Shown here: one piece after another, positions 1 to 64,000 of the stretch
Layout: each line of letters opens with the position of its first letter
How positions within the stretch are numbered: the stretch's first letter is position 1
Assembly (NCBI RefSeq): GCF_000156175.1
Contig: NZ_GG692710.1
Span: 326,706 to 390,705, forward strand
Length of the DNA: 64,000 nucleotides
Direction: 5' to 3'
Source: Collinsella intestinalis DSM 13280
GTDB taxonomy: Bacteria; Actinomycetota; Coriobacteriia; Coriobacteriales; Coriobacteriaceae
Position numbers and translations under genes: made by a program
The notes under the pieces: model-generated
What the model was told of the DNA's origin: nothing
The model's input: the letters and a program-made list of their open reading frames with translations, nothing else
Databases searched by the model: none

Positions 1-2
1 GC

Positions 3-149
3 GAGCGCGGCGATCGTCCGGGCCGTGGTGCCCGCGACACCGGTGCCCGCGGTTTCGACCGTCCCGCCCGTCGTGAGCGCGGTGATCGCCCCCGTCGTCC
101 CGGCGACAACGGCGGCCGTGCCCCGCGTCGTCATCACGAGGCCGAGTAA
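3..149 (+). CDS. C-terminal Arg/Gly-rich tail of a truncated protein
   Basis: Only the last 48 codons are in the window, ending at a TAA at 147-149. The peptide is almost entirely Arg, Gly, Asp, Pro and Ala with repeated RGD/RPG/RRPGD units and ends in HHEAE. Such RGG-like tails are typical of the C-terminus of actinobacterial DEAD-box RNA helicases, where they bind RNA. No catalytic motif is visible, so helicase identity is inference. A strong terminator follows 60 bases later, which fits a true gene end. Confidence 0.5.
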   Translation, partial: ERGDRPGRGARDTGARGFDRPARRERGDRPRRPGDNGGRAPRRHHEAE

Positions 150-207
150 CAGATAAGCCTACGTTTACGAGAGTTTCTGCGCGCTAGTCGTATTTCAACT
201 CTCATGC

Positions 208-241
208 AAAGGAGTCCGTGCATATGCGCGGGCTCCTTTTG
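208..241 (+). terminator. Intrinsic terminator after the left-edge gene
   Basis: AAAGGAG at 208-214 pairs with CTCCTTT at 233-239. The stem continues inward through TCCGTGC/GCGCGGG with two G-U pairs, giving about 14 bp around a 4-base loop, followed by a short T-run. The A-run on the 5' side means it could also work leftward for the aro operon. Confidence 0.85.
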
Positions 242-550
242 TCTTTCGAGATAAAAAATCTTGCGCGCATCGCAGTACGAAATAGCGAATTGTCAAATTT
301 TCCGTTTGTGTAACTGATCGCGCGGCGGTCAATGCGCCAGAAAGCGTAATAGATGGTTGTCGAGCCAAGATAATGGACATCCATATCGCTTATTCTGACA
401 ATGGACATTGGCACATTGAATTCAATGGCCCAGTAATGCCATTATCGGCAATTATTTCTAGTAAACCGACGAGGTCATTGAGCAGGGCGGTCACACATCT
501 GGCGAATTTGACAGCCAGGCGAGTGACAAGGGTCAAATCACCGTAGTTCG
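242..550. other. Intergenic stretch with no supportable gene
   Basis: This stretch is more AT-rich than its surroundings and lies between the left-edge terminator and the leftward aroQ stop. Short frames here have no ribosome binding site and no recognisable composition. The only structure seen is a small dyad, TTTGAC at 507-512 with GTCAAA at 532-537, of unknown meaning. Confidence 0.6.
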
Positions 551-994
551 TCAGTCCTGTTTCCTCAATTGCTCGGCCAGGATTTCGAGTGCGTGGGCGT
601 AGCCTGCCAGGCCCTCGCCGGACACGCGTGCAAAGCAGGCCATCCCTGCATACGATATCTGCCGGAACGCCTCGCGCTTCTCAACTGCTGAGATGTGGAC
701 CTCGACCGCCGGGATACCAACTGCCTTGAGCGCGTCGAGGATCGCGATGCTCGTATGGGTGAAGGCCGCCGGGTTGATAACGATGCCGTCCACCCTGCCA
801 TAAGCCTCTTGGATCCGGTCGACGATCGCGCCCTCGTGGTTGGACTGGAAGACCTCGATGCCGTCGAACCCGAGCTCATCAGCGCTATCCTGGCAGATCG
901 ACACAAGCGTCTCGTACGAGTCCGTGCCGTAGATCCCGGGCTCGCGAATGCCGAGCATATTGAGGTTCGGTCCGTTAATGACCAGCGCTTTCAT
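551..994 (-). CDS. aroQ: 3-dehydroquinate dehydratase, type II
   Basis: This 147-residue protein has the usual length for type II dehydroquinases, which dehydrate 3-dehydroquinate to 3-dehydroshikimate (shikimate step 3) as cytosolic dodecamers. It shows the N-terminal NGPNLNMLG motif, the active-site tyrosine region IREPGIYG, QSNHEG, INPAAFTHTS and EVHISA, all family hallmarks. AAGGAG sits five to six bases before the ATG. It is the last gene of the leftward aro operon, 33 bases after the trifunctional gene. Confidence 0.97.
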   Translation of the reverse strand: MKALVINGPNLNMLGIREPGIYGTDSYETLVSICQDSADELGFDGIEVFQSNHEGAIVDRIQEAYGRVDGIVINPAAFTHTSIAILDALKAVGIPAVEVHISAVEKREAFRQISYAGMACFARVSGEGLAGYAHALEILAEQLRKQD

Positions 995-1027
995 GATGAC
1001 TCCTTGAGGTCAGTCCGGCGATTCCCG

Positions 1028-2533
1028 TTAGGGGAGCATAGGCGGCAGCGCGTCGCGGACGGCCTTGGCCGTGTTCTCGGCACAGTCGCATGAGGCCACG
1101 ATGAGATCGGCCCATTCGCGGTAGATCGGCATGCGCTGCTGCGCGAGCGCCTCGATGCCGTCGCGTGCGGTGATGGGGCGGTTCTTCTTGGAAAGCTCGT
1201 CAATGGGGCGGTCGAGCATGACGATGATCCCATTCTGGTGAATGAGCGGCCAGTTCTCCGCGCGCGTCACCACGCCCCCTCCGCAAGAAATGACGAGTCC
1301 CGAGCGAGCGGCAGTGCCGCGCAGGGCCTCGGTCTCGCGCTCCCTGAACGCCGCCTCGCCATGTTGGCAGATGTATTCGGCGCAGGTTGATTGCAGCTCG
1401 TCTTCGAGCACGTGGTCGATATCGATATGCTCGCGTCCCAAGAGGGCTGCCAGGCGTTCTCCTACTCGGGTCTTACCGCACCCGGGCATGCCAATGAGGA
1501 CGATGTTTTGTTCCGTCGCGGAGAGGCGGGCGGTGACATCGAGGATGCGGTCCATGCCAATGACCTCGCCGGTGTAGCGCTCTACGGCTTGCGCCGCCTG
1601 TGCGACGAGCATGAGCAAGCCGCCGGCGTACGGGATACCGCGTGCCTCAGCCTGCATCATCAGGGCGGTGCGTGCGGGATTGTACACAATGTCCACGAGG
1701 CCCTCGAGCTGCGGGAGTACATCGAGTGAGCACGGGGCCGCCGGGCACTTGGGGAACATGCCGACGGGTGTGCAGTTGACGGCGAGCGCCGCATCTGCAT
1801 AACGGTCGAGGTTTTCGTACGTGTTCTCGCCCGCGCGGCCGATCGAGACCGCCTCCATGCCCAGGTCGGCGAGGACCATCATCGCGGTCGAGCCTGCACC
1901 GCCCGCGCCTCCGAACACGACCGCCTTCTTGCCGGCGAGCTCCAGTCCGAGGGACTCCACAAGCACCTTGAAGCCGTAGTAATCCGTGTTGTCGCCGCGC
2001 AGGCGGCCGTCGGGCAGGCGCGTGATGGTGTTGATGTTGCCCATGCGCTGCGCAACATCGGACAGCTCGTCCATATAGGGTACGAGATCGCGCTTGTACG
2101 GGATGGTGACGTTCACGCCCTCCCACTCATCCGAACGGATGAACGCCTCGAGCTCATCGGGTTCACGCTCGAACTTGCGGTAGTCGAGCCCGGCGAGCTC
2201 CCGATAAATGACGGGTGTGTAGCTGTGACCCAAGACGCGTCCCAGCACGCCGTAGGGACGCGGGGAGTTTTGGGCCATGACGTGCTCCTGAGAGCGTTTG
2301 GTGAGGTCCATGAGCAAGCGGAAAAGCTTCTCTGCCTCATCTTCGAGCCCCTGGGGTGCGCGGCGACGCACGTCATCGATTTTGCGCTGCTCGCGCTCGG
2401 GGTCGAATATCGCGCGCCCCGTTTGGGACTTCACGCGGGCAACGTCCTTGGCCAGTGCCATCCTCATGCCGAACAGGTCGAGAATCTTGCCATCGACCTG
2501 ATCGATCTGGCTTCGCAGTTCATCGAGGTTCAT
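1028..2533 (-). CDS. aroE-aroK: Trifunctional chorismate mutase-shikimate dehydrogenase-shikimate kinase
   Basis: A 501-residue fusion. Residues 1-85 form an AroQ-class helical chorismate mutase (DELRSQIDQVDGKILDL start, later DPEREQRKID). Residues 88-325 are shikimate dehydrogenase: NVTIPYK with catalytic Lys147, DNTD with Asp184, and the NADP loop GGAGGAG at 208-214. Residues 340-501 are shikimate kinase: Walker A GMPGCGKT at 348-355, substrate-binding DID at 371-373 and CGGGVV at 417-422. The kinase domain therefore catalyses step 5, directly after the dehydrogenase. The start ATG at 2533 is preceded by AGGGAG; an upstream in-frame extension overlaps aroC and is not used. Separate genes or two-domain fusions are the usual arrangement. 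Confidence 0.95.
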   Translation of the reverse strand: MNLDELRSQIDQVDGKILDLFGMRMALAKDVARVKSQTGRAIFDPEREQRKIDDVRRRAPQGLEDEAEKLFRLLMDLTKRSQEHVMAQNSPRPYGVLGRVLGHSYTPVIYRELAGLDYRKFEREPDELEAFIRSDEWEGVNVTIPYKRDLVPYMDELSDVAQRMGNINTITRLPDGRLRGDNTDYYGFKVLVESLGLELAGKKAVVFGGAGGAGSTAMMVLADLGMEAVSIGRAGENTYENLDRYADAALAVNCTPVGMFPKCPAAPCSLDVLPQLEGLVDIVYNPARTALMMQAEARGIPYAGGLLMLVAQAAQAVERYTGEVIGMDRILDVTARLSATEQNIVLIGMPGCGKTRVGERLAALLGREHIDIDHVLEDELQSTCAEYICQHGEAAFRERETEALRGTAARSGLVISCGGGVVTRAENWPLIHQNGIIVMLDRPIDELSKKNRPITARDGIEALAQQRMPIYREWADLIVASCDCAENTAKAVRDALPPMLP

Positions 2534-2543
2534 CGATATCTCC

Positions 2544-3650
2544 CTAGAGTATCCGTTGAGTGCCGGTTGAGGTGAGCATGGCGTCGAAAATTGCGCACGC
2601 GCAGGCGGCCTCGGCAACGGGGACGGCGCGCGGGGCGATGCACGGGTCGTGCCGTCCGCGGACGGTGAGTTTTGTGTCGCGATGTGCGTCGAGGTCGACG
2701 CTGTGCTGCGGCTTGCCGATCGACGGCGTTGGCTTGACCGCCATACGCCAGATGAGAGGCGTTCCGCAGGTGATGCCGCCGAGGATGCCACCGGCGTGAT
2801 TGATGGCCATGTGCGGACGCCCGTCTTGCATGCAAAACGGGTCGTTATGCTCGCTCCCGCGCATGAGGGTCGCTCCAAACCCTTCGCCGAATTCGACGCC
2901 CTTCACGCCGGGGATGCCGAACGCGATGCGAGCGATACGGTTTTCCATGCCGTCGAACATGGGGTCGCCAAGGCCTGCGGGGACGTTGTATGCCACACAT
3001 TCAATCACGGCACCCAGGCTGTCGAGCTCGGATTTTGCCTGGAGAATGGCCTCGTGCATGCGCCGTGCGGCCGAGGCGTCGATGCAGGGCAGCGGGTTTG
3101 CGGCTATGGCGTCAAGCTGCGCTTCGTCGAGCTCCATGGGGTTGAGCGCCTCGTCGGCAATGGGCTCGGTGCCGAGCTGCGCGATGTGCGCGGCGATTTT
3201 GATTCCCCTTGCCTCGAGGGCCTGAAGGGCGATCCCGCCCGCGATGCACAGCGGTGCGGTGAGGCGGCCCGAGAAGTGACCTCCGCCGGCCACGTCTCGA
3301 TGCTCGCCGTACTTGATGATGGCGGTCCAATCGGCATGGCCCGGACGGGGGACGCGGCGGAGCTCGCTATAGTCGGAGCTTCGCATGTCGCGGTTACGGA
3401 TGATCGCGGCGATGGGCGCGCCGTTCGTGTGACCCTCCGTGATACCGGCGATGATTTCGACCGCGTCCGCCTCTCGACGGGTGGTCGAGGTGTCCGAGCT
3501 GCCGGGTGCGCGCCTGTCGAGGAACGCTTGGAGACGGTCAAGGTCGATGGGGATGCCCGCGGGCAGCCCGTCGACCGAGCAGCCGATGGCGGGGGAGTGC
3601 GATTGCCCAAAGATGGAGACGCGTAGGCTGTCGCCGCACATGGAGGCCAT
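2544..3650 (-). CDS. aroC: Chorismate synthase
   Basis: This 368-residue protein matches the family length. Chorismate synthase removes phosphate from EPSP using reduced FMN to give chorismate. Visible signatures are GQSHSPAIG near the N-terminus, RRAPG, the RPGHAD block and the central VAGGGHFSGR segment. An AGGGG precedes the ATG at 3650; a second in-frame Met three codons later is a possible alternative. It lies 9 bases after aroA and 10 bases before the trifunctional gene, so translation is probably coupled. Confidence 0.96.
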   Translation of the reverse strand: MASMCGDSLRVSIFGQSHSPAIGCSVDGLPAGIPIDLDRLQAFLDRRAPGSSDTSTTRREADAVEIIAGITEGHTNGAPIAAIIRNRDMRSSDYSELRRVPRPGHADWTAIIKYGEHRDVAGGGHFSGRLTAPLCIAGGIALQALEARGIKIAAHIAQLGTEPIADEALNPMELDEAQLDAIAANPLPCIDASAARRMHEAILQAKSELDSLGAVIECVAYNVPAGLGDPMFDGMENRIARIAFGIPGVKGVEFGEGFGATLMRGSEHNDPFCMQDGRPHMAINHAGGILGGITCGTPLIWRMAVKPTPSIGKPQHSVDLDAHRDTKLTVRGRHDPCIAPRAVPVAEAACACAIFDAMLTSTGTQRIL

Positions 3651-3659
3651 CGTCGCCCC

Positions 3660-4976
3660 TTACTCGTCGATGAGCTCGACGTCGCCGCCGAGCAGTCGGT
3701 AGTGCTCGAAGAACAGCGGGTAGCTCTTGTTCACGGCCTCCGCCCCTTCGATCTCGACGGGGGAGGCGCAGCGCACGGCGGCGATGGCTGCCATCATGGC
3801 GATGCGATGGTCGTTGCGGCTGTTCACGCGTCCGCCGTCGAGCTGGTCGCGACCCTCGATCACGAGGGCGTCGCCGTCGACGCGCACGTTGGCGCCGAGC
3901 TTGCCGAGCTCCGTCGCAATCGCCTCGAGACGGTCGCATTCCTTGATGCGCAGGCGGGAGCATCCGGTAAAGCGCGTGGTTCCCTCGGCGCACGCTGCCA
4001 CCGCGGCGAGGGCGGGGACGAGGTCGGGGATGTCGCGTACGTCGAGCTCGATACCGTGGATGTTGTCCGGGCGAACCGTCGCGGCTCGGGCGTTGCGCTG
4101 CCCCTTGGCGCCGAACAGCATGAGCGCGGCGCTGATGGCGCGATCGCCCTGGATTGAGGAGGGGGTCACGCCGCGGACGGTCACGGAGTGGCGGCCCAAC
4201 GCGCCGGCGCTCAGCCAAAACGCTGCGTTGGACCAATCACCCTCGACGGCGATGGCGCCGGGGGTGCGATACCCCTGGCGCTCGATGGTGAAGACGGTGA
4301 GCGGCAGCCCGCCCGGCGTCGCGCCCTCCTCGATGCCGACCTTCACGCCGAACGCGTTGAGGACGGCCAGCGTGAGGCCGATATACGGGCGGCTTTCGAC
4401 CTCACCGGTCACGGCTATCTGGGTGTCCCCATCAAGCAGGGGCGCGGCGAGCAATAGGCCCGAGATGTACTGCGAGCTCACGTTTCCGGGCAGTTCGAAG
4501 CGCCCGGCACGCATGCGCCCGGATGTGCGCAGGGGGAGTCCTGTGGCTCCCTGGAACGTGCAGCCCGCGGCCATGAGCTCATCGGTGAGCGGTGCGATGG
4601 GGCGCTCTCCGAGCCGCGGCGAGCCGACGAAGGTCGCATCGGCGCCGAGGGCGCAGGCGACCGGGAGCATGAATCGAAGCGTCGAGCCAGATTCGCCGCA
4701 GTCGAGGGTCGCGCCTGCCAGAGCACGCAAGATGCCGTGCTCGAGGCTTTTGAGCACGGGGTGGATCTCAAAGCCGCCATCGATGGGGTCGATCTTGGCG
4801 CCAATCGCGGTAAGGCAGCGGATCGTCGCGTCGATATCGGCGCACGTTGTGTCACAGGCGACGCGGGTCACGCCGTTGGCGAGGGCCGCCGCGATGATGA
4901 TGCGATGCGCCATCGATTTGGACGAGATGGCCGGGACGGTGCCGGAGAGGGGCTTGGGGCTGATCTTGGCTAGCAT
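3660..4976 (-). CDS. aroA: 3-phosphoshikimate 1-carboxyvinyltransferase (EPSP synthase)
   Basis: This 438-residue enzyme condenses shikimate-3-phosphate with PEP (step 6). Family motifs are SKSMAHRIII near the N-terminus, GESGSTLRF for PEP binding, KECDRLEAI and NDHRIAMM near the C-terminus. The start overlaps the aroB stop by 7 bases (ATGCTAG), which is typical of coupled translation inside the operon. Confidence 0.96.
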   Translation of the reverse strand: MLAKISPKPLSGTVPAISSKSMAHRIIIAAALANGVTRVACDTTCADIDATIRCLTAIGAKIDPIDGGFEIHPVLKSLEHGILRALAGATLDCGESGSTLRFMLPVACALGADATFVGSPRLGERPIAPLTDELMAAGCTFQGATGLPLRTSGRMRAGRFELPGNVSSQYISGLLLAAPLLDGDTQIAVTGEVESRPYIGLTLAVLNAFGVKVGIEEGATPGGLPLTVFTIERQGYRTPGAIAVEGDWSNAAFWLSAGALGRHSVTVRGVTPSSIQGDRAISAALMLFGAKGQRNARAATVRPDNIHGIELDVRDIPDLVPALAAVAACAEGTTRFTGCSRLRIKECDRLEAIATELGKLGANVRVDGDALVIEGRDQLDGGRVNSRNDHRIAMMAAIAAVRCASPVEIEGAEAVNKSYPLFFEHYRLLGGDVELIDE

Positions 4977-6112
4977 GCATCCTCCTCGCCGTCGATCTCG
5001 GCGGACAGCGCCTGGGTGCAGGCAAGGCCCACCTCGAGGATGCGCCTGAACTCGTCGAGCGGGGTGGGTGCGAGGGACGCCGCCCCAATGCCGCGCGGGA
5101 CGACGAGGTCGATGGTCGAGCCGGAGCGTTTCTTGTCGTGCAGCGCCTCGTCGAAGATCTTGTCGGGCGCCGCGTCAAAGGCGAGGGAGAGCCCATGCGC
5201 CTTGATGAGGCGGGCGAGGCGCATGGGCAGTTCCTCGGGGCAGAGCTCGGCGGTGACACTCGCGCTCGCAATGGCGACCATGCCGATGGCGACGCAGGTG
5301 CCGTGGCCGAGACGGTAGCCCTCGGCCGCCTCGACGGCGTGGCCGATGCTGTGACCGAAGTTCAGCAGCTTGCGGATGCCCGCCTCGCGCTCGTCCTGAA
5401 CAACGACGGCACGCTTGATATCGACGTTGCGCGCGATGAGCCAGCAAACGCGTGCGAGGTCCTGCTTGAGCAGGTCGAGGGTGAGGGGCGTCTTCTCAAG
5501 CTCGGCGAACAGCTCGGCGTCTGCGATGAGGGCGTGCTTGATCACCTCGGCACAGCCATCGGCGAACTGCTCGTCGGAAAGGGTGCCCAGGCAACCGGCG
5601 TCGGCGATGACGGCGAGCGGCTGCCAGAAGGCGCCTGCGAGGTTCTTGCCGGCGAAAAGGTCGATGGCGGTCTTGCCGCCCACGGAGGAGTCGACCATCG
5701 CCAGCAAGGTGGTGGGCACCTGGATGTAGCCGATGCCGCGCATGTACGTCGCTGCGACAAAACCCGCGAGGTCGCCCACAACGCCGCCGCCCAGCGCGAT
5801 GATCACGTCGTCGCGCGTGAGCTGCTCTTCGGCCGCGCGCTCGAGAAGCTCGGCATAGGTTGTTGGGTTCTTGCTCTGCTCGCCGGCCTCAAAGGTCGCA
5901 ACGCCCACGGTCAGCCCGGCCTCTTTCAGCCCCTGCTCGACGGGCGCCAGGAACAGCGGGCCGACGTTCGAGTCGGTGATGATGAGTGCGCGCTGGGCCT
6001 GAGGGGCGACCGACTGCGTGATGGCGCCGACCTGCTCCAGAAGAAACGTGCCGATGTGCATCTGATAGGGATGTGCCGTATCGATGTCGAGCGTGTATGC
6101 CGAGGTTGCCAT
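4970..6112 (-). CDS. aroB: 3-dehydroquinate synthase
   Basis: A 380-residue NAD- and metal-dependent enzyme that cyclises DAHP to 3-dehydroquinate (step 2). Motifs include GGGVVGDLAGFVA, PTTLLAMVDSSVGGKTAID, EVIKHALI and the metal-binding LLNFGHSIGHAVE. The chosen ATG at 6112 has AAAGGAC 8 bases upstream and begins a normal-length protein; a longer in-frame extension would run into the DAHP synthase gene. Confidence 0.96.
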   Translation of the reverse strand: MATSAYTLDIDTAHPYQMHIGTFLLEQVGAITQSVAPQAQRALIITDSNVGPLFLAPVEQGLKEAGLTVGVATFEAGEQSKNPTTYAELLERAAEEQLTRDDVIIALGGGVVGDLAGFVAATYMRGIGYIQVPTTLLAMVDSSVGGKTAIDLFAGKNLAGAFWQPLAVIADAGCLGTLSDEQFADGCAEVIKHALIADAELFAELEKTPLTLDLLKQDLARVCWLIARNVDIKRAVVVQDEREAGIRKLLNFGHSIGHAVEAAEGYRLGHGTCVAIGMVAIASASVTAELCPEELPMRLARLIKAHGLSLAFDAAPDKIFDEALHDKKRSGSTIDLVVPRGIGAASLAPTPLDEFRRILEVGLACTQALSAEIDGEEDAC

Positions 6113-6156
6113 GATGCCGTCCTTTGCCGAGTGGTGGGTGTGTGTTGTTCGCGCGG

Positions 6157-7011
6157 CTATTCGCCGCGTGGGCTTGAGATTGCCGAGCGGATCGCGCGGA
6201 TCTGCTCCATCGTTGTGTCGAATTCGTCGCACGTGAGGGCCTGCGGGCCGTCGGACCAGGCGTTCGCCGGGTCGTCGTGCACCTCGATCTCGAGTGCGTC
6301 GGCTCCCGCCGCGCAGGCTGCGAGTGCCATTGGTCCCACGTAGCGGGCGCAACCGGTCGCATGGGAGGGGTCCGCCGCGACCGGGAGATGGGTGAGGTGG
6401 TGCAGCGCCGGGATGGCGTTGAGGTCAAAGGTGTTGCGCGTGGCCGTCTCGAACGTGCGGATGCCGCGCTCGCACAGGATGACTTGCTCGTTGCCCTCGC
6501 TCATGATGTATTCGGCGGCCATGAGCAGCTCTTCGAGCGTGCTTGCCATGCCGCGCTTGAGTAGGACCGGGGTCTTTGTGCGGCCGACTTCCTTGAGAAG
6601 AGCGAAGTTCTGTGCGTTTCGCGCCCCGATCTGCATGACGTCGATGCCGCGATTCACGAACAGCTCCACGTCGCGTGTGTCCATGACCTCGCTCACAATC
6701 GGCATGCCCGTCTGGGCGCGCGCCTCGAGCAAGAGGTCGAGTCCGCGCTCTCCCATGCCCTGGTGGTCGTAGGGGGAGGTGCGGGGCTTGTACGCGCCGC
6801 CTCGCAGGAGTGTGGCGCCCGCCGCCTTGCAGCGCGCGGCAATGGTGAGCAGGTTGTCGCCCTCCACGGAGCAGGGGCCCGCGATGACCTGGAAGTGGCC
6901 GCCGCCGATCTTCACACCGCCGCCGAGGTCGATGACCGTGTCCTCGGGGTGCGAGGCGCGGTCGACCTTTCGCTGCGGCTTTGCCGCATGTGCGTGCGAG
7001 ATCGCGATCAT
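6157..7011 (-). CDS. aroF: 3-deoxy-7-phosphoheptulonate synthase (DAHP synthase)
   Basis: This 284-residue enzyme is of the short class I KDPS-like type and makes DAHP from PEP and erythrose-4-phosphate, the committing shikimate step. Motifs are AGPCSVEG, GGAYKPRTSPY, QIGARNAQNF, LLKRGM and the metal-site DPSHA. AAAGGGG precedes the ATG at 7011. It is the first gene of the leftward operon, 44 bases before aroB. No regulatory domain such as an ACT or chorismate mutase is attached; the operon's mutase is fused to AroE-AroK instead. Confidence 0.95.
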   Translation of the reverse strand: MIAISHAHAAKPQRKVDRASHPEDTVIDLGGGVKIGGGHFQVIAGPCSVEGDNLLTIAARCKAAGATLLRGGAYKPRTSPYDHQGMGERGLDLLLEARAQTGMPIVSEVMDTRDVELFVNRGIDVMQIGARNAQNFALLKEVGRTKTPVLLKRGMASTLEELLMAAEYIMSEGNEQVILCERGIRTFETATRNTFDLNAIPALHHLTHLPVAADPSHATGCARYVGPMALAACAAGADALEIEVHDDPANAWSDGPQALTCDEFDTTMEQIRAIRSAISSPRGE

Positions 7012-7206
7012 GGAGCCCCTTTCGTTTACGTTGCAAGTTGCGCCCGGCATAGCCGGACTGACTGACCCCAACGAGTGTACCCCACCGTCCCGACGGGGTT
7101 TGCGGCTCGTGTGTATTAGAGTAGAGACTACAGAACGGCGGTACCGAGCCTGGGGTTGCGTTTTTGAAAGATTGGCAAAGAGCATCAGTCCGTCCCCTCA
7201 CTTGGG

Positions 7207-7212
7207 TATAAT
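7207..7212 (+). promoter_or_regulatory. -10 box of the tRNA-Arg promoter
   Basis: A perfect TATAAT lies 12 bases before the mature tRNA 5' end. No good -35 box is visible at 16-18 bp spacing, so the assignment rests on the -10 match and position. Confidence 0.6.
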
Positions 7213-7224
7213 GCAATCCGTCGC

Positions 7225-7301
7225 GCGCCATTAGCTCAGTGGATTAGAGCGTCTGCCTCCGGAGCAGAAGGCCGTAGGTTCGAACCCTATATGGCGCACC
7301 A
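7225..7301 (+). tRNA. tRNA-Arg (anticodon CCG)
   Basis: The acceptor arm GCGCCAT at 7225-7231 pairs with ATGGCGC at 7291-7297, followed by ACCA, so CCA is encoded. The anticodon stem TCTGC/GCAGA encloses loop CTCCGGA with anticodon CCG, reading CGG codons. The T arm contains GGTTCGAACCC. The 3' part overlaps the stop codon of the phage recombinase on the other strand, marking the prophage left end. Confidence 0.97.
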
Positions 7302-8705
7302 TTCTAATTTTCCTCGAACCCGCTTGAAGTTAATTCGGGCGGGTTCGCCGTTTTCTTCGTCGTAATTCAGGGTCACGACCACGCTTTCGGGCATGAGCAT
7401 CACCTGATAGACGAACGCCTTAAGAAGATTCCTGTCGTCAAGTTCCTCGCCGTACATGAGGAAGTCTGCGAAGCCCTCCGGGTCTACCTCCTCGGATTGA
7501 GCCGATTCGAGGTCTCTTAGTGCCCTCATCTTTTGCGCCTCAAGCTCCTGTATTCGCTCTTTCGTGCCGGGGACGATGATGCCCTGCTCCACTGCCGAGA
7601 GGAGGTTCTTAAGGCTTTTCTCGGCGTCTGAGAGTGACTTCTGCGCCCTTTCCTTTTCGATGTTCAGGGCCTTATGGGATTGAAGTCCGCACAGCGCCCT
7701 CGCGATCATCATGGCGGTGCTCCTGTCCGAGAGCATCGAGCGGAGAGCGTGCACGATCTCGCCCTCCAAGAGGTCGCGTCTGATGTTCTTCTGGCATTTG
7801 CCGGGGCATGAGTAGTACTCGTAGCGCACGCCCTTGTTCCCATAGCCGGATATGCCCTGCAGGCTTCTGCCGCACTCGCCGCACAGCGCCTTGCCCTTGA
7901 GGGCGTAGTCACCCCAGGATTCGTCGGCTCGGCATTTCCTCGACCTGACTTCCTGCGCTTCCATGAACGTCCCCCTGTCGATGATTTGCGGCATGCCACC
8001 TTCGATCCTGACGTCATCCCAAATGTACACGCCGGTGTACCGCTCGTCGGAGAGAATCTTCCTGGCGAGGTTGTAGTTGCAGGCTCCTCCAGTCGAGTTC
8101 TTCACCCCTCGCTCCGCGAGCATCGTGCCTATCTGGTTGACGGCGATCCCCCTCAGTCGCATCTTGTACGCCCACTTCACGTTCTCGGCGGCATCGGGGT
8201 CGATTTCGAAGCGCCCGTCCTCTGCGGTCCGGTACCCGTATATCCGTACACCGTTGGTCAGGCACTTGAGTGCGTTGCCGCCCATGCCGCGCTTCACCCT
8301 GATCGAGGTCTTTGCCGATTCGACGGCGGCCAGCCCCTCGTAGATCTTCTCTATGAGAATCTTTTCCGGGCCGTCGGGCAGCGCCTCCATGGCGCTCACG
8401 ACCTCCACGCCGTGCTTGGCAAGTTCCTTCTTGTAGATCGGCGCGTCGTATTCGGAGCGCGAGAAACGGTCCATCATGTACACGAGGACGATGTCGCTCT
8501 CTCCGGCGTTGGCGATCATCTCCTGGAATTGCGGCCTGTCGTCCGAGCGCCCGGACATGGCGTAGTCGCTGTATTCCCTGACCACCTCGTAGCCCTCGCG
8601 GTCGCACCACTCGCGGCACACCCTCAGCTGGTCGTCGATTGACGCCTCGCGCTGCTTGGAGCACGAGAACCGGGCGTATATCACGGCCCTCTTAACATCT
8701 GCCAT
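7287..8705 (-). CDS. Large serine recombinase (prophage integrase)
   Basis: This 472-residue protein has an N-terminal resolvase catalytic domain (YARFS with nucleophile Ser14; later MMDRFSR), a central recombinase domain, a zinc ribbon (CGECGRSL and CPGKC around residues 280-315) and a coiled coil (about 345-400). Such enzymes integrate and excise phages by a double-strand-break rotation mechanism. The stop codon TAG lies at 7287-7289 inside the tRNA-Arg gene, so the final residues W-C-A-I are read from the tRNA 3' end antisense. Excision could therefore change the protein's C-terminus. Confidence 0.95.
   Translation of the reverse strand: MADVKRAVIYARFSCSKQREASIDDQLRVCREWCDREGYEVVREYSDYAMSGRSDDRPQFQEMIANAGESDIVLVYMMDRFSRSEYDAPIYKKELAKHGVEVVSAMEALPDGPEKILIEKIYEGLAAVESAKTSIRVKRGMGGNALKCLTNGVRIYGYRTAEDGRFEIDPDAAENVKWAYKMRLRGIAVNQIGTMLAERGVKNSTGGACNYNLARKILSDERYTGVYIWDDVRIEGGMPQIIDRGTFMEAQEVRSRKCRADESWGDYALKGKALCGECGRSLQGISGYGNKGVRYEYYSCPGKCQKNIRRDLLEGEIVHALRSMLSDRSTAMMIARALCGLQSHKALNIEKERAQKSLSDAEKSLKNLLSAVEQGIIVPGTKERIQELEAQKMRALRDLESAQSEEVDPEGFADFLMYGEELDDRNLLKAFVYQVMLMPESVVVTLNYDEENGEPARINFKRVRGKLEWCAI
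7315..7356 (+). terminator. Hairpin and T-rich tract after the tRNA
   Basis: CGAACCCGC at 7315-7323 is complementary to GCGGGTTCG at 7339-7347 and is followed by CCGTTTTCTT. It probably ends the tRNA transcript. It lies within the last codons of the recombinase, so it may also be part of the attachment region. Confidence 0.55.
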
Positions 8706-8737
8706 AATCAGATCACCCCATTTGATTCGGAGGCGCC

Positions 8738-9070
8738 ATGGCCAAGAACGACATGTACGTTGTCATGTACCGGATAATCGCCTACCTGTACGATTGCATG
8801 AAGAGGGGCGTGGAGCCCGAGGACGCGATGTGGTCCAGCCATGCCATGGGCATCCCTGAGAGCTACTGGACGTCCATCGTCGAGCAGCTGGTGTCCCACG
8901 GGTACATCACCGGCGTCGGCATCGAGGAATACTTCGGAGGGGAGCGGATGGTGTCCATCTTCCGCCCCGAGGTGACAATGGAGGGGCTTGCCTTTGCCGA
9001 GGAGAACTCCATGATGGGGAAGGCCCGAAAGTTCCTCCAGGATGCGAAGGCTGCAATCCCGTTCATCTAG
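8738..9070 (+). CDS. YjcQ-family protein
   Basis: A 110-residue protein with the pattern of the YjcQ family: an N-terminal winged-helix-like half (MYRIIAYLYDCMK, SYWTSIVEQLVSHGYI) and the C-terminal MEGLAFAEENSMMGKARKFLQDAK motif. The family is common in phages and its role is unknown, possibly regulatory. It stands alone rightward between the leftward recombinase and RhuM genes, so it is likely transcribed from its own promoter during lysogeny. Confidence 0.75.
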   Translation: MAKNDMYVVMYRIIAYLYDCMKRGVEPEDAMWSSHAMGIPESYWTSIVEQLVSHGYITGVGIEEYFGGERMVSIFRPEVTMEGLAFAEENSMMGKARKFLQDAKAAIPFI

Positions 9071-9137
9071 TGTCATAATCTGATTGCCCTCCTATGGGTA
9101 TGAGCGCGGTAGGCCACGGCCCCGTGCTCCTTCTTTC

Positions 9138-9179
9138 GCCCCGCCCCCTGTCGCCTGCAAGCTAGTAGGGGAGCGGGGC
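9138..9179. terminator. Hairpin between convergent genes
   Basis: GCCCCGC-CCCCT at 9138-9149 pairs with AGGGG-A-GCGGGGC at 9167-9179 (12 bp, one bulged A) between the convergent YjcQ and RhuM genes. It lacks a strong T-run, so termination efficiency is uncertain. Confidence 0.5.
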
Positions 9180-9190
9180 TTGCTCATTCT

Positions 9191-10198
9191 CTATTTGCCT
9201 CCCGAGGACAATTTCCCCTTGGCCATCTTCTCGAAGTCGTTCTCATAGGAGGCGTCCTGGATGCGCTGGAACTCGGCGAAGCGCTCCTTCGCAATCTTGT
9301 CCGCAGTCTTCTTGTTGCGGTTGCCAAGCCCCTTCAGCACGTCGCGTCCGGTAAAGGTCAGGAAGTTGTCCAGTAGGGCCTCGCAGTCCGCCATGCTGGT
9401 GAGAAGCTTTCTCTCCGCGCGGTCCTCGGCGGTGTCGAGGAACATGTTGACGAGCCTGTTGAGTTCGCGTATCTCGTCCTCGGTCAGGTAGTTCTTCGCA
9501 ACGGTGACGTCGCTGGAATGTATTCGGCCCTCGGGGCCTCCCTTCCACGATGTGAGCCCCATGTGAGGCTTGGCGGGGTCGGAGCGCCCTTGCACGATCT
9601 CCGCCGCCGTGTGCCCCGTCACGGCGTAATGGAGCTTGTTCTGCACGGTCGCGTAAAAGCGGTGGGCCACCTCGCTGTCGCGGTCGTAATCATAGGTGCA
9701 TTCCTGGAAGATGTCCGTGATCTTCTGGTACACGCGCCTCTCGCTCGCGCGGATGTCGCGGATGCGCGCGAGCAGCTCGTCGAAGTAGTCCTTGCCGAAT
9801 GGTCTGCCATTGGCGAGCATGTCGTCGTTTAACACGAAGCCCTTGGTAATGTATTCGCGTAGGGTCGCCGTTGCCCACTGGCGGAACCTCGTCGCACGGA
9901 TGGAGTTCACGCGGTATCCCACGGCGATGATGACGTCTAGGTTGTAGTAAACGGGCGGCCTCCCCTGAGTTCTTCCGGAAATTCCGGAAGAAGCCGTTGA
10001 GCTGGCCTTATCAAGTTCGCCGCTCTCAAAGATATTGCCAAGGTGCTCCGAAACGGTTCTTACGTCGACCCCGAATAGCTCGGCCATGGCTTTTTGTGTC
10101 AGCCAGAACGTCTCGTTTGCGTATGAGACCTCGACGGGTACGTTGATTCCACCCGCTTGATATAGGATTATCTCCGCGCTGATCTGTTCCTCTGCCAT
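9191..10198 (-). CDS. RhuM-family protein
   Basis: This 335-residue protein matches the virulence RhuM family: N-terminal region with FWLTQKAMAELFGVDVRTVSEHLGNIF (a phage-antirepressor-like helix-turn-helix), then the YYNLDVIIAVGYRVNSIRATRFRQWAT block and a long helical C-terminal half with EIRELNRLVNMFLDTAEDRA. Biochemical function is not established; family members occur in pathogenicity islands, prophages and defence regions. The ATG at 10198 is chosen because AAGGAGA lies 8 bases upstream; an upstream in-frame Met at 10306 sits next to a hairpin and lacks a binding site. Confidence 0.85.
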   Translation of the reverse strand: MAEEQISAEIILYQAGGINVPVEVSYANETFWLTQKAMAELFGVDVRTVSEHLGNIFESGELDKASSTASSGISGRTQGRPPVYYNLDVIIAVGYRVNSIRATRFRQWATATLREYITKGFVLNDDMLANGRPFGKDYFDELLARIRDIRASERRVYQKITDIFQECTYDYDRDSEVAHRFYATVQNKLHYAVTGHTAAEIVQGRSDPAKPHMGLTSWKGGPEGRIHSSDVTVAKNYLTEDEIRELNRLVNMFLDTAEDRAERKLLTSMADCEALLDNFLTFTGRDVLKGLGNRNKKTADKIAKERFAEFQRIQDASYENDFEKMAKGKLSSGGK

Positions 10199-10297
10199 CG
10201 CGTCTCTCCTTACGTCATCGTGTCGGTCGTTTGCTTCGGTTGATGTATCCTGACTTTGGTACGCCTCCGTGGACTCTAAGTGAGGTGGAGGCTGGTT

Positions 10298-10336
10298 GGG
10301 GGTCATTGCCTGAGGCGATAGCCCCCTTCCTTTTTT
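10298..10336 (+). terminator. Strong hairpin with T-run in a leftward region
   Basis: GGGGGTCATTGCC at 10298-10310 pairs with GGCGATAGCCCCC at 10314-10326 with one mismatch, followed by TTCCTTTTTT. It would stop rightward RNA, although the neighbouring genes run leftward; it may block antisense transcription. Confidence 0.6.
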
Positions 10337-10937
10337 ATCTAAGCCACCACCAATTTAGCGATGTGCTGAAGCTGGATACAACTCGGGTGCCCTTTTGCCT
10401 TGCATGGCTTTCCAGCGTCGATTTCACGCCATCGAATAGATCTGGCACCTCTCCCCTGAAATGCTCAAGTAGCGGCGTCGCGGTGATCTTGGCAATATCG
10501 CCGTCGATGTAGCGGGTTGAGACAAATTGGGTGATGAACTGAGCATCGCTGTAGCCGCTGAATCTCCAGTCGGTTCCATTGCAATATGCGCCGCCTTTGT
10601 CCAAGGCCGCGAGCATGAGCGCCTTGATATTGGCATCGAGTGCGTAGAAAGACATCTTCGCCTTTTCGAAGTCCTCTTCCAGCCTCTCCTGTTCGCGCTT
10701 TTCGAGATATTTTCGCTCCGAACGGCTCATCCCTTGAGAGCGGCCACGGGCGTACCAGCCGATGCAGATGCCGAATGCAAATGCGGTCGGTGGGAACCAC
10801 AGGGGTAGGTAATTTGTAATCGCGCTAATGAAGCCGTCGAACTCCACTCCCGCCCATTGGAGGTACGCGAGGGCCGTTCCGGCTACAGTGCATGTTCCCG
10901 TAATCGCTGCACTAATCTTGCCTGCAAATCCATCCAT
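10335..10937 (-). CDS. SieB-like two-helix membrane protein 1
   Basis: A 200-residue protein with two predicted transmembrane helices (about residues 10-30 and 42-64), a short basic coiled coil (SERKYLEKREQERLEEDFEKA) and a soluble C-terminal domain starting DANIKALMLAALDKG. Next to the repressor, this layout resembles phage superinfection-exclusion SieB proteins. That is inference from topology and position; no motif proves it. It shares its layout with the next gene, suggesting a related pair. Confidence 0.5.
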   Translation of the reverse strand: MDGFAGKISAAITGTCTVAGTALAYLQWAGVEFDGFISAITNYLPLWFPPTAFAFGICIGWYARGRSQGMSRSERKYLEKREQERLEEDFEKAKMSFYALDANIKALMLAALDKGGAYCNGTDWRFSGYSDAQFITQFVSTRYIDGDIAKITATPLLEHFRGEVPDLFDGVKSTLESHARQKGTRVVSSFSTSLNWWWLR

Positions 10938-10949
10938 TTATAAGCCTAT

Positions 10950-11468
10950 CTAATCGCGGCCTGTCATTCCGAGCTCCGATTCCATTGCCTTAAATATCGC
11001 CGGGTCATGGTCAATCGCCTCCATCGCGGCGGTGGACAGCGTCCATCTCTTCTTGTCCGGGCCGATCGTGTCGCCCTCGACGTACCCCATGGCGCTTAGG
11101 TTGTAGAAGGCCTGCGCCATCTCCTCGTGTTCCCACTCGTCTACATCCCTGTGCCCGTGTTCGTGGAGATAGAGCAGCGCCGCCTTCTCCTTGAAATCCA
11201 TGTTCCGGATAATCGCGGCGTTACGTTCGACCCGCGCCGTTTCGTAACGTCCGGCTTTCCGTACGGCGGCCACGTAGGTCACTCCGGCGCCGAAGATGGC
11301 CCCGAGCGCGAACATGACGAACGGCAGCCATGTCCTCATGGTGTCGTAGGCCGCCTGACCCACCATTTCCGGCGTGATGTTCATCCAGGCGAATATTCCC
11401 ACTGCTGCGGACAGCGCGGTGAGAGCAGATGTGGTTGCTCCTAATGCAGATTTGACCTTTTCGAACAT
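10950..11468 (-). CDS. SieB-like two-helix membrane protein 2
   Basis: A 172-residue protein with two predicted transmembrane helices (about 12-32 and 45-68) and a cytoplasmic domain with MDFKEKAALLYLHEHG, then a helical region ending LSTAAMEAI. The last part resembles a winged-helix fold. It is separated by only 12 bases from its similar neighbour. A role in superinfection exclusion is inferred from topology and lysogeny-module position. Confidence 0.5.
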   Translation of the reverse strand: MFEKVKSALGATTSALTALSAAVGIFAWMNITPEMVGQAAYDTMRTWLPFVMFALGAIFGAGVTYVAAVRKAGRYETARVERNAAIIRNMDFKEKAALLYLHEHGHRDVDEWEHEEMAQAFYNLSAMGYVEGDTIGPDKKRWTLSTAAMEAIDHDPAIFKAMESELGMTGRD

Positions 11469-11471
11469 CGC

Positions 11472-11981
11472 CTATGCCTCCGCGCCGTCAGCACCAAAGA
11501 TGTCGGAGCGTGCATCACGCCATAGCTCTACTTCATCTCTGTCGGGCATATAGGCTACAACCTGCGGGATTCCAACGTCATGCATTCCGACGATTTTGGT
11601 TTTAATCCGAAGCGTGTAACCCTTCAAAGCCATTTCGCGGAAAATGTCGTTAAACGTGCTGAAGGTTCCGTAGGGCTTCCCCTTATAGGCTAGGGCGATG
11701 GAGTCATCATCGTCTTCAAGCTTTTCTCCATATAGCAACCTCCCGACTTTGGCGGGATCGATAATCACGGTTGAGTAAAAAGTCTTCCCCTTTCGGAGTC
11801 CTGATAAAGGCGTTCCGTCGTAGGTGTAAACCTTATGCTTGACTTTGCCTGAAAACTCATGCTCCCGAGCTTTGAGTTTTTCAAGTTGAGTGGAAGCTGA
11901 TGGGATCTTTTCAGCTAATACTTCTACTGCCGTGTTTGTGGCGTCAATTGCGAGCTTCCTAAGCAATCCCACGACGATCAC
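11472..11981 (-). CDS. Lysogeny-module protein of unknown function
   Basis: A 169-residue protein without recognised motif. It begins with a helical segment and has a beta-rich middle (KVKHKVYTYDGTPLSG, FYSTVIIDPAKVGRLLYGEK). It starts within the stop of the repressor gene (4-base ATGA overlap), so both are made from the same message. The repressor and this protein may act together, but no function can be read from the sequence. Confidence 0.75.
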   Translation of the reverse strand: MIVVGLLRKLAIDATNTAVEVLAEKIPSASTQLEKLKAREHEFSGKVKHKVYTYDGTPLSGLRKGKTFYSTVIIDPAKVGRLLYGEKLEDDDDSIALAYKGKPYGTFSTFNDIFREMALKGYTLRIKTKIVGMHDVGIPQVVAYMPDRDEVELWRDARSDIFGADGAEA

Positions 11982-12190
11982 TCTTTTCCAATCTGAATAT
12001 TTCTGAACTCGTCAACGGTAAGGCCTAGTGCGTCAATGATTGCGCACGCCTTTGCCCATGTCGGTTCTTTAATCTTCCCATTGAGTAATTTGGAGATATA
12101 CGGAGCGCCGACGCCGCTCAATTCCGCCAATTGCTTTGACTCCATATCGAGCTTTGCCATTGTCTGCCTAACGACATCTGCAAATGTCAT
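11978..12190 (-). CDS. XRE-family phage repressor (CI-like)
   Basis: A 70-residue single-domain helix-turn-helix protein: DMESKQLAELSGVGAPYISKLLNGKIKEPTWAKACAI is a canonical XRE fold. It lacks the usual C-terminal dimerisation/peptidase domain, so induction would not be by RecA-mediated self-cleavage. AAGGAGG lies 6-7 bases before the ATG at 12190, excluding a longer upstream frame. It is divergent from the Cro-like gene, with the operators between them, and probably represses both promoters. Confidence 0.85.
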   Translation of the reverse strand: MTFADVVRQTMAKLDMESKQLAELSGVGAPYISKLLNGKIKEPTWAKACAIIDALGLTVDEFRNIQIGKE

Positions 12191-12219
12191 ATCGCGCCTC
12201 CTTACGTCTTGCACCCAAG

Positions 12220-12249
12220 ATTTTATCGTTTCCAATAGGAAATTGCCAA
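12220..12249 (-). promoter_or_regulatory. Leftward repressor promoter
   Basis: On the minus strand TTGGCA (12249-12244) and TAAAAT (12225-12220) are separated by 18 bp. The -35 box lies inside the first operator (12243-12256), so bound repressor would shut off its own promoter. Confidence 0.6.
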
Positions 12250-12313
12250 TAAGCAAAAATAGTTGTTGCCTAATTGCTAATACGCAACTACAGTAAGAGT
12301 TGCTAATTGGCAA
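12243..12313. promoter_or_regulatory. Three-site operator array of the lysis-lysogeny switch
   Basis: Three 14-bp dyads of the form TTGC-N6-GCAA are seen at 12243-12256 (centre CAATAA), 12274-12287 (centre TAATAC) and 12300-12313 (centre TAATTG). A degenerate fourth (TTGC-N6-GCTA) starts at 12266. Centres are 31 and 26 bp apart, close to whole helical turns for the first pair. They lie between the divergent repressor and Cro-like genes and are the obvious binding sites for both. Confidence 0.8.
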
Positions 12314-12328
12314 CTAAGGAGGTGAACG

Positions 12329-12520
12329 ATGGACAAGATTGCAGAGAAGGTTGGGGCCTGGTTGTTGATCGCTGGTCATACGAAGCAGGTTCTGGCAGAA
12401 AAACTCGGCATGTCGGTTGGCACGCTGAACAACCGGTTGTCGGGTGAATTCGAATGGAGCTGGAGCGAGGTATGCCAGCTATCCGAAATCATCGGATGTC
12501 AATTGTCGGATTTTCGTTAG
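12329..12520 (+). CDS. Cro-like helix-turn-helix protein
   Basis: A 63-residue protein with an HTH (KQVLAEKLGMSVGTLNNRLSGEFEWSWSEVCQL) and little else. AAGGAGGTGAACG precedes the ATG, an excellent ribosome binding site. It is the first rightward gene after the operators, divergent from the repressor, so it probably acts as Cro. Site 3 of the operator array lies just 16 bases upstream. Confidence 0.8.
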   Translation: MDKIAEKVGAWLLIAGHTKQVLAEKLGMSVGTLNNRLSGEFEWSWSEVCQLSEIIGCQLSDFR

Positions 12521-12537
12521 GGAGAGGAAGTGGCGTG

Positions 12538-12747
12538 ATGAAAGAGAGCGTCAAGCCGCGCGTAAGCATCCGATGGCCGCTCATCGCGTGCCAGTTCAGC
12601 CTGCTCGCCATCCGCGAGATGCCCGGAGTGGGCCAGTCGGCAGACGACGCGCTCCTGCTCGCATTCATCTTCTTCGGCGGAGCCGTTGTTGGGGCGAATG
12701 TCTGCAGCGCAGCCTTTGGGCGCTGCACGCGGGGAAAGGTGGCCTAG
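12538..12747 (+). CDS. Small membrane protein of the early operon
   Basis: A 69-residue protein with two hydrophobic stretches (IRWPLIACQFSLLAI and ALLLAFIFFGGAVVGANV). The ATG follows a purine-rich GGGAGAGGAAG; a GTG directly before it is an alternative. No family is recognised. Confidence 0.6.
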   Translation: MKESVKPRVSIRWPLIACQFSLLAIREMPGVGQSADDALLLAFIFFGGAVVGANVCSAAFGRCTRGKVA

Positions 12748-12749
12748 CG

Positions 12750-12935
12750 ATGGAGCTGGTCAGTTCATTTCTGGATCTGTGCGTGTCGTTGGCTTGCGTC
12801 TTCGCAATCGCCCTAGCCTACCAGGCCACCAAGGATATTGAACGCGTAGATAAGCGCATCGACGAGCTTTCCGGCGAGTTCGACAAAGTCGCAGACGGAC
12901 GAGACGTAGGAGCCGATGACCGTTATGGCGAATAG
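12750..12935 (+). CDS. Small membrane-anchored coiled-coil protein
   Basis: A 61-residue protein with one N-terminal transmembrane helix (LVSSFLDLCVSLACVFAIALAY) and a charged helical segment after it (KDIERVDKRIDELSGEF). GGGGAAAGGTGG lies upstream and the gene starts 2 bases after the previous stop. It overlaps a leftward frame described separately; the ribosome binding site favours this strand. Confidence 0.55.
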   Translation: MELVSSFLDLCVSLACVFAIALAYQATKDIERVDKRIDELSGEFDKVADGRDVGADDRYGE

Positions 12936-13028
12936 GCGCGGATGCGTTTCGGCGAGTCCGGCGACGCGCTCGTACCACGCGCGCTTCGGCTCCCGATGCT
13001 TCGGCTTGTATGTCCGTCTCGTATTCAT
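12813..13028 (-). CDS. Possible antisense small membrane protein
   Basis: A 71-residue leftward frame with basic N-terminus (NTRRTYKPKHREPKRAWYE) and a plausible amphipathic/hydrophobic helix (LFAITVIGSYVSSVCDFVELAG). It has no clear ribosome binding site and lies opposite the rightward small gene, so it may only be a shadow. It would fill the otherwise empty 12936-13066 region. Confidence 0.25.
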   Translation of the reverse strand: MNTRRTYKPKHREPKRAWYERVAGLAETHPRLFAITVIGSYVSSVCDFVELAGKLVDALIYAFNILGGLVG

Positions 13029-13066
13029 GCTGGCAATTTTCCGCAGCGCGTGAGATTGGAGGCCTT

Positions 13067-13204
13067 TTGGAAGATGACGACGAGGGCGAGAGCCCGCCAT
13101 TCCTATTCGAGGACCGCTTGCAATTCATGCAAGACGTTCTATTCCCACTGTATTTCGAGCACGTGAGGGGAGGGAGAAGGAAGCGTGAACTGGACCACCG
13201 ATGA
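13067..13204 (+). CDS. Possible short acidic early protein
   Basis: A TTG at 13067 preceded by GGAGG at 4 bases opens a 45-codon frame: acidic start (EDDDEGESPPF), then a helical segment (EDRLQFMQDVLFPLYFEHV) and a basic end. It overlaps the next gene by 20 bases. The composition is protein-like but the start is unusual. Confidence 0.35.
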   Translation: MEDDDEGESPPFLFEDRLQFMQDVLFPLYFEHVRGGRRKRELDHR

Positions 13205-13553
13205 GATCCGATACATGGAGGAGCACGCGGGGGAGGGCGCCGCGGCCATCGCAGAGCACCTTAACCGCACGGTCATATCTGTGAAAGTTCAGGCGAGCAG
13301 ACAGGGGATATTCCTCACGCCAAGATGGCGGTGCCCGAATTGCGGATGCCTCACGGCCAAGCCCCTGAACGCCAAGACGGGCTGGTGCGCCAACTGCACC
13401 ATGGAGGCCCGCAGGGAGCAGATCGCCAAGGACGTCCGCGAGCTTGAGGACGAGGTGGCCCGCAGGGAGCGCAACGAGCAGGCGCGGCAGGCCCTCTACT
13501 CGAAGAAGAGCAGGTTGCGCAAGAAACTGCGGGAAAACAGTCCAAATCAATGA
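13185..13553 (+). CDS. HTH and zinc-ribbon phage protein
   Basis: A 122-residue protein with a SANT/Myb-like HTH start (WTTDEIRYMEEHAGEGAAAIAEHLNRT), a four-cysteine ribbon (CPNCGC...CANC, residues about 47-68) and a charged coiled-coil tail. The GTG start is preceded by GGGAGAAGGAAG. Similar proteins in gut-phage early regions are presumed DNA-binding, role unknown. Confidence 0.7.
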   Translation: MNWTTDEIRYMEEHAGEGAAAIAEHLNRTVISVKVQASRQGIFLTPRWRCPNCGCLTAKPLNAKTGWCANCTMEARREQIAKDVRELEDEVARRERNEQARQALYSKKSRLRKKLRENSPNQ

Positions 13554-13601
13554 AACTCGGATGAAACCCGCAGGTAAGACACCTAGTAGAAAGGAAAAAA
13601 G

Positions 13602-13829
13602 ATGAGGCTGGCACAAAAACAGGGCACCCCCGATTACCACGTCACGGATGCCCCTGTCGGCCAGACGGCCAATGCGAATATACCACGGGAGCTTGTTTTC
13701 TGGCTAATCCTGCTGGCGGTTATGGCGTTGCTGTGCGCGTACGTGTGGCTCGTCATGGTCCCCGCGTCCGATGCGGCGGTCGCCGTGGCGCGCCACAACC
13801 TGATGATGGCCGGTGCCGTCAATGCGTAG
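13602..13829 (+). CDS. Single-pass membrane protein
   Basis: A 75-residue protein with one strong transmembrane helix (ELVFWLILLAVMALLCAYVWLVMV). The ATG is preceded by AGAAAGGAAAA. It overlaps the next gene by 8 bases. Function unknown. Confidence 0.65.
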   Translation: MRLAQKQGTPDYHVTDAPVGQTANANIPRELVFWLILLAVMALLCAYVWLVMVPASDAAVAVARHNLMMAGAVNA

Positions 13830-14157
13830 CTTCGAGCCTCCCAGCAACCAGATGGCGCTCCCCGGCCTCGACCCGGTGGGCGAGGAGCGCATGAGGGACG
13901 CCCGCCGATGGGTCGCCACGCACCGCCGCGAGTTCGAGTGGTACAAGGCGCAGGCGCGCAGGGAATGCGCGAACACCCACGACCGCAAGGCGAGCCCGAA
14001 CCGCTGCCTGTACGGCATGAGGATCACGTTCAGCGTGGTGCTTCCCAACCATCTGGCGCCTTACCTCGCCCGTATAGCGATGGAGGAAGACCCGGAGATT
14101 CGCATGAGGGTGGCGCGGAGCGACGCCGACCAGTACACGACGGCGGTGATCCGATGA
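13822..14157 (+). CDS. Early-region protein of unknown function
   Basis: A 111-residue basic protein with no recognised domain (MRDARRWVATHRREFEWYKAQARRECA; RCLYGMRITFSVVLPNHLAPYLARIA). The ATG at 13822 overlaps the upstream stop; a GTG nine bases earlier is possible. It overlaps the RusA start by ATGA. The position before RusA suggests a DNA-metabolism role, which is inference. Confidence 0.65.
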   Translation: MRSFEPPSNQMALPGLDPVGEERMRDARRWVATHRREFEWYKAQARRECANTHDRKASPNRCLYGMRITFSVVLPNHLAPYLARIAMEEDPEIRMRVARSDADQYTTAVIR

Positions 14158-14612
14158 CGTGGGTTCACAAGCGCGTCGGGAGCGCCGTTCTGGAGCTGCA
14201 CCCCGCCGAGATCGTCGGCAAGGGCCGCCCAAGGTTCACGCGCTCGGGCAGGACGTACACCCCTCGCAAGACCAAGCGCGCGGAACTCGCCATACGAGAC
14301 GAGTTCCTGAGGGTGTCCGGGGACAGATGGGCGAAGTTCCGAGGCCCCGTTTCCGTGCACATCATCTACGGACGCGAGCTCGCCAAGAGCAACCCCAAGT
14401 TCTGGGCGGGGCGGGCGGATACAGGAAAGCCCGACCTCGACAACTGCGGGAAGTTGGTCCTTGACGCCCTCAACGGCATCGCCTTCATGGACGATTCGCA
14501 GGTCGTGAACATGACCATCGCGAAGAGCGCGAGGCGTCCCGGGGGCACCGGAAACCTACTCCAGATTGAAATCTCCTATTACAACGAGATCTACCGAAAG
14601 GAAGAGGAATGA
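14154..14612 (+). CDS. rusA: RusA-family Holliday junction resolvase
   Basis: A 152-residue protein with the RusA fold signatures: G-K-G-R-P-R-F near the start, DTGKPDLDNCGKLVLDALNG with catalytic Asp residues, and FMDDSQV. RusA resolves Holliday junctions during phage recombination and replication. It is joined to both neighbours by 4-base ATGA overlaps. Confidence 0.92.
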   Translation: MTWVHKRVGSAVLELHPAEIVGKGRPRFTRSGRTYTPRKTKRAELAIRDEFLRVSGDRWAKFRGPVSVHIIYGRELAKSNPKFWAGRADTGKPDLDNCGKLVLDALNGIAFMDDSQVVNMTIAKSARRPGGTGNLLQIEISYYNEIYRKEEE

Positions 14613-14974
14613 AGTACTTCGAGAGCAACCACATGGCAAATGACGATTTCGACGATCTGCAGGTGAGGCTCCTCAAGGTGACGGCTGCGGTCGCGAGCAA
14701 CCTGACCTACCACATGGTTCAGGACGACGCTTCCGAGCATTTCCACCAGGTCACGATGGTCAAGAGCGCTTACACGGCAATCCTGGTCCTTGAGGCCATC
14801 GCGAGCCAGTTCCCGGAGGACGTGCGCCGAGAGGCATATGAGGACGTGTCCGGGTTCAACCGGAAGATGCTCGCCAGGCAGGAGGCCTTCAAGAATGCCG
14901 TGGGCGCGATCGAGCTTGAGGTCGACGCCGACTCCGAGCTCGGCCGCCTCATCAAGCGAATCTTCGGGGAGTAG
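14609..14974 (+). CDS. Helical early protein of unknown function
   Basis: A 121-residue, mostly helical acidic protein (DLQVRLLKVTAAVASNLTYHM; YTAILVLEAIASQFPEDVRREAYED). No family recognised. It is coupled to rusA through an ATGA overlap. Confidence 0.65.
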   Translation: MKYFESNHMANDDFDDLQVRLLKVTAAVASNLTYHMVQDDASEHFHQVTMVKSAYTAILVLEAIASQFPEDVRREAYEDVSGFNRKMLARQEAFKNAVGAIELEVDADSELGRLIKRIFGE

Positions 14975-14976
14975 CC

Positions 14977-15174
14977 ATGTTTGCTCAAGTTAAGGCCCTG
15001 TTCAAGCAGACGACCGTCAAGGGCGGGACGGCGAACCTGCAGATGGAGATCCTAACCGACGCCCCGGATGCGTTCGACCTCATCAAGATGAGCGGCCAGA
15101 CCGTGTTCCTCAAGGTGACGCCGGAGCAGGAGACGTTCGGATTCGACAGCGAGACGGGCGAGATCATCCGTTAA
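14977..15174 (+). CDS. Small early protein
   Basis: A 65-residue beta-rich protein (NLQMEILTDAPDAFDLIKMSGQ, then VFLKVTPEQETFGF). It starts 2 bases after the previous stop and precedes the DUF1351 gene. Role unknown. Confidence 0.6.
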   Translation: MFAQVKALFKQTTVKGGTANLQMEILTDAPDAFDLIKMSGQTVFLKVTPEQETFGFDSETGEIIR

Positions 15175-15194
15175 TTCTTCTGAAAGGAATCGCA

Positions 15195-16085
15195 ATGCAA
15201 GCAGAAGTTATCGATGACGAGAGGCTGGAGGTCACCTACGTCCCAGTGCCCATCAGGGCGAACTTCGAGACCCTTGAGGCCCGAGTCCGCGCCATGGTGG
15301 CCGACTACGAGGGCGCGACCTACGACCTCACCTCCGAGGACGCCATCAAACAGGCGAAACGCGACCGAACGTACCTGAATGGAATCGTCAGGGAGATCGA
15401 CGAGCGCCGCAAGGCGGTGAAGCGCGAGTACACGAAGCCCCTCTCCGCCTTCGAGGGGGAGTGCAAGCGAATCATCGGGATCGCAAAGGACGCCTCCGAC
15501 GGCATCAAGGCGCAGCTCGATGCGGCCGAGGACGCCCGAAGGAAGCGCGCGTACAACGGCCTCGCGGCGTATTACGCGCAGATCGCCGACCTCCTGGCCC
15601 CGGTCGTTCCCTACGAGCGCATTCACGAGGACGCATGGCTTTTGAAGTCCTTCGGCGAGGTCAAGGCGAAGAACGCCCTCGAGGAGAAGGTGGGCAAGCT
15701 CGCCGCCGATTGGGGCACCCTGAAGGCCATGAAGCCGTCCATGCCGCATTACGAGACGGCCGAGCGTGAACTGTTCAGAACGCTCGATCTCGGCGCGGCA
15801 ATCTCCGCCGCCGCCCGGGAGGACGCGGAGGACAGGCGCATCGCGGAGATGAAGGCCGCGATGGAGCAACCGGCCCCCGAGCCGGAGCAAGCCCCGCAGC
15901 CCGTTCCGGAGCAAGGCCCGGGCGATGGCCCGTCGTCGACCATGGAGACCCTTGAGAAGGAGCCACGCTACGGTTGGACGTTCCGGCTCCTCTCGGCGAC
16001 GGTCGAGGAGGCGAACGCCGTGCGCCTTTTCTGCCATGAGAACGGCATCGGCGGCTCCCTCAAGCGCGAGGGGAGGGTGAGCTAG
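15195..16085 (+). CDS. DUF1351 recombination-module protein
   Basis: A 296-residue protein with the DUF1351 pattern: an N-terminal helical/coiled region (DAIKQAKRDRTYLNGIVREIDERRKAVK, YTKPLSAFEGECKRI), a Pro/Glu-rich linker (about 225-245) and a C-terminal domain (YGWTFRLLSATVEEANAVRLF). DUF1351 proteins are found beside single-strand annealing proteins in phages. GAAAGGAATCGCA precedes the ATG. It directly abuts the ERF gene. Confidence 0.85.
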   Translation: MQAEVIDDERLEVTYVPVPIRANFETLEARVRAMVADYEGATYDLTSEDAIKQAKRDRTYLNGIVREIDERRKAVKREYTKPLSAFEGECKRIIGIAKDASDGIKAQLDAAEDARRKRAYNGLAAYYAQIADLLAPVVPYERIHEDAWLLKSFGEVKAKNALEEKVGKLAADWGTLKAMKPSMPHYETAERELFRTLDLGAAISAAAREDAEDRRIAEMKAAMEQPAPEPEQAPQPVPEQGPGDGPSSTMETLEKEPRYGWTFRLLSATVEEANAVRLFCHENGIGGSLKREGRVS

Positions 16086-16724
16086 ATGGCCGAGAGCAAG
16101 CCTATATTCGACCTTTTGGCAAAGGCTCAGTCCGAGATGACCAATCCGAAGATGCGCGGCGAGGGTCAGATCGGCAGCAGGAAGTACTCCTATGCAGAGC
16201 TCTCGGACGTGCTGAATGTCGTGCGCAAGGCCCTGAACGACAACGGGCTCTACCTCCTTCAGAAAACCGTTCGGGAGGATGACGGGACGCTATACATCAG
16301 CACCAACGTATGCCGTGGCGACGCGGTCGTTGAGCTTGACCGCGAATACTACTCCTACGAGACCGACCCGCAGAACTTCGGCAAGCGCGAGACGTATGCG
16401 CGCCGTTACTCGCTCAACAAGGCCTTCGGACTGGCTGGGGAAAACGACTCGGACGGAGATACAGGCCCCGTCAAAGAGCCGAAGAAATCCACCGGGCAGA
16501 CCTTGGGAGGTACCAAGAAGCCCTCGAAGCGCCAGCAGATGCTGGCCAAGGTCGCCAAATACAAGGCCGTGTGCATCGAGCACGGCCTCACCAACGAGGA
16601 GCTTGACGGATACCTGGAGGCGCATTTCCAGACCGATGACCCCGCGAAGCTCACCGACGGGCAGCTGATCGAGTACGGGAAGCAGCTCGCCGAGACGGTC
16701 AAGAAGTACGAGGAGGAGCAATGA
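16086..16724 (+). CDS. erf: ERF-family single-strand annealing protein
   Basis: A 212-residue ERF superfamily protein: SRKYSYAELSDVLNVVRKALNDNGLYLLQ and the DPQNFGKRETYARRYSLNKAFGLAG block are diagnostic. It anneals complementary single strands for phage recombination and genome circularisation. The lysine-rich linker and C-terminal helical domain follow. It overlaps ssb by 4 bases. Confidence 0.9.
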   Translation: MAESKPIFDLLAKAQSEMTNPKMRGEGQIGSRKYSYAELSDVLNVVRKALNDNGLYLLQKTVREDDGTLYISTNVCRGDAVVELDREYYSYETDPQNFGKRETYARRYSLNKAFGLAGENDSDGDTGPVKEPKKSTGQTLGGTKKPSKRQQMLAKVAKYKAVCIEHGLTNEELDGYLEAHFQTDDPAKLTDGQLIEYGKQLAETVKKYEEEQ

Positions 16725-17101
16725 GCATCAACCGTGTGGCCGTGTCCGGCCATTTGACGCGCGACCCCGAGCTTCGCGCCACGACCGGCGGAACGCAAGT
16801 GCTTTCCTTCGGCATCGCGGTCAACGACCGCCGCAAGAACCCCCAATCGGGCGAGTGGGAGGACTACCCGAACTTCGTGGACTGCGCGATGTTCGGCACC
16901 CGTGCGGAGAAGATTCATCGCTACCTGTCGAAGGGCTGCAAGGTGGCTATCGAAGGCAAGCTCCGCTACAGCTCCTGGGAGCGCGACGGACAGCGCCGCA
17001 GCAAGCTCGAAGTCATCGTGGAGGAGATCGAGTTCCTTTCACGCCAGCAGGCCGCCGAGCCGGTGCCTGATGACGTTTTCGACGAAGACATCCCGTTCTA
17101 A
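16721..17101 (+). CDS. ssb: Single-stranded DNA-binding protein
   Basis: A 126-residue SSB: OB-fold start INRVAVSGHLTRDPELRAT, central NFVDCAMFGTRAEKI, and an acidic tail ending DEDIPF, the tip that recruits partner proteins in host SSBs. It works with the ERF protein in recombination and replication. Confidence 0.96.
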   Translation: MSINRVAVSGHLTRDPELRATTGGTQVLSFGIAVNDRRKNPQSGEWEDYPNFVDCAMFGTRAEKIHRYLSKGCKVAIEGKLRYSSWERDGQRRSKLEVIVEEIEFLSRQQAAEPVPDDVFDEDIPF

Positions 17102-17110
17102 GGAGCGAAC

Positions 17111-17458
17111 ATGCGTTACGACATCGGCGAGCTGATCGCCAAGGAGTTCCTTCTCAGCAAGGACTTGAAGAGCGTCGACATGACAGGCTACGAGTGCGAC
17201 GAGGGGAAGGCCGACGCCATCTGCATCGACGAGTCTGGCTGCCACGTCCTCGTGAACGTCGAGACCCACCGCAAGCGCGGTGTCGAGGAACCCAAGCAGG
17301 TCTACAACGTTAAGCGCATGCGCCGCGTGCTCATGTGCTACCTGGCTGACCACCCCGAGGTGAAGGCCGCGCGCTATGACCACATCCTCACGACCATCTA
17401 CACCGGCAACGGCGCCGAGGTCGCCTACACGCCCGGCCTCGCCTCCAAGGAGCGCTAG
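17111..17458 (+). CDS. YraN-like (UPF0102) domain protein
   Basis: A 115-residue protein whose middle resembles the YraN/UPF0102 nuclease-like fold: DAICIDESGCHVLVNVETHRKRG, then YNVKRMRRVLMCYLADHP and YDHILTTIYTG. In YraN the segment contains acidic and Lys residues of a PD-(D/E)XK-type core; here the N-terminal part is short. AAGGAGCGAAC precedes the ATG. Nuclease activity is unproven. Confidence 0.55.
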   Translation: MRYDIGELIAKEFLLSKDLKSVDMTGYECDEGKADAICIDESGCHVLVNVETHRKRGVEEPKQVYNVKRMRRVLMCYLADHPEVKAARYDHILTTIYTGNGAEVAYTPGLASKER

Positions 17459-17460
17459 GC

Positions 17461-17925
17461 ATGGAGGGGTGCACGGAACAAGAGTTCACGTGGTCTCCGA
17501 GGCTTACCAGGGCTTTAGAGCGCATACCGGAAGAGCGTCAGGCTGCGCTCTTCCGGGCGCTCGTCCGCTATGGCACCTACGGTATCGAGCCTGAGTTGGC
17601 TTGGCCGCTCGACGCCATATTCGAATCACTCAGAGACTGCATTGATGGCAAGAAAAAGCCGATGCGCGCTCGGAGGTCATCCGGTGCGGAGAGAAAGCCG
17701 CTGCCCCCGCGTATCAGATACGAGGTGCTTGAACGAGACGGCTACACGTGTCAGTACTGCGGCGCGAAAGCGCCAAGTGTCACGCTTCATGTCGACCATA
17801 TCGTTCCGGTTGCCGAAGGCGGCACCGACGACCTGAGCAACCTCGTTGCTGCGTGTGAGTACTGCAACCTTGGCAAGAGCAGCTTGCCGACGTCGAGGTT
17901 TACGGGAGGTGAAAAGAATGGCTGA
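17461..17925 (+). CDS. HNH endonuclease fused to a DUF6291-like domain
   Basis: A 154-residue protein. Residues 1-60 resemble the start of the DUF6291 replisome-organiser domain in the next gene (RIPEERQAALFRALVRYGTYG). Residues 80-145 are an HNH nuclease: YTCQYCG, LHVDHIVPVAEGG, NLVAACEYCN. Such HNH enzymes nick or cut DNA and are often phage-borne. It overlaps the next gene by 8 bases. A recent partial duplication with domain replacement is a possible origin. Confidence 0.85.
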   Translation: MEGCTEQEFTWSPRLTRALERIPEERQAALFRALVRYGTYGIEPELAWPLDAIFESLRDCIDGKKKPMRARRSSGAERKPLPPRIRYEVLERDGYTCQYCGAKAPSVTLHVDHIVPVAEGGTDDLSNLVAACEYCNLGKSSLPTSRFTGGEKNG

Positions 17926-18541
17926 GGCGTTCACGGTGTTCGAGAAGTTCGGCGACGTGTGCGCCGAGCTCAATGAGCAGGATCGAAAGGAGCTTATCTA
18001 CGCGATCAATATGTACGGAATGTTCGGCGAAGAGGTGGAGCTTCCCTACATGCTCAGAGCTCTGTTCATATCGCTCAAGGAGGATATAGACAACTCGAAG
18101 GCCATGCGGTTGCGTGGTTCTAAGGGAGGCCGTCCCAAAAGCAGGCCACAGGTTTCCGAAGCGGTGGAACAAGAGGTTTATGAACTCAAGAAACCAGTGG
18201 TTTCAGAATCGCGTGAACCACTGGTTTCCGATGATCAAGCGATATCGGAAAGCCAATCCAAACCAGACCAAACCAGTCCAGTCCAATCCAAACCAGAGGT
18301 GGTGAAGCGCAAGCGCTTCAAGCCGCCCACCCCGCAGGAGGCGGACGCATACGCGGCGGAGTGGTGCCGGGAGAACGGCTACGACCCTTCGGGGTTCACC
18401 GGTAGCAAGTTCGTCGACTTCTACGCCAGCAAGGGCTGGGTCGTCGGCAAGAGCCCGATGAAGGACTGGAAGGCGGCTGCGAGGAACTGGATCGTGAAGG
18501 ACTGCAGGAAGGGGGCTCGGAATGAGTACAGCGATTTCTGA
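17918..18541 (+). CDS. DUF6291 replisome organiser / replication initiator
   Basis: A 207-residue protein: an N-terminal DUF6291-type helical domain (1-60), a variable linker rich in S, K, P and Q (about 80-125) encoded by short DNA repeats, and a C-terminal domain (PPTPQEADAYAAEWCRENGY, DFYASKGWVVGKSPMKDWKAAARNW) typical of phage replication-initiation proteins. It lies directly before a DnaC-like loader. The ATG at 17918 is preceded by GGGAGGTGAAAAGA. Confidence 0.8.
   Translation: MAEAFTVFEKFGDVCAELNEQDRKELIYAINMYGMFGEEVELPYMLRALFISLKEDIDNSKAMRLRGSKGGRPKSRPQVSEAVEQEVYELKKPVVSESREPLVSDDQAISESQSKPDQTSPVQSKPEVVKRKRFKPPTPQEADAYAAEWCRENGYDPSGFTGSKFVDFYASKGWVVGKSPMKDWKAAARNWIVKDCRKGARNEYSDF
18190..18296. 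repeat. Iteron cluster, candidate phage replication origin
   Basis: Inside the replisome-organiser linker lie an inverted pair (GAAACCAGTGGTTTC at 18190-18204 and GAACCACTGGTTTC at 18215-18228) and CCAAACCAG at 18258, 18268 and 18288, with a degenerate copy CCAGTCCAA in the same 10-bp register at 18278. Phages such as lambda carry the origin within the initiator gene, so this is the best origin candidate in the window. Confidence 0.55.
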
Positions 18542-19100
18542 TGCTCGCGCAGAGGCCATGGCCAAGATTCGGGCCTCGCAGCTTCGCTCCGCCGGGCTTG
18601 TCGGCGAGTACGCCCGTGCCGATTGCGAGCTCGGCCACAGGCTCTACGAGTTGGCCAAGGAAGGGGTCGGAGCGTACGTGCACGGGGAGTCCGGGCGAGG
18701 CAAGACCTACGCCGCGTCCTGCGCGGTGCGCATGTGGGTCGATTCCGGCGGGAAGGCGCGCCTCGTCTCGGCGCCCAGGCTCATGGAGGAGATCTACGCG
18801 GGCTTCGAGAGGGACGGCGACAAGCACGCGCTCGACAGGGCGTGCCGAATCCCGCTTCTCGCCCTGGATGACTTCGGCATGGAGAGGCCGACCGAGACCG
18901 CCATCGAGAAGCTCTCCATCCTGGTCGACGAGAGGGTCAAGGCCGGGCTGCCGACCATCTTCACCAGCAACATGCGAATTGGTGTGCTCTCGAACTCATG
19001 GGGCGAGGTCCCGGGCAAGCGCCTGGCGTCGAGGGTCATAGGCTCCTGCAGGATCGTGGAGCTAGAGGGCGAGGATTGGAGGGTCAAGTGCCGACCATGA
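18522..19100 (+). CDS. DnaC/IstB-like helicase loader ATPase
   Basis: A 192-residue AAA+ ATPase with Walker A GESGRGKT and Walker B LLALDDFGMERP, then the sensor segment PTIFTSNM. It probably loads the host replicative helicase onto the phage origin with the upstream initiator. The start overlaps the upstream gene by 20 bases; the stop overlaps the next start (ATGA). Confidence 0.9.
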   Translation: MSTAISDARAEAMAKIRASQLRSAGLVGEYARADCELGHRLYELAKEGVGAYVHGESGRGKTYAASCAVRMWVDSGGKARLVSAPRLMEEIYAGFERDGDKHALDRACRIPLLALDDFGMERPTETAIEKLSILVDERVKAGLPTIFTSNMRIGVLSNSWGEVPGKRLASRVIGSCRIVELEGEDWRVKCRP

Positions 19101-19546
19101 GCCAGCTGAGGGGCCTGCCCCTCGAACGTGCAGAGCTGTTCGGCAAGCCCAGCATCGGCGCGCGCTACACCCATGGGGCGAGCTACGAGCGAACCGGGGA
19201 ACGGTGCTGCATCTGCCATCGACCAGCCACCAACTGCCACCACGTCGCGCCGAGGAGGCTCGGCGAGCGGTTCTCCCTCGTGACCCCGGACAGGACGTGG
19301 CTGCTGCGAAGCCCGCTCTTCGCCCTGTGCGGCTCCGGCACCACGGGGTGCCACAACGGGTTCCACGGCGGCTCAGCGCTCACTGCCCGCTGGATGTGGG
19401 ACGACCCGCAGTACGAGCGTTGGTGGTGGGACGGAATCCTCCTTGAGCAGTGGGGGCCTCACGCCGAGGAGCTTTACGGATTCGGCTTCTGGCGAATCGA
19501 AGACAAGAAACACGATCGGTTGATCGAGATCAGAGAGGGGAACTGA
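19097..19546 (+). CDS. HNH-like zinc-binding protein
   Basis: A 149-residue protein with CCICHRPATNCHHVAPRR, later LCGSGTTGCHNGFHGG, a pattern of Cys/His pairs around a His-His typical of HNH/NinG-type nucleases. The C-terminal half is Trp-rich (YERWWWDGILLEQWG). Nuclease function is likely but not proven. It is coupled to the helicase loader through an ATGA overlap. Confidence 0.7.
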   Translation: MSQLRGLPLERAELFGKPSIGARYTHGASYERTGERCCICHRPATNCHHVAPRRLGERFSLVTPDRTWLLRSPLFALCGSGTTGCHNGFHGGSALTARWMWDDPQYERWWWDGILLEQWGPHAEELYGFGFWRIEDKKHDRLIEIREGN

Positions 19547-19547
19547 A

Positions 19548-19925
19548 ATGGAATTCAACACCTGCGAGGAGTACGTGCTTGCCGAGCTGGAGAGCGCCCA
19601 GGAGGCCGCCTTCACTCTCAACGAGGAGGTCGAGCGCCTTGAGACCGAGAACCGGCTTCTCAGGGAGCGCCTTGAGGCGCAGCCCGACCCGGTACGGAAG
19701 ACCATCTGCAACGCGGGGCGAGCGCGTATTTTCGACTCATGCACGAACATCTACAAGAGCGTTAAGGACGAGGAGACGTTCGTTCCATTCAAGGACTGGT
19801 GCCTGGAGTGCGTGCTCGGCTTCAATCTGCCCAAGGGAATCTCCAAGACGCAGTTCGTGGAGGAATTCGAGCCGGAGTTCCTTGAGGCCTACAACGAGCG
19901 CCTTGCCGAGGAATCGGAGGTTTAG
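19548..19925 (+). CDS. Acidic coiled-coil protein of unknown function
   Basis: A 125-residue protein with an N-terminal coiled coil (LNEEVERLETENRLLRERLEA) and a helical acidic C-terminus. AGAGGGGAACTGAA precedes the ATG. No family recognised. Confidence 0.65.
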   Translation: MEFNTCEEYVLAELESAQEAAFTLNEEVERLETENRLLRERLEAQPDPVRKTICNAGRARIFDSCTNIYKSVKDEETFVPFKDWCLECVLGFNLPKGISKTQFVEEFEPEFLEAYNERLAEESEV

Positions 19926-19927
19926 CC

Positions 19928-20200
19928 ATGGAGGGGCCTGAGATCATCGAGCGGTACCGGGTGGAGATCGATGAGTTGGAAGCGCGGCGCGACTTCTCCG
20001 GCGCGAACCGCAAGCGCATCGAGATGCACAAGGCCTTGCGGGCCGCGGGCGTCTCCGGCGACATCGGGATGAGCAGATACCAGCGCGAGAAGCACGCGCA
20101 GCGCTTGAAGCGCGCCGGTTGCAGCGCCGAGGAGATCGCCAAGGCCATGGAGGTCAGCGTCTCCGAGGTGCGGTCGCTCATCAAGGGGGCGTCGCGGTGA
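19928..20200 (+). CDS. Small HTH protein
   Basis: A 90-residue protein with a C-terminal helix-turn-helix (HAQRLKRAGCSAEEIAKAMEVSVSEVRSLI) after a charged helical part. Probably DNA-binding; it might be a middle or late gene regulator, which is inference only. Confidence 0.65.
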   Translation: MEGPEIIERYRVEIDELEARRDFSGANRKRIEMHKALRAAGVSGDIGMSRYQREKHAQRLKRAGCSAEEIAKAMEVSVSEVRSLIKGASR

Positions 20201-20655
20201 TCGGCGTCATCCCCGGGCAGATGGCGCTCGACCTGTTCCCCGAGCCATCGAGGCCCGATGCCGCCGAGTCGTGCATCTCTCGCCTCGTGTCCATGGGGTG
20301 CGACGAGGAAAGGGTCGCCCCCATGGTGCGCGAGCTGTTCGGTAGGTTCGGCGCGCCCGAGGCTCGCGACCGCGCCAATTGCCTGGCGTACTTCTACGGC
20401 GCCAGGCCGATACCGAGGTTGAGGTCCTGCCCTCCGTCCGCCATCGGCCTGTTCGACGGCTCCATCGACTACCACGTCGTGTGGGACAGGTGCTGGGCGG
20501 CCCGCTGGGCTCCGCTGCGGGACGTGTTTGAGGTCCGTGAGTGGCGCTACAACTACCGGAGGCCCTACACGGGGGCGCCGGTGTTCATCTGGTACGTCGA
20601 CAACAAGGGGCGCGAGGTAAAGCGCCCGTATGAGGAGGGTGCATGCGAAGGATAG
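20197..20655 (+). CDS. Early-region protein of unknown function
   Basis: A 152-residue protein beginning at a GTG that overlaps the upstream stop (GTGA). It has a helical first half (SCISRLVSMGCDEERVAPMVRELFG) and an aromatic-rich second half (WRYNYRRPYTGAPVFIWYVD). An ATG 24 bases downstream is an alternative. No family recognised. Confidence 0.6.
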   Translation: MIGVIPGQMALDLFPEPSRPDAAESCISRLVSMGCDEERVAPMVRELFGRFGAPEARDRANCLAYFYGARPIPRLRSCPPSAIGLFDGSIDYHVVWDRCWAARWAPLRDVFEVREWRYNYRRPYTGAPVFIWYVDNKGREVKRPYEEGACEG

Positions 20656-20780
20656 CGGTGGTCTTGGCCATAGTTGCCTCTTTGACCGTACCTGCGGCCA
20701 TCGCCTGCAAGATTTACGAGCTCGTGAAGCTGCTGGCGGCGGGTTTGCTGCTACTGGTGCTTATGAGCGGATTGGATTAG
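20643..20780 (+). CDS. Very small membrane protein
   Basis: A 45-residue protein with a signal-like helix (RRIAVVLAIVASLTVPAAIA) and a second hydrophobic stretch (LVKLLAAGLLLLVLMSG). GAGGAGGGT lies 4-5 bases before the ATG, a strong ribosome binding site. It overlaps the end of the upstream gene by 13 bases and sits just before a lipoprotein. Confidence 0.55.
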   Translation: MRRIAVVLAIVASLTVPAAIACKIYELVKLLAAGLLLLVLMSGLD

Positions 20781-20782
20781 GG

Positions 20783-21184
20783 ATGAAACGAAAGATTATC
20801 GCCTGCGCACTCGCGGTCGCCATGGCCGCGTCGACCATCGGCCTGACCGGATGCACGGAGAAGGACAGGGTCAGTTGGAACGTCTCCCAGGAGGCGAACA
20901 ACTTCAACGCCGTGCGACGGTTGACGGTGATCAACACGCTGTCCGATAAGGTCCTCCTGCAGATGACGGGGACGTTTGCTATCCAAACCGATCCGGACAC
21001 GAACGAACTGCAGGTCATCTGCGAGCTTGAGAACGGCGAGTACCAAAAGCACTTCGTCTACCTCAACAAGTTCACGACCTACACGGTGGAGGACATCTCG
21101 GGCAGCGATGTGGACAAGTACAGCTACGAGCTGAACTTCATGCCGGAGTTCCTGCCGGGCGTGAAGATCACGGCTAAGGAGTAA
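20783..21184 (+). CDS. Phage beta-sandwich lipoprotein
   Basis: A 133-residue lipoprotein: signal peptide with lipobox LTGC (Cys at residue 23), then a beta-rich domain (NFNAVRRLTVINTLSDKVLLQMTGTFAIQ; KHFVYLNKFTTYTVEDI). Similar phage lipoproteins occur widely in Firmicute and actinobacterial prophages. Some phage lipoproteins block DNA entry of related phages; whether this one does is not shown here. Confidence 0.75.
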   Translation: MKRKIIACALAVAMAASTIGLTGCTEKDRVSWNVSQEANNFNAVRRLTVINTLSDKVLLQMTGTFAIQTDPDTNELQVICELENGEYQKHFVYLNKFTTYTVEDISGSDVDKYSYELNFMPEFLPGVKITAKE

Positions 21185-21188
21185 TCGC

Positions 21189-21398
21189 ATGGAGCTCAAG
21201 GAGTGCCCCTTCTGCGGGGGCAAGGCGCACGTGGCGGAGAACGTGAGCGTGTACGGGACCATGTTCGCCGCGTGCTGCGACGACGTCGAGGGATGCCCCG
21301 CCGGAACACCCGGCAATTGGTGGAAGTCCGAAGAGGAGGCCGCTGGCAAATGGAACACCCGGTCTGCCCAGGTGGCGCGGAACGGTGATTCCGAATGA
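21189..21398 (+). CDS. lar: Lar-family restriction alleviation protein
   Basis: A 69-residue protein with the Lar pattern: LKECPFCGGKA at the start, CCDD in the middle and EEEAAGKWNTR at the end. Lar proteins modulate type I restriction-modification to protect incoming phage DNA. AAGGAGTAATCGC precedes the ATG. Confidence 0.85.
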   Translation: MELKECPFCGGKAHVAENVSVYGTMFAACCDDVEGCPAGTPGNWWKSEEEAAGKWNTRSAQVARNGDSE

Positions 21399-21739
21399 GA
21401 GACCCCAATGAGGTCCTGCACGGCCCTTTCGACATCGAGACCCACAAGGACACCTTCGTCCATTACTTGGAGGTCTGCATCGAATCAGATGGAACCGTTC
21501 ACTATGCGGTCCCTAGCCATCAGAGATGGCTGCTCGAGCGCTTCATGGACCGCGAGGGGATTGAGGCCGATCTGGAGGCCTGGGAGCGCATCCCTCCTTA
21601 TGGAGTCACCGACTGGCTTTGCCGCGAAATTGGATGCATTGCGGTGTGGGAAGACCGGTTCTCTGGCGTGCCGAACGCCAAGCAGCGTGCCGCGCTGAGG
21701 CGGTTGAGGCTCGCCGGGCTTTACAAGGGATCGTGTTAG
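21395..21739 (+). CDS. Phage protein of unknown function
   Basis: A 114-residue protein without recognised family (YLEVCIESDGTVHYAVPSHQ; GVTDWLCREIGCIAVW). It is coupled to lar through an ATGA overlap. Confidence 0.6.
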   Translation: MRDPNEVLHGPFDIETHKDTFVHYLEVCIESDGTVHYAVPSHQRWLLERFMDREGIEADLEAWERIPPYGVTDWLCREIGCIAVWEDRFSGVPNAKQRAALRRLRLAGLYKGSC

Positions 21740-21751
21740 ACGGGAGGAATG

Positions 21752-22480
21752 ATGGCCGTAAACGAGAGCGTAAGAGCGGCTGGCATAGATCTTGCGCATA
21801 TTGTCAGAGAAATTGCAAAAGACGAGGTGAGTGCGGAATTGCAGCGGTGCCCTGGAGGCTTGACCGAGAAGGAGCGCCGCATCCTCGACATGTGGCCCAG
21901 GTTCGAGGACGGCGAGCTCGTGATGCCTGGCGATAAGGTCCATTACGCCTCGGCGCACAATGACGAAACCGAGATAGAGGTCGAGTCAATCACGGCGATG
22001 GACGGCTATTTCGTGCTCTGCGATGACGAGTGCCGGTCGAACCAGTACGAACAGGGGCAGCGCGTCAAGCGCCCCGCACCCAAAGTCCTGGACGCCGACG
22101 GGGTGGAGATCAAGGTAGGCGACACGGTGTGGTACCGGAGCCTGTCTACCGGTGACCGCATGCGAAAGGCCACGGTGACCGGCTTCGGCGAGCACAGCCT
22201 GGACGGGCCGCTTGCGACGCTCAAAGACGAAGCGGGCGGAACTTGGCACATCGACCCGAAGAAGATCACCCACACCCGCCCGGACAGTTGGGAGCGGCTT
22301 GAGGAGGACGCGTGCAACAGCATCTGCGGGTACTTCGGAAAAGGGGTGAGCGAATGCGACGACTGCCCTGCCAATGCCATCGCGGCAAACTCCGACGAAT
22401 TTGAGTGCTGCGAGCGCGCGGTGAAACTCGACATCGTCCGCCGCGCCAAGGCGCTCGCAAAGGTGGAGGTGGCCGAATGA
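21752..22480 (+). CDS. Phage protein with repeated surface-like domain
   Basis: A 242-residue protein with VLDADGVEIKVGDTVWYRSLSTGDR, a module seen in coriobacterial phage proteins, and a Cys-rich C-terminal part (CNSICGYFGKGVSECDDC). The second of two adjacent ATGs (21752) is chosen because GGGAGG ends four bases before it. No enzymatic motif is seen. Confidence 0.65.
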   Translation: MAVNESVRAAGIDLAHIVREIAKDEVSAELQRCPGGLTEKERRILDMWPRFEDGELVMPGDKVHYASAHNDETEIEVESITAMDGYFVLCDDECRSNQYEQGQRVKRPAPKVLDADGVEIKVGDTVWYRSLSTGDRMRKATVTGFGEHSLDGPLATLKDEAGGTWHIDPKKITHTRPDSWERLEEDACNSICGYFGKGVSECDDCPANAIAANSDEFECCERAVKLDIVRRAKALAKVEVAE

Positions 22481-22743
22481 CACCGAGTATCGAGGAGCGC
22501 AGGCGGGTTTCGGACAAGCTCGCCGAGCTCGTCACGTCAACCAACGTGAACTGGCCCCAGCTGTTCGACGCGCTGGGGACGCCTGGCCGGGATGTGACGG
22601 TGCTCTACCTTGCCGGCCTCATCGACCCGTTCGCATGGAAGGTCACCGTCGCGGACAACGAGCGGCTTTTGGATAGATGCAGGGAGCTTGAGGCCGAGAA
22701 CTCCCGTCTCAAGGCGGCTTTGGCAAAGGGGGTTGAGCGATGA
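22477..22743 (+). CDS. Small helical phage protein
   Basis: An 88-residue protein ending in a leucine-rich coiled coil (NERLLDRCRELEAENSRLKAAL). Coupled by ATGA overlaps on both sides. Unknown function. Confidence 0.6.
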   Translation: MTPSIEERRRVSDKLAELVTSTNVNWPQLFDALGTPGRDVTVLYLAGLIDPFAWKVTVADNERLLDRCRELEAENSRLKAALAKGVER

Positions 22744-22970
22744 GAATCCCGTTCTGGCTTCGACATCCGATCAGGTCCGTGCGGATGCGACTTATCCCGC
22801 CGTGCGCTCGATGCGCTCATAGGAGCTTTGATTTCGGGCACGTTCACTGTCGTTGCCCGGCTTACATCGAGCATATCGACAAGACAGAGTGCGTTTTCAT
22901 CAGGTATGGAGACGCCATTGATGTGCGGGGTGGCAACTACTGCCGCTTCTCACCCAGGGAGGAGAAATGA
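22740..22970 (+). CDS. Small Cys-rich phage protein 1
   Basis: A 76-residue basic protein with cysteines in PPCARC, HVHCRCP, TECVF and NYCRF, suggesting metal binding. Coupled to its neighbours. Unknown function. Confidence 0.55.
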   Translation: MRIPFWLRHPIRSVRMRLIPPCARCAHRSFDFGHVHCRCPAYIEHIDKTECVFIRYGDAIDVRGGNYCRFSPREEK

Positions 22971-23128
22971 GCTTCGGGTTGCGGGACGAGGACTGGGTCG
23001 AACCCGACCCGGAGCCGATCATCAAGTGCCGGGACTGCGAGTTCTGGGAGAGGTGCCCAAGCGGATGCGAATGGGGATGGTGCACCGACCACCGGTGCGA
23101 GTTCACGAGAGAGGACGATGAGTGCTGA
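22967..23128 (+). CDS. Small Cys-rich phage protein 2
   Basis: A 53-residue acidic protein with three CxxC-like groups (CRDC, CPSGC, CTDHRC), probably a zinc finger. AGGGAGGAG precedes the ATG. Confidence 0.5.
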   Translation: MSFGLRDEDWVEPDPEPIIKCRDCEFWERCPSGCEWGWCTDHRCEFTREDDEC

Positions 23129-23268
23129 TGAGAAAACATGACTGGAGCACGATGAGGGGCGAGGTGACGGGCGCGTTCGGCTGCGTGACCGCAGCCCTCG
23201 TCTGCATCGCCATCGACGCGGGCCTTGTTGCCCTGATCGCATGGCTCATCCGGACGATTGCGGGGTAG
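23128..23268 (+). CDS. Small single-pass membrane protein
   Basis: A 46-residue protein with a transmembrane helix (CVTAALVCIAIDAGLVALIAWLI). Its ATG shares one base with the upstream stop (TGATG). Unknown function. Confidence 0.45.
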   Translation: MRKHDWSTMRGEVTGAFGCVTAALVCIAIDAGLVALIAWLIRTIAG

Positions 23269-23271
23269 CAG

Positions 23272-24498
23272 ATGAGAATCAGCGAGCTTGAGGTAGTGGG
23301 AATCCCAATTGAGGAGCTAAAGCCCTACGACAACAACGCGAAGCTCCACACTCGGGAGCAGATAGATGCGGTCGAGGCATCCATCAAGGAGTTTGGCTTC
23401 AGGAACCCGGTCATAGCCTGGCACAACGAGGACGGCATCGCCGAGATCGTGGCCGGGCATGCGAGGACCACCGCAGCAAGGAACCTGGGGATGGAGGATG
23501 TCCCGTGCATCTTCGTGGACGACCTCACCGACGCGCAGCGCCGCGCCCTGACCCTGGCGGACAACAAAACCACCATGATGACCGGCTTCGACGAGGACAT
23601 GTTGGCCTACGAGCTGGATGTCCTGGCGGACGAGTTCGACATGGCGGATTTCGGCTTCGCGGACTCCCTCGGAGATGCCATAGAGGACGTGGACGTGGAG
23701 GAGGACGAGGTACCGGAGGTCGTCGAGTGCAGGGCGAAGAGGGGCGAGATTTGGCAGCTCGGCGCGCACCGGATCATGTGCGGCGACTCAACCTGCCGTG
23801 AAGACGTTGAAAAACTCGGCGGGGGGGGGTTCTGCGACTTACTCCTGACAGACCCTCCCTATAACGTGGCCCTCGGGCAGCACATGCGGCCATCCGAGCT
23901 CAAGCAACTCCACCGCAGGACGGACGGCCTCGTGATCGAGAACGACTCCTGGGATGACGACGACGCCTTCGTCGCGTTCCTCAAATCCGCCTTCGACAAC
24001 GCCATGGAGGTGCTGAACCCTGGCGCCGCCTTCTACATCTGGCATGCCGACAGCCAGCGCATGAACTTCTTGAGGGCCTGCGAGCTCTCCGGCATGACCG
24101 TGAGGGAATGCCTCGTCTGGGCAAAGAACACCTTCGCCCTGGGAAGGCAGGACTACCAATGGCGCCACGAGCCGTGCCTGTACGGCTGGAAGGACGGGGC
24201 CGCGCACAGCTGGTACTCGGACCGCAAGCAGAGCACCGTCCTGGAGTTCGACAAGCCATCCGTGAACGCCGAGCACCCGACCATGAAGCCCGTCGGCCTC
24301 ATGGCCTACCTGATAAGGAACTCCACCAAGGAGGGCGACACCGTCCTCGATGTGTTCGGCGGCTCCGGCTCCACGCTCATGGCGTGCGAGGGCATGGGCC
24401 GCAGGTGCCTGTCCATGGAGCTTGACCCGCACTACTGCGACGTGATCATAACCCGATGGGAGAACGCCACGGGAAAGACCGCGATGAAGCTTGAATAG
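23272..24498 (+). CDS. ParB-N domain DNA methyltransferase
   Basis: A 408-residue protein. Residues 1-110 are a ParB/Srx-type domain (LKPYDNNAKLHTREQI, EIVAGHARTTAARNLG). Residues 155-405 are a DNA amino-methyltransferase with catalytic DPPY (about 193-196) and the SAM-binding VFGGSGSTL near the C-terminus. Such phage enzymes methylate adenine or cytosine N4 and protect against host restriction or tag DNA for packaging. A G9 run at 23821-23829 encodes residues 184-186, directly before DPPY, so slippage would give an on/off switch. Confidence 0.9.
   Translation: MRISELEVVGIPIEELKPYDNNAKLHTREQIDAVEASIKEFGFRNPVIAWHNEDGIAEIVAGHARTTAARNLGMEDVPCIFVDDLTDAQRRALTLADNKTTMMTGFDEDMLAYELDVLADEFDMADFGFADSLGDAIEDVDVEEDEVPEVVECRAKRGEIWQLGAHRIMCGDSTCREDVEKLGGGGFCDLLLTDPPYNVALGQHMRPSELKQLHRRTDGLVIENDSWDDDDAFVAFLKSAFDNAMEVLNPGAAFYIWHADSQRMNFLRACELSGMTVRECLVWAKNTFALGRQDYQWRHEPCLYGWKDGAAHSWYSDRKQSTVLEFDKPSVNAEHPTMKPVGLMAYLIRNSTKEGDTVLDVFGGSGSTLMACEGMGRRCLSMELDPHYCDVIITRWENATGKTAMKLE
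23821..23829 (+). repeat. G9 homopolymer in the methyltransferase gene
   Basis: Nine G residues follow CTCGGC inside the coding frame. Tracts of this length are known hot spots for slipped-strand frameshifts and are used for phase variation of methyltransferases in other bacteria. Confidence 0.9.
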
Positions 24499-24751
24499 GG
24501 GATAGACCAGGGCGAACATGCGGCGCACGGTCACGACGGGCGGCGGGGTTCCGTTACCAGCGCGGTGTAGGGTGCACCGATTACCCGCCGTCCACCATGG
24601 CCGTGCGTCACCAGGGGCCGTCCTCACGGGCGGTCCCTTCTCATGCCGATGGGAGTATCCACGGAAGGGCCGCTGCGGGTTCTGAATATGCACGAGGGTG
24701 TCCGCAGAGACGGAGCTGTACCGGATTCTATGCAAAACGGAGGGGCTTGAG
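24499..24751 (+). other. Structured noncoding stretch before the HNH gene
   Basis: No gene is supportable. Inverted segments include GACGGGCGG with CCGCCGTC around 24536-24593 and a hairpin formed by GGGGCCG (about 24614-24620) with CGGTCCC (about 24631-24637) around ten bases. It may be a processed untranslated leader or packaging-related region. No known RNA family is recognised. Confidence 0.4.
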
Positions 24752-25051
24752 ATGGGCAAGAAGAATCCCAGGAACGCCAACGGCAACGCCAGAAGGAAGC
24801 TCAGGGCGAGGCTCAGGGCGGAGGGAAGGCCGTGCCACCTGTGCGGCCTGCCCATCAATTACAGCCTCCCGGCCGGAGACCCGTGGAGCTTCGAGGTTGA
24901 CGAGCTGGTTCCGGTGAGCCGTGGGGGAGACCCGCTGGACTACTCCAACGTGGACGCGGCGCACCGCATCTGCAACCAGAGGCGCGGCAACAGGATGGAC
25001 GGGGACGAGGGCGCGAAGGGGCTTCCCATCGTGCGCTCCCGGCTGTTCTAG
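24752..25051 (+). CDS. Phage HNH endonuclease of the packaging region
   Basis: A 99-residue HNH protein: CHLCGLPI, VDELVPVSRGGDPLDYSNV and AHRICNQRRGN. HNH genes just before the terminase small subunit are common in cos-type siphoviruses, where they assist genome cleavage with terminase. The ATG at 24752 has GGAGGGG 7-8 bases upstream, which excludes the longer frame. Confidence 0.88.
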   Translation: MGKKNPRNANGNARRKLRARLRAEGRPCHLCGLPINYSLPAGDPWSFEVDELVPVSRGGDPLDYSNVDAAHRICNQRRGNRMDGDEGAKGLPIVRSRLF

Positions 25052-25125
25052 AGGGCGGATTCGGGGCGTTTCAGTCGGCTCGGCGGTGGTTGGCCGAAGG
25101 TTCGGCAGACGGCCTTAAAACGGCA

Positions 25126-25148
25126 TAGGGGGGCTTGCCCCACCCCCT
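25126..25148 (+). terminator. Hairpin before late element A
   Basis: A G-rich strand TAGGGGGG pairs with CCCCCTA after a short GCTTGCCCCA loop. It has no T-run, so termination is uncertain, but its place just before element A parallels the terminator before element B. Confidence 0.35.
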
Positions 25149-25215
25149 ACCTCGAAGGCCCGCCCCGGGCGATATAGCCGATTTCCCCCCGCATATCTCT
25201 GGGCAATAGGGGGGT

Positions 25216-25236
25216 ATCTCACGCCGCCTATACCAT
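25216..25236 (+). promoter_or_regulatory. Late element A, before terminase genes
   Basis: ATCTCACGCCGC, then CTAT, then ACCAT. The same pattern recurs at 29906 and 43843. It ends 23 bases before the terminase small-subunit ATG, and its CCAT can pair with ATGG at that start through an imperfect hairpin. Role inferred as a phage late promoter or 5' leader control element. Confidence 0.6.
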
Positions 25237-25259
25237 CGCTCCCAACGAAGGGAGGCGCT

Positions 25260-25715
25260 ATGGCCAAGGGCGGACGGGGCGTTTCCATGCCGGATGACAT
25301 CGCTCTAGACCCCGTGCAGAGCGCCATCTGGGAATCGCTGGCCCCGAGCGGAGACAACAACTTCACCAAGCAGGACGTCGAGCCGCTGCGCGAGCTTTGC
25401 TTCTGGCACGCGGTCTTCCGCAGCGCCCAGAACGCGATCTCCAAGGGCGACGGGCGGATCAGCATCTTCGACGCGGTGGGATACAAGCCGTTCAAGTCCC
25501 CGGACGGCAGGAGCCTTCCCATGATGCGCAAGAGCCCCGCGCTCGCGGTGCTCAAGGAGGCGAGCGCGGAGATTCGCGCCCTGTCCGACCAGCTCGGCCT
25601 GTCCCCCAAGAGCCGGGCGGAGGCCAGCGCGCCGCAGAAGCGAACGACGGAGAAGGCGCAGCTTCTGCAGCTCGCAACCTCGCGACCCGCGCCCCGTAGG
25701 GCGGTGGGCGAGTGA
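25260..25715 (+). CDS. terS: Terminase small subunit (P27-like)
   Basis: A 151-residue protein resembling P27-family small terminases: LDPVQSAIWESLAPS start, central helical DNA-binding region (FTKQDVEPLRELCFWHAVFRSAQ) and KSPALAVLKEASAEIRALSDQLGLSPKSRAEA. It recognises the phage genome for packaging. GAAGGGAGGCGCT precedes the ATG. The stop overlaps the large subunit's GTG start. Confidence 0.88.
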   Translation: MAKGGRGVSMPDDIALDPVQSAIWESLAPSGDNNFTKQDVEPLRELCFWHAVFRSAQNAISKGDGRISIFDAVGYKPFKSPDGRSLPMMRKSPALAVLKEASAEIRALSDQLGLSPKSRAEASAPQKRTTEKAQLLQLATSRPAPRRAVGE

Positions 25716-27136
25716 AGCCTAGGCAGACACCGACGCTTGAGCTGAACGTTCCGGATGGGTTCGAAGGCGCGGCTGACATCGCGACCGAGCTCGCATCGCA
25801 GTATTTCGGAGCCCCCATGCCGTGGCAACCCCACCTGCTCGATGTGATGCTCGCCACCGACGGGGACGGCATGTACGTCAACTCCGAGGTCGGCATCAGC
25901 GTCCCGCGCCAGAACGGTAAGAGCTGGGTTGTACGCTCCCGATGCTTCGACGGCCTCATGCGCGGGGAGAAGATCCTGTACACCTGCCACCACGGCGACA
26001 CCTCCGACGAGATGTTCCAGGAACTCAAGGCCCCGTTCGAGGACGATGAGGAAGAGGAGCTTCGCGACCTGCTCAAATACGTCCGCAAGACCAACGGCAA
26101 GCAGGCCATCGTCCTGAACAACGGCGGGACCATCCGGTTCACCACCAGAACGGACAGCGGCGGTCGAGGCAAGAGTTTCGACGTGCTGATCATAGACGAG
26201 GCACAGGAGCTGACCGACATGCAGCAGGCGGCGCTGCTGCCCGCCATCTCCGCCGGGAAGATGCACAACCCGCAGACCATCTACCTCGGAACCCCGCCCG
26301 GCCCAAAATGCCTGGGGACGGTCTTCGCGAACCTTCGGAAATCCATCCTCAAAGGCGATTCGCAGATGGCCTGGATGGAGTGGGGCGCCACCGAGATCGG
26401 AGACAAGAACGACCGCGCTCGCTGGTACGAGTGCAACCCCTCGCTCGGAATCGTCCTCGAGTTGAAGGCCGTCGAGAGCGAGTGCAACCAGATGGCGCCC
26501 GACACCTTCGCGCGCGAGCGCCTGGGGTGGTGGGCGGACGACGCCGAGGTGGCAAACCCCGCCCTGCCGCCTGGCCTATGGGCGAAGCGGGAAGTCAGGA
26601 AGGCTATGGCGGGCGGGAAGCTTGCCTTCGGCGTGAAGTTCTCCACCGATGGCAGGACTGCGGCCATCTCGTGGGCTCGCGCGGTGAGGGGAGGCCCCTC
26701 CTACGTGGAGCTGTACGACGTGGCCTGCACCGATGGTGGCACAGCCGGAATCTCTGACATGCTCCTCCGGAACAAGGGAGAGATCGCGGCGGTGTGCATC
26801 GACGGAAAGTCCGGGGCCGACGCCCTCATCCAAAGGCTGGGTGACAACGCGTTCCCGAAGAAGGCGGTTATCACGGGAAGCCCCGCGATCGTGCAGGCTG
26901 CCGCCTCGATGCTGCTCGACGAGCTGAAAGACGGCTCCCTTGGCCACATCGCATCGCCAGCTCTGGACGAGTCCGCCGCAAGGTCGGTCAAGCGCGACAT
27001 CGGCGCCGCTGGCGGCTGGGGCTTCGGGGACGGCCCGAACTCCATGGCGGCGCCCATCGAATCGGCGTCGCTCGCCCTGTACGCGGCGCGCACTACGAAA
27101 AGAGACCCCTCTAGGAAGCAGGAGGCGAACTTCTAA
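25712..27136 (+). CDS. terL: Terminase large subunit
   Basis: A 474-residue packaging motor. The ATPase shows Walker A VPRQNGKS (64-71), Walker B VLIIDEAQ (158-165) and GTPPGPK. The C-terminal nuclease part contains CIDGKSGADALIQRLGD. It cuts concatemers and drives DNA into the head with the small subunit and portal. GTG start in a 4-base overlap with the small subunit gene. Confidence 0.95.
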   Translation: MKPRQTPTLELNVPDGFEGAADIATELASQYFGAPMPWQPHLLDVMLATDGDGMYVNSEVGISVPRQNGKSWVVRSRCFDGLMRGEKILYTCHHGDTSDEMFQELKAPFEDDEEEELRDLLKYVRKTNGKQAIVLNNGGTIRFTTRTDSGGRGKSFDVLIIDEAQELTDMQQAALLPAISAGKMHNPQTIYLGTPPGPKCLGTVFANLRKSILKGDSQMAWMEWGATEIGDKNDRARWYECNPSLGIVLELKAVESECNQMAPDTFARERLGWWADDAEVANPALPPGLWAKREVRKAMAGGKLAFGVKFSTDGRTAAISWARAVRGGPSYVELYDVACTDGGTAGISDMLLRNKGEIAAVCIDGKSGADALIQRLGDNAFPKKAVITGSPAIVQAAASMLLDELKDGSLGHIASPALDESAARSVKRDIGAAGGWGFGDGPNSMAAPIESASLALYAARTTKRDPSRKQEANF

Positions 27137-28557
27137 TGGGCATCAACAAGGAACTGTCCACGGACATCGCGAACGCCTACAACCTCGAACCGGAGGACAG
27201 GCGGCTCGTCCTGGACCTCATAGAGACGTGGCGCAGGAAGCTGCCCGGAAATGCGAAGCGCGAGCGGTACTACCTTGGGAAGGTGCGCGTCAAGGACCTG
27301 GGCATCGCCATGCCCGCGAGCCTCGCGGCGAAGATCGACCCGAGAATCGATTGGCCCAAGAAGGCCGTCCACGCCCTCGCGGACCGCTCGGTGCTGAACG
27401 GGTTCACGACCGACGATAAGGAGACCACCGACAAGCTGCGTGCCATCTACGCTGCCAACTCTCTCGGTGAGCTGTACCGAAAGAACCTCATCGGCGAGCT
27501 CAAGCACTGCTGCGGGTTCTGGACCGTGACCGATGACGGTCTCGGGAATCCTGTCATCAGCGCCTATCCTGCCACGGCCGCGAGCGCGATCTGGGACGAC
27601 GCGCAGAAGGAGATCAAGGCCGGTCTCGTGGTCGCAGAGTCGAGGGAGCGCAGGGGCACCCGCGAGCGCATCCCCACGCTCGTCCACGTATTCAAGAAGG
27701 ACTGCCTCATCAAGATCGCCTATGCAAACGGCCTTTGGTACGCGGAGTACGACGAGAACTCCATGGGGCGACCCCTCATGGAGCCCATGGCGCACGGCGC
27801 AACATTGGAGCGGCCGTTCGGAGCTTCGCGAATCACCCGCGCCGTCATGAGCATCACCGACGACGCCATCCGCCAGCGCGCCCGAATGGAGGTGGCGGCG
27901 GAATCCGCCACGCTCCCGCAGATGTGGCTTCTCGGAACCGCAAAGCGCGTGACCAACGGCCAGAACAAATACGACGCGAGCATGGGCGCGATCAACGAGG
28001 TGACCAAGGACGAGGACGGCGATGTTCCGACCGTGTGGCAATCCGCGCAGCTGCAGATGGCACCGCTCTCCGAGTACTTCCGCACCCTCGCGTGCCAGAT
28101 GTCCAGCGTGACGGACGTCCCCGTGTCCTTCTTCGGCGCGAGCAACGACAACCCCTCAAGCTCCGATGCGATCGCCGCATCTCTCGAACCCCTCGTGATC
28201 GACGCGAAGAACTTGAACCGAGACAACGGCAACGCCCTGCGCAACGTGGCGTACATGGCCCTCGCGGTGGTGAACGACACCGACTTCGCCACCGAGCGCG
28301 ACGCCGGCCACAACGTGAACCCGCGCTGGCTTTCCCCGGCATACCCGTCTGCGGTCAGCCAGAGCGACGCGGTGCTCAAGCAGGTCCAGGCGGTGCCCAA
28401 GCTCGCCAACTCGGACGTGGTCTTGGAGCTTCTCGATTACACGGACGAGCAGATGCAGAGAATCGAGAGCGACAACCGCAAGGTGCAGGGCCGCGCGATT
28501 ATCGACCAGATGACGGGGACGGGTGATGGCGTTGATTCTGCCGAGGAAGGCGCTTAG
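27136..28557 (+). CDS. Portal protein
   Basis: A 473-residue portal of the SPP1 gp6-like family: YYLGKVRVKDLGIAMPASLAAKIDPRIDWPKKAV is typical near the N-terminus, and PVSFFGASNDNPSSSDAIAASL is a conserved central segment. It forms the DNA entry ring and docks the terminase. It starts at the last base of terL and overlaps the MuF gene by 32 bases. Confidence 0.93.
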   Translation: MGINKELSTDIANAYNLEPEDRRLVLDLIETWRRKLPGNAKRERYYLGKVRVKDLGIAMPASLAAKIDPRIDWPKKAVHALADRSVLNGFTTDDKETTDKLRAIYAANSLGELYRKNLIGELKHCCGFWTVTDDGLGNPVISAYPATAASAIWDDAQKEIKAGLVVAESRERRGTRERIPTLVHVFKKDCLIKIAYANGLWYAEYDENSMGRPLMEPMAHGATLERPFGASRITRAVMSITDDAIRQRARMEVAAESATLPQMWLLGTAKRVTNGQNKYDASMGAINEVTKDEDGDVPTVWQSAQLQMAPLSEYFRTLACQMSSVTDVPVSFFGASNDNPSSSDAIAASLEPLVIDAKNLNRDNGNALRNVAYMALAVVNDTDFATERDAGHNVNPRWLSPAYPSAVSQSDAVLKQVQAVPKLANSDVVLELLDYTDEQMQRIESDNRKVQGRAIIDQMTGTGDGVDSAEEGA

Positions 28558-29818
28558 CGCATATGACAAGCGGCTCGCCGCGCTTGAGGGCAAGGCCTAC
28601 GAGTGCGCTTCGAGCAGGATAGGTGCCTTCATCGAGAAGTTCCCCGGCGCGACGCCGGAGCAGGTGCGCGAGTTCGCGATCGAGGTCGTTGACGAAGCCG
28701 TGGGGGCGTTCGGCGACGGGGCCTCGTCGCTCGCTGCGGACATGTACGAGGGCATGGCCGAGCTCTCCGGCGTTAAGGTCAAGCCAGCAGTCATAGACAC
28801 GTCCGACGTCCACGGCCACATCGAGAGCGAAGTGCGCTACCAGCTCGGCAAGTACCTCTCGGGCGACCCGCAGGGCTTCATCTGCGCCTGCGCCTCCAAG
28901 GCGTCCGATCAGGTGGCGAGGCGGGCCAACCAGACCATGCGCCTCAACGCCAAGCGCGACGGCCTCAGGTACGCGAGGGTTCCCATGGGAGGGGAGACGT
29001 GCAGCTTCTGCGCGATGCTCGCCTCCCGTGGCTTCGATTACAGATCAGCAAAGACGGCGGGCGAGGGAAACCACTACCACAAGAACTGCCGCTGCAAGGT
29101 CATCCCCGGCTTCGACGGCATGGAGGTAGAGGGTTACGACCCAGACGAATGGCATGCGCGCTGGCAGGCGTTTAGGGAAATAGATGATGCGTCCGGCCTC
29201 AGCGTTAAGGCTCGGCAGACTGCAAAGGAATTCCTGTCCACCGTGCCCATGACGGATGATGGTGAGATTTCAAGAGCCGTCTCGGTGGCTTTGGCGCGCG
29301 CCGAGGCAGACACCTACAACGAAAGGATGAACAGGGCGTGGCAGAGGTTCAGAAAGGACAAGACACCTCAGAACTATTCAGACACCGTGGGAGCATATCT
29401 CGATTCCGTCGGGAATTCGCATAATGTCCCCTTGGCGGCCGAGTTCATGTCCAAGCCCGACGGGGATGAAATATGGGCCGCTCTGAAAATAGGCGAGCCA
29501 GCGTTTTTTCTCTACGCTGGCACCGATCACAAGTACCCAGATTATGAGTCTGGCGGAGCGCTCTTTGAAATCAAGACTCCGAAATCGAGGAAGAAGATTC
29601 GTAGGCTCATGCGAGAGGCATCCGAGAAGTTCGACGAATATCCGTCGAAGAGCAAGAATTGCGTTCTGAGCATATTGAGAGTGCCAGAATCCCGCGATGA
29701 TGCGTTTGCCGCGGCAAGGGACTTCGTAGCAGATGGCACGTTCGACTCGGTTGCCGTCATCGATGTTGACGGGAGCGTTCACGTAATAGAAGAGGGAACG
29801 CTGCGCCTCGGTTCTTAA
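28526..29818 (+). CDS. MuF minor head protein with C-terminal nuclease-like toxin domain
   Basis: A 430-residue protein. Residues 1-200 are a MuF/minor capsid domain, ending in Cys159, Cys162, His183, His185, Cys188 and Cys190 of the GETCSFC and HYHKNCRC motifs. Normal proteins of this kind stop soon after. Residues 235-430 form an extension with lower-GC DNA. Its core, Asp339 in KYPDY, Glu348 and Lys350 in FEIK, fits a PD-(D/E)XK nuclease, like contact-dependent toxin tips. MuF-toxin fusions are known polymorphic toxins of prophages. No immunity gene is seen nearby. An ATG at 28526 or the GTG before it may start translation. Confidence 0.8.
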   Translation: MALILPRKALSAYDKRLAALEGKAYECASSRIGAFIEKFPGATPEQVREFAIEVVDEAVGAFGDGASSLAADMYEGMAELSGVKVKPAVIDTSDVHGHIESEVRYQLGKYLSGDPQGFICACASKASDQVARRANQTMRLNAKRDGLRYARVPMGGETCSFCAMLASRGFDYRSAKTAGEGNHYHKNCRCKVIPGFDGMEVEGYDPDEWHARWQAFREIDDASGLSVKARQTAKEFLSTVPMTDDGEISRAVSVALARAEADTYNERMNRAWQRFRKDKTPQNYSDTVGAYLDSVGNSHNVPLAAEFMSKPDGDEIWAALKIGEPAFFLYAGTDHKYPDYESGGALFEIKTPKSRKKIRRLMREASEKFDEYPSKSKNCVLSILRVPESRDDAFAAARDFVADGTFDSVAVIDVDGSVHVIEEGTLRLGS

Positions 29819-29862
29819 CCCAGGTAGCTATTCCCTCACCTCGAGTATACCCATTCGGCATT

Positions 29863-29888
29863 GGCCGCGCTACGTGCGCGGCCTTTTT
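29863..29888 (+). terminator. Terminator after the MuF-toxin gene
   Basis: GGCCGCGC at 29863-29870 pairs with GCGCGGCC at 29876-29883 around loop TACGT, followed by five T. It is an intrinsic terminator dividing the packaging unit from the capsid unit. Confidence 0.88.
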
Positions 29889-29905
29889 CATGCCGATACG
29901 GTCAA

Positions 29906-29926
29906 ATCTCACGCCGCTAGGACAAT
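29906..29926 (+). promoter_or_regulatory. Late element B, before scaffold and capsid genes
   Basis: ATCTCACGCCGC, then TAGG, then ACAAT, starting 18 bases after the upstream terminator. This position strongly suggests that the element starts a new transcript for the scaffold and capsid genes. The start codon of the scaffold lies 88 bases further on, after a repeat-rich leader. Confidence 0.6.
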
Positions 29927-29935
29927 CCTCCCAAC

Positions 29936-30000
29936 GCGCCGCACGGCGCACATCCAACTAAAGGCCAGCCGCACGGCGGGCCGGGAGCGCCGCACGGCGC
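29936..30000. repeat. Three GC-rich palindromes in the capsid leader
   Basis: GCGCCGCACGGCGC at 29936-29949 and 29987-30000 and GCCGCACGGC at 29968-29977. Each is a dyad around CA. In RNA they would form short stems just before the scaffold ribosome binding site; in DNA they could bind a protein. Confidence 0.75.
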
Positions 30001-30014
30001 GGGAAGGAGCAGCG

Positions 30015-30488
30015 ATGCCTAAAGAGGGTGCAGTGCAAATCGATGGTCAGCCGAACGGCGAGGAACCAGATTACAAGGCACTTTACGAGGAGGCGAAAGC
30101 GCAGGCGGAGGAGGCCAAGGCGCACTCGCGAGAGTGGGAGAAACGCGCCAAGGACAACAAGAACGCCGCCAAGCAGCTTGAGGAGGCCCAGCAGGCTGGG
30201 AAGACCGCCGAGGAGCGAATCGCCGACCTCACCAAGCGCCTCGACGCCAAGGAGAAGGCCGAGGAGCGCGCCAAGGTCGCCGCGAAGGTGGCCGAGGCGA
30301 AGGGCGTCCCCGCGGACCTCCTCGTGGGCGATGACGAGGGCGCCATGTCGGCCTACGCCGACAAGCTGCTCAAGCACTTCAAGAAGAAGCCCGCGTCGAG
30401 CGTCGACAAGCCGGGCAGCTTCCCGCGCGGCTCGGACGGCGGTTCGAGCAAGCGCGACTTCATCCACCAGCTTTTCGGAAACGATTAA
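30015..30488 (+). CDS. Capsid scaffolding protein
   Basis: A 157-residue, highly charged helical protein with a long coiled coil (EEAKAHSREWEKRAKDNKNA; ERIADLTKRLDAKEKAEER) and a basic C-terminus (KHFKKKPAS) that would contact the capsid. This composition and the place directly before the major capsid gene are typical of siphovirus scaffolds. GGGAAGGAGC precedes the ATG. Confidence 0.88.
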   Translation: MPKEGAVQIDGQPNGEEPDYKALYEEAKAQAEEAKAHSREWEKRAKDNKNAAKQLEEAQQAGKTAEERIADLTKRLDAKEKAEERAKVAAKVAEAKGVPADLLVGDDEGAMSAYADKLLKHFKKKPASSVDKPGSFPRGSDGGSSKRDFIHQLFGND

Positions 30489-30497
30489 GGAGTAGAA

Positions 30498-31376
30498 ATG
30501 GCTAACGACACCAAGAAGATCAAGCTCCCGCGCGAGGTCGTGACGGAGCTCCTGAACAAGGCCAAGGACACCTCTACCATCGCGAAGCTCTCCCCGAGCA
30601 AGCCACAGAAGTTCGTCGACATCAACCACATGATCTTCAACCCGTCCTCCGAGGCGGAGGTCGTCGAGGAAGGCGCCAAGAAGGGATCTTACGATCTTGA
30701 TTTCACCCCCATCGAGGGCAAGCGCGTCAAGGTCGTCACCACCACCCGTGTGAGCGACGAGCTGCGCTGGGCGGACGAGGACAACAAGCTGGAGATCGTC
30801 GACAACATCCTCGCCGACCAGAACGCCGCCATCGGCCGCTCCCTCGACTACGTCGTGTACCACGCCGTGAACCCCAAGGGCGGCTCGAAGCTCAGCGGCT
30901 ACACCGCTCTCACCGCCAAGGCGACCTCCGTCACCTCCGGCGAGAGCCCCGTCGAGGACATCGACAAGCTGGTCGACGCCCTCATGGATTACGACATCAA
31001 CGGCTTCGCCCTGTCCAAGAAGTACGCCAGCGCCCTGCGCAAGCTTCGCGTGCCCGCCACCGGTCAGCGCCTCTACCCCGAGGTACCCCTGAACCTCAAT
31101 GCGGGCAACATCGACGGCATCGACGCCGCCGTGTCCGGCACCGTGAATGGCCGTCTCGCGACTGAGCAGACCAAGGTCCTCGGCATCATGGGCGACTTCA
31201 CGCTCATCAAGTGGGGCATGGTGCGCGACATCTACTCCGAGATCATCGAGTACGGCGACCCCGACCAGACCGGCGTCGACCTCAAGGCCCACAACCAGAT
31301 CGCGTTCCGAACCGAGGCGGTCTACGCCTACGCGATCCTCGACCCCAAGGGCTTCGCGGTCCTCAAGAGCGCTTAG
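30498..31376 (+). CDS. Major capsid protein (HK97 fold)
   Basis: A 292-residue protein with the layout of short HK97-fold capsids: N-terminal LPREVVTELLNKAKDTSTIAKL, the P-domain like segment VVEEGAKKGSYDLDFTPIEGKRVKVVTTTRVSDELRW split by short gaps, and C-terminal EAVYAYAILDPKGFAVLK. It builds the head with the scaffold. AAGGAGTAGAA precedes the ATG. Confidence 0.92.
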   Translation: MANDTKKIKLPREVVTELLNKAKDTSTIAKLSPSKPQKFVDINHMIFNPSSEAEVVEEGAKKGSYDLDFTPIEGKRVKVVTTTRVSDELRWADEDNKLEIVDNILADQNAAIGRSLDYVVYHAVNPKGGSKLSGYTALTAKATSVTSGESPVEDIDKLVDALMDYDINGFALSKKYASALRKLRVPATGQRLYPEVPLNLNAGNIDGIDAAVSGTVNGRLATEQTKVLGIMGDFTLIKWGMVRDIYSEIIEYGDPDQTGVDLKAHNQIAFRTEAVYAYAILDPKGFAVLKSA

Positions 31377-31387
31377 GGGGATGCCAG

Positions 31388-31606
31388 ATGTCCGTTTTGA
31401 TACAGAAGGTAGTGGTGGAGGACGCCGCCAAGGCGTCCCCGCTCCTGCCCGCGCACGTGGCTGTGGTCAACGCCGAGGGCGAACCCCTGCTGGGCACCAT
31501 CGCCAAGCTCGGCTCCGACGCCTCCACCGTGGCATCTGTCAAGGACGCCTACAACGCGCTCCTCGACAAGCTCTCCGCAGCGGGCCTCGCCGAGGTCACG
31601 GAGTAG
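31388..31606 (+). CDS. Small head-associated protein
   Basis: A 72-residue protein after the capsid gene (LIQKVVVEDAAKASPLLPAHV; SVKDAYNALLDKLSAAGL). It may be a head decoration or head fibre protein by position. No domain recognised. Confidence 0.6.
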   Translation: MSVLIQKVVVEDAAKASPLLPAHVAVVNAEGEPLLGTIAKLGSDASTVASVKDAYNALLDKLSAAGLAEVTE

Positions 31607-31608
31607 CC

Positions 31609-32001
31609 ATGGAGATTTTCGCGACGGCAGAGGATTATACGGCTCGCTACGGCGCGGCGGCGGACGAGGCCCGCTTGAACGCGCTGCTGTCGGACGCCTC
31701 GGCGATGCTCCTCTCCGAGTACGAGGCCGCCTACGGCGTTCCGTATGAAAAGGGTCAGAGCGACGCGTTCGACCGCGCAGCCCCGGCCGTCGCGTGCATG
31801 CTCGTCAACCGCGTGCTCAACACTCCCGCCAACATGGCGGGCGCCACGCAGCTCAGCCAGGGGGCGGGCAGCATCACGGCATCCGTCACCTACGGCTCCG
31901 CCCTGGGCGAGATGTACGTGGGCAAGACCGCCCGCCGCCTCCTCGGCCTGGACGGCTCCGTGAGGCGCGTGCTGCGCCCCATCGAGAGGGGGGAGCTTTG
32001 A
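31609..32001 (+). CDS. Head-tail connector protein (Gp19/Gp15-like)
   Basis: A 130-residue protein with the usual pattern of small head-tail adaptors: FATAEDYTARYG start, helices through LNALLSDASAMLLSEY, and a basic end (RRLLGLDGSVRRVLRPIERG). It fits the adaptor that binds below the portal. Confidence 0.75.
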   Translation: MEIFATAEDYTARYGAAADEARLNALLSDASAMLLSEYEAAYGVPYEKGQSDAFDRAAPAVACMLVNRVLNTPANMAGATQLSQGAGSITASVTYGSALGEMYVGKTARRLLGLDGSVRRVLRPIERGEL

Positions 32002-32336
32002 GCCTTATTGCCACGGAGAGCGTGACCGTGATCACCCCGAGTGTCGATCGCGACGAGCTCGGCGAGCCGCTCGTGGGCGAGCCGAAGCGCGAGGAGGTGG
32101 ACGGCGTGGTCGTGTGCCCCGGCCCCACCTCAGACTTGGACGCCACGCGCCCCGAGGGGGTGAGGGTCGCCTTCTCGGTCTTCTTTCCCAAGGGCTACGG
32201 CGCGGACCTTCGCGGATGCTCGGTCGTCGTACGCGGCGTCACCTGCGAGGTCGTCGGTTGGCCGCAGCGCTACGCGGACGAGCACGCTCCGGGCGAGCTG
32301 AACATGGTCGCCGAGGTGGTGGCAGTGGATGGCTAG
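31998..32336 (+). CDS. Head closure (stopper) protein
   Basis: A 112-residue beta-rich protein starting at TTG overlapping the connector stop, with GAGGGGGGAG upstream. SVTVITPSVDRDELGEPL and GCSVVVRGVTCEVVGWPQRY are typical of stopper proteins that close the DNA exit. Assignment by composition and order. Confidence 0.65.
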   Translation: MSLIATESVTVITPSVDRDELGEPLVGEPKREEVDGVVVCPGPTSDLDATRPEGVRVAFSVFFPKGYGADLRGCSVVVRGVTCEVVGWPQRYADEHAPGELNMVAEVVAVDG

Positions 32337-32574
32337 CTGCAAGTGCAGGTTCCGCTGGAAGCGGTGGAGGCGGTCCGGATACCGGGAAGTGCTCAACTCA
32401 GCCGCCGTGCAGTCACTCGTCCGCTCCAAGGCGCGCGAGCTGCAGGCGGCTCGGGAGGGCAGCGAGGTCATCACCATCAAAGGCAAGCTCGCCCACGGGT
32501 GCCTCGTCAGGCCGATCAAGGTTGACGGAAAGACTCCCGATTGGTCGCGCTCAAAGAAACGCGGCAAGCGTTAG
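32329..32574 (+). CDS. Small basic tail-completion protein
   Basis: An 81-residue basic protein in the place where siphoviruses carry an HK97 gp10-like tail component. It is shorter than the family (usually 110-150), so the role is tentative. Confidence 0.6.
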   Translation: MASCKCRFRWKRWRRSGYREVLNSAAVQSLVRSKARELQAAREGSEVITIKGKLAHGCLVRPIKVDGKTPDWSRSKKRGKR

Positions 32575-32582
32575 GAGGCGCT

Positions 32583-32924
32583 ATGGACGTGGAGAGAACC
32601 GTGGCGAAGCGCCTCATGGACGCCACGGGAATCAAGGTCTTCCTTGAGGTGCCGAGGGACGCGCCGGGAGAGTTCATTTCCGTGGAGCTCACCGGCGGCA
32701 ACGGCCTCGGCTTCGGCGCTCAGGCGTTCGTCGCCGTGTACTCGTGGGCTCCCACGAGGAGGCGCGCGGCGGAGATGGCTGGGCTCGTTGAGCTGGCCGT
32801 GCCGATGCTCCTGGGCGAGGAGAACATCTTCGACGCCTTCCCGGACGGAACGTACCGCCTCCCAGACCCCGCCACCGGCGGCGCCAGATACAGGACGAAC
32901 GTGAACCTTACGATTTTCGAGTGA
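32583..32924 (+). CDS. Tail terminator-like protein
   Basis: A 113-residue protein in the tail-terminator position (VAKRLMDATGIKVFLEVPRD; RRRAAEMAGLVELAVPMLL; YRTNVNLTIFE). TAGGAGGCGCT precedes the ATG at 32583. The fold is inferred from order and secondary structure pattern. Confidence 0.65.
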   Translation: MDVERTVAKRLMDATGIKVFLEVPRDAPGEFISVELTGGNGLGFGAQAFVAVYSWAPTRRRAAEMAGLVELAVPMLLGEENIFDAFPDGTYRLPDPATGGARYRTNVNLTIFE

Positions 32925-32935
32925 AAGGGGCCGTC

Positions 32936-33517
32936 ATGGCCAAGACAGTCGCAACCAAGAACAACGCCGACAACGTCAGCTCCTCCAAGGGCGTGAAGGG
33001 CGGTTACATCTTCTCCGCCCCGGTCGGCACGGAGTTGCCGAAGGACATCAAGACGCCGCTCAACGTGGCGTTCAAGGTGCTCGGCTACATCTCCTCGGAC
33101 GGCTACAAGGAGACGATCGACAGCGATTCCGAGGACATTCTGGATATGAACGGCGAGCTCTTGGACTCGCCCAAGACCTCCCGCGTCGAATCCGGCCAAG
33201 TCACCTTCGCCGAGATCAAGGCCGAGACGTTGAAGATCCAGTACGGAGAGAAGAACGTCACCGACGAGAACGGAATCATCACCGTCCACCACAACGGCGA
33301 TTCCGAGACCATCCGCAGCTACGTTCTCGAATTGGTGCTGAAGAACGGTCGCCGCTGGCGCAAGGTCATCCCCAAGGGCAAGTCAGACGAGTTGGACGAG
33401 CTCAACCTCGCCATCGGCGAGCTCTGCGCACGCCCCATCACCATCAAGTACCTGAGCGACGAGAGCGGCGACACCTGCGTCGACTTCATCGAGTCCACCG
33501 AGACGGAGGCGATGTAG
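32936..33517 (+). CDS. Major tail (tube) protein
   Basis: A 193-residue protein with features of siphovirus tube proteins: VKGGYIFSAPVGTELPKD, GYISSDGYKETIDSDSEDI and ESGQVTFAEIKAETLKIQYG. It forms the tail tube around the tape measure. AAAGGGGCCGTC precedes the ATG at 32936; an upstream in-frame GTG is not favoured. Confidence 0.9.
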   Translation: MAKTVATKNNADNVSSSKGVKGGYIFSAPVGTELPKDIKTPLNVAFKVLGYISSDGYKETIDSDSEDILDMNGELLDSPKTSRVESGQVTFAEIKAETLKIQYGEKNVTDENGIITVHHNGDSETIRSYVLELVLKNGRRWRKVIPKGKSDELDELNLAIGELCARPITIKYLSDESGDTCVDFIESTETEAM

Positions 33518-33518
33518 C

Positions 33519-33809
33519 GTGAACCCGGTCACTTTCACCATCGAGGGCGTCGAGGGCGAATTCACCTGCGACGCGGACGTCGTGCGCAGCTACAAGACCG
33601 CAAAGCAGCTCGCGAAATCGGAAGAGGATTTCAGCGTTGCCTTCGACGTGATGGAGCGCATCTTCGGCGGCAGGGACGAGGAGTACATCGACCGTCTTGG
33701 CGGGGACGTCACGTGCATCCAGACCCTGCTCGGCAAGGCCATCGAGGCGTGTGGTGCAAAAAACTCGCAGGCTTCGTCTCCTGCCTCGAAGGGAGCAGGG
33801 GCGAAGTAA
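33519..33809 (+). CDS. Tail assembly chaperone gpG
   Basis: A 96-residue protein in the gpG position between the tube and tape-measure genes (VTFTIEGVEGEFTCDADVVRS; YKTAKQLAKSEEDFSVAFDVM). It coats the tape measure during tail assembly. The GTG start follows the tube stop directly. Close to its end it carries the A-AAA-AAC slippery site that gives the longer gpGT form. Confidence 0.9.
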   Translation: MNPVTFTIEGVEGEFTCDADVVRSYKTAKQLAKSEEDFSVAFDVMERIFGGRDEEYIDRLGGDVTCIQTLLGKAIEACGAKNSQASSPASKGAGAK

Positions 33810-34159
33810 TCGCCGACTTCCAACAGTATTACGGCATCTCGCTCCCATTGGAGGGCGAGGTGCCTGATTTGGAGAGGATGTCCCTTCTCTGGTACCAGCT
33901 CCCCGCCCAGTCGCGCACGGCAAGGGCGCAGGAGCCCTCGAACGAATGGGGCGTCGCCGAGTACCTGCTCTGGCGAATCGAGTTCAACCAGCGGCATCTG
34001 ATCTGGGCGCTGTCGAACGACCCGAAGAACCCCGCACCAGCACCGGAACCACTCATGAACCCGGCGAAGCTCGCAGAGGCTCATGCCAACAGGGACCTGG
34101 CGCTCGACGCGCGCGGGGAGATCGACGAAATATTGGGAATGGGGGTGGACCATGGCTGA
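33519..34159 (+). CDS. gpGT tail assembly chaperone made by -1 frameshift
   Basis: The second frame (-1 relative to gpG) is open from before the slippery site at 33758-33764 to 34159 and has no own ribosome binding site. After slippage the protein reads ...CGAKK-LAGFVSCLEGSRG and continues with FQQYYGISLPLEGEV and EYLLWRIEFNQRHLIWAL. The fused product is about 213 residues. gpGT recruits the tube protein to the tape measure; a fixed ratio of the two forms is needed in lambda-like phages. Confidence 0.9.
33758..33806 (+). promoter_or_regulatory. Programmed -1 ribosomal frameshift signal
   Basis: A-AAA-AAC at 33758-33764 lies in the gpG frame as gcA AAA AAC. Seven bases later a stem-loop begins: CTTCGTC (33772-33778) and CCTGC (33780-33784) pair with GCAGG and GGCGAAG (33795-33806), with one bulged T. 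The gpG stop TAA follows at 33807-33809. Confidence 0.92.
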
Positions 34160-36467
34160 CGTGGGCTCCGCATACGTGACGCTCATGCCCTCCATGAGGG
34201 GCTTCGCAAACGACATCAAGGCGCAGTTCGGACAGGCCGGAAACGAGGGAGGAAAGTCCTTCGGAAGCGGCCTGACCGCAGGAATCATCGGTGGCAGCGG
34301 CGCCGCCAAGTCCGCCCTTTCCTCCATAGGAGGGGCCGCCGCGACGGCCGGGAAGCTCGCGGTTGCGGGCCTCGGGGCGGTTACAGGCGCCGTCACGGCC
34401 GTAGGCGGTGCGGCCCTCGGCGCATATGCGGACTACGAGCAGCTGTCCGGCGGCGTCGAGACGCTTTTCGGATCGTCCGCCTCGACCTTGAAGGGTTACG
34501 CCGACGAGGCCTACCGCACCGCCGGCATGAGCGCCAACCAGTACATGACGCAGGCCACCAGCTTCGCCGCCTCACTCGTGCAGTCTGTGGGCGGAGACAC
34601 CGCCAAGGCGGCGGAGTACGCCAACATGGCCATGGTCGACATGTCGGACAACGTCAACAAGATGGGCTCCGACATGCAGAGCGTGCAGGATGCCTACCAG
34701 GGGTTCGCGAAGCAGAACTTCACGATGCTGGACAACCTCAAGCTCGGTTACGGCGGCACGAAGGAGGAGATGCAGCGCCTCATCGCGGACGCCAACAAGC
34801 TCCGCTCCGAGCAGGGCAAGACCGCCGACCTCACCATCGAGTCCTACGCCGACATCGTGGAGGCCATCCACACGGTGCAGGAGGAGATGGGAATCACCGG
34901 CACCACCGCCAAGGAGGCGTCCACCACCATCTCCGGCTCCATCGGCATGGCCAAGGCCGCGTGGACGAACTTCCTCACGGGCCTCGGGCGCGACGACGTG
35001 GATTTCAGCCAGCTCACGAACCAGCTTCTGGAATCCATAGGCGCCGTGGCCAAGAACGTGGCGCCCCGCGTCGCGATAATCGGCAAGAGCATAATTCAGG
35101 CCTTCCCCTCGGTGCTCTCGGGCCTTGGCTCCGTGCTGGCGCCCATCGTCTCGGAGGCGCTTGCAACCGCATGGAACATCGCCGTTCAGGGCGTTTCCGG
35201 CCTCGGCATCAGCCTCCCGCCCGTGGACGCATCGCAGTTCATGGCCGCGTTCCGGCTAGTCGGCGCGTTCGTCTCGACGGTAATAGGCGGAATCAAGGGT
35301 GCGATATCGACGATATCCTCCGCCTTCGCCCCTGCCGCCGCGGCCATCCAATCGGCGATGGCCCCGGTCATCGGCCAAGTGGCCTCCGTTCTCATGCCCG
35401 CTTTGACTGCTCTTGGTGCGGCGCTGGGGAACCTTGCCGTCGCAGTGCTTCCGGTCATCTCCGCCGCGATTCAGGCAATCGCGCCCATCATCGCATCGAT
35501 TATCGGCCACGTGGTTTCCCTCGGCTCCGCGATTGCGAACGCAGTGACGCCGGTGATCATCGCAATGGCGAACGTGGTGCAGGCGACGCTCCCAGTTATC
35601 CAGGGCCTTTTCCAGACGTTCGGCGATTACATCCGGGGAATCATTGACGCCGTGTTCCCCCATATCGAGGCGATAGTTACCACGGCTATGAACGTAATTA
35701 GCTCGGTCATCTCGACGGTCCTCGCGTTCATCTCTGGAGACTGGTCCGGTGTCTGGAACGGCATCTTCAACATCCTTGACTCCATCTGGAGCGGGATGGT
35801 CTCGATAGTGCAGACCTATATCGGGTTGGTGAGCGGGGCCATCGATTCCGCGCTCGGCTTCATCCAGGGAGTCTGGAACGCGGCGTGGAGCGCTCTGGGG
35901 AACTTCCTCGACAGCGCATGGAACGGGATCGTTAGCGCGGTGAGCGGTGGCAGTGAGCAAGTCATGTCCGTCCTCGGGAACCTTCCGAGCAAAATCATCG
36001 GCATCTTCGCGGGCGCCGGAAGCTGGCTCATCGATTCCGGCCGAGCCCTTCTCAAGGGCTTCGCTGACGGCGTTATGGGTGCGGTCGGATGGGTTGGAGA
36101 CCAGATCTCCGGGGCACTTGGCAAAATCCGAGGGCTTTTCCCGTTCTCACCGGCCAAGGAAGGTCCTTTCTCCGGGCGCGGCTACACGACGTATTCCGGA
36201 AAGGCGCTCATGCGCGACTGGGCGAGGGGCATGGCATCGGAGGAGTCTGCGGTCAGGAAGACCGTCAAATCCGCCCTCGGTGGGGCGAGCGCGATGCTCT
36301 CCGCCGGTGTGTCCGTCTCCGGTGCCCCCGCATCTGCGGCGACGGGCGGCAATGTGTACATCACCGTCGACGGCAGGCAGGTCGACGCGGACCAGCGTAT
36401 CAGGCGTGCCGTTGAGGTCATCGTATCCGCTGCGGACAGGGCCAGCTCGTCAAGGAAGGGGTGGTAG
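34152..36467 (+). CDS. Tape measure protein
   Basis: A 771-residue protein rich in Ala, Gly, Ser and Ile with long hydrophobic helical stretches (about 90-125 and 390-520), normal for tape measures. The N-terminal YEQLSGGVETLFGSSA and GMSANQYMTQA segments are TP901-type tape measure signatures. Length sets tail length; 771 residues suggests a tail near 115 nm by the usual 0.15 nm per residue rule. It overlaps the gpGT end by 8 bases. Confidence 0.95.
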   Translation: MADVGSAYVTLMPSMRGFANDIKAQFGQAGNEGGKSFGSGLTAGIIGGSGAAKSALSSIGGAAATAGKLAVAGLGAVTGAVTAVGGAALGAYADYEQLSGGVETLFGSSASTLKGYADEAYRTAGMSANQYMTQATSFAASLVQSVGGDTAKAAEYANMAMVDMSDNVNKMGSDMQSVQDAYQGFAKQNFTMLDNLKLGYGGTKEEMQRLIADANKLRSEQGKTADLTIESYADIVEAIHTVQEEMGITGTTAKEASTTISGSIGMAKAAWTNFLTGLGRDDVDFSQLTNQLLESIGAVAKNVAPRVAIIGKSIIQAFPSVLSGLGSVLAPIVSEALATAWNIAVQGVSGLGISLPPVDASQFMAAFRLVGAFVSTVIGGIKGAISTISSAFAPAAAAIQSAMAPVIGQVASVLMPALTALGAALGNLAVAVLPVISAAIQAIAPIIASIIGHVVSLGSAIANAVTPVIIAMANVVQATLPVIQGLFQTFGDYIRGIIDAVFPHIEAIVTTAMNVISSVISTVLAFISGDWSGVWNGIFNILDSIWSGMVSIVQTYIGLVSGAIDSALGFIQGVWNAAWSALGNFLDSAWNGIVSAVSGGSEQVMSVLGNLPSKIIGIFAGAGSWLIDSGRALLKGFADGVMGAVGWVGDQISGALGKIRGLFPFSPAKEGPFSGRGYTTYSGKALMRDWARGMASEESAVRKTVKSALGGASAMLSAGVSVSGAPASAATGGNVYITVDGRQVDADQRIRRAVEVIVSAADRASSSRKGW

Positions 36468-36470
36468 GCC

Positions 36471-38792
36471 ATGGGTCGCACATACACGGGGGAGGTGCAG
36501 GTATCTGGTAGAAACCGTTGGTACCGCGCCTTCATCGACACATACAGTGTAACGAGCGTCAACGACACCACGGCTCGCGTCTCCATCGGCGTGGCACTTG
36601 AGGCGAAGTACATCGCGCAATATGGCGTGCGCCTCGAGGCCTATGTGAACGGTCGGTGCGTGGCGGGCCAGGACGTCGTTCTGAACAACTACGGCGACTG
36701 GGGGAGGGCAGCCACGCTTGCGCCCCTCAACGTCGACGTACCGAGGAACGGAAGCTCTTGGAACTGCTCCGTGCAGGTCCGCGCCTACGGCAAGACCGTC
36801 AACGGGTACGGCTCGGCGGGTGGAGACGTCTGGGCGACCGCCTACATGGGCATCCCGCAGCGCGGTTACTCGAAGCCGAACCCGCCGAAGGGCTGCTCTT
36901 TCGTCCGCGTGTCCGACAACCAGCAAAAGCTGTCCTGGCAGGGCGATTACACCGACATGAACGGCGCTAAGCCCTGGGCCGGTGTGTACGTCGACCGCAG
37001 GACGGATGACGGAAACTGGGTGAACATCGCGGACCTGCCATGGGACGTCACCAACTACACCGATAACTCAACCTCCTCTAACCATAAGTACGAGTACCGC
37101 CTGTGCGCCCATGGGCCGGGCGGGAACTCCAACCACGTGTCCTGCGGCACTACCTACACCACGCCCGCCGCCCCGTCCAAGGTGGAGGCGGTCAAGACGG
37201 GCAACAGCTCCGTGCGCCTCGTGATCCACGACGCGGCGGGCTATGCCCAGGGCCATGAGGCGCAGAGGTCAACTGATGGCGGCAAGAACTGGGCGGCGTT
37301 CAGCGGGACTCACGGCACATCGGGCGGCAAGGCGGTCATTGACGACGCATCTGCGCCGGCGGGCAGCGTGGTATACCGAGTCCGTGCCCACCGGACCAGC
37401 CCCAACGCGCTGAACTCCGGCTGGAGGACCTCTAACTCCGTCATGACCGTGATGCCCCCTAAGGCGCCCGCCGTCTCGGGCGTCGCGGCATCCTACGCCA
37501 CGGGCTCCGCACTCACCGTCAAATGGACTCCAAACCACCCGGACGGTACCAAGCAGAGCGCGGCGCAGGTCGAGATCACCGGGCCTTCGACCGTGACCGA
37601 GGACATCACCGGCGTGGCGACGATCCTTACGCTCAGGTGCAACCAGAAGGGCTCTTGGCGCATCCGCGTGCGCACGAAGGGCCTGCACTCCGATTGGGGC
37701 GCGTGGTCGTCCTACGTCCCGTTCGTTGTCGCCGACCTGCCGCAGGCGTGGGTGGCCAACCCGGGCGTTGACGGAGCCCTTATAGACAGCGCGCCTCTCA
37801 CCGTGGAGGTGAGCGCCTCCGACGAGACGGGCATCGCGTCCGCCACGCTCTCGCTCACCCGCCCAGACGGCACGGTGGTGGGCAGTGTGGACGTAACCGA
37901 CCTCCGTCCCGTGCCCATCGGCTCTTACGAGGCCCTTGAGAACGGCGTGACATACACGCTCACGCTTCACGTGCGGGGTGGCTCCGGCCTCACGACGTCG
38001 GCCAAGCGTACATTCAAGACGCATTGGAGCGAGCCCGCCATCCCGGTTATCGAGGTGACGGACGACGGCAACCTCGCCTGCCACGTCATGGCCAAGAACG
38101 GCACCTCCGCCTACATGGTCGAGGATTCCACACTGATCGGCCCCATGGCCTGCGAGGACGGCGAGCTGTCCATGCTCGGCACTATCATGTTCGAGGACGG
38201 CGAGCTCGTCTTGGGCGACGCCGCGAAGTGCGTGTCGTTCGATGTCGAGCGCGTCATGTCCGACGGCACCTCGTCCAAGGTCGCCGTCGGCATCCTCGAT
38301 GCGCAGGAGGCCATCGACCGCATCCCGCCCCTCAATGAGCCGTTCCGCTACCGCGTGACCGGCTACGCGGAGTCGGGCACGTCCTCGCGCTCCGAGGTGG
38401 AGGCCCACATGCCCTCCAGGGGCATGGCTCTCAACTTCGGCGTCGACGGTTCCGAGGTGCTGATCCTCAACAGCGGCACCTACTCGCAATCGAGTAAGCG
38501 CAGCGTGAGCACGTTCCACTTCGCCGACGGAGGGGAGAACGGGCACCTGCCCGCGTCCTACCCGCTCGACGAGCAGGACGTGTCCACGTCTGTGAGCTTC
38601 GACCTCCTGCGGTCCGATTACGACGCGTTCAGGCGAATCATGGCCGAGCACTGGCACGGCTGGTGGCGCGGCCACTGCGGCGAGAGGGCGTTCGGCCCCA
38701 TGGAGTTCCAGAGCTCCATCAAGAAGCCTGGTATCTTCAGCTGCTCGGCGAACGTGACGCACGACGTGTTCGAGGAGCCCGCCAATGGCTGA
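36471..38792 (+). CDS. Tail protein with FN3-like repeats
   Basis: A 773-residue protein. Several FN3-like modules are visible (PAAPSKVEAVKTGNSSVRLVI; PKAPAVSGVAASYATGSALTV), and the last 100 residues resemble a distal-tail-like end (SKRSVSTFHFADGG; SFDLLRSDYDAFRRIMAEHW). It probably forms part of the tail tip and may contact host surface sugars. It overlaps the next gene by 8 bases. Confidence 0.8.
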   Translation: MGRTYTGEVQVSGRNRWYRAFIDTYSVTSVNDTTARVSIGVALEAKYIAQYGVRLEAYVNGRCVAGQDVVLNNYGDWGRAATLAPLNVDVPRNGSSWNCSVQVRAYGKTVNGYGSAGGDVWATAYMGIPQRGYSKPNPPKGCSFVRVSDNQQKLSWQGDYTDMNGAKPWAGVYVDRRTDDGNWVNIADLPWDVTNYTDNSTSSNHKYEYRLCAHGPGGNSNHVSCGTTYTTPAAPSKVEAVKTGNSSVRLVIHDAAGYAQGHEAQRSTDGGKNWAAFSGTHGTSGGKAVIDDASAPAGSVVYRVRAHRTSPNALNSGWRTSNSVMTVMPPKAPAVSGVAASYATGSALTVKWTPNHPDGTKQSAAQVEITGPSTVTEDITGVATILTLRCNQKGSWRIRVRTKGLHSDWGAWSSYVPFVVADLPQAWVANPGVDGALIDSAPLTVEVSASDETGIASATLSLTRPDGTVVGSVDVTDLRPVPIGSYEALENGVTYTLTLHVRGGSGLTTSAKRTFKTHWSEPAIPVIEVTDDGNLACHVMAKNGTSAYMVEDSTLIGPMACEDGELSMLGTIMFEDGELVLGDAAKCVSFDVERVMSDGTSSKVAVGILDAQEAIDRIPPLNEPFRYRVTGYAESGTSSRSEVEAHMPSRGMALNFGVDGSEVLILNSGTYSQSSKRSVSTFHFADGGENGHLPASYPLDEQDVSTSVSFDLLRSDYDAFRRIMAEHWHGWWRGHCGERAFGPMEFQSSIKKPGIFSCSANVTHDVFEEPANG

Positions 38793-39870
38793 CTGGAAGA
38801 AGAGGTTCTCAAGCTCATACCGCTTCATGCGCGTCTCAAGAGCGACCGGCGCCGAGGTCGAGCGGCTCCGCAACATCCGCACCGGCGGCACGCTCGAGTT
38901 CAATCAGGACTCCGATTACGAGACCGGCACCATCGACTACACGGGGGAACTGTCGCTCGGTGCCGACCTGCTGCGCGTGTACCTTGATGCCGCGTTCCAG
39001 GACGGCACGTCCGAGTCCATCGCCCTCGGCACCTTCATCGTGTCCGCGCCGAAGCGCGACAAGGTGGGCACCGTGGCGACGGGCAGCGCGAGGCTGTCCG
39101 GGCGGCTGCGCGAGGTCGCCGAGGACGAGTTCGACGGCCCCTTGACGGTCCCCGCCGGTACCAACGCGGTCTCCTACGCGGCGGGTCTGCTCCGATCCGC
39201 CGGCCTTGAGGTGGTCGCAGACCCATCGTCCTTCTCGCTCTCATCGACGTGGGCACTGGGCCTCGACAACTCCGGCGGCGGGATGGCGAAGAAGCTTGGG
39301 GCGGTCAACTGCCTGCTCGACCTCGCGGGATTCTCCCCGGCGAGGTGCGACGGTATGGGCAGGGTGATCTTGAGCAGGTATGTCGAGCCCGCCGACAGGC
39401 CGGTGGCCCTAGCGCTTGAGGAGGGCGCGTCCGCGCGGTTCGAGAACTCGGCGGTAGACGAGCGGGACATCGACGATGTGGCCAACGTGGTGCACGCCGT
39501 GTACGAGACGGCGGAGGAGACCGTCATAGGCACCGCCGTCGATTCCGACCCCGCCAGCGAGTTCTCCACGGTGAGTAGGGGATGGCGCAAGGCCAAGTCA
39601 TACACGTTCAGCGACCTGCCGGACGGCTCCACCCAGAAGGAGAGGCAGGCCGCCGCAGACGCCAAGGCCGCCGAGCTCCTGAGGACGCAGGCGTCCCCCA
39701 TCCGGCGCGTGACCGTGACTCACGTCCACGCTCCGGTGTCGGTGGGCGATGCGGTCGGCGTATCGTGGCCTAGCGCGCGCATCGAGGGCAAGTTCGCCAT
39801 CCGCAAGAGAACTCTCACGCTCGTGGGAGGATGCCCGATGGAGTTGGAGGTGCGCAGGTATGAACGGTGA
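38785..39870 (+). CDS. Baseplate/tail-tip protein
   Basis: A 361-residue protein starting with a beta-sandwich (FMRVSRATGAEVERLRNI; GTLEFNQDSDYETGTIDYTG) followed by domains resembling hub-type proteins (VVDERD-like DVANVVHAVYETAEETVIG; PIRRVTVTHVHAPVSVGDAV). It likely builds the central hub of the tail tip. Assignment by order and composition. Confidence 0.75.
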   Translation: MADWKKRFSSSYRFMRVSRATGAEVERLRNIRTGGTLEFNQDSDYETGTIDYTGELSLGADLLRVYLDAAFQDGTSESIALGTFIVSAPKRDKVGTVATGSARLSGRLREVAEDEFDGPLTVPAGTNAVSYAAGLLRSAGLEVVADPSSFSLSSTWALGLDNSGGGMAKKLGAVNCLLDLAGFSPARCDGMGRVILSRYVEPADRPVALALEEGASARFENSAVDERDIDDVANVVHAVYETAEETVIGTAVDSDPASEFSTVSRGWRKAKSYTFSDLPDGSTQKERQAAADAKAAELLRTQASPIRRVTVTHVHAPVSVGDAVGVSWPSARIEGKFAIRKRTLTLVGGCPMELEVRRYER

Positions 39871-40123
39871 CATCGAGTCGGAGATGATCGCGGCGGGCTC
39901 AGCCCTGGCCGGTATCTTCTGCGCCCCGCCATCGGAGTCCAGGCCGGTGCGCTTCGGCACGGTGGTCGCGGCGTCCGGGGCGAGGCTCGACGTGAGCGTC
40001 GGCGGTGCCACGCTCAAGGGCCTGTCCATGACGACATCGTGTTCCGGGGCTAAGGCGGGGGACAGGTGCATCGTCCACGCAGTAGGCCCCATCGCGGTGG
40101 TAACCGGAATCATCGCAAAGTGA
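39860..40123 (+). CDS. Small baseplate-associated protein
   Basis: An 87-residue protein with an OB-like, beta-rich pattern (RFGTVVAASGARLDVSVGGA; CIVHAVGPIAVVTGI). It lies inside the tail-tip operon and overlaps the upstream gene by 11 bases. Possible spike or hub component. Confidence 0.6.
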   Translation: MNGDIESEMIAAGSALAGIFCAPPSESRPVRFGTVVAASGARLDVSVGGATLKGLSMTTSCSGAKAGDRCIVHAVGPIAVVTGIIAK

Positions 40124-40133
40124 GGAGGTAAAG

Positions 40134-40838
40134 TTGCCTGACACTACAAAGGGAGCGGCCCTGCTCCTGAACGAGGCGGGGAACATCGACCGCGCGAGGA
40201 CCACGGACGGCACGGTCTACTACATCGAGTCCACCTTGGCCATGGATGCCGCCGAGGCCGCACAGACGGCCGCTGCGAATGCGAACACAGCGGCGGACAG
40301 GGCCGAGAAGGGCGAGACGAGCCGGGTGAGCGCCGAGAACGCGCGCGCCGCCGCCGAGAACGCGAGGGCGGCGGCCGAGTCCAAGCGCGCCGAGGCCGAG
40401 GCGGGCCGTGTGCAGGCGGAGTCCGAGCGCGCGAACGCCGAGAGGAAGCGCGTCTCCAACGAGGGCTCGCGGACATCTGCGGAGTCCACCCGCGTGCAGG
40501 AGCACAAGACGAGGGGCGAGCAGGTGGCGGCAGCAACATCGAATGCAAGCCAGTCCGCCGTCTCGGCAAATGCCGCAGCGGCTCTTGCGAACGACGCCGC
40601 CGCATATGCACGGATGGTCGCCTCCTCTCTGCAGCAGAGCGTTGTCGGTGACGAGAGGATAGCCGAGATGAGCGCGCAGATCGACATGCTCGCGTCCATG
40701 CTCGCCGACTCCACGGGGAAGTTCATCGTCATAAACGAGACGATATACGCGCCGAGCTCCAAGGCGTCCGTATCGGGCTCAACAATCACGCTCGCTTCGA
40801 CCTGCTCGGCGAGCGGCACGACTATCTACCTCGCCTAG
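40134..40838 (+). CDS. Coiled-coil tail fibre stem protein
   Basis: A 234-residue protein with a long Ala/Glu-rich heptad region (about 38-150) and a beta-rich tip (FIVINETIYAPSSKASVSGS). TTG start at 40134 is supported by GAGGAGG six bases before. The coiled coil suggests a trimeric fibre stem that carries the DGR-varied tip encoded next. Confidence 0.8.
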   Translation: MPDTTKGAALLLNEAGNIDRARTTDGTVYYIESTLAMDAAEAAQTAAANANTAADRAEKGETSRVSAENARAAAENARAAAESKRAEAEAGRVQAESERANAERKRVSNEGSRTSAESTRVQEHKTRGEQVAAATSNASQSAVSANAAAALANDAAAYARMVASSLQQSVVGDERIAEMSAQIDMLASMLADSTGKFIVINETIYAPSSKASVSGSTITLASTCSASGTTIYLA

Positions 40839-40851
40839 GAAAGGGGCAGCA

Positions 40852-41757
40852 ATGGCAGATGCCAAGATATTCAACGTAAGCGGTGGAAACTACAGCATCG
40901 TCGATCAGACCGCACGAGACAACGCGTCAAAAGCCTTGCAGGATGCCGAGTACTCCCGGCTCGAAAGCATCGGCGCCTACCCGGGCCGCAACCTCGCCAC
41001 GGTCTTCGCCGAGGAGATCAAGCAGAAGGCGAACGTCTGGGAATGGCTTCGCGCCCGTGTACGCGCAGCGAATTACTCCGGAATCCGCATAGGCGATTAC
41101 ATCAACGTCGTCATCCCGCAGACGGCGCAAGTGGCCTCCCAAACGGTGAGCTATGCCGTCGGTGCCATCGACCCGTATTTCCAGTGCGGCGATACCGCGA
41201 AGGGGCATCACATCGCGATGGTGCCAAAGTCCACCGTCGCGGTTCGCGGCCCGAATGCCGTGAACGAAAGCTACATCCAGTGGCGGAAGACCGCCGACAA
41301 CAACGGAACGAACGAGCAGAAGTGCCCATACCTCCTGAGCCATCTGCATGAGTGGGAGAACGAGCATTTCTTGTCCGCTCTGCCTGCGGAGGTGCAGGCG
41401 GCCATCATGCCCCATCGCGTCCTCCTTGAGGAACGCTACTCATCCTCCGGCAAGCTCACCGAGCCTTCGGGTTGGTCCTGGCAGGACCTCGGCAAGATCT
41501 GGTCCCTCAGCGAGGTGGAGGTCTACGGCCTGAATGCGTGGAGCAAGCCCGGCTACGGCACTGGCTTCGATTGCCAGTTCCCGATTTTCAAGCAGACAAA
41601 GGACCGCATCATGGGCGGTCGCGTCAATTGGTGGCTGCGGTCGGTGTCCGGCTCGTCCTCGTCCTACGTGTGCTACGTCGGCTACAGCGGGTATGCCACC
41701 TGCTATTCCCCGACGCATGGCTGGGTGCGGCCCCGCCCCTGCTTCCTCGTAGGTTAG
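40852..41757 (+). CDS. DGR target: fibre-tip C-type lectin-fold protein
   Basis: A 301-residue protein. The C-terminal half has the DUF6273/C-type lectin-like pattern: EEYS-type segment ERYSSSGKLTEPSGWSW, then NWWLRSVSG and a final WVRPRPCF. The VR covers residues 256-299. Residues 258, 272, 277, 278, 279, 281, 283, 284, 285, 289, 290 and 297 differ from the template-encoded ones. The conserved WWLRS and WVRPRP parts hold the fold while the loop between them varies. As the fibre tip it would bind the bacterial receptor and change host range. Confidence 0.93.
   Translation: MADAKIFNVSGGNYSIVDQTARDNASKALQDAEYSRLESIGAYPGRNLATVFAEEIKQKANVWEWLRARVRAANYSGIRIGDYINVVIPQTAQVASQTVSYAVGAIDPYFQCGDTAKGHHIAMVPKSTVAVRGPNAVNESYIQWRKTADNNGTNEQKCPYLLSHLHEWENEHFLSALPAEVQAAIMPHRVLLEERYSSSGKLTEPSGWSWQDLGKIWSLSEVEVYGLNAWSKPGYGTGFDCQFPIFKQTKDRIMGGRVNWWLRSVSGSSSSYVCYVGYSGYATCYSPTHGWVRPRPCFLVG
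41618..41746 (+). repeat. DGR variable repeat (VR)
   Basis: A 129-bp copy of the TR lying 728 bases upstream of it. Thirteen bases differ and all thirteen are A in TR: changes go to G, T and C. Outside these sites the two copies are identical, including the GC-rich 3' end GGGTGCGGCCCCGCCCCTG, which acts as the initiation of mutagenic homology. Confidence 0.97.
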
Positions 41758-41772
41758 GCCGTAGGCCTAGCC
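41752..41772 (+). promoter_or_regulatory. Hairpin/cruciform after the VR
   Basis: GGTTAGGCC at 41752-41760, loop GTA, GGCCTAGCC at 41764-41772: nine pairs with one G-T. It starts five bases after the VR and overlaps the target stop codon. In the Bordetella phage DGR a hairpin at the same place is needed for efficient target use. Confidence 0.85.
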
Positions 41773-41790
41773 TATGCGCTACACTTGACG

Positions 41791-41815
41791 ACGCCCCGCC
41801 TTGCGCGGGGCGTTT
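41791..41815 (+). terminator. GC-rich hairpin between target and Avd genes
   Basis: ACGCCCCGC at 41791-41799 pairs with GCGGGGCGT at 41805-41813 around CTTGC, then TT. It has the stem of an intrinsic terminator but only three T, so partial read-through into the Avd/TR/RT unit is likely. Confidence 0.6.
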
Positions 41816-41852
41816 GCCGCGAATGCGGACCGTTGCTGTCGATTGGATCTAT

Positions 41853-42323
41853 ATGAGCGGCGTGCTTGCCAGGAACAGGACATTGTCCCAGTTCGAGTTC
41901 TACCGGAACGCCATCGCCATTCGCGTCGAGGTGAACAGGCTGATGGCGAAGGACAAGGTGTGCCCCAAGGCGTTCCGCCTGCTCAACGGCGTCCCAACGG
42001 TCGAGACGGCGAGGAGCATCGTCTACAACATCAACCGCGCCGACCATTTCTACCCGAACACCAGCGCAAACGTGATAGAGCGGAGGAAGTACATCACGCT
42101 CGCCATCGCCGACTGCGACCAGTTGCTTCAGGACATGCAGTGCCTGATCGCCATGGACGTGACATCGAACGTCAACGTCTTTGAGCGCGTGACCCTCATG
42201 ATCGACAGGGAGATCGAGCTTCTTAAGGGCTATCGCAAATCGGTGAAGCTCACCGGCGCACAGACGCCCGAGCAGAGACTCGCCGCCTTGGAGGAAGAAA
42301 TTGAGCGATTGCGTTCTGTATAA
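41853..42323 (+). CDS. avd: DGR accessory variability determinant (Avd-like)
   Basis: A 156-residue, almost all-helical protein (SQFEFYRNAIAIRVEVNRLMA; CPKAFRLLNGVPTVETARSIV; ERRKYITLAIADCDQLLQDMQ; FERVTLMIDREIELLKGYRKS) fitting the four-helix-bundle Avd family. Avd pentamers bind the RT and TR RNA and are required for template-primed cDNA synthesis. An in-frame ATG at 41823 is an alternative start; neither has a clear ribosome binding site. TR starts 22 bases after its stop. Confidence 0.85.
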   Translation: MSGVLARNRTLSQFEFYRNAIAIRVEVNRLMAKDKVCPKAFRLLNGVPTVETARSIVYNINRADHFYPNTSANVIERRKYITLAIADCDQLLQDMQCLIAMDVTSNVNVFERVTLMIDREIELLKGYRKSVKLTGAQTPEQRLAALEEEIERLRSV

Positions 42324-42345
42324 TGTCCCCGGTCACGCCTTGAAA

Positions 42346-42474
42346 GTCGCATCAATTGGTGGCTGCGGTCGGTGTCCGGCTCGTCCTCGTCCAACGTGTG
42401 CTACGTCAACAACAACGGGAATGCCAACTACAATTCCCCGACGAATGACTGGGTGCGGCCCCGCCCCTGATTCC
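42346..42474 (+). repeat. DGR template repeat (TR)
   Basis: A 129-bp noncoding template. It has 24 adenines, 13 of which are changed in VR. Adenines are concentrated in AAC/AAT codons in the VR frame; mutation of these never creates a stop. Its own final codon in that frame is TGA (42468-42470), which is TGC in VR, so this last position must lie outside or at the edge of the transferred segment. Confidence 0.97.
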
Positions 42475-42673
42475 CTTATCGCCAGACCGAGTAGGCTCGC
42501 CCGAAAGCCGTGCAGAAAGAGGAAGGAAGGCGCGACCATCGGCCACACGGCCGTGAATATGCACCCCGCGCAGAAGGGCGGACGCTTCTTGCATGGTCGG
42601 ACTCTCCGGCGTTCGGTCCGATTTCATGCCCTTTCTGCAAGCGGCTGCGGAGCGCCATTGCTAGCCGTGCGGG
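42475..42673 (+). ncRNA. TR-RT spacer RNA
   Basis: A 199-base noncoding stretch joining TR to the RT gene. In studied DGRs this spacer is part of the TR RNA and folds with RT and Avd to start cDNA synthesis. Here CGACCAT (42533-42539) pairs with ATGGTCG (42593-42599), and GCACCCCGCGC (42561-42571) pairs with GTGCGGGGTGC (42667-42677), enclosing the RT GTG start. The two stems cross each other, a possible pseudoknot. Confidence 0.7.
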
Positions 42674-43843
42674 GTGCCCGACTTGAATTCTGACGAGCGC
42701 CGAGAGGCGAGAAGGGCGAGACGCGCCGAGAAGAGGCGGCGGAACAGAGATTCCCGGATCGAGGGGCTGGACATCGAGGCGGTGGCCGACCTCAACGCGC
42801 TGTACCGCGCCGCGATGCAGGCCGGAAGGGGGGTCTCTTGGAAGGCGTCGATCCAGCGATACCAGAAGGACGTACTCAAGAACATCGTGCGGACTCGCCG
42901 CGACATCCTCGATGGCAACGACCTGCACAGGGGCTTCATCAACTTCGACATCGTGGAGCGTGGCAAGAGGCGCCACATAAGCTCGGTGCACATAGCTGAG
43001 CGCGTCCCGCAGAAAGCGCTGGCGCAAGAGGTCCTTATCCCGGCAACCGTCCCGACCGTGATCGGGGCGAATTCCGCCAACATCAAGGGCAGGGGCACGG
43101 ATTACGCCGTCAGGCTCATGAAGAGGCATCTCGCCGACCACTACCGCAAGCACGGCGCCGAGGGCTACATCCTACAGATGGATTTCCGAGACTACTTCGC
43201 CAGGATCGCGCACGAGCCCCTCAAGAGGCAGCTTTCATCTCGACTCGACGATGGCAGGGTTCTCTCGCTTGCGGAGAGCTTCATCGACGTGCAGGGTGAC
43301 GTCGGGCTCGGACTCGGCAGCGAGCCCAACCAGATATGCGCCGTGGCGTTCCCAAACGCCATCGACCATTTCGTAACCGAGATGTGCGGCGTCGAGGCCT
43401 ACGGGCGATATATGGATGACAGCTACTGCATCCACACGAGCAAGGAGCATCTCGTCATGGTCAAGTCGGCCGTCGAGATACTTTGCGGCGATTACGGAAT
43501 AGAGCTCCATCCGCGCAAGACGCAGATCGTCAAGCTGTCCCACGGGTTCACGTTCCTCAAGAAGAAGTTCTTCTACTCTGAGTCGGGGAGGGTGATCGTG
43601 AGGCCGTGCAGGGACACCATCACGAGGGAGAGGCGAAAGCTCAAGGCCCTCAAGCGGATGCTCGACTCCGGAGACATCACCATGGAGCAGATAGAGCAGC
43701 AGTACCAATCCTGGAGGGGCGGCCTCGTGCACCTCGACGCACACGACACCCTTCTCTCGATGGACGCCCTGTATCGCGAGCTATTCGGAGGGTCTGTGAA
43801 CGGCAACCCCCCCCCCGCAACGGTAGTTAGGATCGCGGCTTAA
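42674..43843 (+). CDS. DGR reverse transcriptase
   Basis: A 389-residue RT, compact as in DGRs. Motif A is QMDFRDYF with Asp170, motif B the DGR-type GLGSEPNQ (213-220), and the catalytic YMDD is at 246-249, followed by FLKKKFFYSESGRV. There is no endonuclease, maturase or RNase H domain. It makes adenine-mutagenic cDNA from TR RNA with Avd. GTG at 42674 or a TTG at 42683, with GGGGTG before it, may start translation. The C-terminus contains a C10 run. Confidence 0.95.
   Translation: MPDLNSDERREARRARRAEKRRRNRDSRIEGLDIEAVADLNALYRAAMQAGRGVSWKASIQRYQKDVLKNIVRTRRDILDGNDLHRGFINFDIVERGKRRHISSVHIAERVPQKALAQEVLIPATVPTVIGANSANIKGRGTDYAVRLMKRHLADHYRKHGAEGYILQMDFRDYFARIAHEPLKRQLSSRLDDGRVLSLAESFIDVQGDVGLGLGSEPNQICAVAFPNAIDHFVTEMCGVEAYGRYMDDSYCIHTSKEHLVMVKSAVEILCGDYGIELHPRKTQIVKLSHGFTFLKKKFFYSESGRVIVRPCRDTITRERRKLKALKRMLDSGDITMEQIEQQYQSWRGGLVHLDAHDTLLSMDALYRELFGGSVNGNPPPATVVRIAA
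43807..43816 (+). repeat. C10 homopolymer near the RT 3' end
   Basis: Ten C follow GGCAA and encode Asn-Pro-Pro-Pro, nine codons before the stop. Length changes would replace the last residues of the RT and could read past the present stop into element C. Confidence 0.85.
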
Positions 43844-43863
43844 TCTCACGCCGCAAATACCAT
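43843..43863 (+). promoter_or_regulatory. Late element C, before the lysis module
   Basis: ATCTCACGCCGC, then AAAT, then ACCAT. It begins at the last base of the RT stop codon and its final CCAT is the first part of the hairpin described next. It starts a separate unit for the carbohydrate-binding and lysis genes. Confidence 0.6.
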
Positions 43864-43895
43864 GGTCGCACCGAAAGAAAGGGGTGCGACCATGG
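43860..43895 (+). promoter_or_regulatory. Perfect 13-bp hairpin burying a start codon
   Basis: CCATGGTCGCACC at 43860-43872 pairs without mismatch with GGTGCGACCATGG at 43883-43895. The loop GAAAGAAAGG and adjoining GG hold the ribosome binding site and the 3' arm contains the ATG at 43892-43894. In RNA the start codon would be closed. The feature strongly suggests translational control of the lysis operon's first gene. Confidence 0.8.
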
Positions 43896-44338
43896 CACTT
43901 ACGGAAGAGGAAGAGTCCGCAATCCGCGGAATCATCGAGATCTACAAAGGGAAGTCCGGCGGCCTATCTGACGATGTGGCAACTTCCGCTTACGGGTTAT
44001 TCCCCGAATTCAATTCCGGCGGCCATACGTATGCCGACGGGGAGCGCGTCAGCCATAGAGGCGTCCTCTACACCTGCATCCAGCCTCATACTTCCCAGCC
44101 CGACTGGGCTCCCGATGTGGCCCACAGCCTGTGGGCCAAGACCATCGAATATGGCGGTTCCGAGAGCGGAAACGACGAGGTTCCGGAGTGGGTGCAACCG
44201 GAGTCCACGAACCCCTACCCGAAGGGCGCTCGCGTGAAGAAGGACGGGAAGGTCTGGGAATCGCTCGTTGACAACAACGTCTGGGTTCCCGGCGCCATAG
44301 GCACCGAGGGCGTCTGGAAGGACGTCACCAATGCCTGA
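43892..44338 (+). CDS. Carbohydrate-binding protein of the lysis module
   Basis: A 148-residue protein with two CBM5/12-like modules: YADGERVSHRGVLYTCIQPH with PDWAPDVAHSLWA (about 50-90), and NPYPKGARVKKDGKVWESL with NVWVPGAIGTEGVW (about 108-145). Such modules bind surface polysaccharide. It may be part of the virion tip or helps lysis. Its start codon is inside a hairpin. The last bases overlap the next gene. Confidence 0.75.
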   Translation: MALTEEEESAIRGIIEIYKGKSGGLSDDVATSAYGLFPEFNSGGHTYADGERVSHRGVLYTCIQPHTSQPDWAPDVAHSLWAKTIEYGGSESGNDEVPEWVQPESTNPYPKGARVKKDGKVWESLVDNNVWVPGAIGTEGVWKDVTNA

Positions 44339-44672
44339 GAACCTAATATGGCAGCTCCTGCCCCAGATCGCGATGCTCTGCATCACGGGGGTCGCCGGGT
44401 GGCTGGGCGGAAAGATTCGCGGCTCCAAGGAGGAGCGCGAGCGCCGTGAGATTCAGCAGCAGGAGGAGCGCGACATGAACCGCCGAATCTTCCGTCTGCT
44501 TCTCCGCTATCGGCTCAAGGACCTGCATGAGTACTACGTCCTCGGTGAGCGCACGTGTCCCGTCGAGGTAAAGCAGGGCATTCAGGAGGTCTATGAGCTC
44601 TACCACGCCCTGGGCGGCAACGGCCAGGGAACCCACATGTACAAGGAGCTCATGGAGCTCCACGTCGCGTGA
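44331..44672 (+). CDS. Membrane-anchored helical protein, holin-like
   Basis: A 113-residue protein with one N-terminal transmembrane segment (IWQLLPQIAMLCITGVAGWLGG) and a long charged helix (KEERERREIQQQEERDMNRRI). Order before the holin suggests a lysis helper, perhaps XhlA-like or an antiholin; not proven. Confidence 0.6.
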   Translation: MPENLIWQLLPQIAMLCITGVAGWLGGKIRGSKEERERREIQQQEERDMNRRIFRLLLRYRLKDLHEYYVLGERTCPVEVKQGIQEVYELYHALGGNGQGTHMYKELMELHVA

Positions 44673-44686
44673 AAGGAGCGACCGTT

Positions 44687-44977
44687 ATGGACGAGAACTA
44701 TGGCATCGCGGAGGAGACCGGTGTGGCCGAGCCAATCGACATCCCGGATGACGTGCCGGTGGAGGGCTACGCCAAGTACTGGCTACCCGGATGGCTCTAC
44801 GACGTCTTGAAGTGGGTCGGCCTGCTCGCGATTCCCGCCGCAGCCGCTATCTACACCGGCCTCGCGTCGGTGTGGGGCTGGCCCGCCGCAGGAGAGGTGG
44901 CGCAGACCGCCACGATCGTCTCCACGGGCATCGGCGTCCTCCTCGGCGCGGCCGAGGCTACAAAGAAGGTGTTTTAA
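44687..44977 (+). CDS. Phage holin
   Basis: A 96-residue protein with an acidic N-terminus and two transmembrane helices (YDVLKWVGLLAIPAAAAIYTG; TATIVSTGIGVLLGAAEATKK), the usual pattern of holins next to GH25 endolysins. It forms holes that let the endolysin reach the wall. AAAGGAGCGACCGTT precedes the ATG at 44687. Confidence 0.85.
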   Translation: MDENYGIAEETGVAEPIDIPDDVPVEGYAKYWLPGWLYDVLKWVGLLAIPAAAAIYTGLASVWGWPAAGEVAQTATIVSTGIGVLLGAAEATKKVF

Positions 44978-44980
44978 GCA

Positions 44981-46030
44981 ATGGCAATGAACGGAATCGA
45001 CATCTCCAACTGGCAGAAGGGCATCGACCTCGCGGCCGTCCCGTGCGACTTCGTCATCGCGAAGGCCACGCAAGGAACCGGTTACACATCGCCCGACTGC
45101 GTGCGTCAGGTCGAGCAGGCAATGTCGCTCGGCAAGAAGGTCGGCGTCTACCACTACATCGGCGGCCAGGGCGCGGTCTCCGAGATGGACTTCTTCATCG
45201 ACTCCATCAAGAACTGGGTCGGCAAGGCCATGCTCGTCCTCGATTGGGAGCAGGGCGAGAACTCTGCGTGGGGCAACTTGGGCTACCTCGAGCAGTGCAT
45301 CAAGCGCGTCATCGAGCGCGCCGGCATCCCACCCGTGGTCTACTCTTCCGCGTCCGTCTTCCCGTGGGACCTGTGCAAGAAGCACAACTGCGGTGCATGG
45401 GTCGCGCAGTACGCCGACAACAACGCCACCGGCTACCAGGACTCCCCGTGGAACGAGGGTAAGTACGGCTGCATGATGCGACAGTATTCCAGCCACGGCC
45501 GACTTCCCGGGTACGGCGGCAACCTCGACCTGAACAAGTTCTATGGCGACGCCGCCGCTTGGGACCGCTACGCCAATCCCAAGGGCTCAGCTCAGCCCGC
45601 CCCCCAGCCGCAGCCGACCCCTCATCCGACTGCCCCGCAGGGCTCAACCCTCGATCTTGTCGACCGCGTCATGCGCGGCGAGTTCGGTGACGGCGAGGCC
45701 CGCCGTGCCGCTCTCGGCACCCGCTACGACGAGGTGCAGAACTTCATCAACCACATCGACCAGGCGAGCGTCGACACGCTCGTGGCCGAGGTCAAGACAG
45801 GCCGATATGGCAACAACCCCATTCGTGAACGCGTTCTTGGCTCCCGCTACAAGGCCGTTCAGGACAAGATCAACGGGGTTTCGCAGCTGGCGCGCGTCTA
45901 CATCGTCAAGTCCGGAGACACGCTCTCGGGCATCGCGGCGAAGCTCGGCACGACCTATCAGGCGCTCGCCAAGAAGAACGGGATTTCGAACCCGAATCGC
46001 ATCTACGCAGGGCAGAAGATCAAGTACTAG
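44981..46030 (+). CDS. Endolysin: GH25 muramidase with CW_7 and LysM
   Basis: A 349-residue lysin. Residues 1-205 are a GH25 muramidase with Asp7 (GIDISNWQ), Asp88 and Glu90 (VLDWEQ). A Pro/Gln linker follows (206-225). Two CW_7 wall-binding repeats lie at about 227-263 and 267-303 ([42 protein letters not shown]). A LysM ends the protein ([20 protein letters not shown]). It cuts peptidoglycan at the end of the lytic cycle. Confidence 0.95.
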
Positions 46031-46305
46031 AATTCAAGTTAGCGTGAAATAGCCCATGCTCTGCTTTTCGGGCGGGACGATATGATGAAGGCTGTTGACC
46101 GATGACTAGCCGAAAGTTATTCTCAGCAGTATGCTTTTGCCGAAAACGGCAATGCATACCTGATGTCCTAAAGTTCGCGAGAGCATTGCTATAGGGCACC
46201 AACAAACATCCTCGGGCTTTGAGCCCGAATCCTTATGGGTCGCGGGCGGTTTCGCACGTGGCCTTTCTTGTAACCAGGCAGCGTGCGCTGCGGAACGGAT
46301 CGGTT
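46031..46305. other. Prophage right-end junction and ATPase leader
   Basis: No gene is visible. Somewhere here phage DNA changes to host DNA. TTCGGGCGGG at 46067-46076 repeats 7334-7343 in the same direction, and GCACCA at 46196-46201 repeats the tRNA end; both are too short to prove the att core. An imperfect hairpin at 46129-46159 and a short hairpin in TCGGGCTTTGAGCCCGA at 46213-46229 are present. Confidence 0.5.
46129..46159. repeat. Dyad at the prophage right end
   Basis: GTATGC-TT-TTGCCG, loop AAAA, CGGCAA-T-GCATAC: two 6-bp stems with a small internal loop. It may be an attachment-site dyad for the serine recombinase or a terminator for the endolysin transcript. Confidence 0.5.
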
Positions 46306-49137
46306 ATGGGTATTGCAAGCAAAGGCGCGTCCCCGGACGAGCGCGCCGCTGTCGAGTTCGGCACGCGCGGCTTGACGTCATCCGAGGTCGCCGAGCGCGT
46401 CGCGCAGGGCAAGGTCAACGTCAACACCGAGCTCAAGACCAAGTCGGTCAAGGAACTCGTCATCGAGAACACCTGCACCCTGTTCAACCTGATCAATATC
46501 ATCCTGGCCGCGCTCGTCATCGTGACCGGCGCCTGGAAGAACCTGACCTTCCTGGGGGTCGTGCTTCTCAACACGGGCATCGGTATCGTGCAGGCCCTGC
46601 GCTCCAAGCGCATGGTGGACAAGCTCACGTTGCTCGCCTCCAAGTGCGCCGTCGCGGTCCGCGATGGTCGGGAGGTCGAGCTTCAGCTCGATGAGCTCGT
46701 GCTCGACGACCTGATCCGTCTGGGCAGGGGAGACCAAATCCCGGCCGACGCGGTCGTTGTCTCGGGCGAGTGCCACGTAAACGAGAGCCTGCTCACCGGC
46801 GAGAGCGACGCGATTCACAAGCGTCCCGGCGATGAGCTCATGAGTGGTAGCTTCATCGATGCGGGTCTCGTGTACGCACGCGTGATCCATGTCGGCGCCG
46901 ACAACTACGTCGCGCGCATCAACAACGAGGCGAAGTACGTCAAGAAGGTCAACTCCGAGATCATGAACGCGCTGAACGCCATCGTGCGGTTTGCCAGTGT
47001 TCTCATGGTGCCCATCGGCCTTGCGCTGTTCTACTCGAGCGTCCACAACTCTTATCAGTCCTGGTGCGCGCTCGATCCCAACTCTTCTTCCACGCTTGCC
47101 TCGTGGGTCGCATCGGGCGATTCGTGGGGTGCCATCTCGTCGGCCATCCTCTCCACGGTGGGTGCCCTGCTCGGCATGATCCCGCAGGGGCTGGTGCTTC
47201 TCACCTCCTCCGTGCTTGCCATCGCGACCATTCGCCTCGCGCGCCGCAAGGTGCTTGCGCAGCAGCTCTATTGCATCGAGACGCTCGCCCGCGTGGACGT
47301 GCTCTGCCTGGACAAGACCGGCACGATCACCTCGGGCCATATGGAGGTCGAGGGCGTGTATGTGGCCGACGACCTTGGCGGGGCCGAACCTGCGGAGGCC
47401 TTCGACGCCGACCACATCGATCCCGCGTCGCAGCGGATGCATGCCGCGCTCGCTGGTATCGCCCGCGCCACGTCGGACGATGCGAACGAGACCTGCACAG
47501 CGGTCCTTGCGCACTATCGCGACCTCGCCCGTGCGCCCGAGGCTCAGCGCGTCATCGCCTTCTCCTCTGCCAAGAAGTGGAGCGGCGCACAGCTCACGGG
47601 CGGTGCGTTCGGCTCAGATTCGGTCGCGTGCGTCATGGGTGCCTCGCAGTTCGTGCTCACGTCGGATGTCTTTGCCCGTTTTGAGGGCCGTGTCGCCGAG
47701 CTCGCGTCGCTGTGCCGTGTGCTGGTGGTTGCCGAGGTCGACGGATTCACCGATGAGGGCGATTTCATCGGTGAGCCCCGTCCTTTGGGCTTTGTGACCA
47801 TCCGCGATGAGATTCGTTCGTCCGCGGCGGACACCATCCGCTATTTCTGTGAGCAGGGCGTCACCCTCAATGTCATCTCCGGTGACGACCCGCGTACGGT
47901 CTCGATGATCGCGCGTACGGTCGGCATCCCCGGGGCCGATAGGTATGTTGACGCAACCACGCTCGATACGCCCGGTAAGCTGGACGCCGCGGTCGATCGC
48001 TATCACGTCTTTGGCCGTGTGACCCCGCAGCAGAAGCGCGAGCTCGTCAACGCGTTGCAGCGCCGCGGCCATACGGTCGCCATGACGGGCGACGGCGTGA
48101 ACGACGTGCTCGCCCTCAAGGAGGCCGATTGCTCGGTGGCCATGGCCGCGGGTTCTGACGCCGCGCGCAACGTCGCCGAGATCGTGCTCGTCGACAACGA
48201 CTTCGCGGCCATGCCCGAGGTTGTGGCGGAGGGGCGCCGCTCCATCAACAACCTGCAGCGCTCGGCCGCGCTGTTCCTCACCAAGACCTTGTTCTCCATG
48301 GGCCTGGCGGCGCTGTGCATCTTCGTGCCGCCCTATCCCTTCCAGCCCATCACGATGACGCTCATAAACTTCTTCTGCATTGGGTTCCCGAGCTTTGTCC
48401 TGGCGCTCGAGCCCAACACGGCGCGCGTTCGCGGCAACTTCTTGGCGAACGTCCTCAAGCGAGCCCTTCCCGCGAGCGCGGGCGTGCTGGCAGGTTCGAT
48501 TCTGTGCATGGGGGCCGCCGCGCTCTTTGGGTATTCCGAGGCGATGCTCTCCACGATGTGCCTCATCACCGCGTGTGCCGTGGGCGTCTACCTCATCTGG
48601 CGCATCTCGGTGCCCTTCACGCCGCTGCGCCGTGCTGTGTTCGTGTTCGTCATCGCCGGCCTCGCGGTCGGTGTTGTCGGGTTCCCCGGATTCTTCTCGA
48701 TTGCCCGCCTCAAGCTGATTCCCGCACTGCTCGGCGCCCTGTTCGCCGCTGTGGGATGCCTTTTGTTCGCCTGGCTCACCGACATGCTCGAGCGCTCGCC
48801 CGAGAAGACGAGCAAGCTCGCCACCGGCTTCGGTCGTGGCGTTCGGGTGAGCGTGCGCGGGCGCTCCGGCGGGCGAAAGGTGACCTCCACTGGTTCGAGC
48901 GCTCGGCGCGCCTTCGACCGCGCTCGCGAGAAGTTGGCGCGTCGAAAGGTCGGCGCCTCCGCACGCGCTGCCTCCGAGGCGGATTCGCCCGAGGGCGCGA
49001 CTTCCGATACCCGTCGGGAGAGCGTGAAGACCGCGGTCGGAGCTTCGTCCGGACGCAAAAAACGCTATCGTGTTGAGCAGGCCAACGGCGGCATCCGCGT
49101 GAGGATGCCCAAGACCAAGCGGAAGAAGGACCATTGA
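46306..49137 (+). CDS. Cation-transporting P-type ATPase
   Basis: A 943-residue P-type ATPase. Transmembrane pairs lie at about 50-95 and 225-320; the actuator motif is LLTGES, the phosphorylated residue Asp336 is in DKTGT, and TGDGVNDV closes the hinge. It resembles the cation-transport MgtA/Ca-type branch of uncertain substrate. The last 110 residues are a basic, Ser/Arg/Lys-rich cytoplasmic tail not seen in most relatives. The ATG at 46306 begins the conserved part. The stop overlaps the next gene. Confidence 0.9.
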   Translation: MGIASKGASPDERAAVEFGTRGLTSSEVAERVAQGKVNVNTELKTKSVKELVIENTCTLFNLINIILAALVIVTGAWKNLTFLGVVLLNTGIGIVQALRSKRMVDKLTLLASKCAVAVRDGREVELQLDELVLDDLIRLGRGDQIPADAVVVSGECHVNESLLTGESDAIHKRPGDELMSGSFIDAGLVYARVIHVGADNYVARINNEAKYVKKVNSEIMNALNAIVRFASVLMVPIGLALFYSSVHNSYQSWCALDPNSSSTLASWVASGDSWGAISSAILSTVGALLGMIPQGLVLLTSSVLAIATIRLARRKVLAQQLYCIETLARVDVLCLDKTGTITSGHMEVEGVYVADDLGGAEPAEAFDADHIDPASQRMHAALAGIARATSDDANETCTAVLAHYRDLARAPEAQRVIAFSSAKKWSGAQLTGGAFGSDSVACVMGASQFVLTSDVFARFEGRVAELASLCRVLVVAEVDGFTDEGDFIGEPRPLGFVTIRDEIRSSAADTIRYFCEQGVTLNVISGDDPRTVSMIARTVGIPGADRYVDATTLDTPGKLDAAVDRYHVFGRVTPQQKRELVNALQRRGHTVAMTGDGVNDVLALKEADCSVAMAAGSDAARNVAEIVLVDNDFAAMPEVVAEGRRSINNLQRSAALFLTKTLFSMGLAALCIFVPPYPFQPITMTLINFFCIGFPSFVLALEPNTARVRGNFLANVLKRALPASAGVLAGSILCMGAAALFGYSEAMLSTMCLITACAVGVYLIWRISVPFTPLRRAVFVFVIAGLAVGVVGFPGFFSIARLKLIPALLGALFAAVGCLLFAWLTDMLERSPEKTSKLATGFGRGVRVSVRGRSGGRKVTSTGSSARRAFDRAREKLARRKVGASARAASEADSPEGATSDTRRESVKTAVGASSGRKKRYRVEQANGGIRVRMPKTKRKKDH

Positions 49138-50276
49138 TCTGCCCCATCTGTAACGCTTCCATTTCCGATGATTCGAGCACGTGCCCCGCGTGTGGCGCCG
49201 ACCTGTCGCCGCGCCCCGCTTCCGCGCACCCCGATTTCATTTTTTGCGAGGGCTGCGGTGCGCGCCTGGGCGACCAGGATCGCACATGCCCCAAATGCGG
49301 CCGACCCGCTCCGGGCATCCTCTCTGAGCAGTCCGCGGCCTCCGACCTCGCGGCCGGTCGTACCGCGAGCTTCCCGCGTCTGACCGCCGAGATGATTGCC
49401 GGCGCGGTGCCGGCCCCGAGCGCCTCTACGGGCTCCGCCGCCCCTCGCGACGAGCAGGCGACGAGCGTCCTAGATGGCGATGAGCTCTCTGCCGCGCAGG
49501 CGCCCTCTGCTTCGCGTTCCGCAGCGCCGCGTCCGCGGCCCGTCGTGAGCGATGACGACCTCGCGCGCGGGGACGATGCCTACGCCAAGGCCCGCCGCCC
49601 CCGTTGGGTCGCTCCACTTGTCGCGGTGCTCCTCCTTGGGGCGGTTGGCGTGTTCGTCGCGACGGACCCGCTGGGCGTGATGCCCGGTATCGTCGAGTCC
49701 TTCGATCGGGCCGCGAGCGAGATGTACCCGAGCCGCCAGGTGGCCGAGAAGGGCTCCGCCGACGATTCCGCCGCCGAGGCGGGGGAGGCGGGGGCCGGAG
49801 AGGCCGACGGCGCCCATGTGCTCTCCGAACCCGAGGCCTTCCAGCTGCTCTCCGCTGTGTATGCCGAGATCACGTCGTATCAGGACGCCCTGGGTCCGGT
49901 GATTGAGACCTTCAACGGGCAATATCTCATCAAGGACTTCGATCAGCGCTCGCAGGCTTCCCAAGGCGCGTATGACCTGCGTTCTACCATCCAGCAGACC
50001 CTGGATGAGCTCGACTCCCTGCGCCTTACCGAGAACACGGCTTATGCCGAGGACGTCGAGCATCTTAAGCAGCTTGCCACGTGGATGTACAACCGCGTCG
50101 ACGTACTGTGTAAATCGTGGGACGTCTCGCTCGCGGTTCCGAAGGGAGAGCGTCCGGCCGACCATCAGGACGAGATCCTCGCGCCTCTGCGCGAGGTGTC
50201 CATGGTCGATGGCCGCGCCATCGACGTCATCGAGTACGAGAAGAACGTCGCCGCGTGGAAACCCGTCGAAAAGTAA
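49134..50276 (+). CDS. Zinc-ribbon membrane protein
   Basis: A 380-residue protein with two zinc ribbons (CPICNASISDDSSTCPACG; CEGCGARLGDQDRTCPKCG), a low-complexity linker, one transmembrane helix (WVAPLVAVLLLGAVGVFVAT, about residue 160-180) and an extracellular helical domain (YAEITSYQDALGPVIETFNGQ). Coupled to the ATPase by a TTGA overlap with a TTG start. Function unknown. Confidence 0.75.
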   Translation: MICPICNASISDDSSTCPACGADLSPRPASAHPDFIFCEGCGARLGDQDRTCPKCGRPAPGILSEQSAASDLAAGRTASFPRLTAEMIAGAVPAPSASTGSAAPRDEQATSVLDGDELSAAQAPSASRSAAPRPRPVVSDDDLARGDDAYAKARRPRWVAPLVAVLLLGAVGVFVATDPLGVMPGIVESFDRAASEMYPSRQVAEKGSADDSAAEAGEAGAGEADGAHVLSEPEAFQLLSAVYAEITSYQDALGPVIETFNGQYLIKDFDQRSQASQGAYDLRSTIQQTLDELDSLRLTENTAYAEDVEHLKQLATWMYNRVDVLCKSWDVSLAVPKGERPADHQDEILAPLREVSMVDGRAIDVIEYEKNVAAWKPVEK

Positions 50277-50285
50277 GGTTCGTGC

Positions 50286-50308
50286 CCCGCCCGCCGCGTG
50301 CGGGCGGG
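50286..50308 (+). terminator. GC-rich hairpin before the cyclophilin gene
   Basis: CCCGCCCGC at 50286-50294 pairs with GCGGGCGGG at 50300-50308 around CGCGT. There is no T-run, so it is only a possible terminator. Confidence 0.5.
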
Positions 50309-50363
50309 TCGCGTTGGGCGTGGTAAGATAAGTTCTATATGCACGTACGTTAGGGGGAGACTC

Positions 50364-50903
50364 ATGTTCTTCAAGAAGACCCGCACGCCCGAGTACCAGC
50401 TCGCCGGCGACGAGAGCGCCATCATCGAGACCTCGCAGGGCACCATCCGCGTCAAGCTCGATTGCGCGGGCGCCCCAATCCATGTCGCGAACTTCTGCGA
50501 GCTGTCCGTCATGGGGTTCTATGACGGCCTTAAGTTCCATCGCTACGTCCCCGGTTTCGTGATCCAGGGCGGTTGCCCCAACACGCGCGACATGACCCCC
50601 GAGCAGGTCGCCGCGGGCCAGATGGGTCCTGATGGCCAGCCCGGTACCGGCGGTCCCGGCTGGAACATCCAGGAGGAGTTCTCCACCAACCCGAACAACA
50701 GCCACGAGGACGGCGCCCTTGCGATGGCCCGTTCCATGGATCCCAATTCCGCTGGCTCCCAGTTCTATTTCTGCCTTGGTCCGCAGCACAACCTCGATTC
50801 TGGTTACACCGTCTTCGGCTCCACGGTCGAGGGCCTCGACGTCATCGGTCGCTTGCGCGCCGGCGACGAGATCCGCCATATCGAGATCGTCCACGAGGCT
50901 TAA
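50364..50903 (+). CDS. Peptidyl-prolyl cis-trans isomerase (cyclophilin)
   Basis: A 179-residue cyclophilin: FCELSVMGFYDGLKFHRYVPGFVIQGG, the GGPGWNIQEEF turn, and AGSQFYFCLGPQHNLDSGYTVFG. It catalyses proline isomerisation in protein folding. No signal peptide, so cytosolic. TAGGGGGAGACTC precedes the ATG at 50364. Confidence 0.92.
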   Translation: MFFKKTRTPEYQLAGDESAIIETSQGTIRVKLDCAGAPIHVANFCELSVMGFYDGLKFHRYVPGFVIQGGCPNTRDMTPEQVAAGQMGPDGQPGTGGPGWNIQEEFSTNPNNSHEDGALAMARSMDPNSAGSQFYFCLGPQHNLDSGYTVFGSTVEGLDVIGRLRAGDEIRHIEIVHEA

Positions 50904-50952
50904 AGATCCGCCTCGCGAGAAGTAAACGCCCTTACGCGTCTAAGGAGTACAT

Positions 50953-52371
50953 GTGAACGCTCAAGTTTTGGAACAGGCCCGCAGCGCTTACCGCACCGGC
51001 GACTTTGCCGCCGCGGCCCAGCTGTTCTCCGCTGCCAAAGAGGGCGACCAGCCCTGGGGCGAGGCCGACCATCTCCGCGGCAACTCGCTCATGCGCCTCG
51101 GTCGTTACGCCGAGGCGGCGGCTGCTTATGCCGTCGCGTTGAAGGACGACGCCTACGGCAAGAAGGGCGCGCTGCTCACCAACCAGGGTAAGGCCCTCGT
51201 CGCCGCCGGCGATCTGGCCTCGGCCGTCTCCTCCTTCTCCGCTGCCACCCAGGATGCCAGCTACGCCACCCCGTACAAGGCCTACCTCGGCCTCGGCAGC
51301 GCTCTGGAGAAGCTCGGCAACCTCACGGAGGCCGGTGTGGCCTACCGCCAGGCTGCTATCGACGGGACCAACCCCGCCCCGGCTGGCGCCTTGGCGAGCC
51401 TCGGCGATTGCTTCGTCGCCCTGCAGCGTCCTGAGGATGCCATCGAGTCGTACCGCACCGCGCTCGATTTTGCCGGTCCGCGCGATGATGTGAGCGCTAT
51501 CAACGCCGGTCTGGGCTGCGCGTACGCCGCCGCCAACCGCTTCAGCGATGCGCTCGACGCCTTCACCGCCGCAACCGCGGACGGCGTGTATCAGCTCACG
51601 GCCGACCAGGCCGCTGCTCGCGATCGCGCGCATGATGCGCTGTCCGCCTCCGCGGCCATGATGCCGGCGACCGACGCCTTCGACACCGCGGTCGACCCGC
51701 TCGATCCGCTCGGACAGTCCGGCAACTTCATGCCCGATCCGTCCGACACCGGATTCTTCACGCTTTCCGAGCATGAGATGGTCCAGCAGGATCGCGCCGA
51801 GGCCAAGGTTCGCCGCAAGCACCGTCACCTCGGTCTCAAGATCTTCATCACGATCCTCCTCATCCTGGTTGTTGCGGGCGGCGGCCTTGCCTTTGCCTAC
51901 ACCCGCGGATTCGGCTTCCCCACGCAGCAGGACACACTCACCAAGCTGTTTGAGGCTGCCTCCTCCGATGCCGTAACCGATGAGTTCTTGGCCTCCGGCC
52001 TCGACGATAGCCAGCGTGCGGTCATCGTGGCCTCCATCCCCAAGGACGCCACCGCGACCATCGAGGGCATGGATGCCGGCATGAGCGAGTCCAAGGCTAC
52101 GGTCAAGGTCGCGCTCAAGCAGGGCGGCGAGATGACGTATGAGGTCGACTTCGTCCGCGAGGGTCTCGGTTGGGTCGTTTGCTCGATCGCCTCCGACTTC
52201 AACGTCTCCGGCGACGTCGACGCCTCCGCTGGTACCGATGAGTCCGCTGCCGAGCCCACCGATGCCGATGCTGCCACGGACGAGGCTCCCGCTGAGGACG
52301 CCGCTGCCGCCGATGCGCCCGCTGCGGAGGACCCGACTGCCGAGCCTGCCGGCGAGGCTGCCGCACAGTAG
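50953..52371 (+). CDS. TPR membrane protein
   Basis: A 472-residue protein with about five tetratricopeptide repeats (residues 5-225; AYRTGDFAAAAQLFSAAKEG, LGRYAEAAAAYAVALK), one transmembrane helix (GLKIFITILLILVVAGGGLAFAY, about 300-320), an outside domain and a 60-residue Ala/Asp/Glu/Pro tail. Probably a scaffold at the membrane. It lies before the cell-shape cluster. TAAGGAGTACAT precedes the GTG. Confidence 0.8.
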   Translation: MNAQVLEQARSAYRTGDFAAAAQLFSAAKEGDQPWGEADHLRGNSLMRLGRYAEAAAAYAVALKDDAYGKKGALLTNQGKALVAAGDLASAVSSFSAATQDASYATPYKAYLGLGSALEKLGNLTEAGVAYRQAAIDGTNPAPAGALASLGDCFVALQRPEDAIESYRTALDFAGPRDDVSAINAGLGCAYAAANRFSDALDAFTAATADGVYQLTADQAAARDRAHDALSASAAMMPATDAFDTAVDPLDPLGQSGNFMPDPSDTGFFTLSEHEMVQQDRAEAKVRRKHRHLGLKIFITILLILVVAGGGLAFAYTRGFGFPTQQDTLTKLFEAASSDAVTDEFLASGLDDSQRAVIVASIPKDATATIEGMDAGMSESKATVKVALKQGGEMTYEVDFVREGLGWVVCSIASDFNVSGDVDASAGTDESAAEPTDADAATDEAPAEDAAAADAPAAEDPTAEPAGEAAAQ

Positions 52372-52478
52372 TAGTTTCAGTGGACGGGTGATGCGTTTTC
52401 CGCGCACGTTATCTTTGACGTACGGGCGGACGCTACACTTGTCCCAGTGAACCCCGTGTGTTTGACGTAGGAGCAGAC

Positions 52479-53522
52479 TTGTTTTCTCTGATGGATATGT
52501 TTTTCGGTCAGTACGACGGCGACCTGGCGATCGACCTCGGTACGGCCAACACCCTCGTCTCCGTGCGCGGCAAGGGCATCGTCATCCGCGAACCCTCCGT
52601 CGTCGCAATCGATAAGAACGACGAGCGCATCCTGGCTGTCGGCATCGAGGCCAAACGCATGCTCGGCCGCACGCCCGGCAACATCGTCGCCGTCCGCCCG
52701 CTCAAGGACGGCGTCATCGCTGACTTCGATGTGACCGAGGCCATGCTGCGCTACTTCATCGACAAGGCGAGTGAGAAGCGCTATCCCTGGACCCCGCGCC
52801 CTCGCGTCGTCGTGTGCGTGCCCTCCGGCGTCACCTCCGTCGAGAAGCGCGCCGTGTTCGAGGCCACCATCCAGGCCGGTGCGCGTCAGGCCTACCTCAT
52901 CGAGGAGCCCATGGCCGCCGCCATCGGCGCCGACCTGCCCGTTGAGGAGCCCACGGGCTCCATGGTCATCGACATCGGTGGCGGCACCACTGAGGTCGCG
53001 GTCATCGCCATGGGCGGTATCGTCGTCTCCCAATCCATCCGTATCGCCGGCGATGAGTTCGACCAGGCGATCCTCCAGCATGTTCGCGATGCCTACAACC
53101 TCGCCATCGGCGAGCGCACCGCCGAGGACATCAAGATCAAGGTCGGTTCGGCCGTCCCGCTCAAGGACGAGCTCGACGTCGAGGTCAACGGCCGCGATGT
53201 GATCACGGGCCTGCCCAAGACCGTCCGCATCGAGAGCGAGGAGATCCGCCGCGCCCTCAACAAGCCGCTGGATGAGATGACCAAGGCCGTCAAGGACGCC
53301 CTCGACGCGACCCCGCCGGATCTTGCCTCCGACCTCATGTACTACGGCATCCTGCTCACGGGCGGCGGTGCCATGCTCCGCGGTTTGGACGTCCGCCTGC
53401 GCGATGAGACGGGCGTTGCGGTCAACGTGAGCCCCACCGCGCTCGACAACGTCGTGAACGGCTGCGCGCGCGTCCTGGAGGCAAACGCCTTCGACGGCGG
53501 TTTCGTCCAGAGCAACGCGTAG
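52479..53522 (+). CDS. mreB: Rod-shape actin MreB
   Basis: A 347-residue bacterial actin. GDLAIDLGTANTLVSVRGKG (phosphate 1), PSGVTSVEKRAV, EEPMAAAIGADLPVEEPTG, VIDIGGGTTEVAVI (phosphate 2) and LLTGGGAMLRGLD (adenosine) are complete. MreB filaments guide lateral wall synthesis. TTG at 52479 is preferred because TAGGAG lies 5 bases before; an upstream GTG or a later ATG are possible. Confidence 0.95.
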   Translation: MFSLMDMFFGQYDGDLAIDLGTANTLVSVRGKGIVIREPSVVAIDKNDERILAVGIEAKRMLGRTPGNIVAVRPLKDGVIADFDVTEAMLRYFIDKASEKRYPWTPRPRVVVCVPSGVTSVEKRAVFEATIQAGARQAYLIEEPMAAAIGADLPVEEPTGSMVIDIGGGTTEVAVIAMGGIVVSQSIRIAGDEFDQAILQHVRDAYNLAIGERTAEDIKIKVGSAVPLKDELDVEVNGRDVITGLPKTVRIESEEIRRALNKPLDEMTKAVKDALDATPPDLASDLMYYGILLTGGGAMLRGLDVRLRDETGVAVNVSPTALDNVVNGCARVLEANAFDGGFVQSNA

Positions 53523-53537
53523 CGGAAAGGTCGGCCT

Positions 53538-54518
53538 GTGCCGGGTAAGCCCAAGTATTCCTTCAATCTGCATAGTTCAAGACAATCAACGGGTGGTCGC
53601 CCGTTGATTGTTTTATGCCTCGTGTCGCTGCTGCTCCTCACGTTTTACCTACGTGAGGGGGACACCGGCATGATCCACTCCCTGCGCGGCGCAGCGATGA
53701 CGATCACGTCTCCCGTTCGCATGCTGGGCGGTGCGGTTGCGGCCCCGTTCAACGCAATCGGCAACGCGATCGGCAACGCCGGCGCCTCCTCCGAGACGTT
53801 GTCGGAGCTCAAAAAGGAGAACGAGCGCCTGACCGCCAAGGTCGCCGAGCTTTCCGAGGCTCAGGAAACGGCCGCTCGTCTTGAGAAGCTCGTCGGGCTC
53901 CAGTCCACGTACAGTCTGAAGTCGACCGCTGCCCGCATCATCGGGTCCACGGGCGATGCCTGGTCCAACGCTGTCATCATCGACAAGGGCGCCAACGCCG
54001 GCTTTGAGGTCGGCATGCCCGTATGCAGCTCGGGTGGCGTCATTGGTCAGATCATCGAGGTCTCTGCCACCACTTCCACCGTGCGCCTCGTGAGCGACGA
54101 GCAGTCCGGCATTTCGGCCATGGTCCAGGGTTCGCGTGCTCAGGGTATGCTCCGCGGGCAAGCCGATGGCACCCTGCGCCTCGAGTACGTTGTCTCCGAT
54201 GCCGAGGTGTCCGCCGGCGACATTATCATCACGTCTGGTATCGGCGGCTCGTTCCCCAAGGGGCTGCCGCTCGGTACCGTCGCCTCAATCAACCGTGCCG
54301 CGAACGCGGTGTATTACACGATCGTCGTGCGTCCCGCCTCCACGGCCGAGAACAACGAGGAGGTCCTCGTCATTACTTCGCTCGAGGATGACCAGGTCGC
54401 CTCCGATGATGAGGTCGCCGCGGCCAACAACTCACCGCAGGGCGGTCCGGCCAAGCAGCAAGACGATGCAACTGATTCAGACGGCGCCGCAGATGCGGAC
54501 GACCCGGCCGGCGAATAG
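53538..54518 (+). CDS. mreC: Rod-shape protein MreC
   Basis: A 326-residue protein: N-terminal transmembrane helix (PLIVLCLVSLLLLTFYLREG), coiled coil (SETLSELKKENERLTAKVAEL), then the two beta-barrels of MreC (ARIIGSTGDAWSNAVIIDKG; GMPVCSSGGVIGQIIEVSA). It links MreB to the wall enzymes. The acidic C-terminus is a variable tail. Confidence 0.95.
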   Translation: MPGKPKYSFNLHSSRQSTGGRPLIVLCLVSLLLLTFYLREGDTGMIHSLRGAAMTITSPVRMLGGAVAAPFNAIGNAIGNAGASSETLSELKKENERLTAKVAELSEAQETAARLEKLVGLQSTYSLKSTAARIIGSTGDAWSNAVIIDKGANAGFEVGMPVCSSGGVIGQIIEVSATTSTVRLVSDEQSGISAMVQGSRAQGMLRGQADGTLRLEYVVSDAEVSAGDIIITSGIGGSFPKGLPLGTVASINRAANAVYYTIVVRPASTAENNEEVLVITSLEDDQVASDDEVAAANNSPQGGPAKQQDDATDSDGAADADDPAGE

Positions 54519-54528
54519 GAGGTAGTCC

Positions 54529-55092
54529 ATGGGATTCGAACTCAAAAACTCAGGCCCCTCCCGCGGTCGTCTCTCGGGCATTGTCGTGGCGTGCATCCTG
54601 CTGCACCTGGCCCTCGCGCCGCAGATTCACCTTTTTGGTGGAGCGTTCAATTTCATGCTCGTGCTGACGGTGTCTCTGGCCATTTCCCTCGATTCCCGCG
54701 CCATGGTGTACGTCGGCTTCTTTTCCGGCCTTCTGTATGACCTGACCACGACGGGTCCCGTCGGACTGATGTCGCTGTTGCTCGCCCTGGTGGGATACGG
54801 CGTGGCCCTTATGTCGCGCGGCCTGACCTCCGGCGTCGGCATGGAGACGCTGCGCGTCGTGATCGCCGCTATCCTCGGTGTCAATCTCATCTACTCGATC
54901 GCGATGCTCGGCCTCGGTGTCGAGTCGAGCGTGCTCGTGGCCATTGGCGTCCATGGCCTCGCTTCGACGGTGCTCGACGTGCTTGCGAGCATCCCGTTCC
55001 TGCTCATGGCAGGTTCGCCTGCGGCCCAGCGCGGGTTTTCCTCGCGCGGTTTTGGCTACGGGCGCGGTTCGCGCTTCAAGGGCTTGAAATAG
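54529..55092 (+). CDS. mreD: Rod-shape protein MreD
   Basis: A 187-residue membrane protein with five to six hydrophobic helices and the family's pattern (PQIHLFGGAFNFMLVLTVSLAI; GFFSGLLYDLTTTGPVGLMSL). Together with MreB, MreC, PBP2 and RodA it forms the elongasome. AATAGGAGGTAGTCC precedes the ATG. Confidence 0.92.
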   Translation: MGFELKNSGPSRGRLSGIVVACILLHLALAPQIHLFGGAFNFMLVLTVSLAISLDSRAMVYVGFFSGLLYDLTTTGPVGLMSLLLALVGYGVALMSRGLTSGVGMETLRVVIAAILGVNLIYSIAMLGLGVESSVLVAIGVHGLASTVLDVLASIPFLLMAGSPAAQRGFSSRGFGYGRGSRFKGLK

Positions 55093-55101
55093 GTCGCGTC
55101 C

Positions 55102-57147
55102 ATGGATGCCCAGCTCATCGTTATCATAGCCGGCGTCATTCTGCTCGTCGCCATCATTGGCTCGCTGCTGTTCCTCAAGGGGTACTCGGGTAAGTTCACC
55201 TTCGACACCCAGAACGGCACGCGTCCGCGCGCCTCCGAGGGGGAGGGTTCCACCCAGGGCGTCAAGTCCAACGGGCGCTTCAAGCTCCTCACCGCCGGAG
55301 TCGGCGCGGTGTTCGCCGCTATCATCGCCAAGCTCTGGAGCATGCAGATGGTCTCGTCGGACCATTACGATGCACTCGCCGAGAAGAATCAGACGCGTAC
55401 GGTGACCACTCCCGCGCCGCGCGGCCGCATTCTCGACCGCAATGGCGTGGCCATTGTCGATAACCGTCCTTCGCTTGCCATCACGGCGTACCGCGACCTT
55501 GCGGATGATCCGGTCACGGTTCGGCATCTCGCCAACGTGCTCGGCATGCCCTATATGGCCGTCTTGCGCAACATCCAGAACAACACCGAGGGCCCGCAAA
55601 GCCCTCATACCGTTGCCACCGATGTGAGGCGCTCCACCGTCGCCTACATCCAAGAGCACATCGACCTGTTCCCCGGCGTCTACATTGCCGAGCGTACCGA
55701 ACGCGCTTATCCCTACGGCACGCTCGCGTGCCACGTCGTTGGATATACCGGCACGGTCACCCAGGAGCAGCTCGACGCTCAAAAAGATGAGAAGGCCAAT
55801 TCTGGCTCGATCGTCTACCAGCATGGTGACATCGTGGGTCAGGCAGGCGTCGAATACTACTACGAGAACCTTCTACAGGGCATTCGTGGCGAGCAGACCG
55901 TCAAGGTCGACGCGAGTGGCAACGTGACGGCCCAAGCCGGCGCCGTGCCCGCCGAGCCCGGTAGCGACATCAAGCTCACGATTGACGTGAAGATCCAGCA
56001 GGCGTGCGAGGAAGGTCTCAAGATCAGCCAGGAGACCGCCGAGCGCACCGGGTATCCGGGGGGTGCGGGCGCCTGTGTCTGCCTCGACTGCACCAATGGC
56101 GATGTCCTCGGCATGGCGAGCTTCCCGTCGTTCGATCCGTCCGTCTTCGTCGGCGGCATCTCCTCCGATATCTGGTCCGAGCTCAACGATGACAAGGGCG
56201 GACGCCCACTGGTCAACCGCGTCGTTGGTGGCCAGTACATGTCCGCATCCACCATCAAGCCCCTGAGTTCCTTCGCTGGCATGGAATACGGCGTGTACAC
56301 TGCCGAGACCCGATCCGATTGCAGGGGCTGGTGGACCGGCCTGGGCGAGGGAAGCGGCAAGTGGTGCTGGCTGCACAAGGGCCACGGCGTCCGCGGCCTG
56401 CAGGATGGCATCAGGGACTCCTGCGACGCGGTCTTCTACGATCTGGGCAAGAACTTCTTCTACGCCGACCACGACACCGAGGGCCTGCAGGAGATGTTCC
56501 GTCGCTGGGGCTTGGGCTCCAAGACGGGCGTCGATCTGCCTGCCGAGGGCGTGGGTCGCGTTCCGGATGCCGAATGGAAAGAGAGTTACTTCAAGGATTG
56601 GTCGGCCGAGGAGCGTGCATGGAATGCCGGTGATATGACCAACATCGCCATCGGCCAGGGTGACATCCTCGTGACGCCCATCCAGATGGCGACGGCATAT
56701 GCCGGTATCGCCATGAACGGCGTCGAGTACACGCCTCATGTCCTGCATTCGGTCGTGGCCCGCGACGGCCAAGGCGATGCCTATACCTTCGAGCCGAAGA
56801 AACGTCTGACGGTCGAGCTCAAGAACCAGGACTCCCAGATGGGCGTCGTCCATGCGGGACTCCACTCGATGATCTACGAGGAGTCCCCCGCCCTCGCCGA
56901 GCACTTCAAAAACCTGCCCGTCCAGGTAGCCGGCAAGTCCGGCACGGGCGAGAAGGTGGGGGAGGATTTGTACGGCTGGTTCATCGCCTACGCTCCTTAT
57001 GACGACCCCAAATACGTGGTGGTCACGTTGTTGGAGCAGGGCGGTTTTGGCGGAACGTGCTCTATGCCGGCGGTTCGTCACGTCCTCGGCGCCATTTACG
57101 ATTGCCCCGACTCGCTTGAGTACGTCGGTGGAGATACCTCGAGGTAG
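55102..57147 (+). CDS. mrdA: Penicillin-binding protein 2 (elongasome transpeptidase)
   Basis: A 681-residue class B PBP: N-terminal membrane helix, dimerisation domain (AEKNQTRTVTTPAPRGRILDRNG), then the transpeptidase domain with Ser383 in STIK, the SCD motif (about residue 439) and KSGTGE (Lys612). It cross-links peptidoglycan during elongation. It overlaps no neighbour and lies next to rodA, as usual for PBP2-RodA pairs. Confidence 0.95.
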   Translation: MDAQLIVIIAGVILLVAIIGSLLFLKGYSGKFTFDTQNGTRPRASEGEGSTQGVKSNGRFKLLTAGVGAVFAAIIAKLWSMQMVSSDHYDALAEKNQTRTVTTPAPRGRILDRNGVAIVDNRPSLAITAYRDLADDPVTVRHLANVLGMPYMAVLRNIQNNTEGPQSPHTVATDVRRSTVAYIQEHIDLFPGVYIAERTERAYPYGTLACHVVGYTGTVTQEQLDAQKDEKANSGSIVYQHGDIVGQAGVEYYYENLLQGIRGEQTVKVDASGNVTAQAGAVPAEPGSDIKLTIDVKIQQACEEGLKISQETAERTGYPGGAGACVCLDCTNGDVLGMASFPSFDPSVFVGGISSDIWSELNDDKGGRPLVNRVVGGQYMSASTIKPLSSFAGMEYGVYTAETRSDCRGWWTGLGEGSGKWCWLHKGHGVRGLQDGIRDSCDAVFYDLGKNFFYADHDTEGLQEMFRRWGLGSKTGVDLPAEGVGRVPDAEWKESYFKDWSAEERAWNAGDMTNIAIGQGDILVTPIQMATAYAGIAMNGVEYTPHVLHSVVARDGQGDAYTFEPKKRLTVELKNQDSQMGVVHAGLHSMIYEESPALAEHFKNLPVQVAGKSGTGEKVGEDLYGWFIAYAPYDDPKYVVVTLLEQGGFGGTCSMPAVRHVLGAIYDCPDSLEYVGGDTSR

Positions 57148-57156
57148 GTGAGGAAC

Positions 57157-58338
57157 ATGGCTCAAGATACGCTTTCGCGCGTGAACAAGAAGATGGGCGC
57201 CAACAGGGCTGGCTTGCGGCAGAAGGTCAGCGTGCCCGTGCTCATCGCCTGGGTGCTCCTGCTTGCCTACGGCGCCTTTGTGATTTGGACCGCGTCGCTC
57301 ACCATCGCCGAGGCCTCGTTCACCCGCCAGCTCGTCGGCATCGGCCTCGGTCTGTTCTTGGCGTTCCTGTGCTGGAGGTCTGATTTCTCAGGCCTTGCCG
57401 GCATGACGACCGTCCTGCTCGTCATCGATTTGATCGTTCTGTTCAGTCCCTATATCCCCGGCCTCTCTTACAACGCCAAAGGCATGACCGGATGGATCAA
57501 GATCCCGCTTATCGGACTCACCTTCCAGCCGGTCGAGCTTGCCAAGCTCATCACGATCTTCTTTGTGGCCTCGCTCGGTGCGCAGTACAACGGTCGCATC
57601 GATTCGGTGAGGGAGTACGTCAAGTTCTGCGCGATGCTCATGGTTCCCTTCGGTGCGGCCGTGGTCGCAGGCGACTTGGGCAGCGGCCTGGTGATCTTCT
57701 TTGCCGGTGCCGCCATCATCATGATGAGCGGGCCCCGGAAGGAATGGGTGCTGTGCACCGTGGCTCTCATCATCGGCCTCGTCTCGATCATGCTCGCCCT
57801 CGACTCGGTCCTCGACGGCATGCTGGGGCGCGATGTCCTGCTCAAGCAGTACCAGATGAACCGCCTGCTCGTCTTCATCGACCCCGAGTCTGATACCTCG
57901 GGTGCCGGCTATAACTTGCTGCAGTCCATGATTGCCGTGGGCTCGGGCGGCTTCTTCGGCAAGGGCGTGGGCAACGCATCGCAGGCCGGCGCTGGCTTTT
58001 TGCCCGAGGCCCATACCGACTTCGTGTTCGCCCTGCTGTCCGAGGAGTTCGGTTTCGTCGGCGCGCTCGTGCTGCTCGGCCTGTTCGCCTTCCTGATCTT
58101 TTCCACCATTCGCGTGGCGCATCGATCCGACTCCCTGTTCTTGCAGCTCGCATGCGTTGGCATCGTGGGCATGTGGACCTTCCAGCTGCTCGAGGAGGTC
58201 GGCATGTGCATCGGCCTCATGCCCATCACTGGTATTCCGCTGCCCTTCATCAGCTTCGGTTCATCGTCGATGCTCATGCAATGCGCGGCCGTCGGTATCG
58301 TCCAGTCGATCTGGCGAGTGGGTAACAAGTCCGTATAG
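57157..58338 (+). CDS. rodA: Peptidoglycan polymerase RodA
   Basis: A 393-residue FtsW/RodA/SpoVE protein with ten predicted transmembrane helices, GMTGWIKIPLIGLTFQPVELAK, DLGSGLVIFFAG, and the C-terminal PITGIPLPFISFGSSSM. It polymerises glycan strands with PBP2. The ATG at 57157 follows GGTGAGGAAC; an upstream in-frame GTG at 57148 is less likely. Confidence 0.94.
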   Translation: MAQDTLSRVNKKMGANRAGLRQKVSVPVLIAWVLLLAYGAFVIWTASLTIAEASFTRQLVGIGLGLFLAFLCWRSDFSGLAGMTTVLLVIDLIVLFSPYIPGLSYNAKGMTGWIKIPLIGLTFQPVELAKLITIFFVASLGAQYNGRIDSVREYVKFCAMLMVPFGAAVVAGDLGSGLVIFFAGAAIIMMSGPRKEWVLCTVALIIGLVSIMLALDSVLDGMLGRDVLLKQYQMNRLLVFIDPESDTSGAGYNLLQSMIAVGSGGFFGKGVGNASQAGAGFLPEAHTDFVFALLSEEFGFVGALVLLGLFAFLIFSTIRVAHRSDSLFLQLACVGIVGMWTFQLLEEVGMCIGLMPITGIPLPFISFGSSSMLMQCAAVGIVQSIWRVGNKSV

Positions 58339-58394
58339 ACCCGTCTGGGTCGTGCGGATACGTCCGTATTGGTCTGAGCGTTTTGAGGAGTGAC

Positions 58395-59285
58395 ATGAGG
58401 ATTCCCGTTGATTCTGTCGTTGACGCCGTCAAGATGGGTGCGAGCGTTCAGGGCGATGTTGATGCGCCGGTACGCGTGGCGGTCTACCTTGACGCCGGCG
58501 CGCCCTCCCATATCGTTTCGTGCCTGCGCGACGCCCTGGTGCCGCAGACGACCTCGGGGCTCGTGCGAGTTGCGCGTCTTGATGCCCCTATGTTTTCCGT
58601 CAAGGCCGACACCGACGTCGCCCTGGTTGTGAGCTCGGGCAGCCCGCTGTTGCAAGATCGCGTCCAGCAGATCGTGATCGCGGGCGTCCCGACCGTCATT
58701 CTTTGCGAATCAAGTGTGGAGGTGCCCTTTATCCAGCAGGATACGGCGATGCTCGGCCTTATCGCCGCGAGCGATGCGACGCACCTGCTCTCCTCGCTTG
58801 CGCGCTGGATCTTGGATCGGACCGACAAAGACACCGCCTTTGCCGCGAACTTCGCCTTCATGCGCATCGCGGCCGCCATGCGGGTGGTGCGGTCGGCGAC
58901 CATGGCCAACCTTGCCACCGGCGCGCTGTTCTTCATGCCGGGCGCCGATTTTCCCGTTATGACCATGACGCAGCTCGGGATGATGCTCAAGCTCGCGGGC
59001 GTGTTCGGCAAACCCATGCGGGTCGAGCGCGCGTACGAGGCCGCCATGGTGCTCGCCGGTGCGATCGCCCTGCGCGCCGGGGCGCGTGCGGTGGCGCGTC
59101 GTATCGGGCGCCCGGGTGTGGTCTTCAAGGCGCTTGTCGCGGGTGCCGGTACGTTCGGCATGGGGTGCTGCCTCAGCGCCTATTACGAGCGCGATATCGA
59201 CTACGGTCCTCTGAACGACTTTTTCCGCGGGGCGTATTCGCGTGCGAAGACCCTGCTCGCCCCTGCGCCGCAGGCGGTCGCGTAG
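58395..59285 (+). CDS. DUF697-like membrane protein
   Basis: A 296-residue protein. The N-terminal half is soluble (VAVYLDAGAPSHIVSCLRDAL; DVALVVSSGSPLLQDRVQQIV), and the C-terminal half resembles DUF697/YcjF (ATGALFFMPGADFPVMTMTQL; LMKLAGVFGK-like MLKLAGVFGKPM; AGAIALRAGARAVARRIG) with short membrane helices. It may be a membrane-linked regulator of unknown job. TGAGGAGTGAC precedes the ATG at 58395. Confidence 0.7.
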   Translation: MRIPVDSVVDAVKMGASVQGDVDAPVRVAVYLDAGAPSHIVSCLRDALVPQTTSGLVRVARLDAPMFSVKADTDVALVVSSGSPLLQDRVQQIVIAGVPTVILCESSVEVPFIQQDTAMLGLIAASDATHLLSSLARWILDRTDKDTAFAANFAFMRIAAAMRVVRSATMANLATGALFFMPGADFPVMTMTQLGMMLKLAGVFGKPMRVERAYEAAMVLAGAIALRAGARAVARRIGRPGVVFKALVAGAGTFGMGCCLSAYYERDIDYGPLNDFFRGAYSRAKTLLAPAPQAVA

Positions 59286-59420
59286 GCCGGTTTGCCGCGG
59301 TTTTTGGCCCGCCGCTGCCGCCTGTGCGGTGCGCCCCCGTTCGCCCGTGTCGCGACGATGCGCTATCATTCCCGACACCCGTGACTTTTATCTCCGTTAA
59401 GCCCCCGATAAGGAGGATTC

Positions 59421-61298
59421 ATGCGAGTTCCCTATGAGAACCGCTTCCATGAGCTTGAACCGTTGCTCGCCCGCGTCGAAAAGCCTACGCGCTACATCGA
59501 CCATGAGTGGGGAGCGCTGTACAAGCCCGAGGCTGAGCACCGCTGCGTGCTGATCTACCCCGACGTATACGAGGTGGGCCTGCCCAACCAGGGCATCGCC
59601 ATTCTCTATCGCAATCTCAACGAGGCCCCTGGTCTTTCCTGCGAGCGCGGCTACATCCCGTGGGTCGACATGGCCGATGAGATGCGCGCCGCCGGAATCC
59701 CGCTGCTTTCGCTCGAGGGCGCTGCTCCCATCGCGTCCTTCGACGTCGTGGGCTTCCACGTGCCGCATGAGATGGCGTGCACCAACTACCTCGAGGGTCT
59801 CGACCTTGCCGGCATCCCGCTTCATGCGGCCGATCGCGGTGAGGACGACCCCATCGTCATCTGCGGCGGCCCTTCCGTCTACAACCCCGAGCCGCTCGCG
59901 CCGTTCTTCGATTGCATGATGATCGGCGAGGGCGAGGAACAGATCGTCGAGTTCTGCCAGCGCCATCGCGAACTGCGCGACGCCGGTGCGTCCCGTGCCG
60001 AGATGCTCCGCGAGCTTTCGAAGATCGGCGGCGTTTACGTGCCGTCCCTCTATGAGGTGCGCCACGATGAGCCCTGCTCGCCGCACGGCTACACGGTCCC
60101 GCGCGATGGCGAGGACGTGCGGCCCGTGGTTTACAAGCGCGTGGTGAAGGACTTTGGCGCCACCAACCCGGTCCCGCAGGCCGTCGTTCCCTACATGCAG
60201 ATCGTCCAGGACCGTCTCTGCGTCGAGGTGCTGCGCGGCTGCGCCCGTGGGTGCCGCTTCTGCCAGGCGGGCATGACGTACCGCCCGGTGCGCGAGCGCT
60301 CCGCCGACCAGGTGGTCTCCGCCGTCACAGGTGGTCTTGCCCACATGGGTTATGACGAGGTCTCGCTCAACTCGCTCTCCACCACCGATCACTCCAAATG
60401 CGCCGAGATGCTCAATCGCCTCAACAAGCGACTGGGCGACACCGGCATCTCCATCTCCGTTCCGTCTCAGCGCCTCGACTCCTTTGGCGTGGACATGGCG
60501 GCCGCCGTGGCGGGGGAGAAGAAGGGCGGCCTCACCTTTGCGCCCGAGGCCGGCAGCCAGCGCATGCGCGACATCATCAACAAGAACGTGACCGAGGAGG
60601 ACCTCGAGCGTGCCACGCGCGCCGCGTTCGAGGCCGGTTGGCGTCGCGTCAAGCTGTACTTCATGATGGGTCTGCCGGGGGAGACCGATGAGGACATCGT
60701 CGCTATCGCCCAGCTCGCCGACCATACGCTCGAGATCGCGCGCGAGGTCGTTCCGAAGGAGCAGCGCGGCGGTATCTCCGTCTCCATCTCGGTGTCGGTG
60801 TTCATCCCCAAGGCGCATACCCCGTTCCAGTGGTGCCCGCAGCTCGACGACGCCGAGGTCAAGCGCCGTCAGCAGCTGCTCTTCCATTCGGTGAAGAATC
60901 GCGCCGTGCGCATCCACTGCCACGATGCCGCCACTTCGCTCGTTGAGGCGGTCATGAGCCGCGGCGGCCGCGACATCGCACCTCTCATCGAGGGCGCCTG
61001 GAGGCGCGGCCAGCGCTTCGACGCCTGGACCGAGCAGTTCGAGCTCAGTCGCTGGGAAGAGGCGGCCGCGGAGCTCGGCATGGACTTGAGGGCGCTCGCC
61101 CAGGAGTCCTTTGAGCTCGATTGGCGTCTGCCCTGGGAGCATGTGAGCCCGGGCGTGTCCCGCGGGTTCCTCCTGCGCGAGTACCGTCGATCCCTCGAGG
61201 GCGTCACCACGCCCGACTGCACGCGCGAGTCCTGCACAGGCTGCGGCGTGTGCCCGACCCTGAAAGCCGACAACGTCTTGGTAGGTGAGCGCGCATGA
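59421..61298 (+). CDS. TIGR03960-type B12-binding radical SAM protein
   Basis: A 625-residue enzyme. The N-terminal B12-binding-like domain (VLIYPDVYEVGLPNQGIAILY) is followed by the radical SAM core with the cluster motif CARGCRFCQAG (about residue 274-281) and GGLTFAPEAGSQRMR. The C-terminus ends with a CTGCGVCP cluster. In this family the partner TIGR03936 protein is encoded directly behind, as here. Reaction unknown; a link to tRNA or ribosome modification is likely by context only. Confidence 0.93.
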   Translation: MRVPYENRFHELEPLLARVEKPTRYIDHEWGALYKPEAEHRCVLIYPDVYEVGLPNQGIAILYRNLNEAPGLSCERGYIPWVDMADEMRAAGIPLLSLEGAAPIASFDVVGFHVPHEMACTNYLEGLDLAGIPLHAADRGEDDPIVICGGPSVYNPEPLAPFFDCMMIGEGEEQIVEFCQRHRELRDAGASRAEMLRELSKIGGVYVPSLYEVRHDEPCSPHGYTVPRDGEDVRPVVYKRVVKDFGATNPVPQAVVPYMQIVQDRLCVEVLRGCARGCRFCQAGMTYRPVRERSADQVVSAVTGGLAHMGYDEVSLNSLSTTDHSKCAEMLNRLNKRLGDTGISISVPSQRLDSFGVDMAAAVAGEKKGGLTFAPEAGSQRMRDIINKNVTEEDLERATRAAFEAGWRRVKLYFMMGLPGETDEDIVAIAQLADHTLEIAREVVPKEQRGGISVSISVSVFIPKAHTPFQWCPQLDDAEVKRRQQLLFHSVKNRAVRIHCHDAATSLVEAVMSRGGRDIAPLIEGAWRRGQRFDAWTEQFELSRWEEAAAELGMDLRALAQESFELDWRLPWEHVSPGVSRGFLLREYRRSLEGVTTPDCTRESCTGCGVCPTLKADNVLVGERA

Positions 61299-62116
61299 CG
61301 AACGCATCCGAACCCACGCTCTTCCGCCTCCGCGTGGCCTATCCCAAGTTGGGGCGCCTCAAGTACCTGGGCCACCTCGAGCTGATTCACACGGTCGAGC
61401 AGGTTGTGCGCCGTGCGAAGTTGCCCTATGCGGTCACGCAGGGCTTCTCTCCGCATATGCGTATCGCCTACACCTCGGCACTGCCAGTGGGGACGTCTTC
61501 CACGGCGGAGTATTTCGACGTGTATCTGACGGAGCTCATCCCTGCCGAGGACGCGCTTGCGCGGCTGCAGGCCGCCGCTCCCGTTGACCTGCGTCCTATC
61601 GACGCTGCCTACGTTGAGCTCCGTCGCCCGGCGCTCACCGCCGAGATTAATGAGGTGCGATACCTGCTTGAGGTCTTCGTCAGGCCCGAGTTCGACGTTA
61701 CCGACGAGGCGCTTTCTCAGATTGTCTTCGGCTGGTACGATCAGGGCGCGCAGATCCCGTTCCATCGCGGCAAGAAGACCAAAACCCTCGATGTGCAGCG
61801 CTTGCTCAAGGCCGAGAGCCACGAAGTTCTGACCGACGGTTGCGTCAGAATCGAATTGTGCACCCGTTGCGACAACGAGGGCTCGCTTCGCCCCGAGATC
61901 ATCGTGGCCGCCTTCGACCAGGCCTTGCGAGGGCTCGATCCCGGTGTGGACGAGCAGATCGTGTCTACGGGAATCCAGCAGCTCACGGTGTTCGATAGAT
62001 ATAATGTTGAGCGTATTTCCCAAAGCATTTGCGTGGATGCTTCGACTATCATCGAGCCATTGGGCCGTGAGCTCGAGGCACCTGAGGGGAGCCTTCTCGC
62101 GCGTTCCGTGCGATAG
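61295..62116 (+). CDS. TIGR03936/DUF2344 radical-SAM-associated protein
   Basis: A 273-residue protein with FRLRVAYPKLGRLKYLGHLEL, VVRRAKLPYAVTQGFSPHMRI and YFDVYLTELIPAEDALARL, the DUF2344 hallmarks. It starts within the last bases of the radical SAM gene. The two are fused in some other bacteria, so they likely form one complex. It is followed by rplU. Confidence 0.9.
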   Translation: MTNASEPTLFRLRVAYPKLGRLKYLGHLELIHTVEQVVRRAKLPYAVTQGFSPHMRIAYTSALPVGTSSTAEYFDVYLTELIPAEDALARLQAAAPVDLRPIDAAYVELRRPALTAEINEVRYLLEVFVRPEFDVTDEALSQIVFGWYDQGAQIPFHRGKKTKTLDVQRLLKAESHEVLTDGCVRIELCTRCDNEGSLRPEIIVAAFDQALRGLDPGVDEQIVSTGIQQLTVFDRYNVERISQSICVDASTIIEPLGRELEAPEGSLLARSVR

Positions 62117-62163
62117 GCTTTGTCGAACCTGTGAATATGCAGGGAAAACGTTGAATATATCCG

Positions 62164-62192
62164 TTGACGCGCCATAATCCACCTGATACCAT
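62164..62192 (+). promoter_or_regulatory. Promoter of rplU-rpmA
   Basis: TTGACG at 62164-62169, a 17-bp spacer and TACCAT at 62187-62192 fit a sigma-A promoter about 40 bases before the rplU start. Confidence 0.6.
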
Positions 62193-62231
62193 ATCCGACT
62201 GTTGCACAACTGATGCATGAAGGGCAAGAAC

Positions 62232-62597
62232 ATGTACGCAATCGTTTCTACGGGCGGCAAGCAGTATAAAGTCGCCACCGATGACGTCATCACCGTTGAG
62301 AAGATCGAGGGCGAGGCCGGTTCCAAGGTCGAGCTCGAGGTTATCTTCCTGAACGACGGCAAGAAGATCGTCACGGATCCTGCCAAGCTCGCCAAGGCTA
62401 AGGTCACTGCTGAGATCCTGGAGCAGTTCAAGGGCGAGAAGCAGCTCGTCTACAAGTTCCACAAGCGCAAGCGCTATCACCGCCTCAAGGGCCACCGTCA
62501 GCAGCTCACCAAGCTGAAGATCACCAAGGTCCAGGCCACTTCCCGCGCCAAGAAGACCACCAAGGTCGAGGAGCCCGAGGCTCCCGTCGCCGAGTAG
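62232..62597 (+). CDS. rplU: 50S ribosomal protein L21
   Basis: A 121-residue protein: MYAIVSTGGKQYKV start, KRKRYHRLKGHRQQLTKLKI near the end, plus a short acidic tail not in most L21 (VEEPEAPVAE). It binds 23S rRNA. The ATG at 62232 fits the family start and has GAAGGGCAAG upstream; an in-frame ATG at 62217 would add five residues. Confidence 0.96.
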   Translation: MYAIVSTGGKQYKVATDDVITVEKIEGEAGSKVELEVIFLNDGKKIVTDPAKLAKAKVTAEILEQFKGEKQLVYKFHKRKRYHRLKGHRQQLTKLKITKVQATSRAKKTTKVEEPEAPVAE

Positions 62598-62635
62598 TCG
62601 ACCATTTGTAGTTAGTTAGAGAGCAGGTACCTGAC

Positions 62636-62890
62636 ATGGCACACAAAAAAGGTCTCGGTTCCTCCCGCAATGGTCGCGACTCCCGCGGCCAGCGTCTGGG
62701 CACCAAGCGTTTTGACGGTCAGACCGTGAAGGCCGGCGAGGTTCTCGTCCGCCAGAACGGCACCCACATCCACCCCGGCGAGAACGTCGGCCGTGGCAAG
62801 GACGACACCCTCTTCGCGCTCGTCGAGGGTAAGGTCAAGTTCACCAAGGGCCTCAAGCACCGTGTGAACGTGTACCCCGTCGAGGCGTAG
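62636..62890 (+). CDS. rpmA: 50S ribosomal protein L27
   Basis: An 84-residue L27: [21 protein letters not shown], then [21 protein letters not shown]. The N-terminus reaches the peptidyl transferase centre. The protein starts directly AHKKG, without the cleavable leader of Firmicute L27. GAGAGCAGGTACCTGAC precedes the ATG. Confidence 0.97.
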
Positions 62891-62919
62891 TCCTCACCCT
62901 TTTTGCATTTGCATCTTTT

Positions 62920-62954
62920 GGGAGACCCTCTGAGCGATTAGCCCGGAGGGTCTC
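62920..62954 (+). terminator. Terminator after rpmA
   Basis: GGAGACCCTC at 62920-62929 pairs with GAGGGTCTCC at 62945-62954 (10 bp). TTTT precedes the stem and TTGTGTG follows, so it may also act leftward. Confidence 0.75.
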
Positions 62955-62957
62955 CTT

Positions 62958-64000
<1,043 letters not shown>

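Follow-up and report, generated by a model that had tools for sequence, protein, structure and literature searches.

What is understood of the mechanism of diversity-generating retroelements (DGRs) rests largely on the phage BPP-1. Its spacer RNA folds, recruits the bRT-Avd complex and primes cDNA synthesis (PMC12875486). Phage DGRs from across the microbiome have been inventoried and sorted into classes in large surveys (PMC8144416). In addition, DGRs with the same architecture as the one reported here have been published from Eggerthella lenta prophages, and that of DSM2243phi4 was shown to be active in the lysogen (PMC8778435).

The window analysed here is a stretch of 64,000 nucleotides from Collinsella intestinalis DSM 13280, and all positions are counted from its first letter. 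A complete DGR was found at 40852-43843, on the + strand, in a siphophage-type prophage. Its parts follow one another in the order target gene, VR, post-VR hairpin, Avd, TR, spacer and DGR reverse transcriptase (RT), all of which were recovered, as an earlier note on this DNA had claimed for a coriobacterial prophage. The DGR is real and has all its parts; its kind is well known, and the phage that hosts it is new. Judged from its sequence, we estimate at about 95% the probability that it is complete and probably functional, belongs to the phage DGRs that contain Avd, and works by the mechanism proposed below. The features are the following.

7287-46030 (no strand assigned): host prophage, from gene content and the end of an IMG/VR contig at 46030
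7287-8705 (- strand): serine integrase, overlapping the end of a tRNA gene, left side of the prophage
40852-41757 (+ strand): target gene, 301 aa, C-terminal DUF6273, putative receptor-binding tail tip protein (Pfam, VR-bearing homologues, AF2 model)
41618-41746 (+ strand): VR, with 12 adenine-templated differences at 41623-41720, plus the fixed site 41742
41727-41739 (+ strand): G/C-only run of 13 nt, IMH-like core, by direct reading; identical in TR at 42455-42467
41742 (+ strand): fixed VR C, TR partner A at 42470, probable 3' limit of diversification
41750-41774 (+ strand): post-VR hairpin/cruciform, TAGGTTAGGCC-GTA-GGCCTAGCCTA, containing the target stop codon
41791-41813 (+ strand): GC-rich hairpin followed by TTT, terminator-like
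41853-42323 (+ strand): Avd homologue, 156 aa from the ATG at 41853, with a possible in-frame upstream ATG at 41823 (PHROG, AF2/Foldseek)
42346-42474 (+ strand): TR, intergenic, between avd and RT
42477-42697 (+ strand): structured spacer RNA, Rfam RT-2 (RF03077), from a covariance model (131.9 bits, gathering 40)
42683-43843 (+ strand): DGR RT with YMDD and the motif LGSEPNQ; start probably TTG 42683, GTG 42674 possible
44981-46030 (downstream of the DGR): endolysin (GH25/LysM), right end of the prophage

The prophage encodes terminase, portal, head protease, scaffold, capsid, major tail protein and tape measure. A holin and the GH25/LysM endolysin lie 3' of the DGR. The target protein would sit at the tail tip, given the gene order, with a tail protein of PHROG 1887 (38785-39870) encoded just upstream. 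An IMG/VR contig (UViG 2562617146, 38744 bases) has its end precisely at position 46030, and the 9.4 kb that were compared show no difference from the window; it is probably from the same isolate as the window. A search for direct-repeat attachment sites of at least 13 nt flanking the prophage found none, as expected since the integrase is a serine integrase. Two further genes are of note, one for a RhuM-family protein in the early region (9191-10306, - strand) and one for a small protein with a CBM5/12 carbohydrate-binding module (43862-44338), directly 3' of the RT.

TR and VR are 129 nt each and 90% identical, and the 129-nt repeat has exactly these two copies in the whole 1.81-Mb genome. 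DGRs are recognized by differences confined to TR adenines. Here, as the earlier note had counted, all 13 differences fall on TR adenines, and one of the 13 is fixed and non-mutagenic. With 24 adenines among the 129 positions, the hypergeometric p is about 1e-11. The codon changes listed in that note were likewise recovered exactly, as codon differences between TR and VR. A second mark of DGRs, a VR at the 3' end of the target gene with an IMH and a hairpin, is represented by the G/C run, the A/C mismatch and an 11-bp hairpin. This hairpin, which had also been proposed before, starts 3 nt beyond VR and has 11-bp arms around a GTA loop (z -3.6). In the relatives, post-VR hairpins are present in 45% of loci, as against 1.5% of shuffles and 6% after TR.

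The target protein matches Pfam DUF6273 (5.7e-14) and its homologues in relatives bear the VR. Its AF2 model (pLDDT 89) matches phage DUF6273 and tail-fibre proteins in BFVD. The lectin fold suggested earlier for this protein is not supported: the Pfam assignment is DUF6273, and no C-type lectin is among the matches of the AF2 model to solved structures in the PDB. A sequence profile of the target gave no convincing relatives in the PDB either.

The same search with a profile of the Avd-like protein found no convincing relatives. On the other hand, this protein matches PHROG 3206 ('Avd protein of DGR'), weakly, at 3.5e-5, and its AF2 model (pLDDT 85) is a helical bundle that Foldseek aligns with chain 8ub7_C of the BPP-1 DGR RNP (TMt 0.72, E 0.92, prob 0.97), in agreement with the helical Avd-like protein announced before. 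The model also matches S23-family bundles. The space between VR and TR holds an ORF of comparable length in 137 loci, and about 60 of these ORFs show significant similarity to the window Avd.

The RT start was placed by alignment with the ATG of relatives. The protein is the compact YMDD enzyme that had been described, and matches PHROG 1423 ('Reverse transcriptase') at 2.5e-67. A better match to group II introns than to DGRs would have told against the assignment, but the best match of its profile is the DGR RNP structure 8ub7 (2.6e-27), ahead of the best group II intron RT (1.5e-9). The NCBIfam group II match reaches 60 bits, far under the 300-bit cut-off. The consensus of motif 4 in DGR RTs is [ILV]GxxxSQ. 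The window has LGSEPNQ, with N in place of S, and BPP-1 has IGSLTSQ; among the relatives, 54 have NQ and 118 have SQ.

Relatives were gathered by an alignment scan of genome contigs, a single-sequence RT scan having found nothing. An adenine-biased repeat pair is present in 155/174 RT loci examined, some of which are the same DNA from two collections. Three pairs of Collinsella loci with identical TRs differ in VR at TR adenines and nowhere else, with 10 vs 0 differences (L010/L015), 10 vs 0 (L016/L115) and 17 vs 0 (L143/L144, whose upstream 500 bp are identical). For L010/L015, 12/129 positions differ in VR, 0/129 in TR and 84/3850 in the rest of the locus (VR enrichment p 5e-5). More generally, VR variation at non-adenine TR positions, named in the earlier note as a finding that would speak against a DGR, was looked for among related VRs and is essentially absent from loci sharing an identical TR core. 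A point on the other side is that two assemblies of C. stercoris DSM 13279 have identical VRs. Because relatives with identical TRs differ in VR only at TR adenines, the family is read as active, and mutagenic homing, as judged from these sequences, is continuing in the DGR family of the Collinsella relatives.

The window element itself could nevertheless be decayed or silent, its parts still visible but no longer retrohoming in the host. A single VR state is known for its TR: the sole further copy found, in UViG 2562617146, has an identical VR, and an IMG/VR search by TR/VR pattern found no other VR variant. The low similarity of its Avd to characterised Avd and the N of RT motif 4 also point in that direction. 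However, the reading frames of target, Avd and RT are intact, the present VR carries 12 diversified sites, and the motif 4 variant is common to Collinsella relatives with varying VRs. Silencing is hence unlikely, and a functional element is the preferred reading.

Between TR and RT, the window matches Rfam RT-2 over the full model (positions 1-222). Rfam Phage_DGR (RF03022) has no match in the window, while the BPP-1 control matches it at 104.7 bits. RT-2 was detected in 38/51 scanned RT loci, most of them with a TR/VR pair, and in 0/14 control genomes. It starts 1-19 nt (mostly 2-4) past the TR end in 32/33 measured loci, which span Coriobacteria, Clostridia, Spirochaetes and others; in the remaining locus, the TR call is truncated. 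Across 22 DGR spacers, compensatory changes affect 26/35 predicted pairs. Rfam 15 refined the RT-2 structure by covariation, in a paper that makes no mention of retroelements (PMC11701678). By position and conservation, RT-2 is to be regarded as the counterpart here of the BPP-1 spacer RNA.

Alternatively, RT-2 might be an independent RNA, for example a regulator of the RT mRNA, that lies between TR and RT by chance. Its closing stem (42664-42697) does hold a GGGG, and the probable RT start, TTG 42683, follows about 8 nt later; relatives have ATG or GTG at that place. Such independence is quite improbable in view of the narrow spacing from TR, kept across several bacterial groups, and of the fact that the same place in BPP-1 is occupied by an Rfam family named as a DGR RNA. 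A spacer RNA of the DGR is therefore retained. It is possible that the folded template RNA masks the RT ribosome-binding site, which would let it switch between serving as template and as messenger. This possibility is confined to the Collinsella clade; relatives outside it have separate AGGAGG sites.

Two loci show unusual arrangements of these RNAs. A Spirochaetaceae MAG contig (L054) carries tandem RT-2 RNAs, at 272-509 and 653-895, before one RT. A C. aerofaciens genome (L191, G014:C6:36000-54000) has two convergent RT-2 DGRs about 5.6 kb apart on one contig, one on the + strand at about 5.2-7.4 kb and the other on the - strand; one of the RTs has an in-frame TGA.

Codon 297 reads TGA in TR and TGC in VR, in frame, and had been listed in the earlier note as a mutagenic loss of a stop (stop297C). 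If the A-to-C change were a real mutagenic one, it could serve as a programmed length switch that extends the target tail, and the identical TGA/TGC is found in 33/74 non-redundant pairs. In all, 104 non-redundant TR/VR pairs were compared, 74 of them with a TR adenine at the end position. The VR base opposite this adenine is C in 73/74; the lone exception (L168) is no VR but another type of repeat. By comparison, VR has A opposite the remaining TR adenines of those loci in 1173 cases, G in 485, T in 324 and C in 205, that is, 9% C. Moreover, in 14 of the 74 pairs the end-site codon is GGN or CGN (GGA, CGA in TR), so that any base would be synonymous, and VR still has C in every one. Random mutagenesis does not account for this, and selection on the protein does not either; the base is therefore not rewritten. 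The programmed stop-codon switch was rejected on these counts and is scarcely credible, and stop297C drops out of the list of mutagenic changes.

Read across these alignments, the difference at 41742/42470 is fixed, marks the 3' end of information transfer and is no product of mutagenesis. The cDNA-derived sequence likely ends before 41742, and the base likely helps to tell donor from recipient. It follows closely on the G/C-only run, at the place where BPP-1 has its border of information transfer and the IMH/IMH* mismatches (PMC3240598). The A/C end site is also present in Faecalibacterium and Acutalibacter phages, and four phages do not follow the rule, namely BPP-1, Vibrio VP58.5, VHML and Pseudoalteromonas ACA1. 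From its absence in BPP-1 and these three proteobacterial phages and its presence elsewhere, it belongs to one branch of DGRs. In Collinsella sp. An7 (L019/L033), an exception to the pattern, TR lacks the terminal adenine and both TR and VR have C. If every TR-adenine difference is counted as a mutation, diversification comes out one site too high for each element, and the miscounted site can invent a 'stop codon loss'.

A broader reading, in which RT-2, to which the sources consulted assign no role, is the template-spacer RNA of a large gut-phage DGR lineage and the invariant A (TR)/C (VR) base is both the whole discriminator of donor and recipient and the 3' border of transfer, has about an even chance of being right. 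Neither side result is stated in the literature searched for RT-2 with DGRs, for Rfam with DGRs and for Collinsella with DGRs, a search outside of which the original RT-2 publication falls.

The proposed mechanism would run as follows. A transcript would cover the end of avd, TR and the spacer, and its 3' part would fold into RT-2. The folded RNA would recruit the RT-Avd complex and position cDNA synthesis at the TR/spacer border, with priming presumably in the spacer. RT would misincorporate opposite TR adenines. The cDNA would then replace the VR of the DUF6273 tail-tip gene, so that the presumed receptor-binding surface could be randomised at as many as about 13 codons. The 13-nt G/C run, together with the hairpin just past VR, may guide homing. 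The one base past the G/C run that is A in TR and C in VR would stay outside the transferred stretch and mark the asymmetry of donor and recipient.

The window element is one more receptor-diversifying phage system in a common human gut genus. Its main interest reaches beyond the element itself, to the role of the RT-2 spacer and the one-base TR/VR discriminator of a DGR lineage. For this gut-phage branch, two precise and testable handles result: a conserved, covarying spacer RNA, which at least 38 loci carry, and one fixed base that sets TR apart from VR. They bear on where cDNA synthesis begins and on how template and target are distinguished.

Compared with BPP-1, the element has the same order of target, VR, hairpin, Avd, TR, spacer and RT and the same adenine-specific mutagenesis. 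Both have a G/C-only run at the VR end, (GC)14 in BPP-1 (PMC3240598), and a post-VR hairpin in the same place and role. The RTs are homologous (8ub7), the window RT having the same length as Brt. However, the BPP-1 spacer is Phage_DGR RF03022, whereas that of the window is RT-2. In addition, BPP-1 has several IMH/IMH* mismatches, the first of them off a TR adenine, whereas the window pair has one A/C base before homology ends. As for Rfam RF03077, the window spacer fits the whole model at a high score, but the name of the entry makes no link to DGRs.

The E. lenta prophage DGRs come from the same bacterial class, with target (mtd), avd, TR/VR of about 130 bp and RT in the same order, a likeness drawn from the published description of elements in other hosts and phages; the spacer RNA and the fixed A/C site are not described in the part of that paper used here (PMC8778435). 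The earlier suggestion that this set of target, Avd and RT may be undescribed in a coriobacterial phage stands for the locus itself, which was not found in a literature search for Collinsella with DGRs, but not for coriobacterial DGRs as such, since those of E. lenta are published. Two phages with other target proteins and hosts share the distinctive features of the window element. In Roseburia phage Shimadzu, the RT is 48% identical and Avd is annotated; in Faecalibacterium phage Pioen, the RT is 29% identical. Both have an RT-2 spacer and the end site with A in TR and C in VR.

Follow-up and report, generated by a model that had tools for sequence, protein, structure and literature searches.

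A start-codon hairpin and an overlapping putative late promoter at the lysis module of a Collinsella prophage

Introduction

In a prophage of Collinsella intestinalis DSM 13280, the first gene of the lysis module has its start codon inside a perfect hairpin, and a conserved sequence element ends in the 5' arm of that same hairpin. The question raised by this locus is which RNA the hairpin would close to the ribosome: one that begins at the element, or one that arrives from upstream. The analysis covers a window of 64,000 nucleotides (64 kb) from the 1.81 Mb genome, together with related prophages and phage contigs, and the features in the two lists below lie on the forward strand of the window.

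The hairpin and its surroundings

Besides the lysis genes, the prophage codes for terminase, portal, protease, scaffold, and head proteins. A tRNA-Arg (CCG) gene at 7225-7301 stands at its left end (IMG/VR call, inferred start about 7287) and is a likely attachment site. The features around the hairpin are as follows:

41618-41746, forward: variable repeat of the retroelement
42346-42474, forward: template repeat of the retroelement
42477-42697, forward: RT-2 RNA (RF03077, 131.9 bits)
42674-43843, forward: reverse transcriptase (RVT_1) of a diversity-generating retroelement; the stop codon at 43841-43843 runs into element C
43860-43895, forward: hairpin, with 5' arm 43860-43872, loop 43873-43882, and 3' arm 43883-43895
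43878-43884, forward: Shine-Dalgarno sequence AAAGGGG of the carbohydrate-binding gene
43892-44338, forward: carbohydrate-binding (CBM_5_12) gene, which opens the lysis module and has its start codon base-paired within the hairpin
44331-44672, forward: small open reading frame, overlapping the carbohydrate-binding gene by 8 nt
44687, forward: ATG of a Dp-1-type holin with its own Shine-Dalgarno sequence
44981-46030, forward: GH25 endolysin

The hairpin consists of CCATGGTCGCACC-GAAAGAAAGG-GGTGCGACCATGG (arm, loop, arm), with 13 perfect pairs and a loop of 10 nt, as an earlier note on this DNA had described it. That note had also placed the ribosome site in the loop and the start codon in the stem; indeed, five of the seven Shine-Dalgarno bases lie in the loop and two in the stem, and the ATG (43892-43894) falls within the 3' arm. 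The gene it had named as carbohydrate-binding does carry a CBM_5_12 domain. The hairpin begins 16 nt after the stop codon of the reverse transcriptase, and no terminator was called in the interval between the two genes.

Such a structure is unlikely to arise by chance. Perfect inverted repeats with arms of at least 13 and loops of 3-20 number two in the 64-kb window, against a first-order Markov expectation of 0.055 per 64 kb, and at least one was present in 4% of 200 simulated windows. The second of them, at 18190-18228 (GAAACCAGTGGTT..., loop 13), lies inside an open reading frame at 17846-18541. Of the 258 starts called automatically in seven prophages, none has a local folding energy or folding z below that of the carbohydrate-binding gene (-26.9 kcal/mol and -6.9, respectively). 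No Rfam family scored above threshold at the hairpin, where the one chance match lay far below its gathering score, and a DNA search of 43300-44340 against phage records gave no match.

The neighboring retroelement is complete (40852-42697), comprising a DUF6273 target gene with the variable repeat, the template repeat, the RT-2 RNA, and the reverse transcriptase. All 13 of the 13 differences between the variable and template repeats are at template adenines, so that a reverse transcriptase is accompanied by template and variable repeats differing only at these positions, the hallmark of a diversity-generating retroelement.

The element as a putative late promoter

The element follows the 21-nt pattern ATCTCAC-N8-nACnnT. 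Its core, TCTCACGCCGC, has three copies in the genome, all on the forward strand (window positions 25217, 29907, and 43844) and all at the start of a late module:

25216-25236, forward: element A, with an imperfect hairpin at about 25233-25263 that covers the start of the terminase small subunit gene (Shine-Dalgarno sequence, and ATG at 25260)
29906-29926, forward: element B, before the scaffold gene, with a long leader and no hairpin at the start codon
43843-43863, forward: element C, putative late promoter, with box ATCTCACGCC from 43843 and -10 sequence TACCAT at 43858-43863
43870, forward: predicted start of the late RNA, an A 7 nt after the -10, among the three 3'-most bases of the 5' arm

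Element C thus runs into the 5' arm of the hairpin and overlaps it from 43860 onward. Of 247 genomes examined in the order, 5 contain the strict pattern, with 8 matches, all forward. Seeding with ATCTCACG alone, which leaves the -10 unselected, gave 22 forward and 3 reverse copies in eight prophage stretches, and in 20 of the 22 forward copies the two key positions of the -10 are A and T. The spacing between box and -10 is constant, the distance from -10 to ATG runs from 20 to 34, and no -35-like conservation was seen upstream of the box. A pyrimidine-purine step follows the -10 by 7-8 nt in 17 of 19 sites, and none of the other offsets among the 15 compared scores as high (19 of 20 sites were counted, the G048 copy at 5465 being left out).

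Judged by the generally known rules for -10 sequences and spacing, the fixed distance between box and -10, the strand bias, and the pyrimidine-purine step lead to the reading of the element as a promoter with its start near 43870, and it looks like a late promoter. In T4 middle promoters, a box for the activator MotA replaces the -35 at a fixed spacing from the -10. The element resembles them in having a box in place of the -35 at fixed -10 spacing, with a different box sequence.

A search for the putative activator in the window and in related prophages yielded none. A phage sigma factor was considered for this role and set aside: the small protein encoded at 19928-20200 is weakly similar to sigma region 4 and has a relative only in G013. 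This protein is a possible late regulator. For phrog_3282 there was no match at the positions of the other prophages, and the open reading frame at 19548-19925, conserved in five prophages, matched no family.

Copies of the element in related phages

The element precedes the terminase small subunit gene in the window, G063, G013, G024, G004, and L206 (six of 12 terminase loci have it just upstream), and the scaffold gene in the window, G063, G013, G024, and G004. It stands after the reverse transcriptase and before the next late genes in the window, G063, G048, and G004, the last of which has a reverse transcriptase remnant. Two further genes, one of which is ParB-like, have a copy before them in G048 and G005. 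Among the matches listed in the search of viral contigs, nearly all look like chance, and the leader is present in L070 and L134; IMG/VR copies of the same prophage (L208, L212, L033/L070, L213, L214, and L032/L134) were not recounted. Host matches to ATCTCACCCGCTGGGCACAAT, one sequence repeated across many genomes and apparently coding, were not used.

Two further structures accompany these copies. Between element B and the scaffold gene, the leader (29927-30014) contains three small GCCGCACGGC hairpins, at 29938, 29968, and 29989, a number for which shuffling predicts none. Two or three copies of GCCGCACGGC also occur in the scaffold leaders of G063, G013, and G004, and one, together with similar hairpins, in that of G024; a leader with repeated hairpins of this kind is possibly protein-binding. 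Just before element A, adjoining an HNH gene, lies an inverted repeat of a C-run and a G-run (CCCCCC...GGGGGG, 25185-25215), likewise placed in front of the terminase-start element in most relatives; it may be part of a cos site.

Pairing of starts with their own upstream arms

At element A the CCAT of the element pairs with the ATGG of the terminase start, as the earlier note had observed, and CTCCC additionally pairs with GGGAG. From these two loci the note had drawn a common logic of translational control, a suggestion that finds support, and does so at many loci of related phages. In most of the 15 sites with short leaders, the stretch that runs from the -10 to about +3 is complementary to the Shine-Dalgarno sequence or the start region and pairs with it, by a different sequence each time. 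The arms are CCCTTCGCT/AGCGAAGGG at G063-C and GCGCAC/GTGCGC at G048-C, and two sites that precede the same gene have CCATGCcGCC/GGCaGCATGG (G048-P) and CCATACG..CCCC/GGGG..CGTATGG (G005-P).

This pairing was assessed by exchanging the 5' segments between sites, with the 15 of 22 element sites that have a Shine-Dalgarno sequence and start close by; five B sites, G048-2, and G005-2 were left out. The native pairing was matched by 1 in 100,000 permutations. The value was 1.2e-4 when the site of the carbohydrate-binding gene was removed, 2.4e-4 for nine non-homologous starts, and 1.8e-3 for nine non-homologous starts and without that site. Five of the 15 sites (G013-H, G024-A, G004-A, G004-C, and G005-M) pair no better than average swaps. 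At G048-M (L185 position 15390) the hairpin is followed by TTTTT just before the ATG, and it could act as a terminator of read-through RNA while also covering the Shine-Dalgarno sequence.

Cost of opening the ribosome site

According to folding calculations, the Shine-Dalgarno sequence and/or the AUG are paired in RNA that enters from upstream. Opening the stretch from the Shine-Dalgarno sequence through the AUG at element C costs 22-27 kcal/mol in read-through RNA versus 7-11 in RNA from 43870. Removing everything before the predicted start lowers the opening cost of the ribosome site at all 15 of 15 sites, from a mean of 15.0 to 5.7. The mean relief is 9.3 kcal/mol at element sites versus 1.7 in 242 control starts (p 2e-7), and the relief at the carbohydrate-binding gene, 17.5, exceeds that of all 242 controls (maximum 12.4). 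The mean unpaired probability of the ribosome site did not separate element sites from controls (p 0.06; the 15 starts of this comparison included two loose pattern matches, G048 9868 and G063 9600), and the Shine-Dalgarno sequence at element C is not less exposed in read-through RNA (0.57 versus 0.43 in late RNA). In these models, the lock at element C bears on the AUG and on the cost of opening.

A second box class

Four phage contigs bearing a reverse transcriptase (L216, L217, L220, and L222) also have a hairpin at the gene that follows it, and a GCGACRC box stands there at the same distance from a -10-like AnnnT as the ATCTCAC box does. An earlier swap test of this class used six hairpin-bearing sites and found the native arrangement to be the best of 720 permutations. 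Since the choice of hairpin-bearing sites was biased, the test was repeated with four further sites: all ten candidates, some without hairpin, gave p 1.6e-4, and eight sites, with two doubtful starts taken out, gave 3.5e-4. L252 was dropped from the class as probably coding.

A hairpin at the start that follows the reverse transcriptase is not universal. For 63 distinct starts after reverse transcriptases of diversity-generating retroelements the mean z was -0.61, and 11 of the 63 lay below -2, six of those with a T-run. At the corresponding place, an intrinsic terminator is present in relatives with the carbohydrate-binding gene (L019, L022, and L023) and at other reverse transcriptase loci (L218, L219, and L221).

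Proposed mechanism

Taken together, it is probable that element C is a late promoter, made up of an activator box and a -10, that starts RNA within the 5' arm, with the hairpin silencing read-through RNA and the late RNA being translated. Read-through RNA, begun at the reverse transcriptase gene or the structural genes, would carry the whole hairpin, so that the start region of the carbohydrate-binding gene would be buried and hardly translated. RNA from element C would begin at about 43870 and lack ten of the thirteen bases of the 5' arm; the hairpin then could not form, and the start would be open and translated. In this way the hairpin would convert the choice of promoter into translation or its absence. 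The start of the terminase gene in the window would be guarded likewise, as would several starts of late genes in related phages. The next open reading frame, with its overlap of 8 nt, may be translationally coupled to the carbohydrate-binding gene; the lock would act on the first gene only, the holin having its own Shine-Dalgarno sequence.

The earlier note had held that an RNA starting at or before the element would have its ATG locked. The premise of such a start was not supported, as the element has the features of a promoter and a predicted start at 43870. With that start inside the 5' arm, the logic is probably the reverse: read-through RNA is locked and RNA from element C is open. The predicted start is close to the condition that the note itself had named against its reading, a start inside the loop. 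A start in the arm would leave the hairpin useful, as a filter on read-through RNA alone.

Alternative explanations

The account closest to that of the earlier note, in which the 5' end of the late RNA lies at the element or upstream of it and the hairpin keeps the gene off until a protein, a ribosome, or a small RNA opens it, would suit a hairpin of such stability and an element conserved at several starts. It is nonetheless unlikely, given that the element itself looks like a promoter, that the 5' arms fall between the -10 and about +3, a placement without reason if the RNA starts upstream, and that the hairpins share no common trigger sequence. Another possibility is an operator in the DNA, with the inverted repeat bound by a dimeric regulator of the promoter. 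The repeat is palindromic and, counted from the putative start, reaches from -10 to about +26, but the arm sequences differ completely between sites while their pairing is kept, and a common operator would keep its sequence; we regard this explanation as very improbable.

Equally little credence is given to the hairpin as a terminator or attenuator of the retroelement transcript. The terminators that relatives carry at the corresponding place speak for it, yet the G+C-rich stem followed by a T-run that marks an intrinsic terminator is not what is seen here: no T-run comes after the stem, no terminator was called, and among the 15 leaders only G048-M has a T-run beside its stem. Finally, the pairing could be a functionless byproduct of a C-rich promoter start region, complementary to any Shine-Dalgarno sequence, and positions -6 to -1 are indeed C-rich, also at B sites without a close Shine-Dalgarno sequence. 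This is hardly credible, as swap tests that keep composition still gave 1e-5 to 1.8e-3 (1.6e-4 in the second class) and a perfect 13-bp stem is rare.

Relation to known systems

The proposed gating by a late promoter inside the 5' arm has its closest likeness in bacteriophage T4. In the long upstream RNA of the T4 genes e (lysozyme), soc, 49, and I-TevI, the Shine-Dalgarno sequence and/or AUG is buried in a helix, and in the e-type arrangement a late promoter lies within the 5' strand of the helix, so that its transcripts lack this strand (PMC3014915). The likeness to gene e extends to the start-burying helix, the late promoter in the 5' strand (here a putative one, by motif, through the overlap of element C with the 5' arm), and the function in lysis (PMC3014915). 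T4 uses the late promoter TATAAATA with gp55, whereas element C consists of TACCAT and an ATCTCAC box with a putative activator; for this reason the locus is described as working like the T4 system, and no membership by descent or homology is claimed. Unlike T4, the phages concerned are temperate siphophages of Coriobacteriia, in which the arrangement is found at terminase and other starts and beside a retroelement. The gating in T4 was shown by experiment; that in Collinsella is proposed here from computation, which shows the motif, its fixed spacing, the hairpins, the own-arm pairing, and the relief in energy, from which we infer promoter function, start site, read-through, the effect on translation, and an activator.

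In the homing endonuclease genes mobE of Aeh1 and segB of T4, a hairpin likewise hides the ribosome site in upstream transcripts (PMC2988022); those are free-standing endonuclease genes, whereas the genes concerned here serve late structure or lysis. Retroelements have also been described in prophages of Eggerthella lenta, in a report where the word promoter does not occur (PMC8778435). In a literature search, with subscription journals mostly outside its range, gating of this kind was not found reported for phages of Coriobacteriia or for genes next to a retroelement.

Implications

A wider rule for Coriobacteriia siphophages may be put forward tentatively, with more doubt than confidence. 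The genes at the entry of late modules (terminase, head region, and lysis) would each have a private hairpin whose 5' arm is written in the late promoter, with ATCTCAC and GCGACRC boxes acting alike, and only RNA begun there would be translated; the reverse transcriptase could then be transcribed in the lysogen, diversifying a tail protein, without expression of the lysis module.

The element is a candidate late promoter for Collinsella prophages, and the combination of hairpin and box offers a practical signature for late promoters in phages without RNA data. If the proposed mechanism is true, temperate phages that infect common gut bacteria and are unrelated to T4 would also use the T4 lysozyme trick, at several genes, and it would allow a retroelement to be transcribed beside lysis genes without killing the lysogen.
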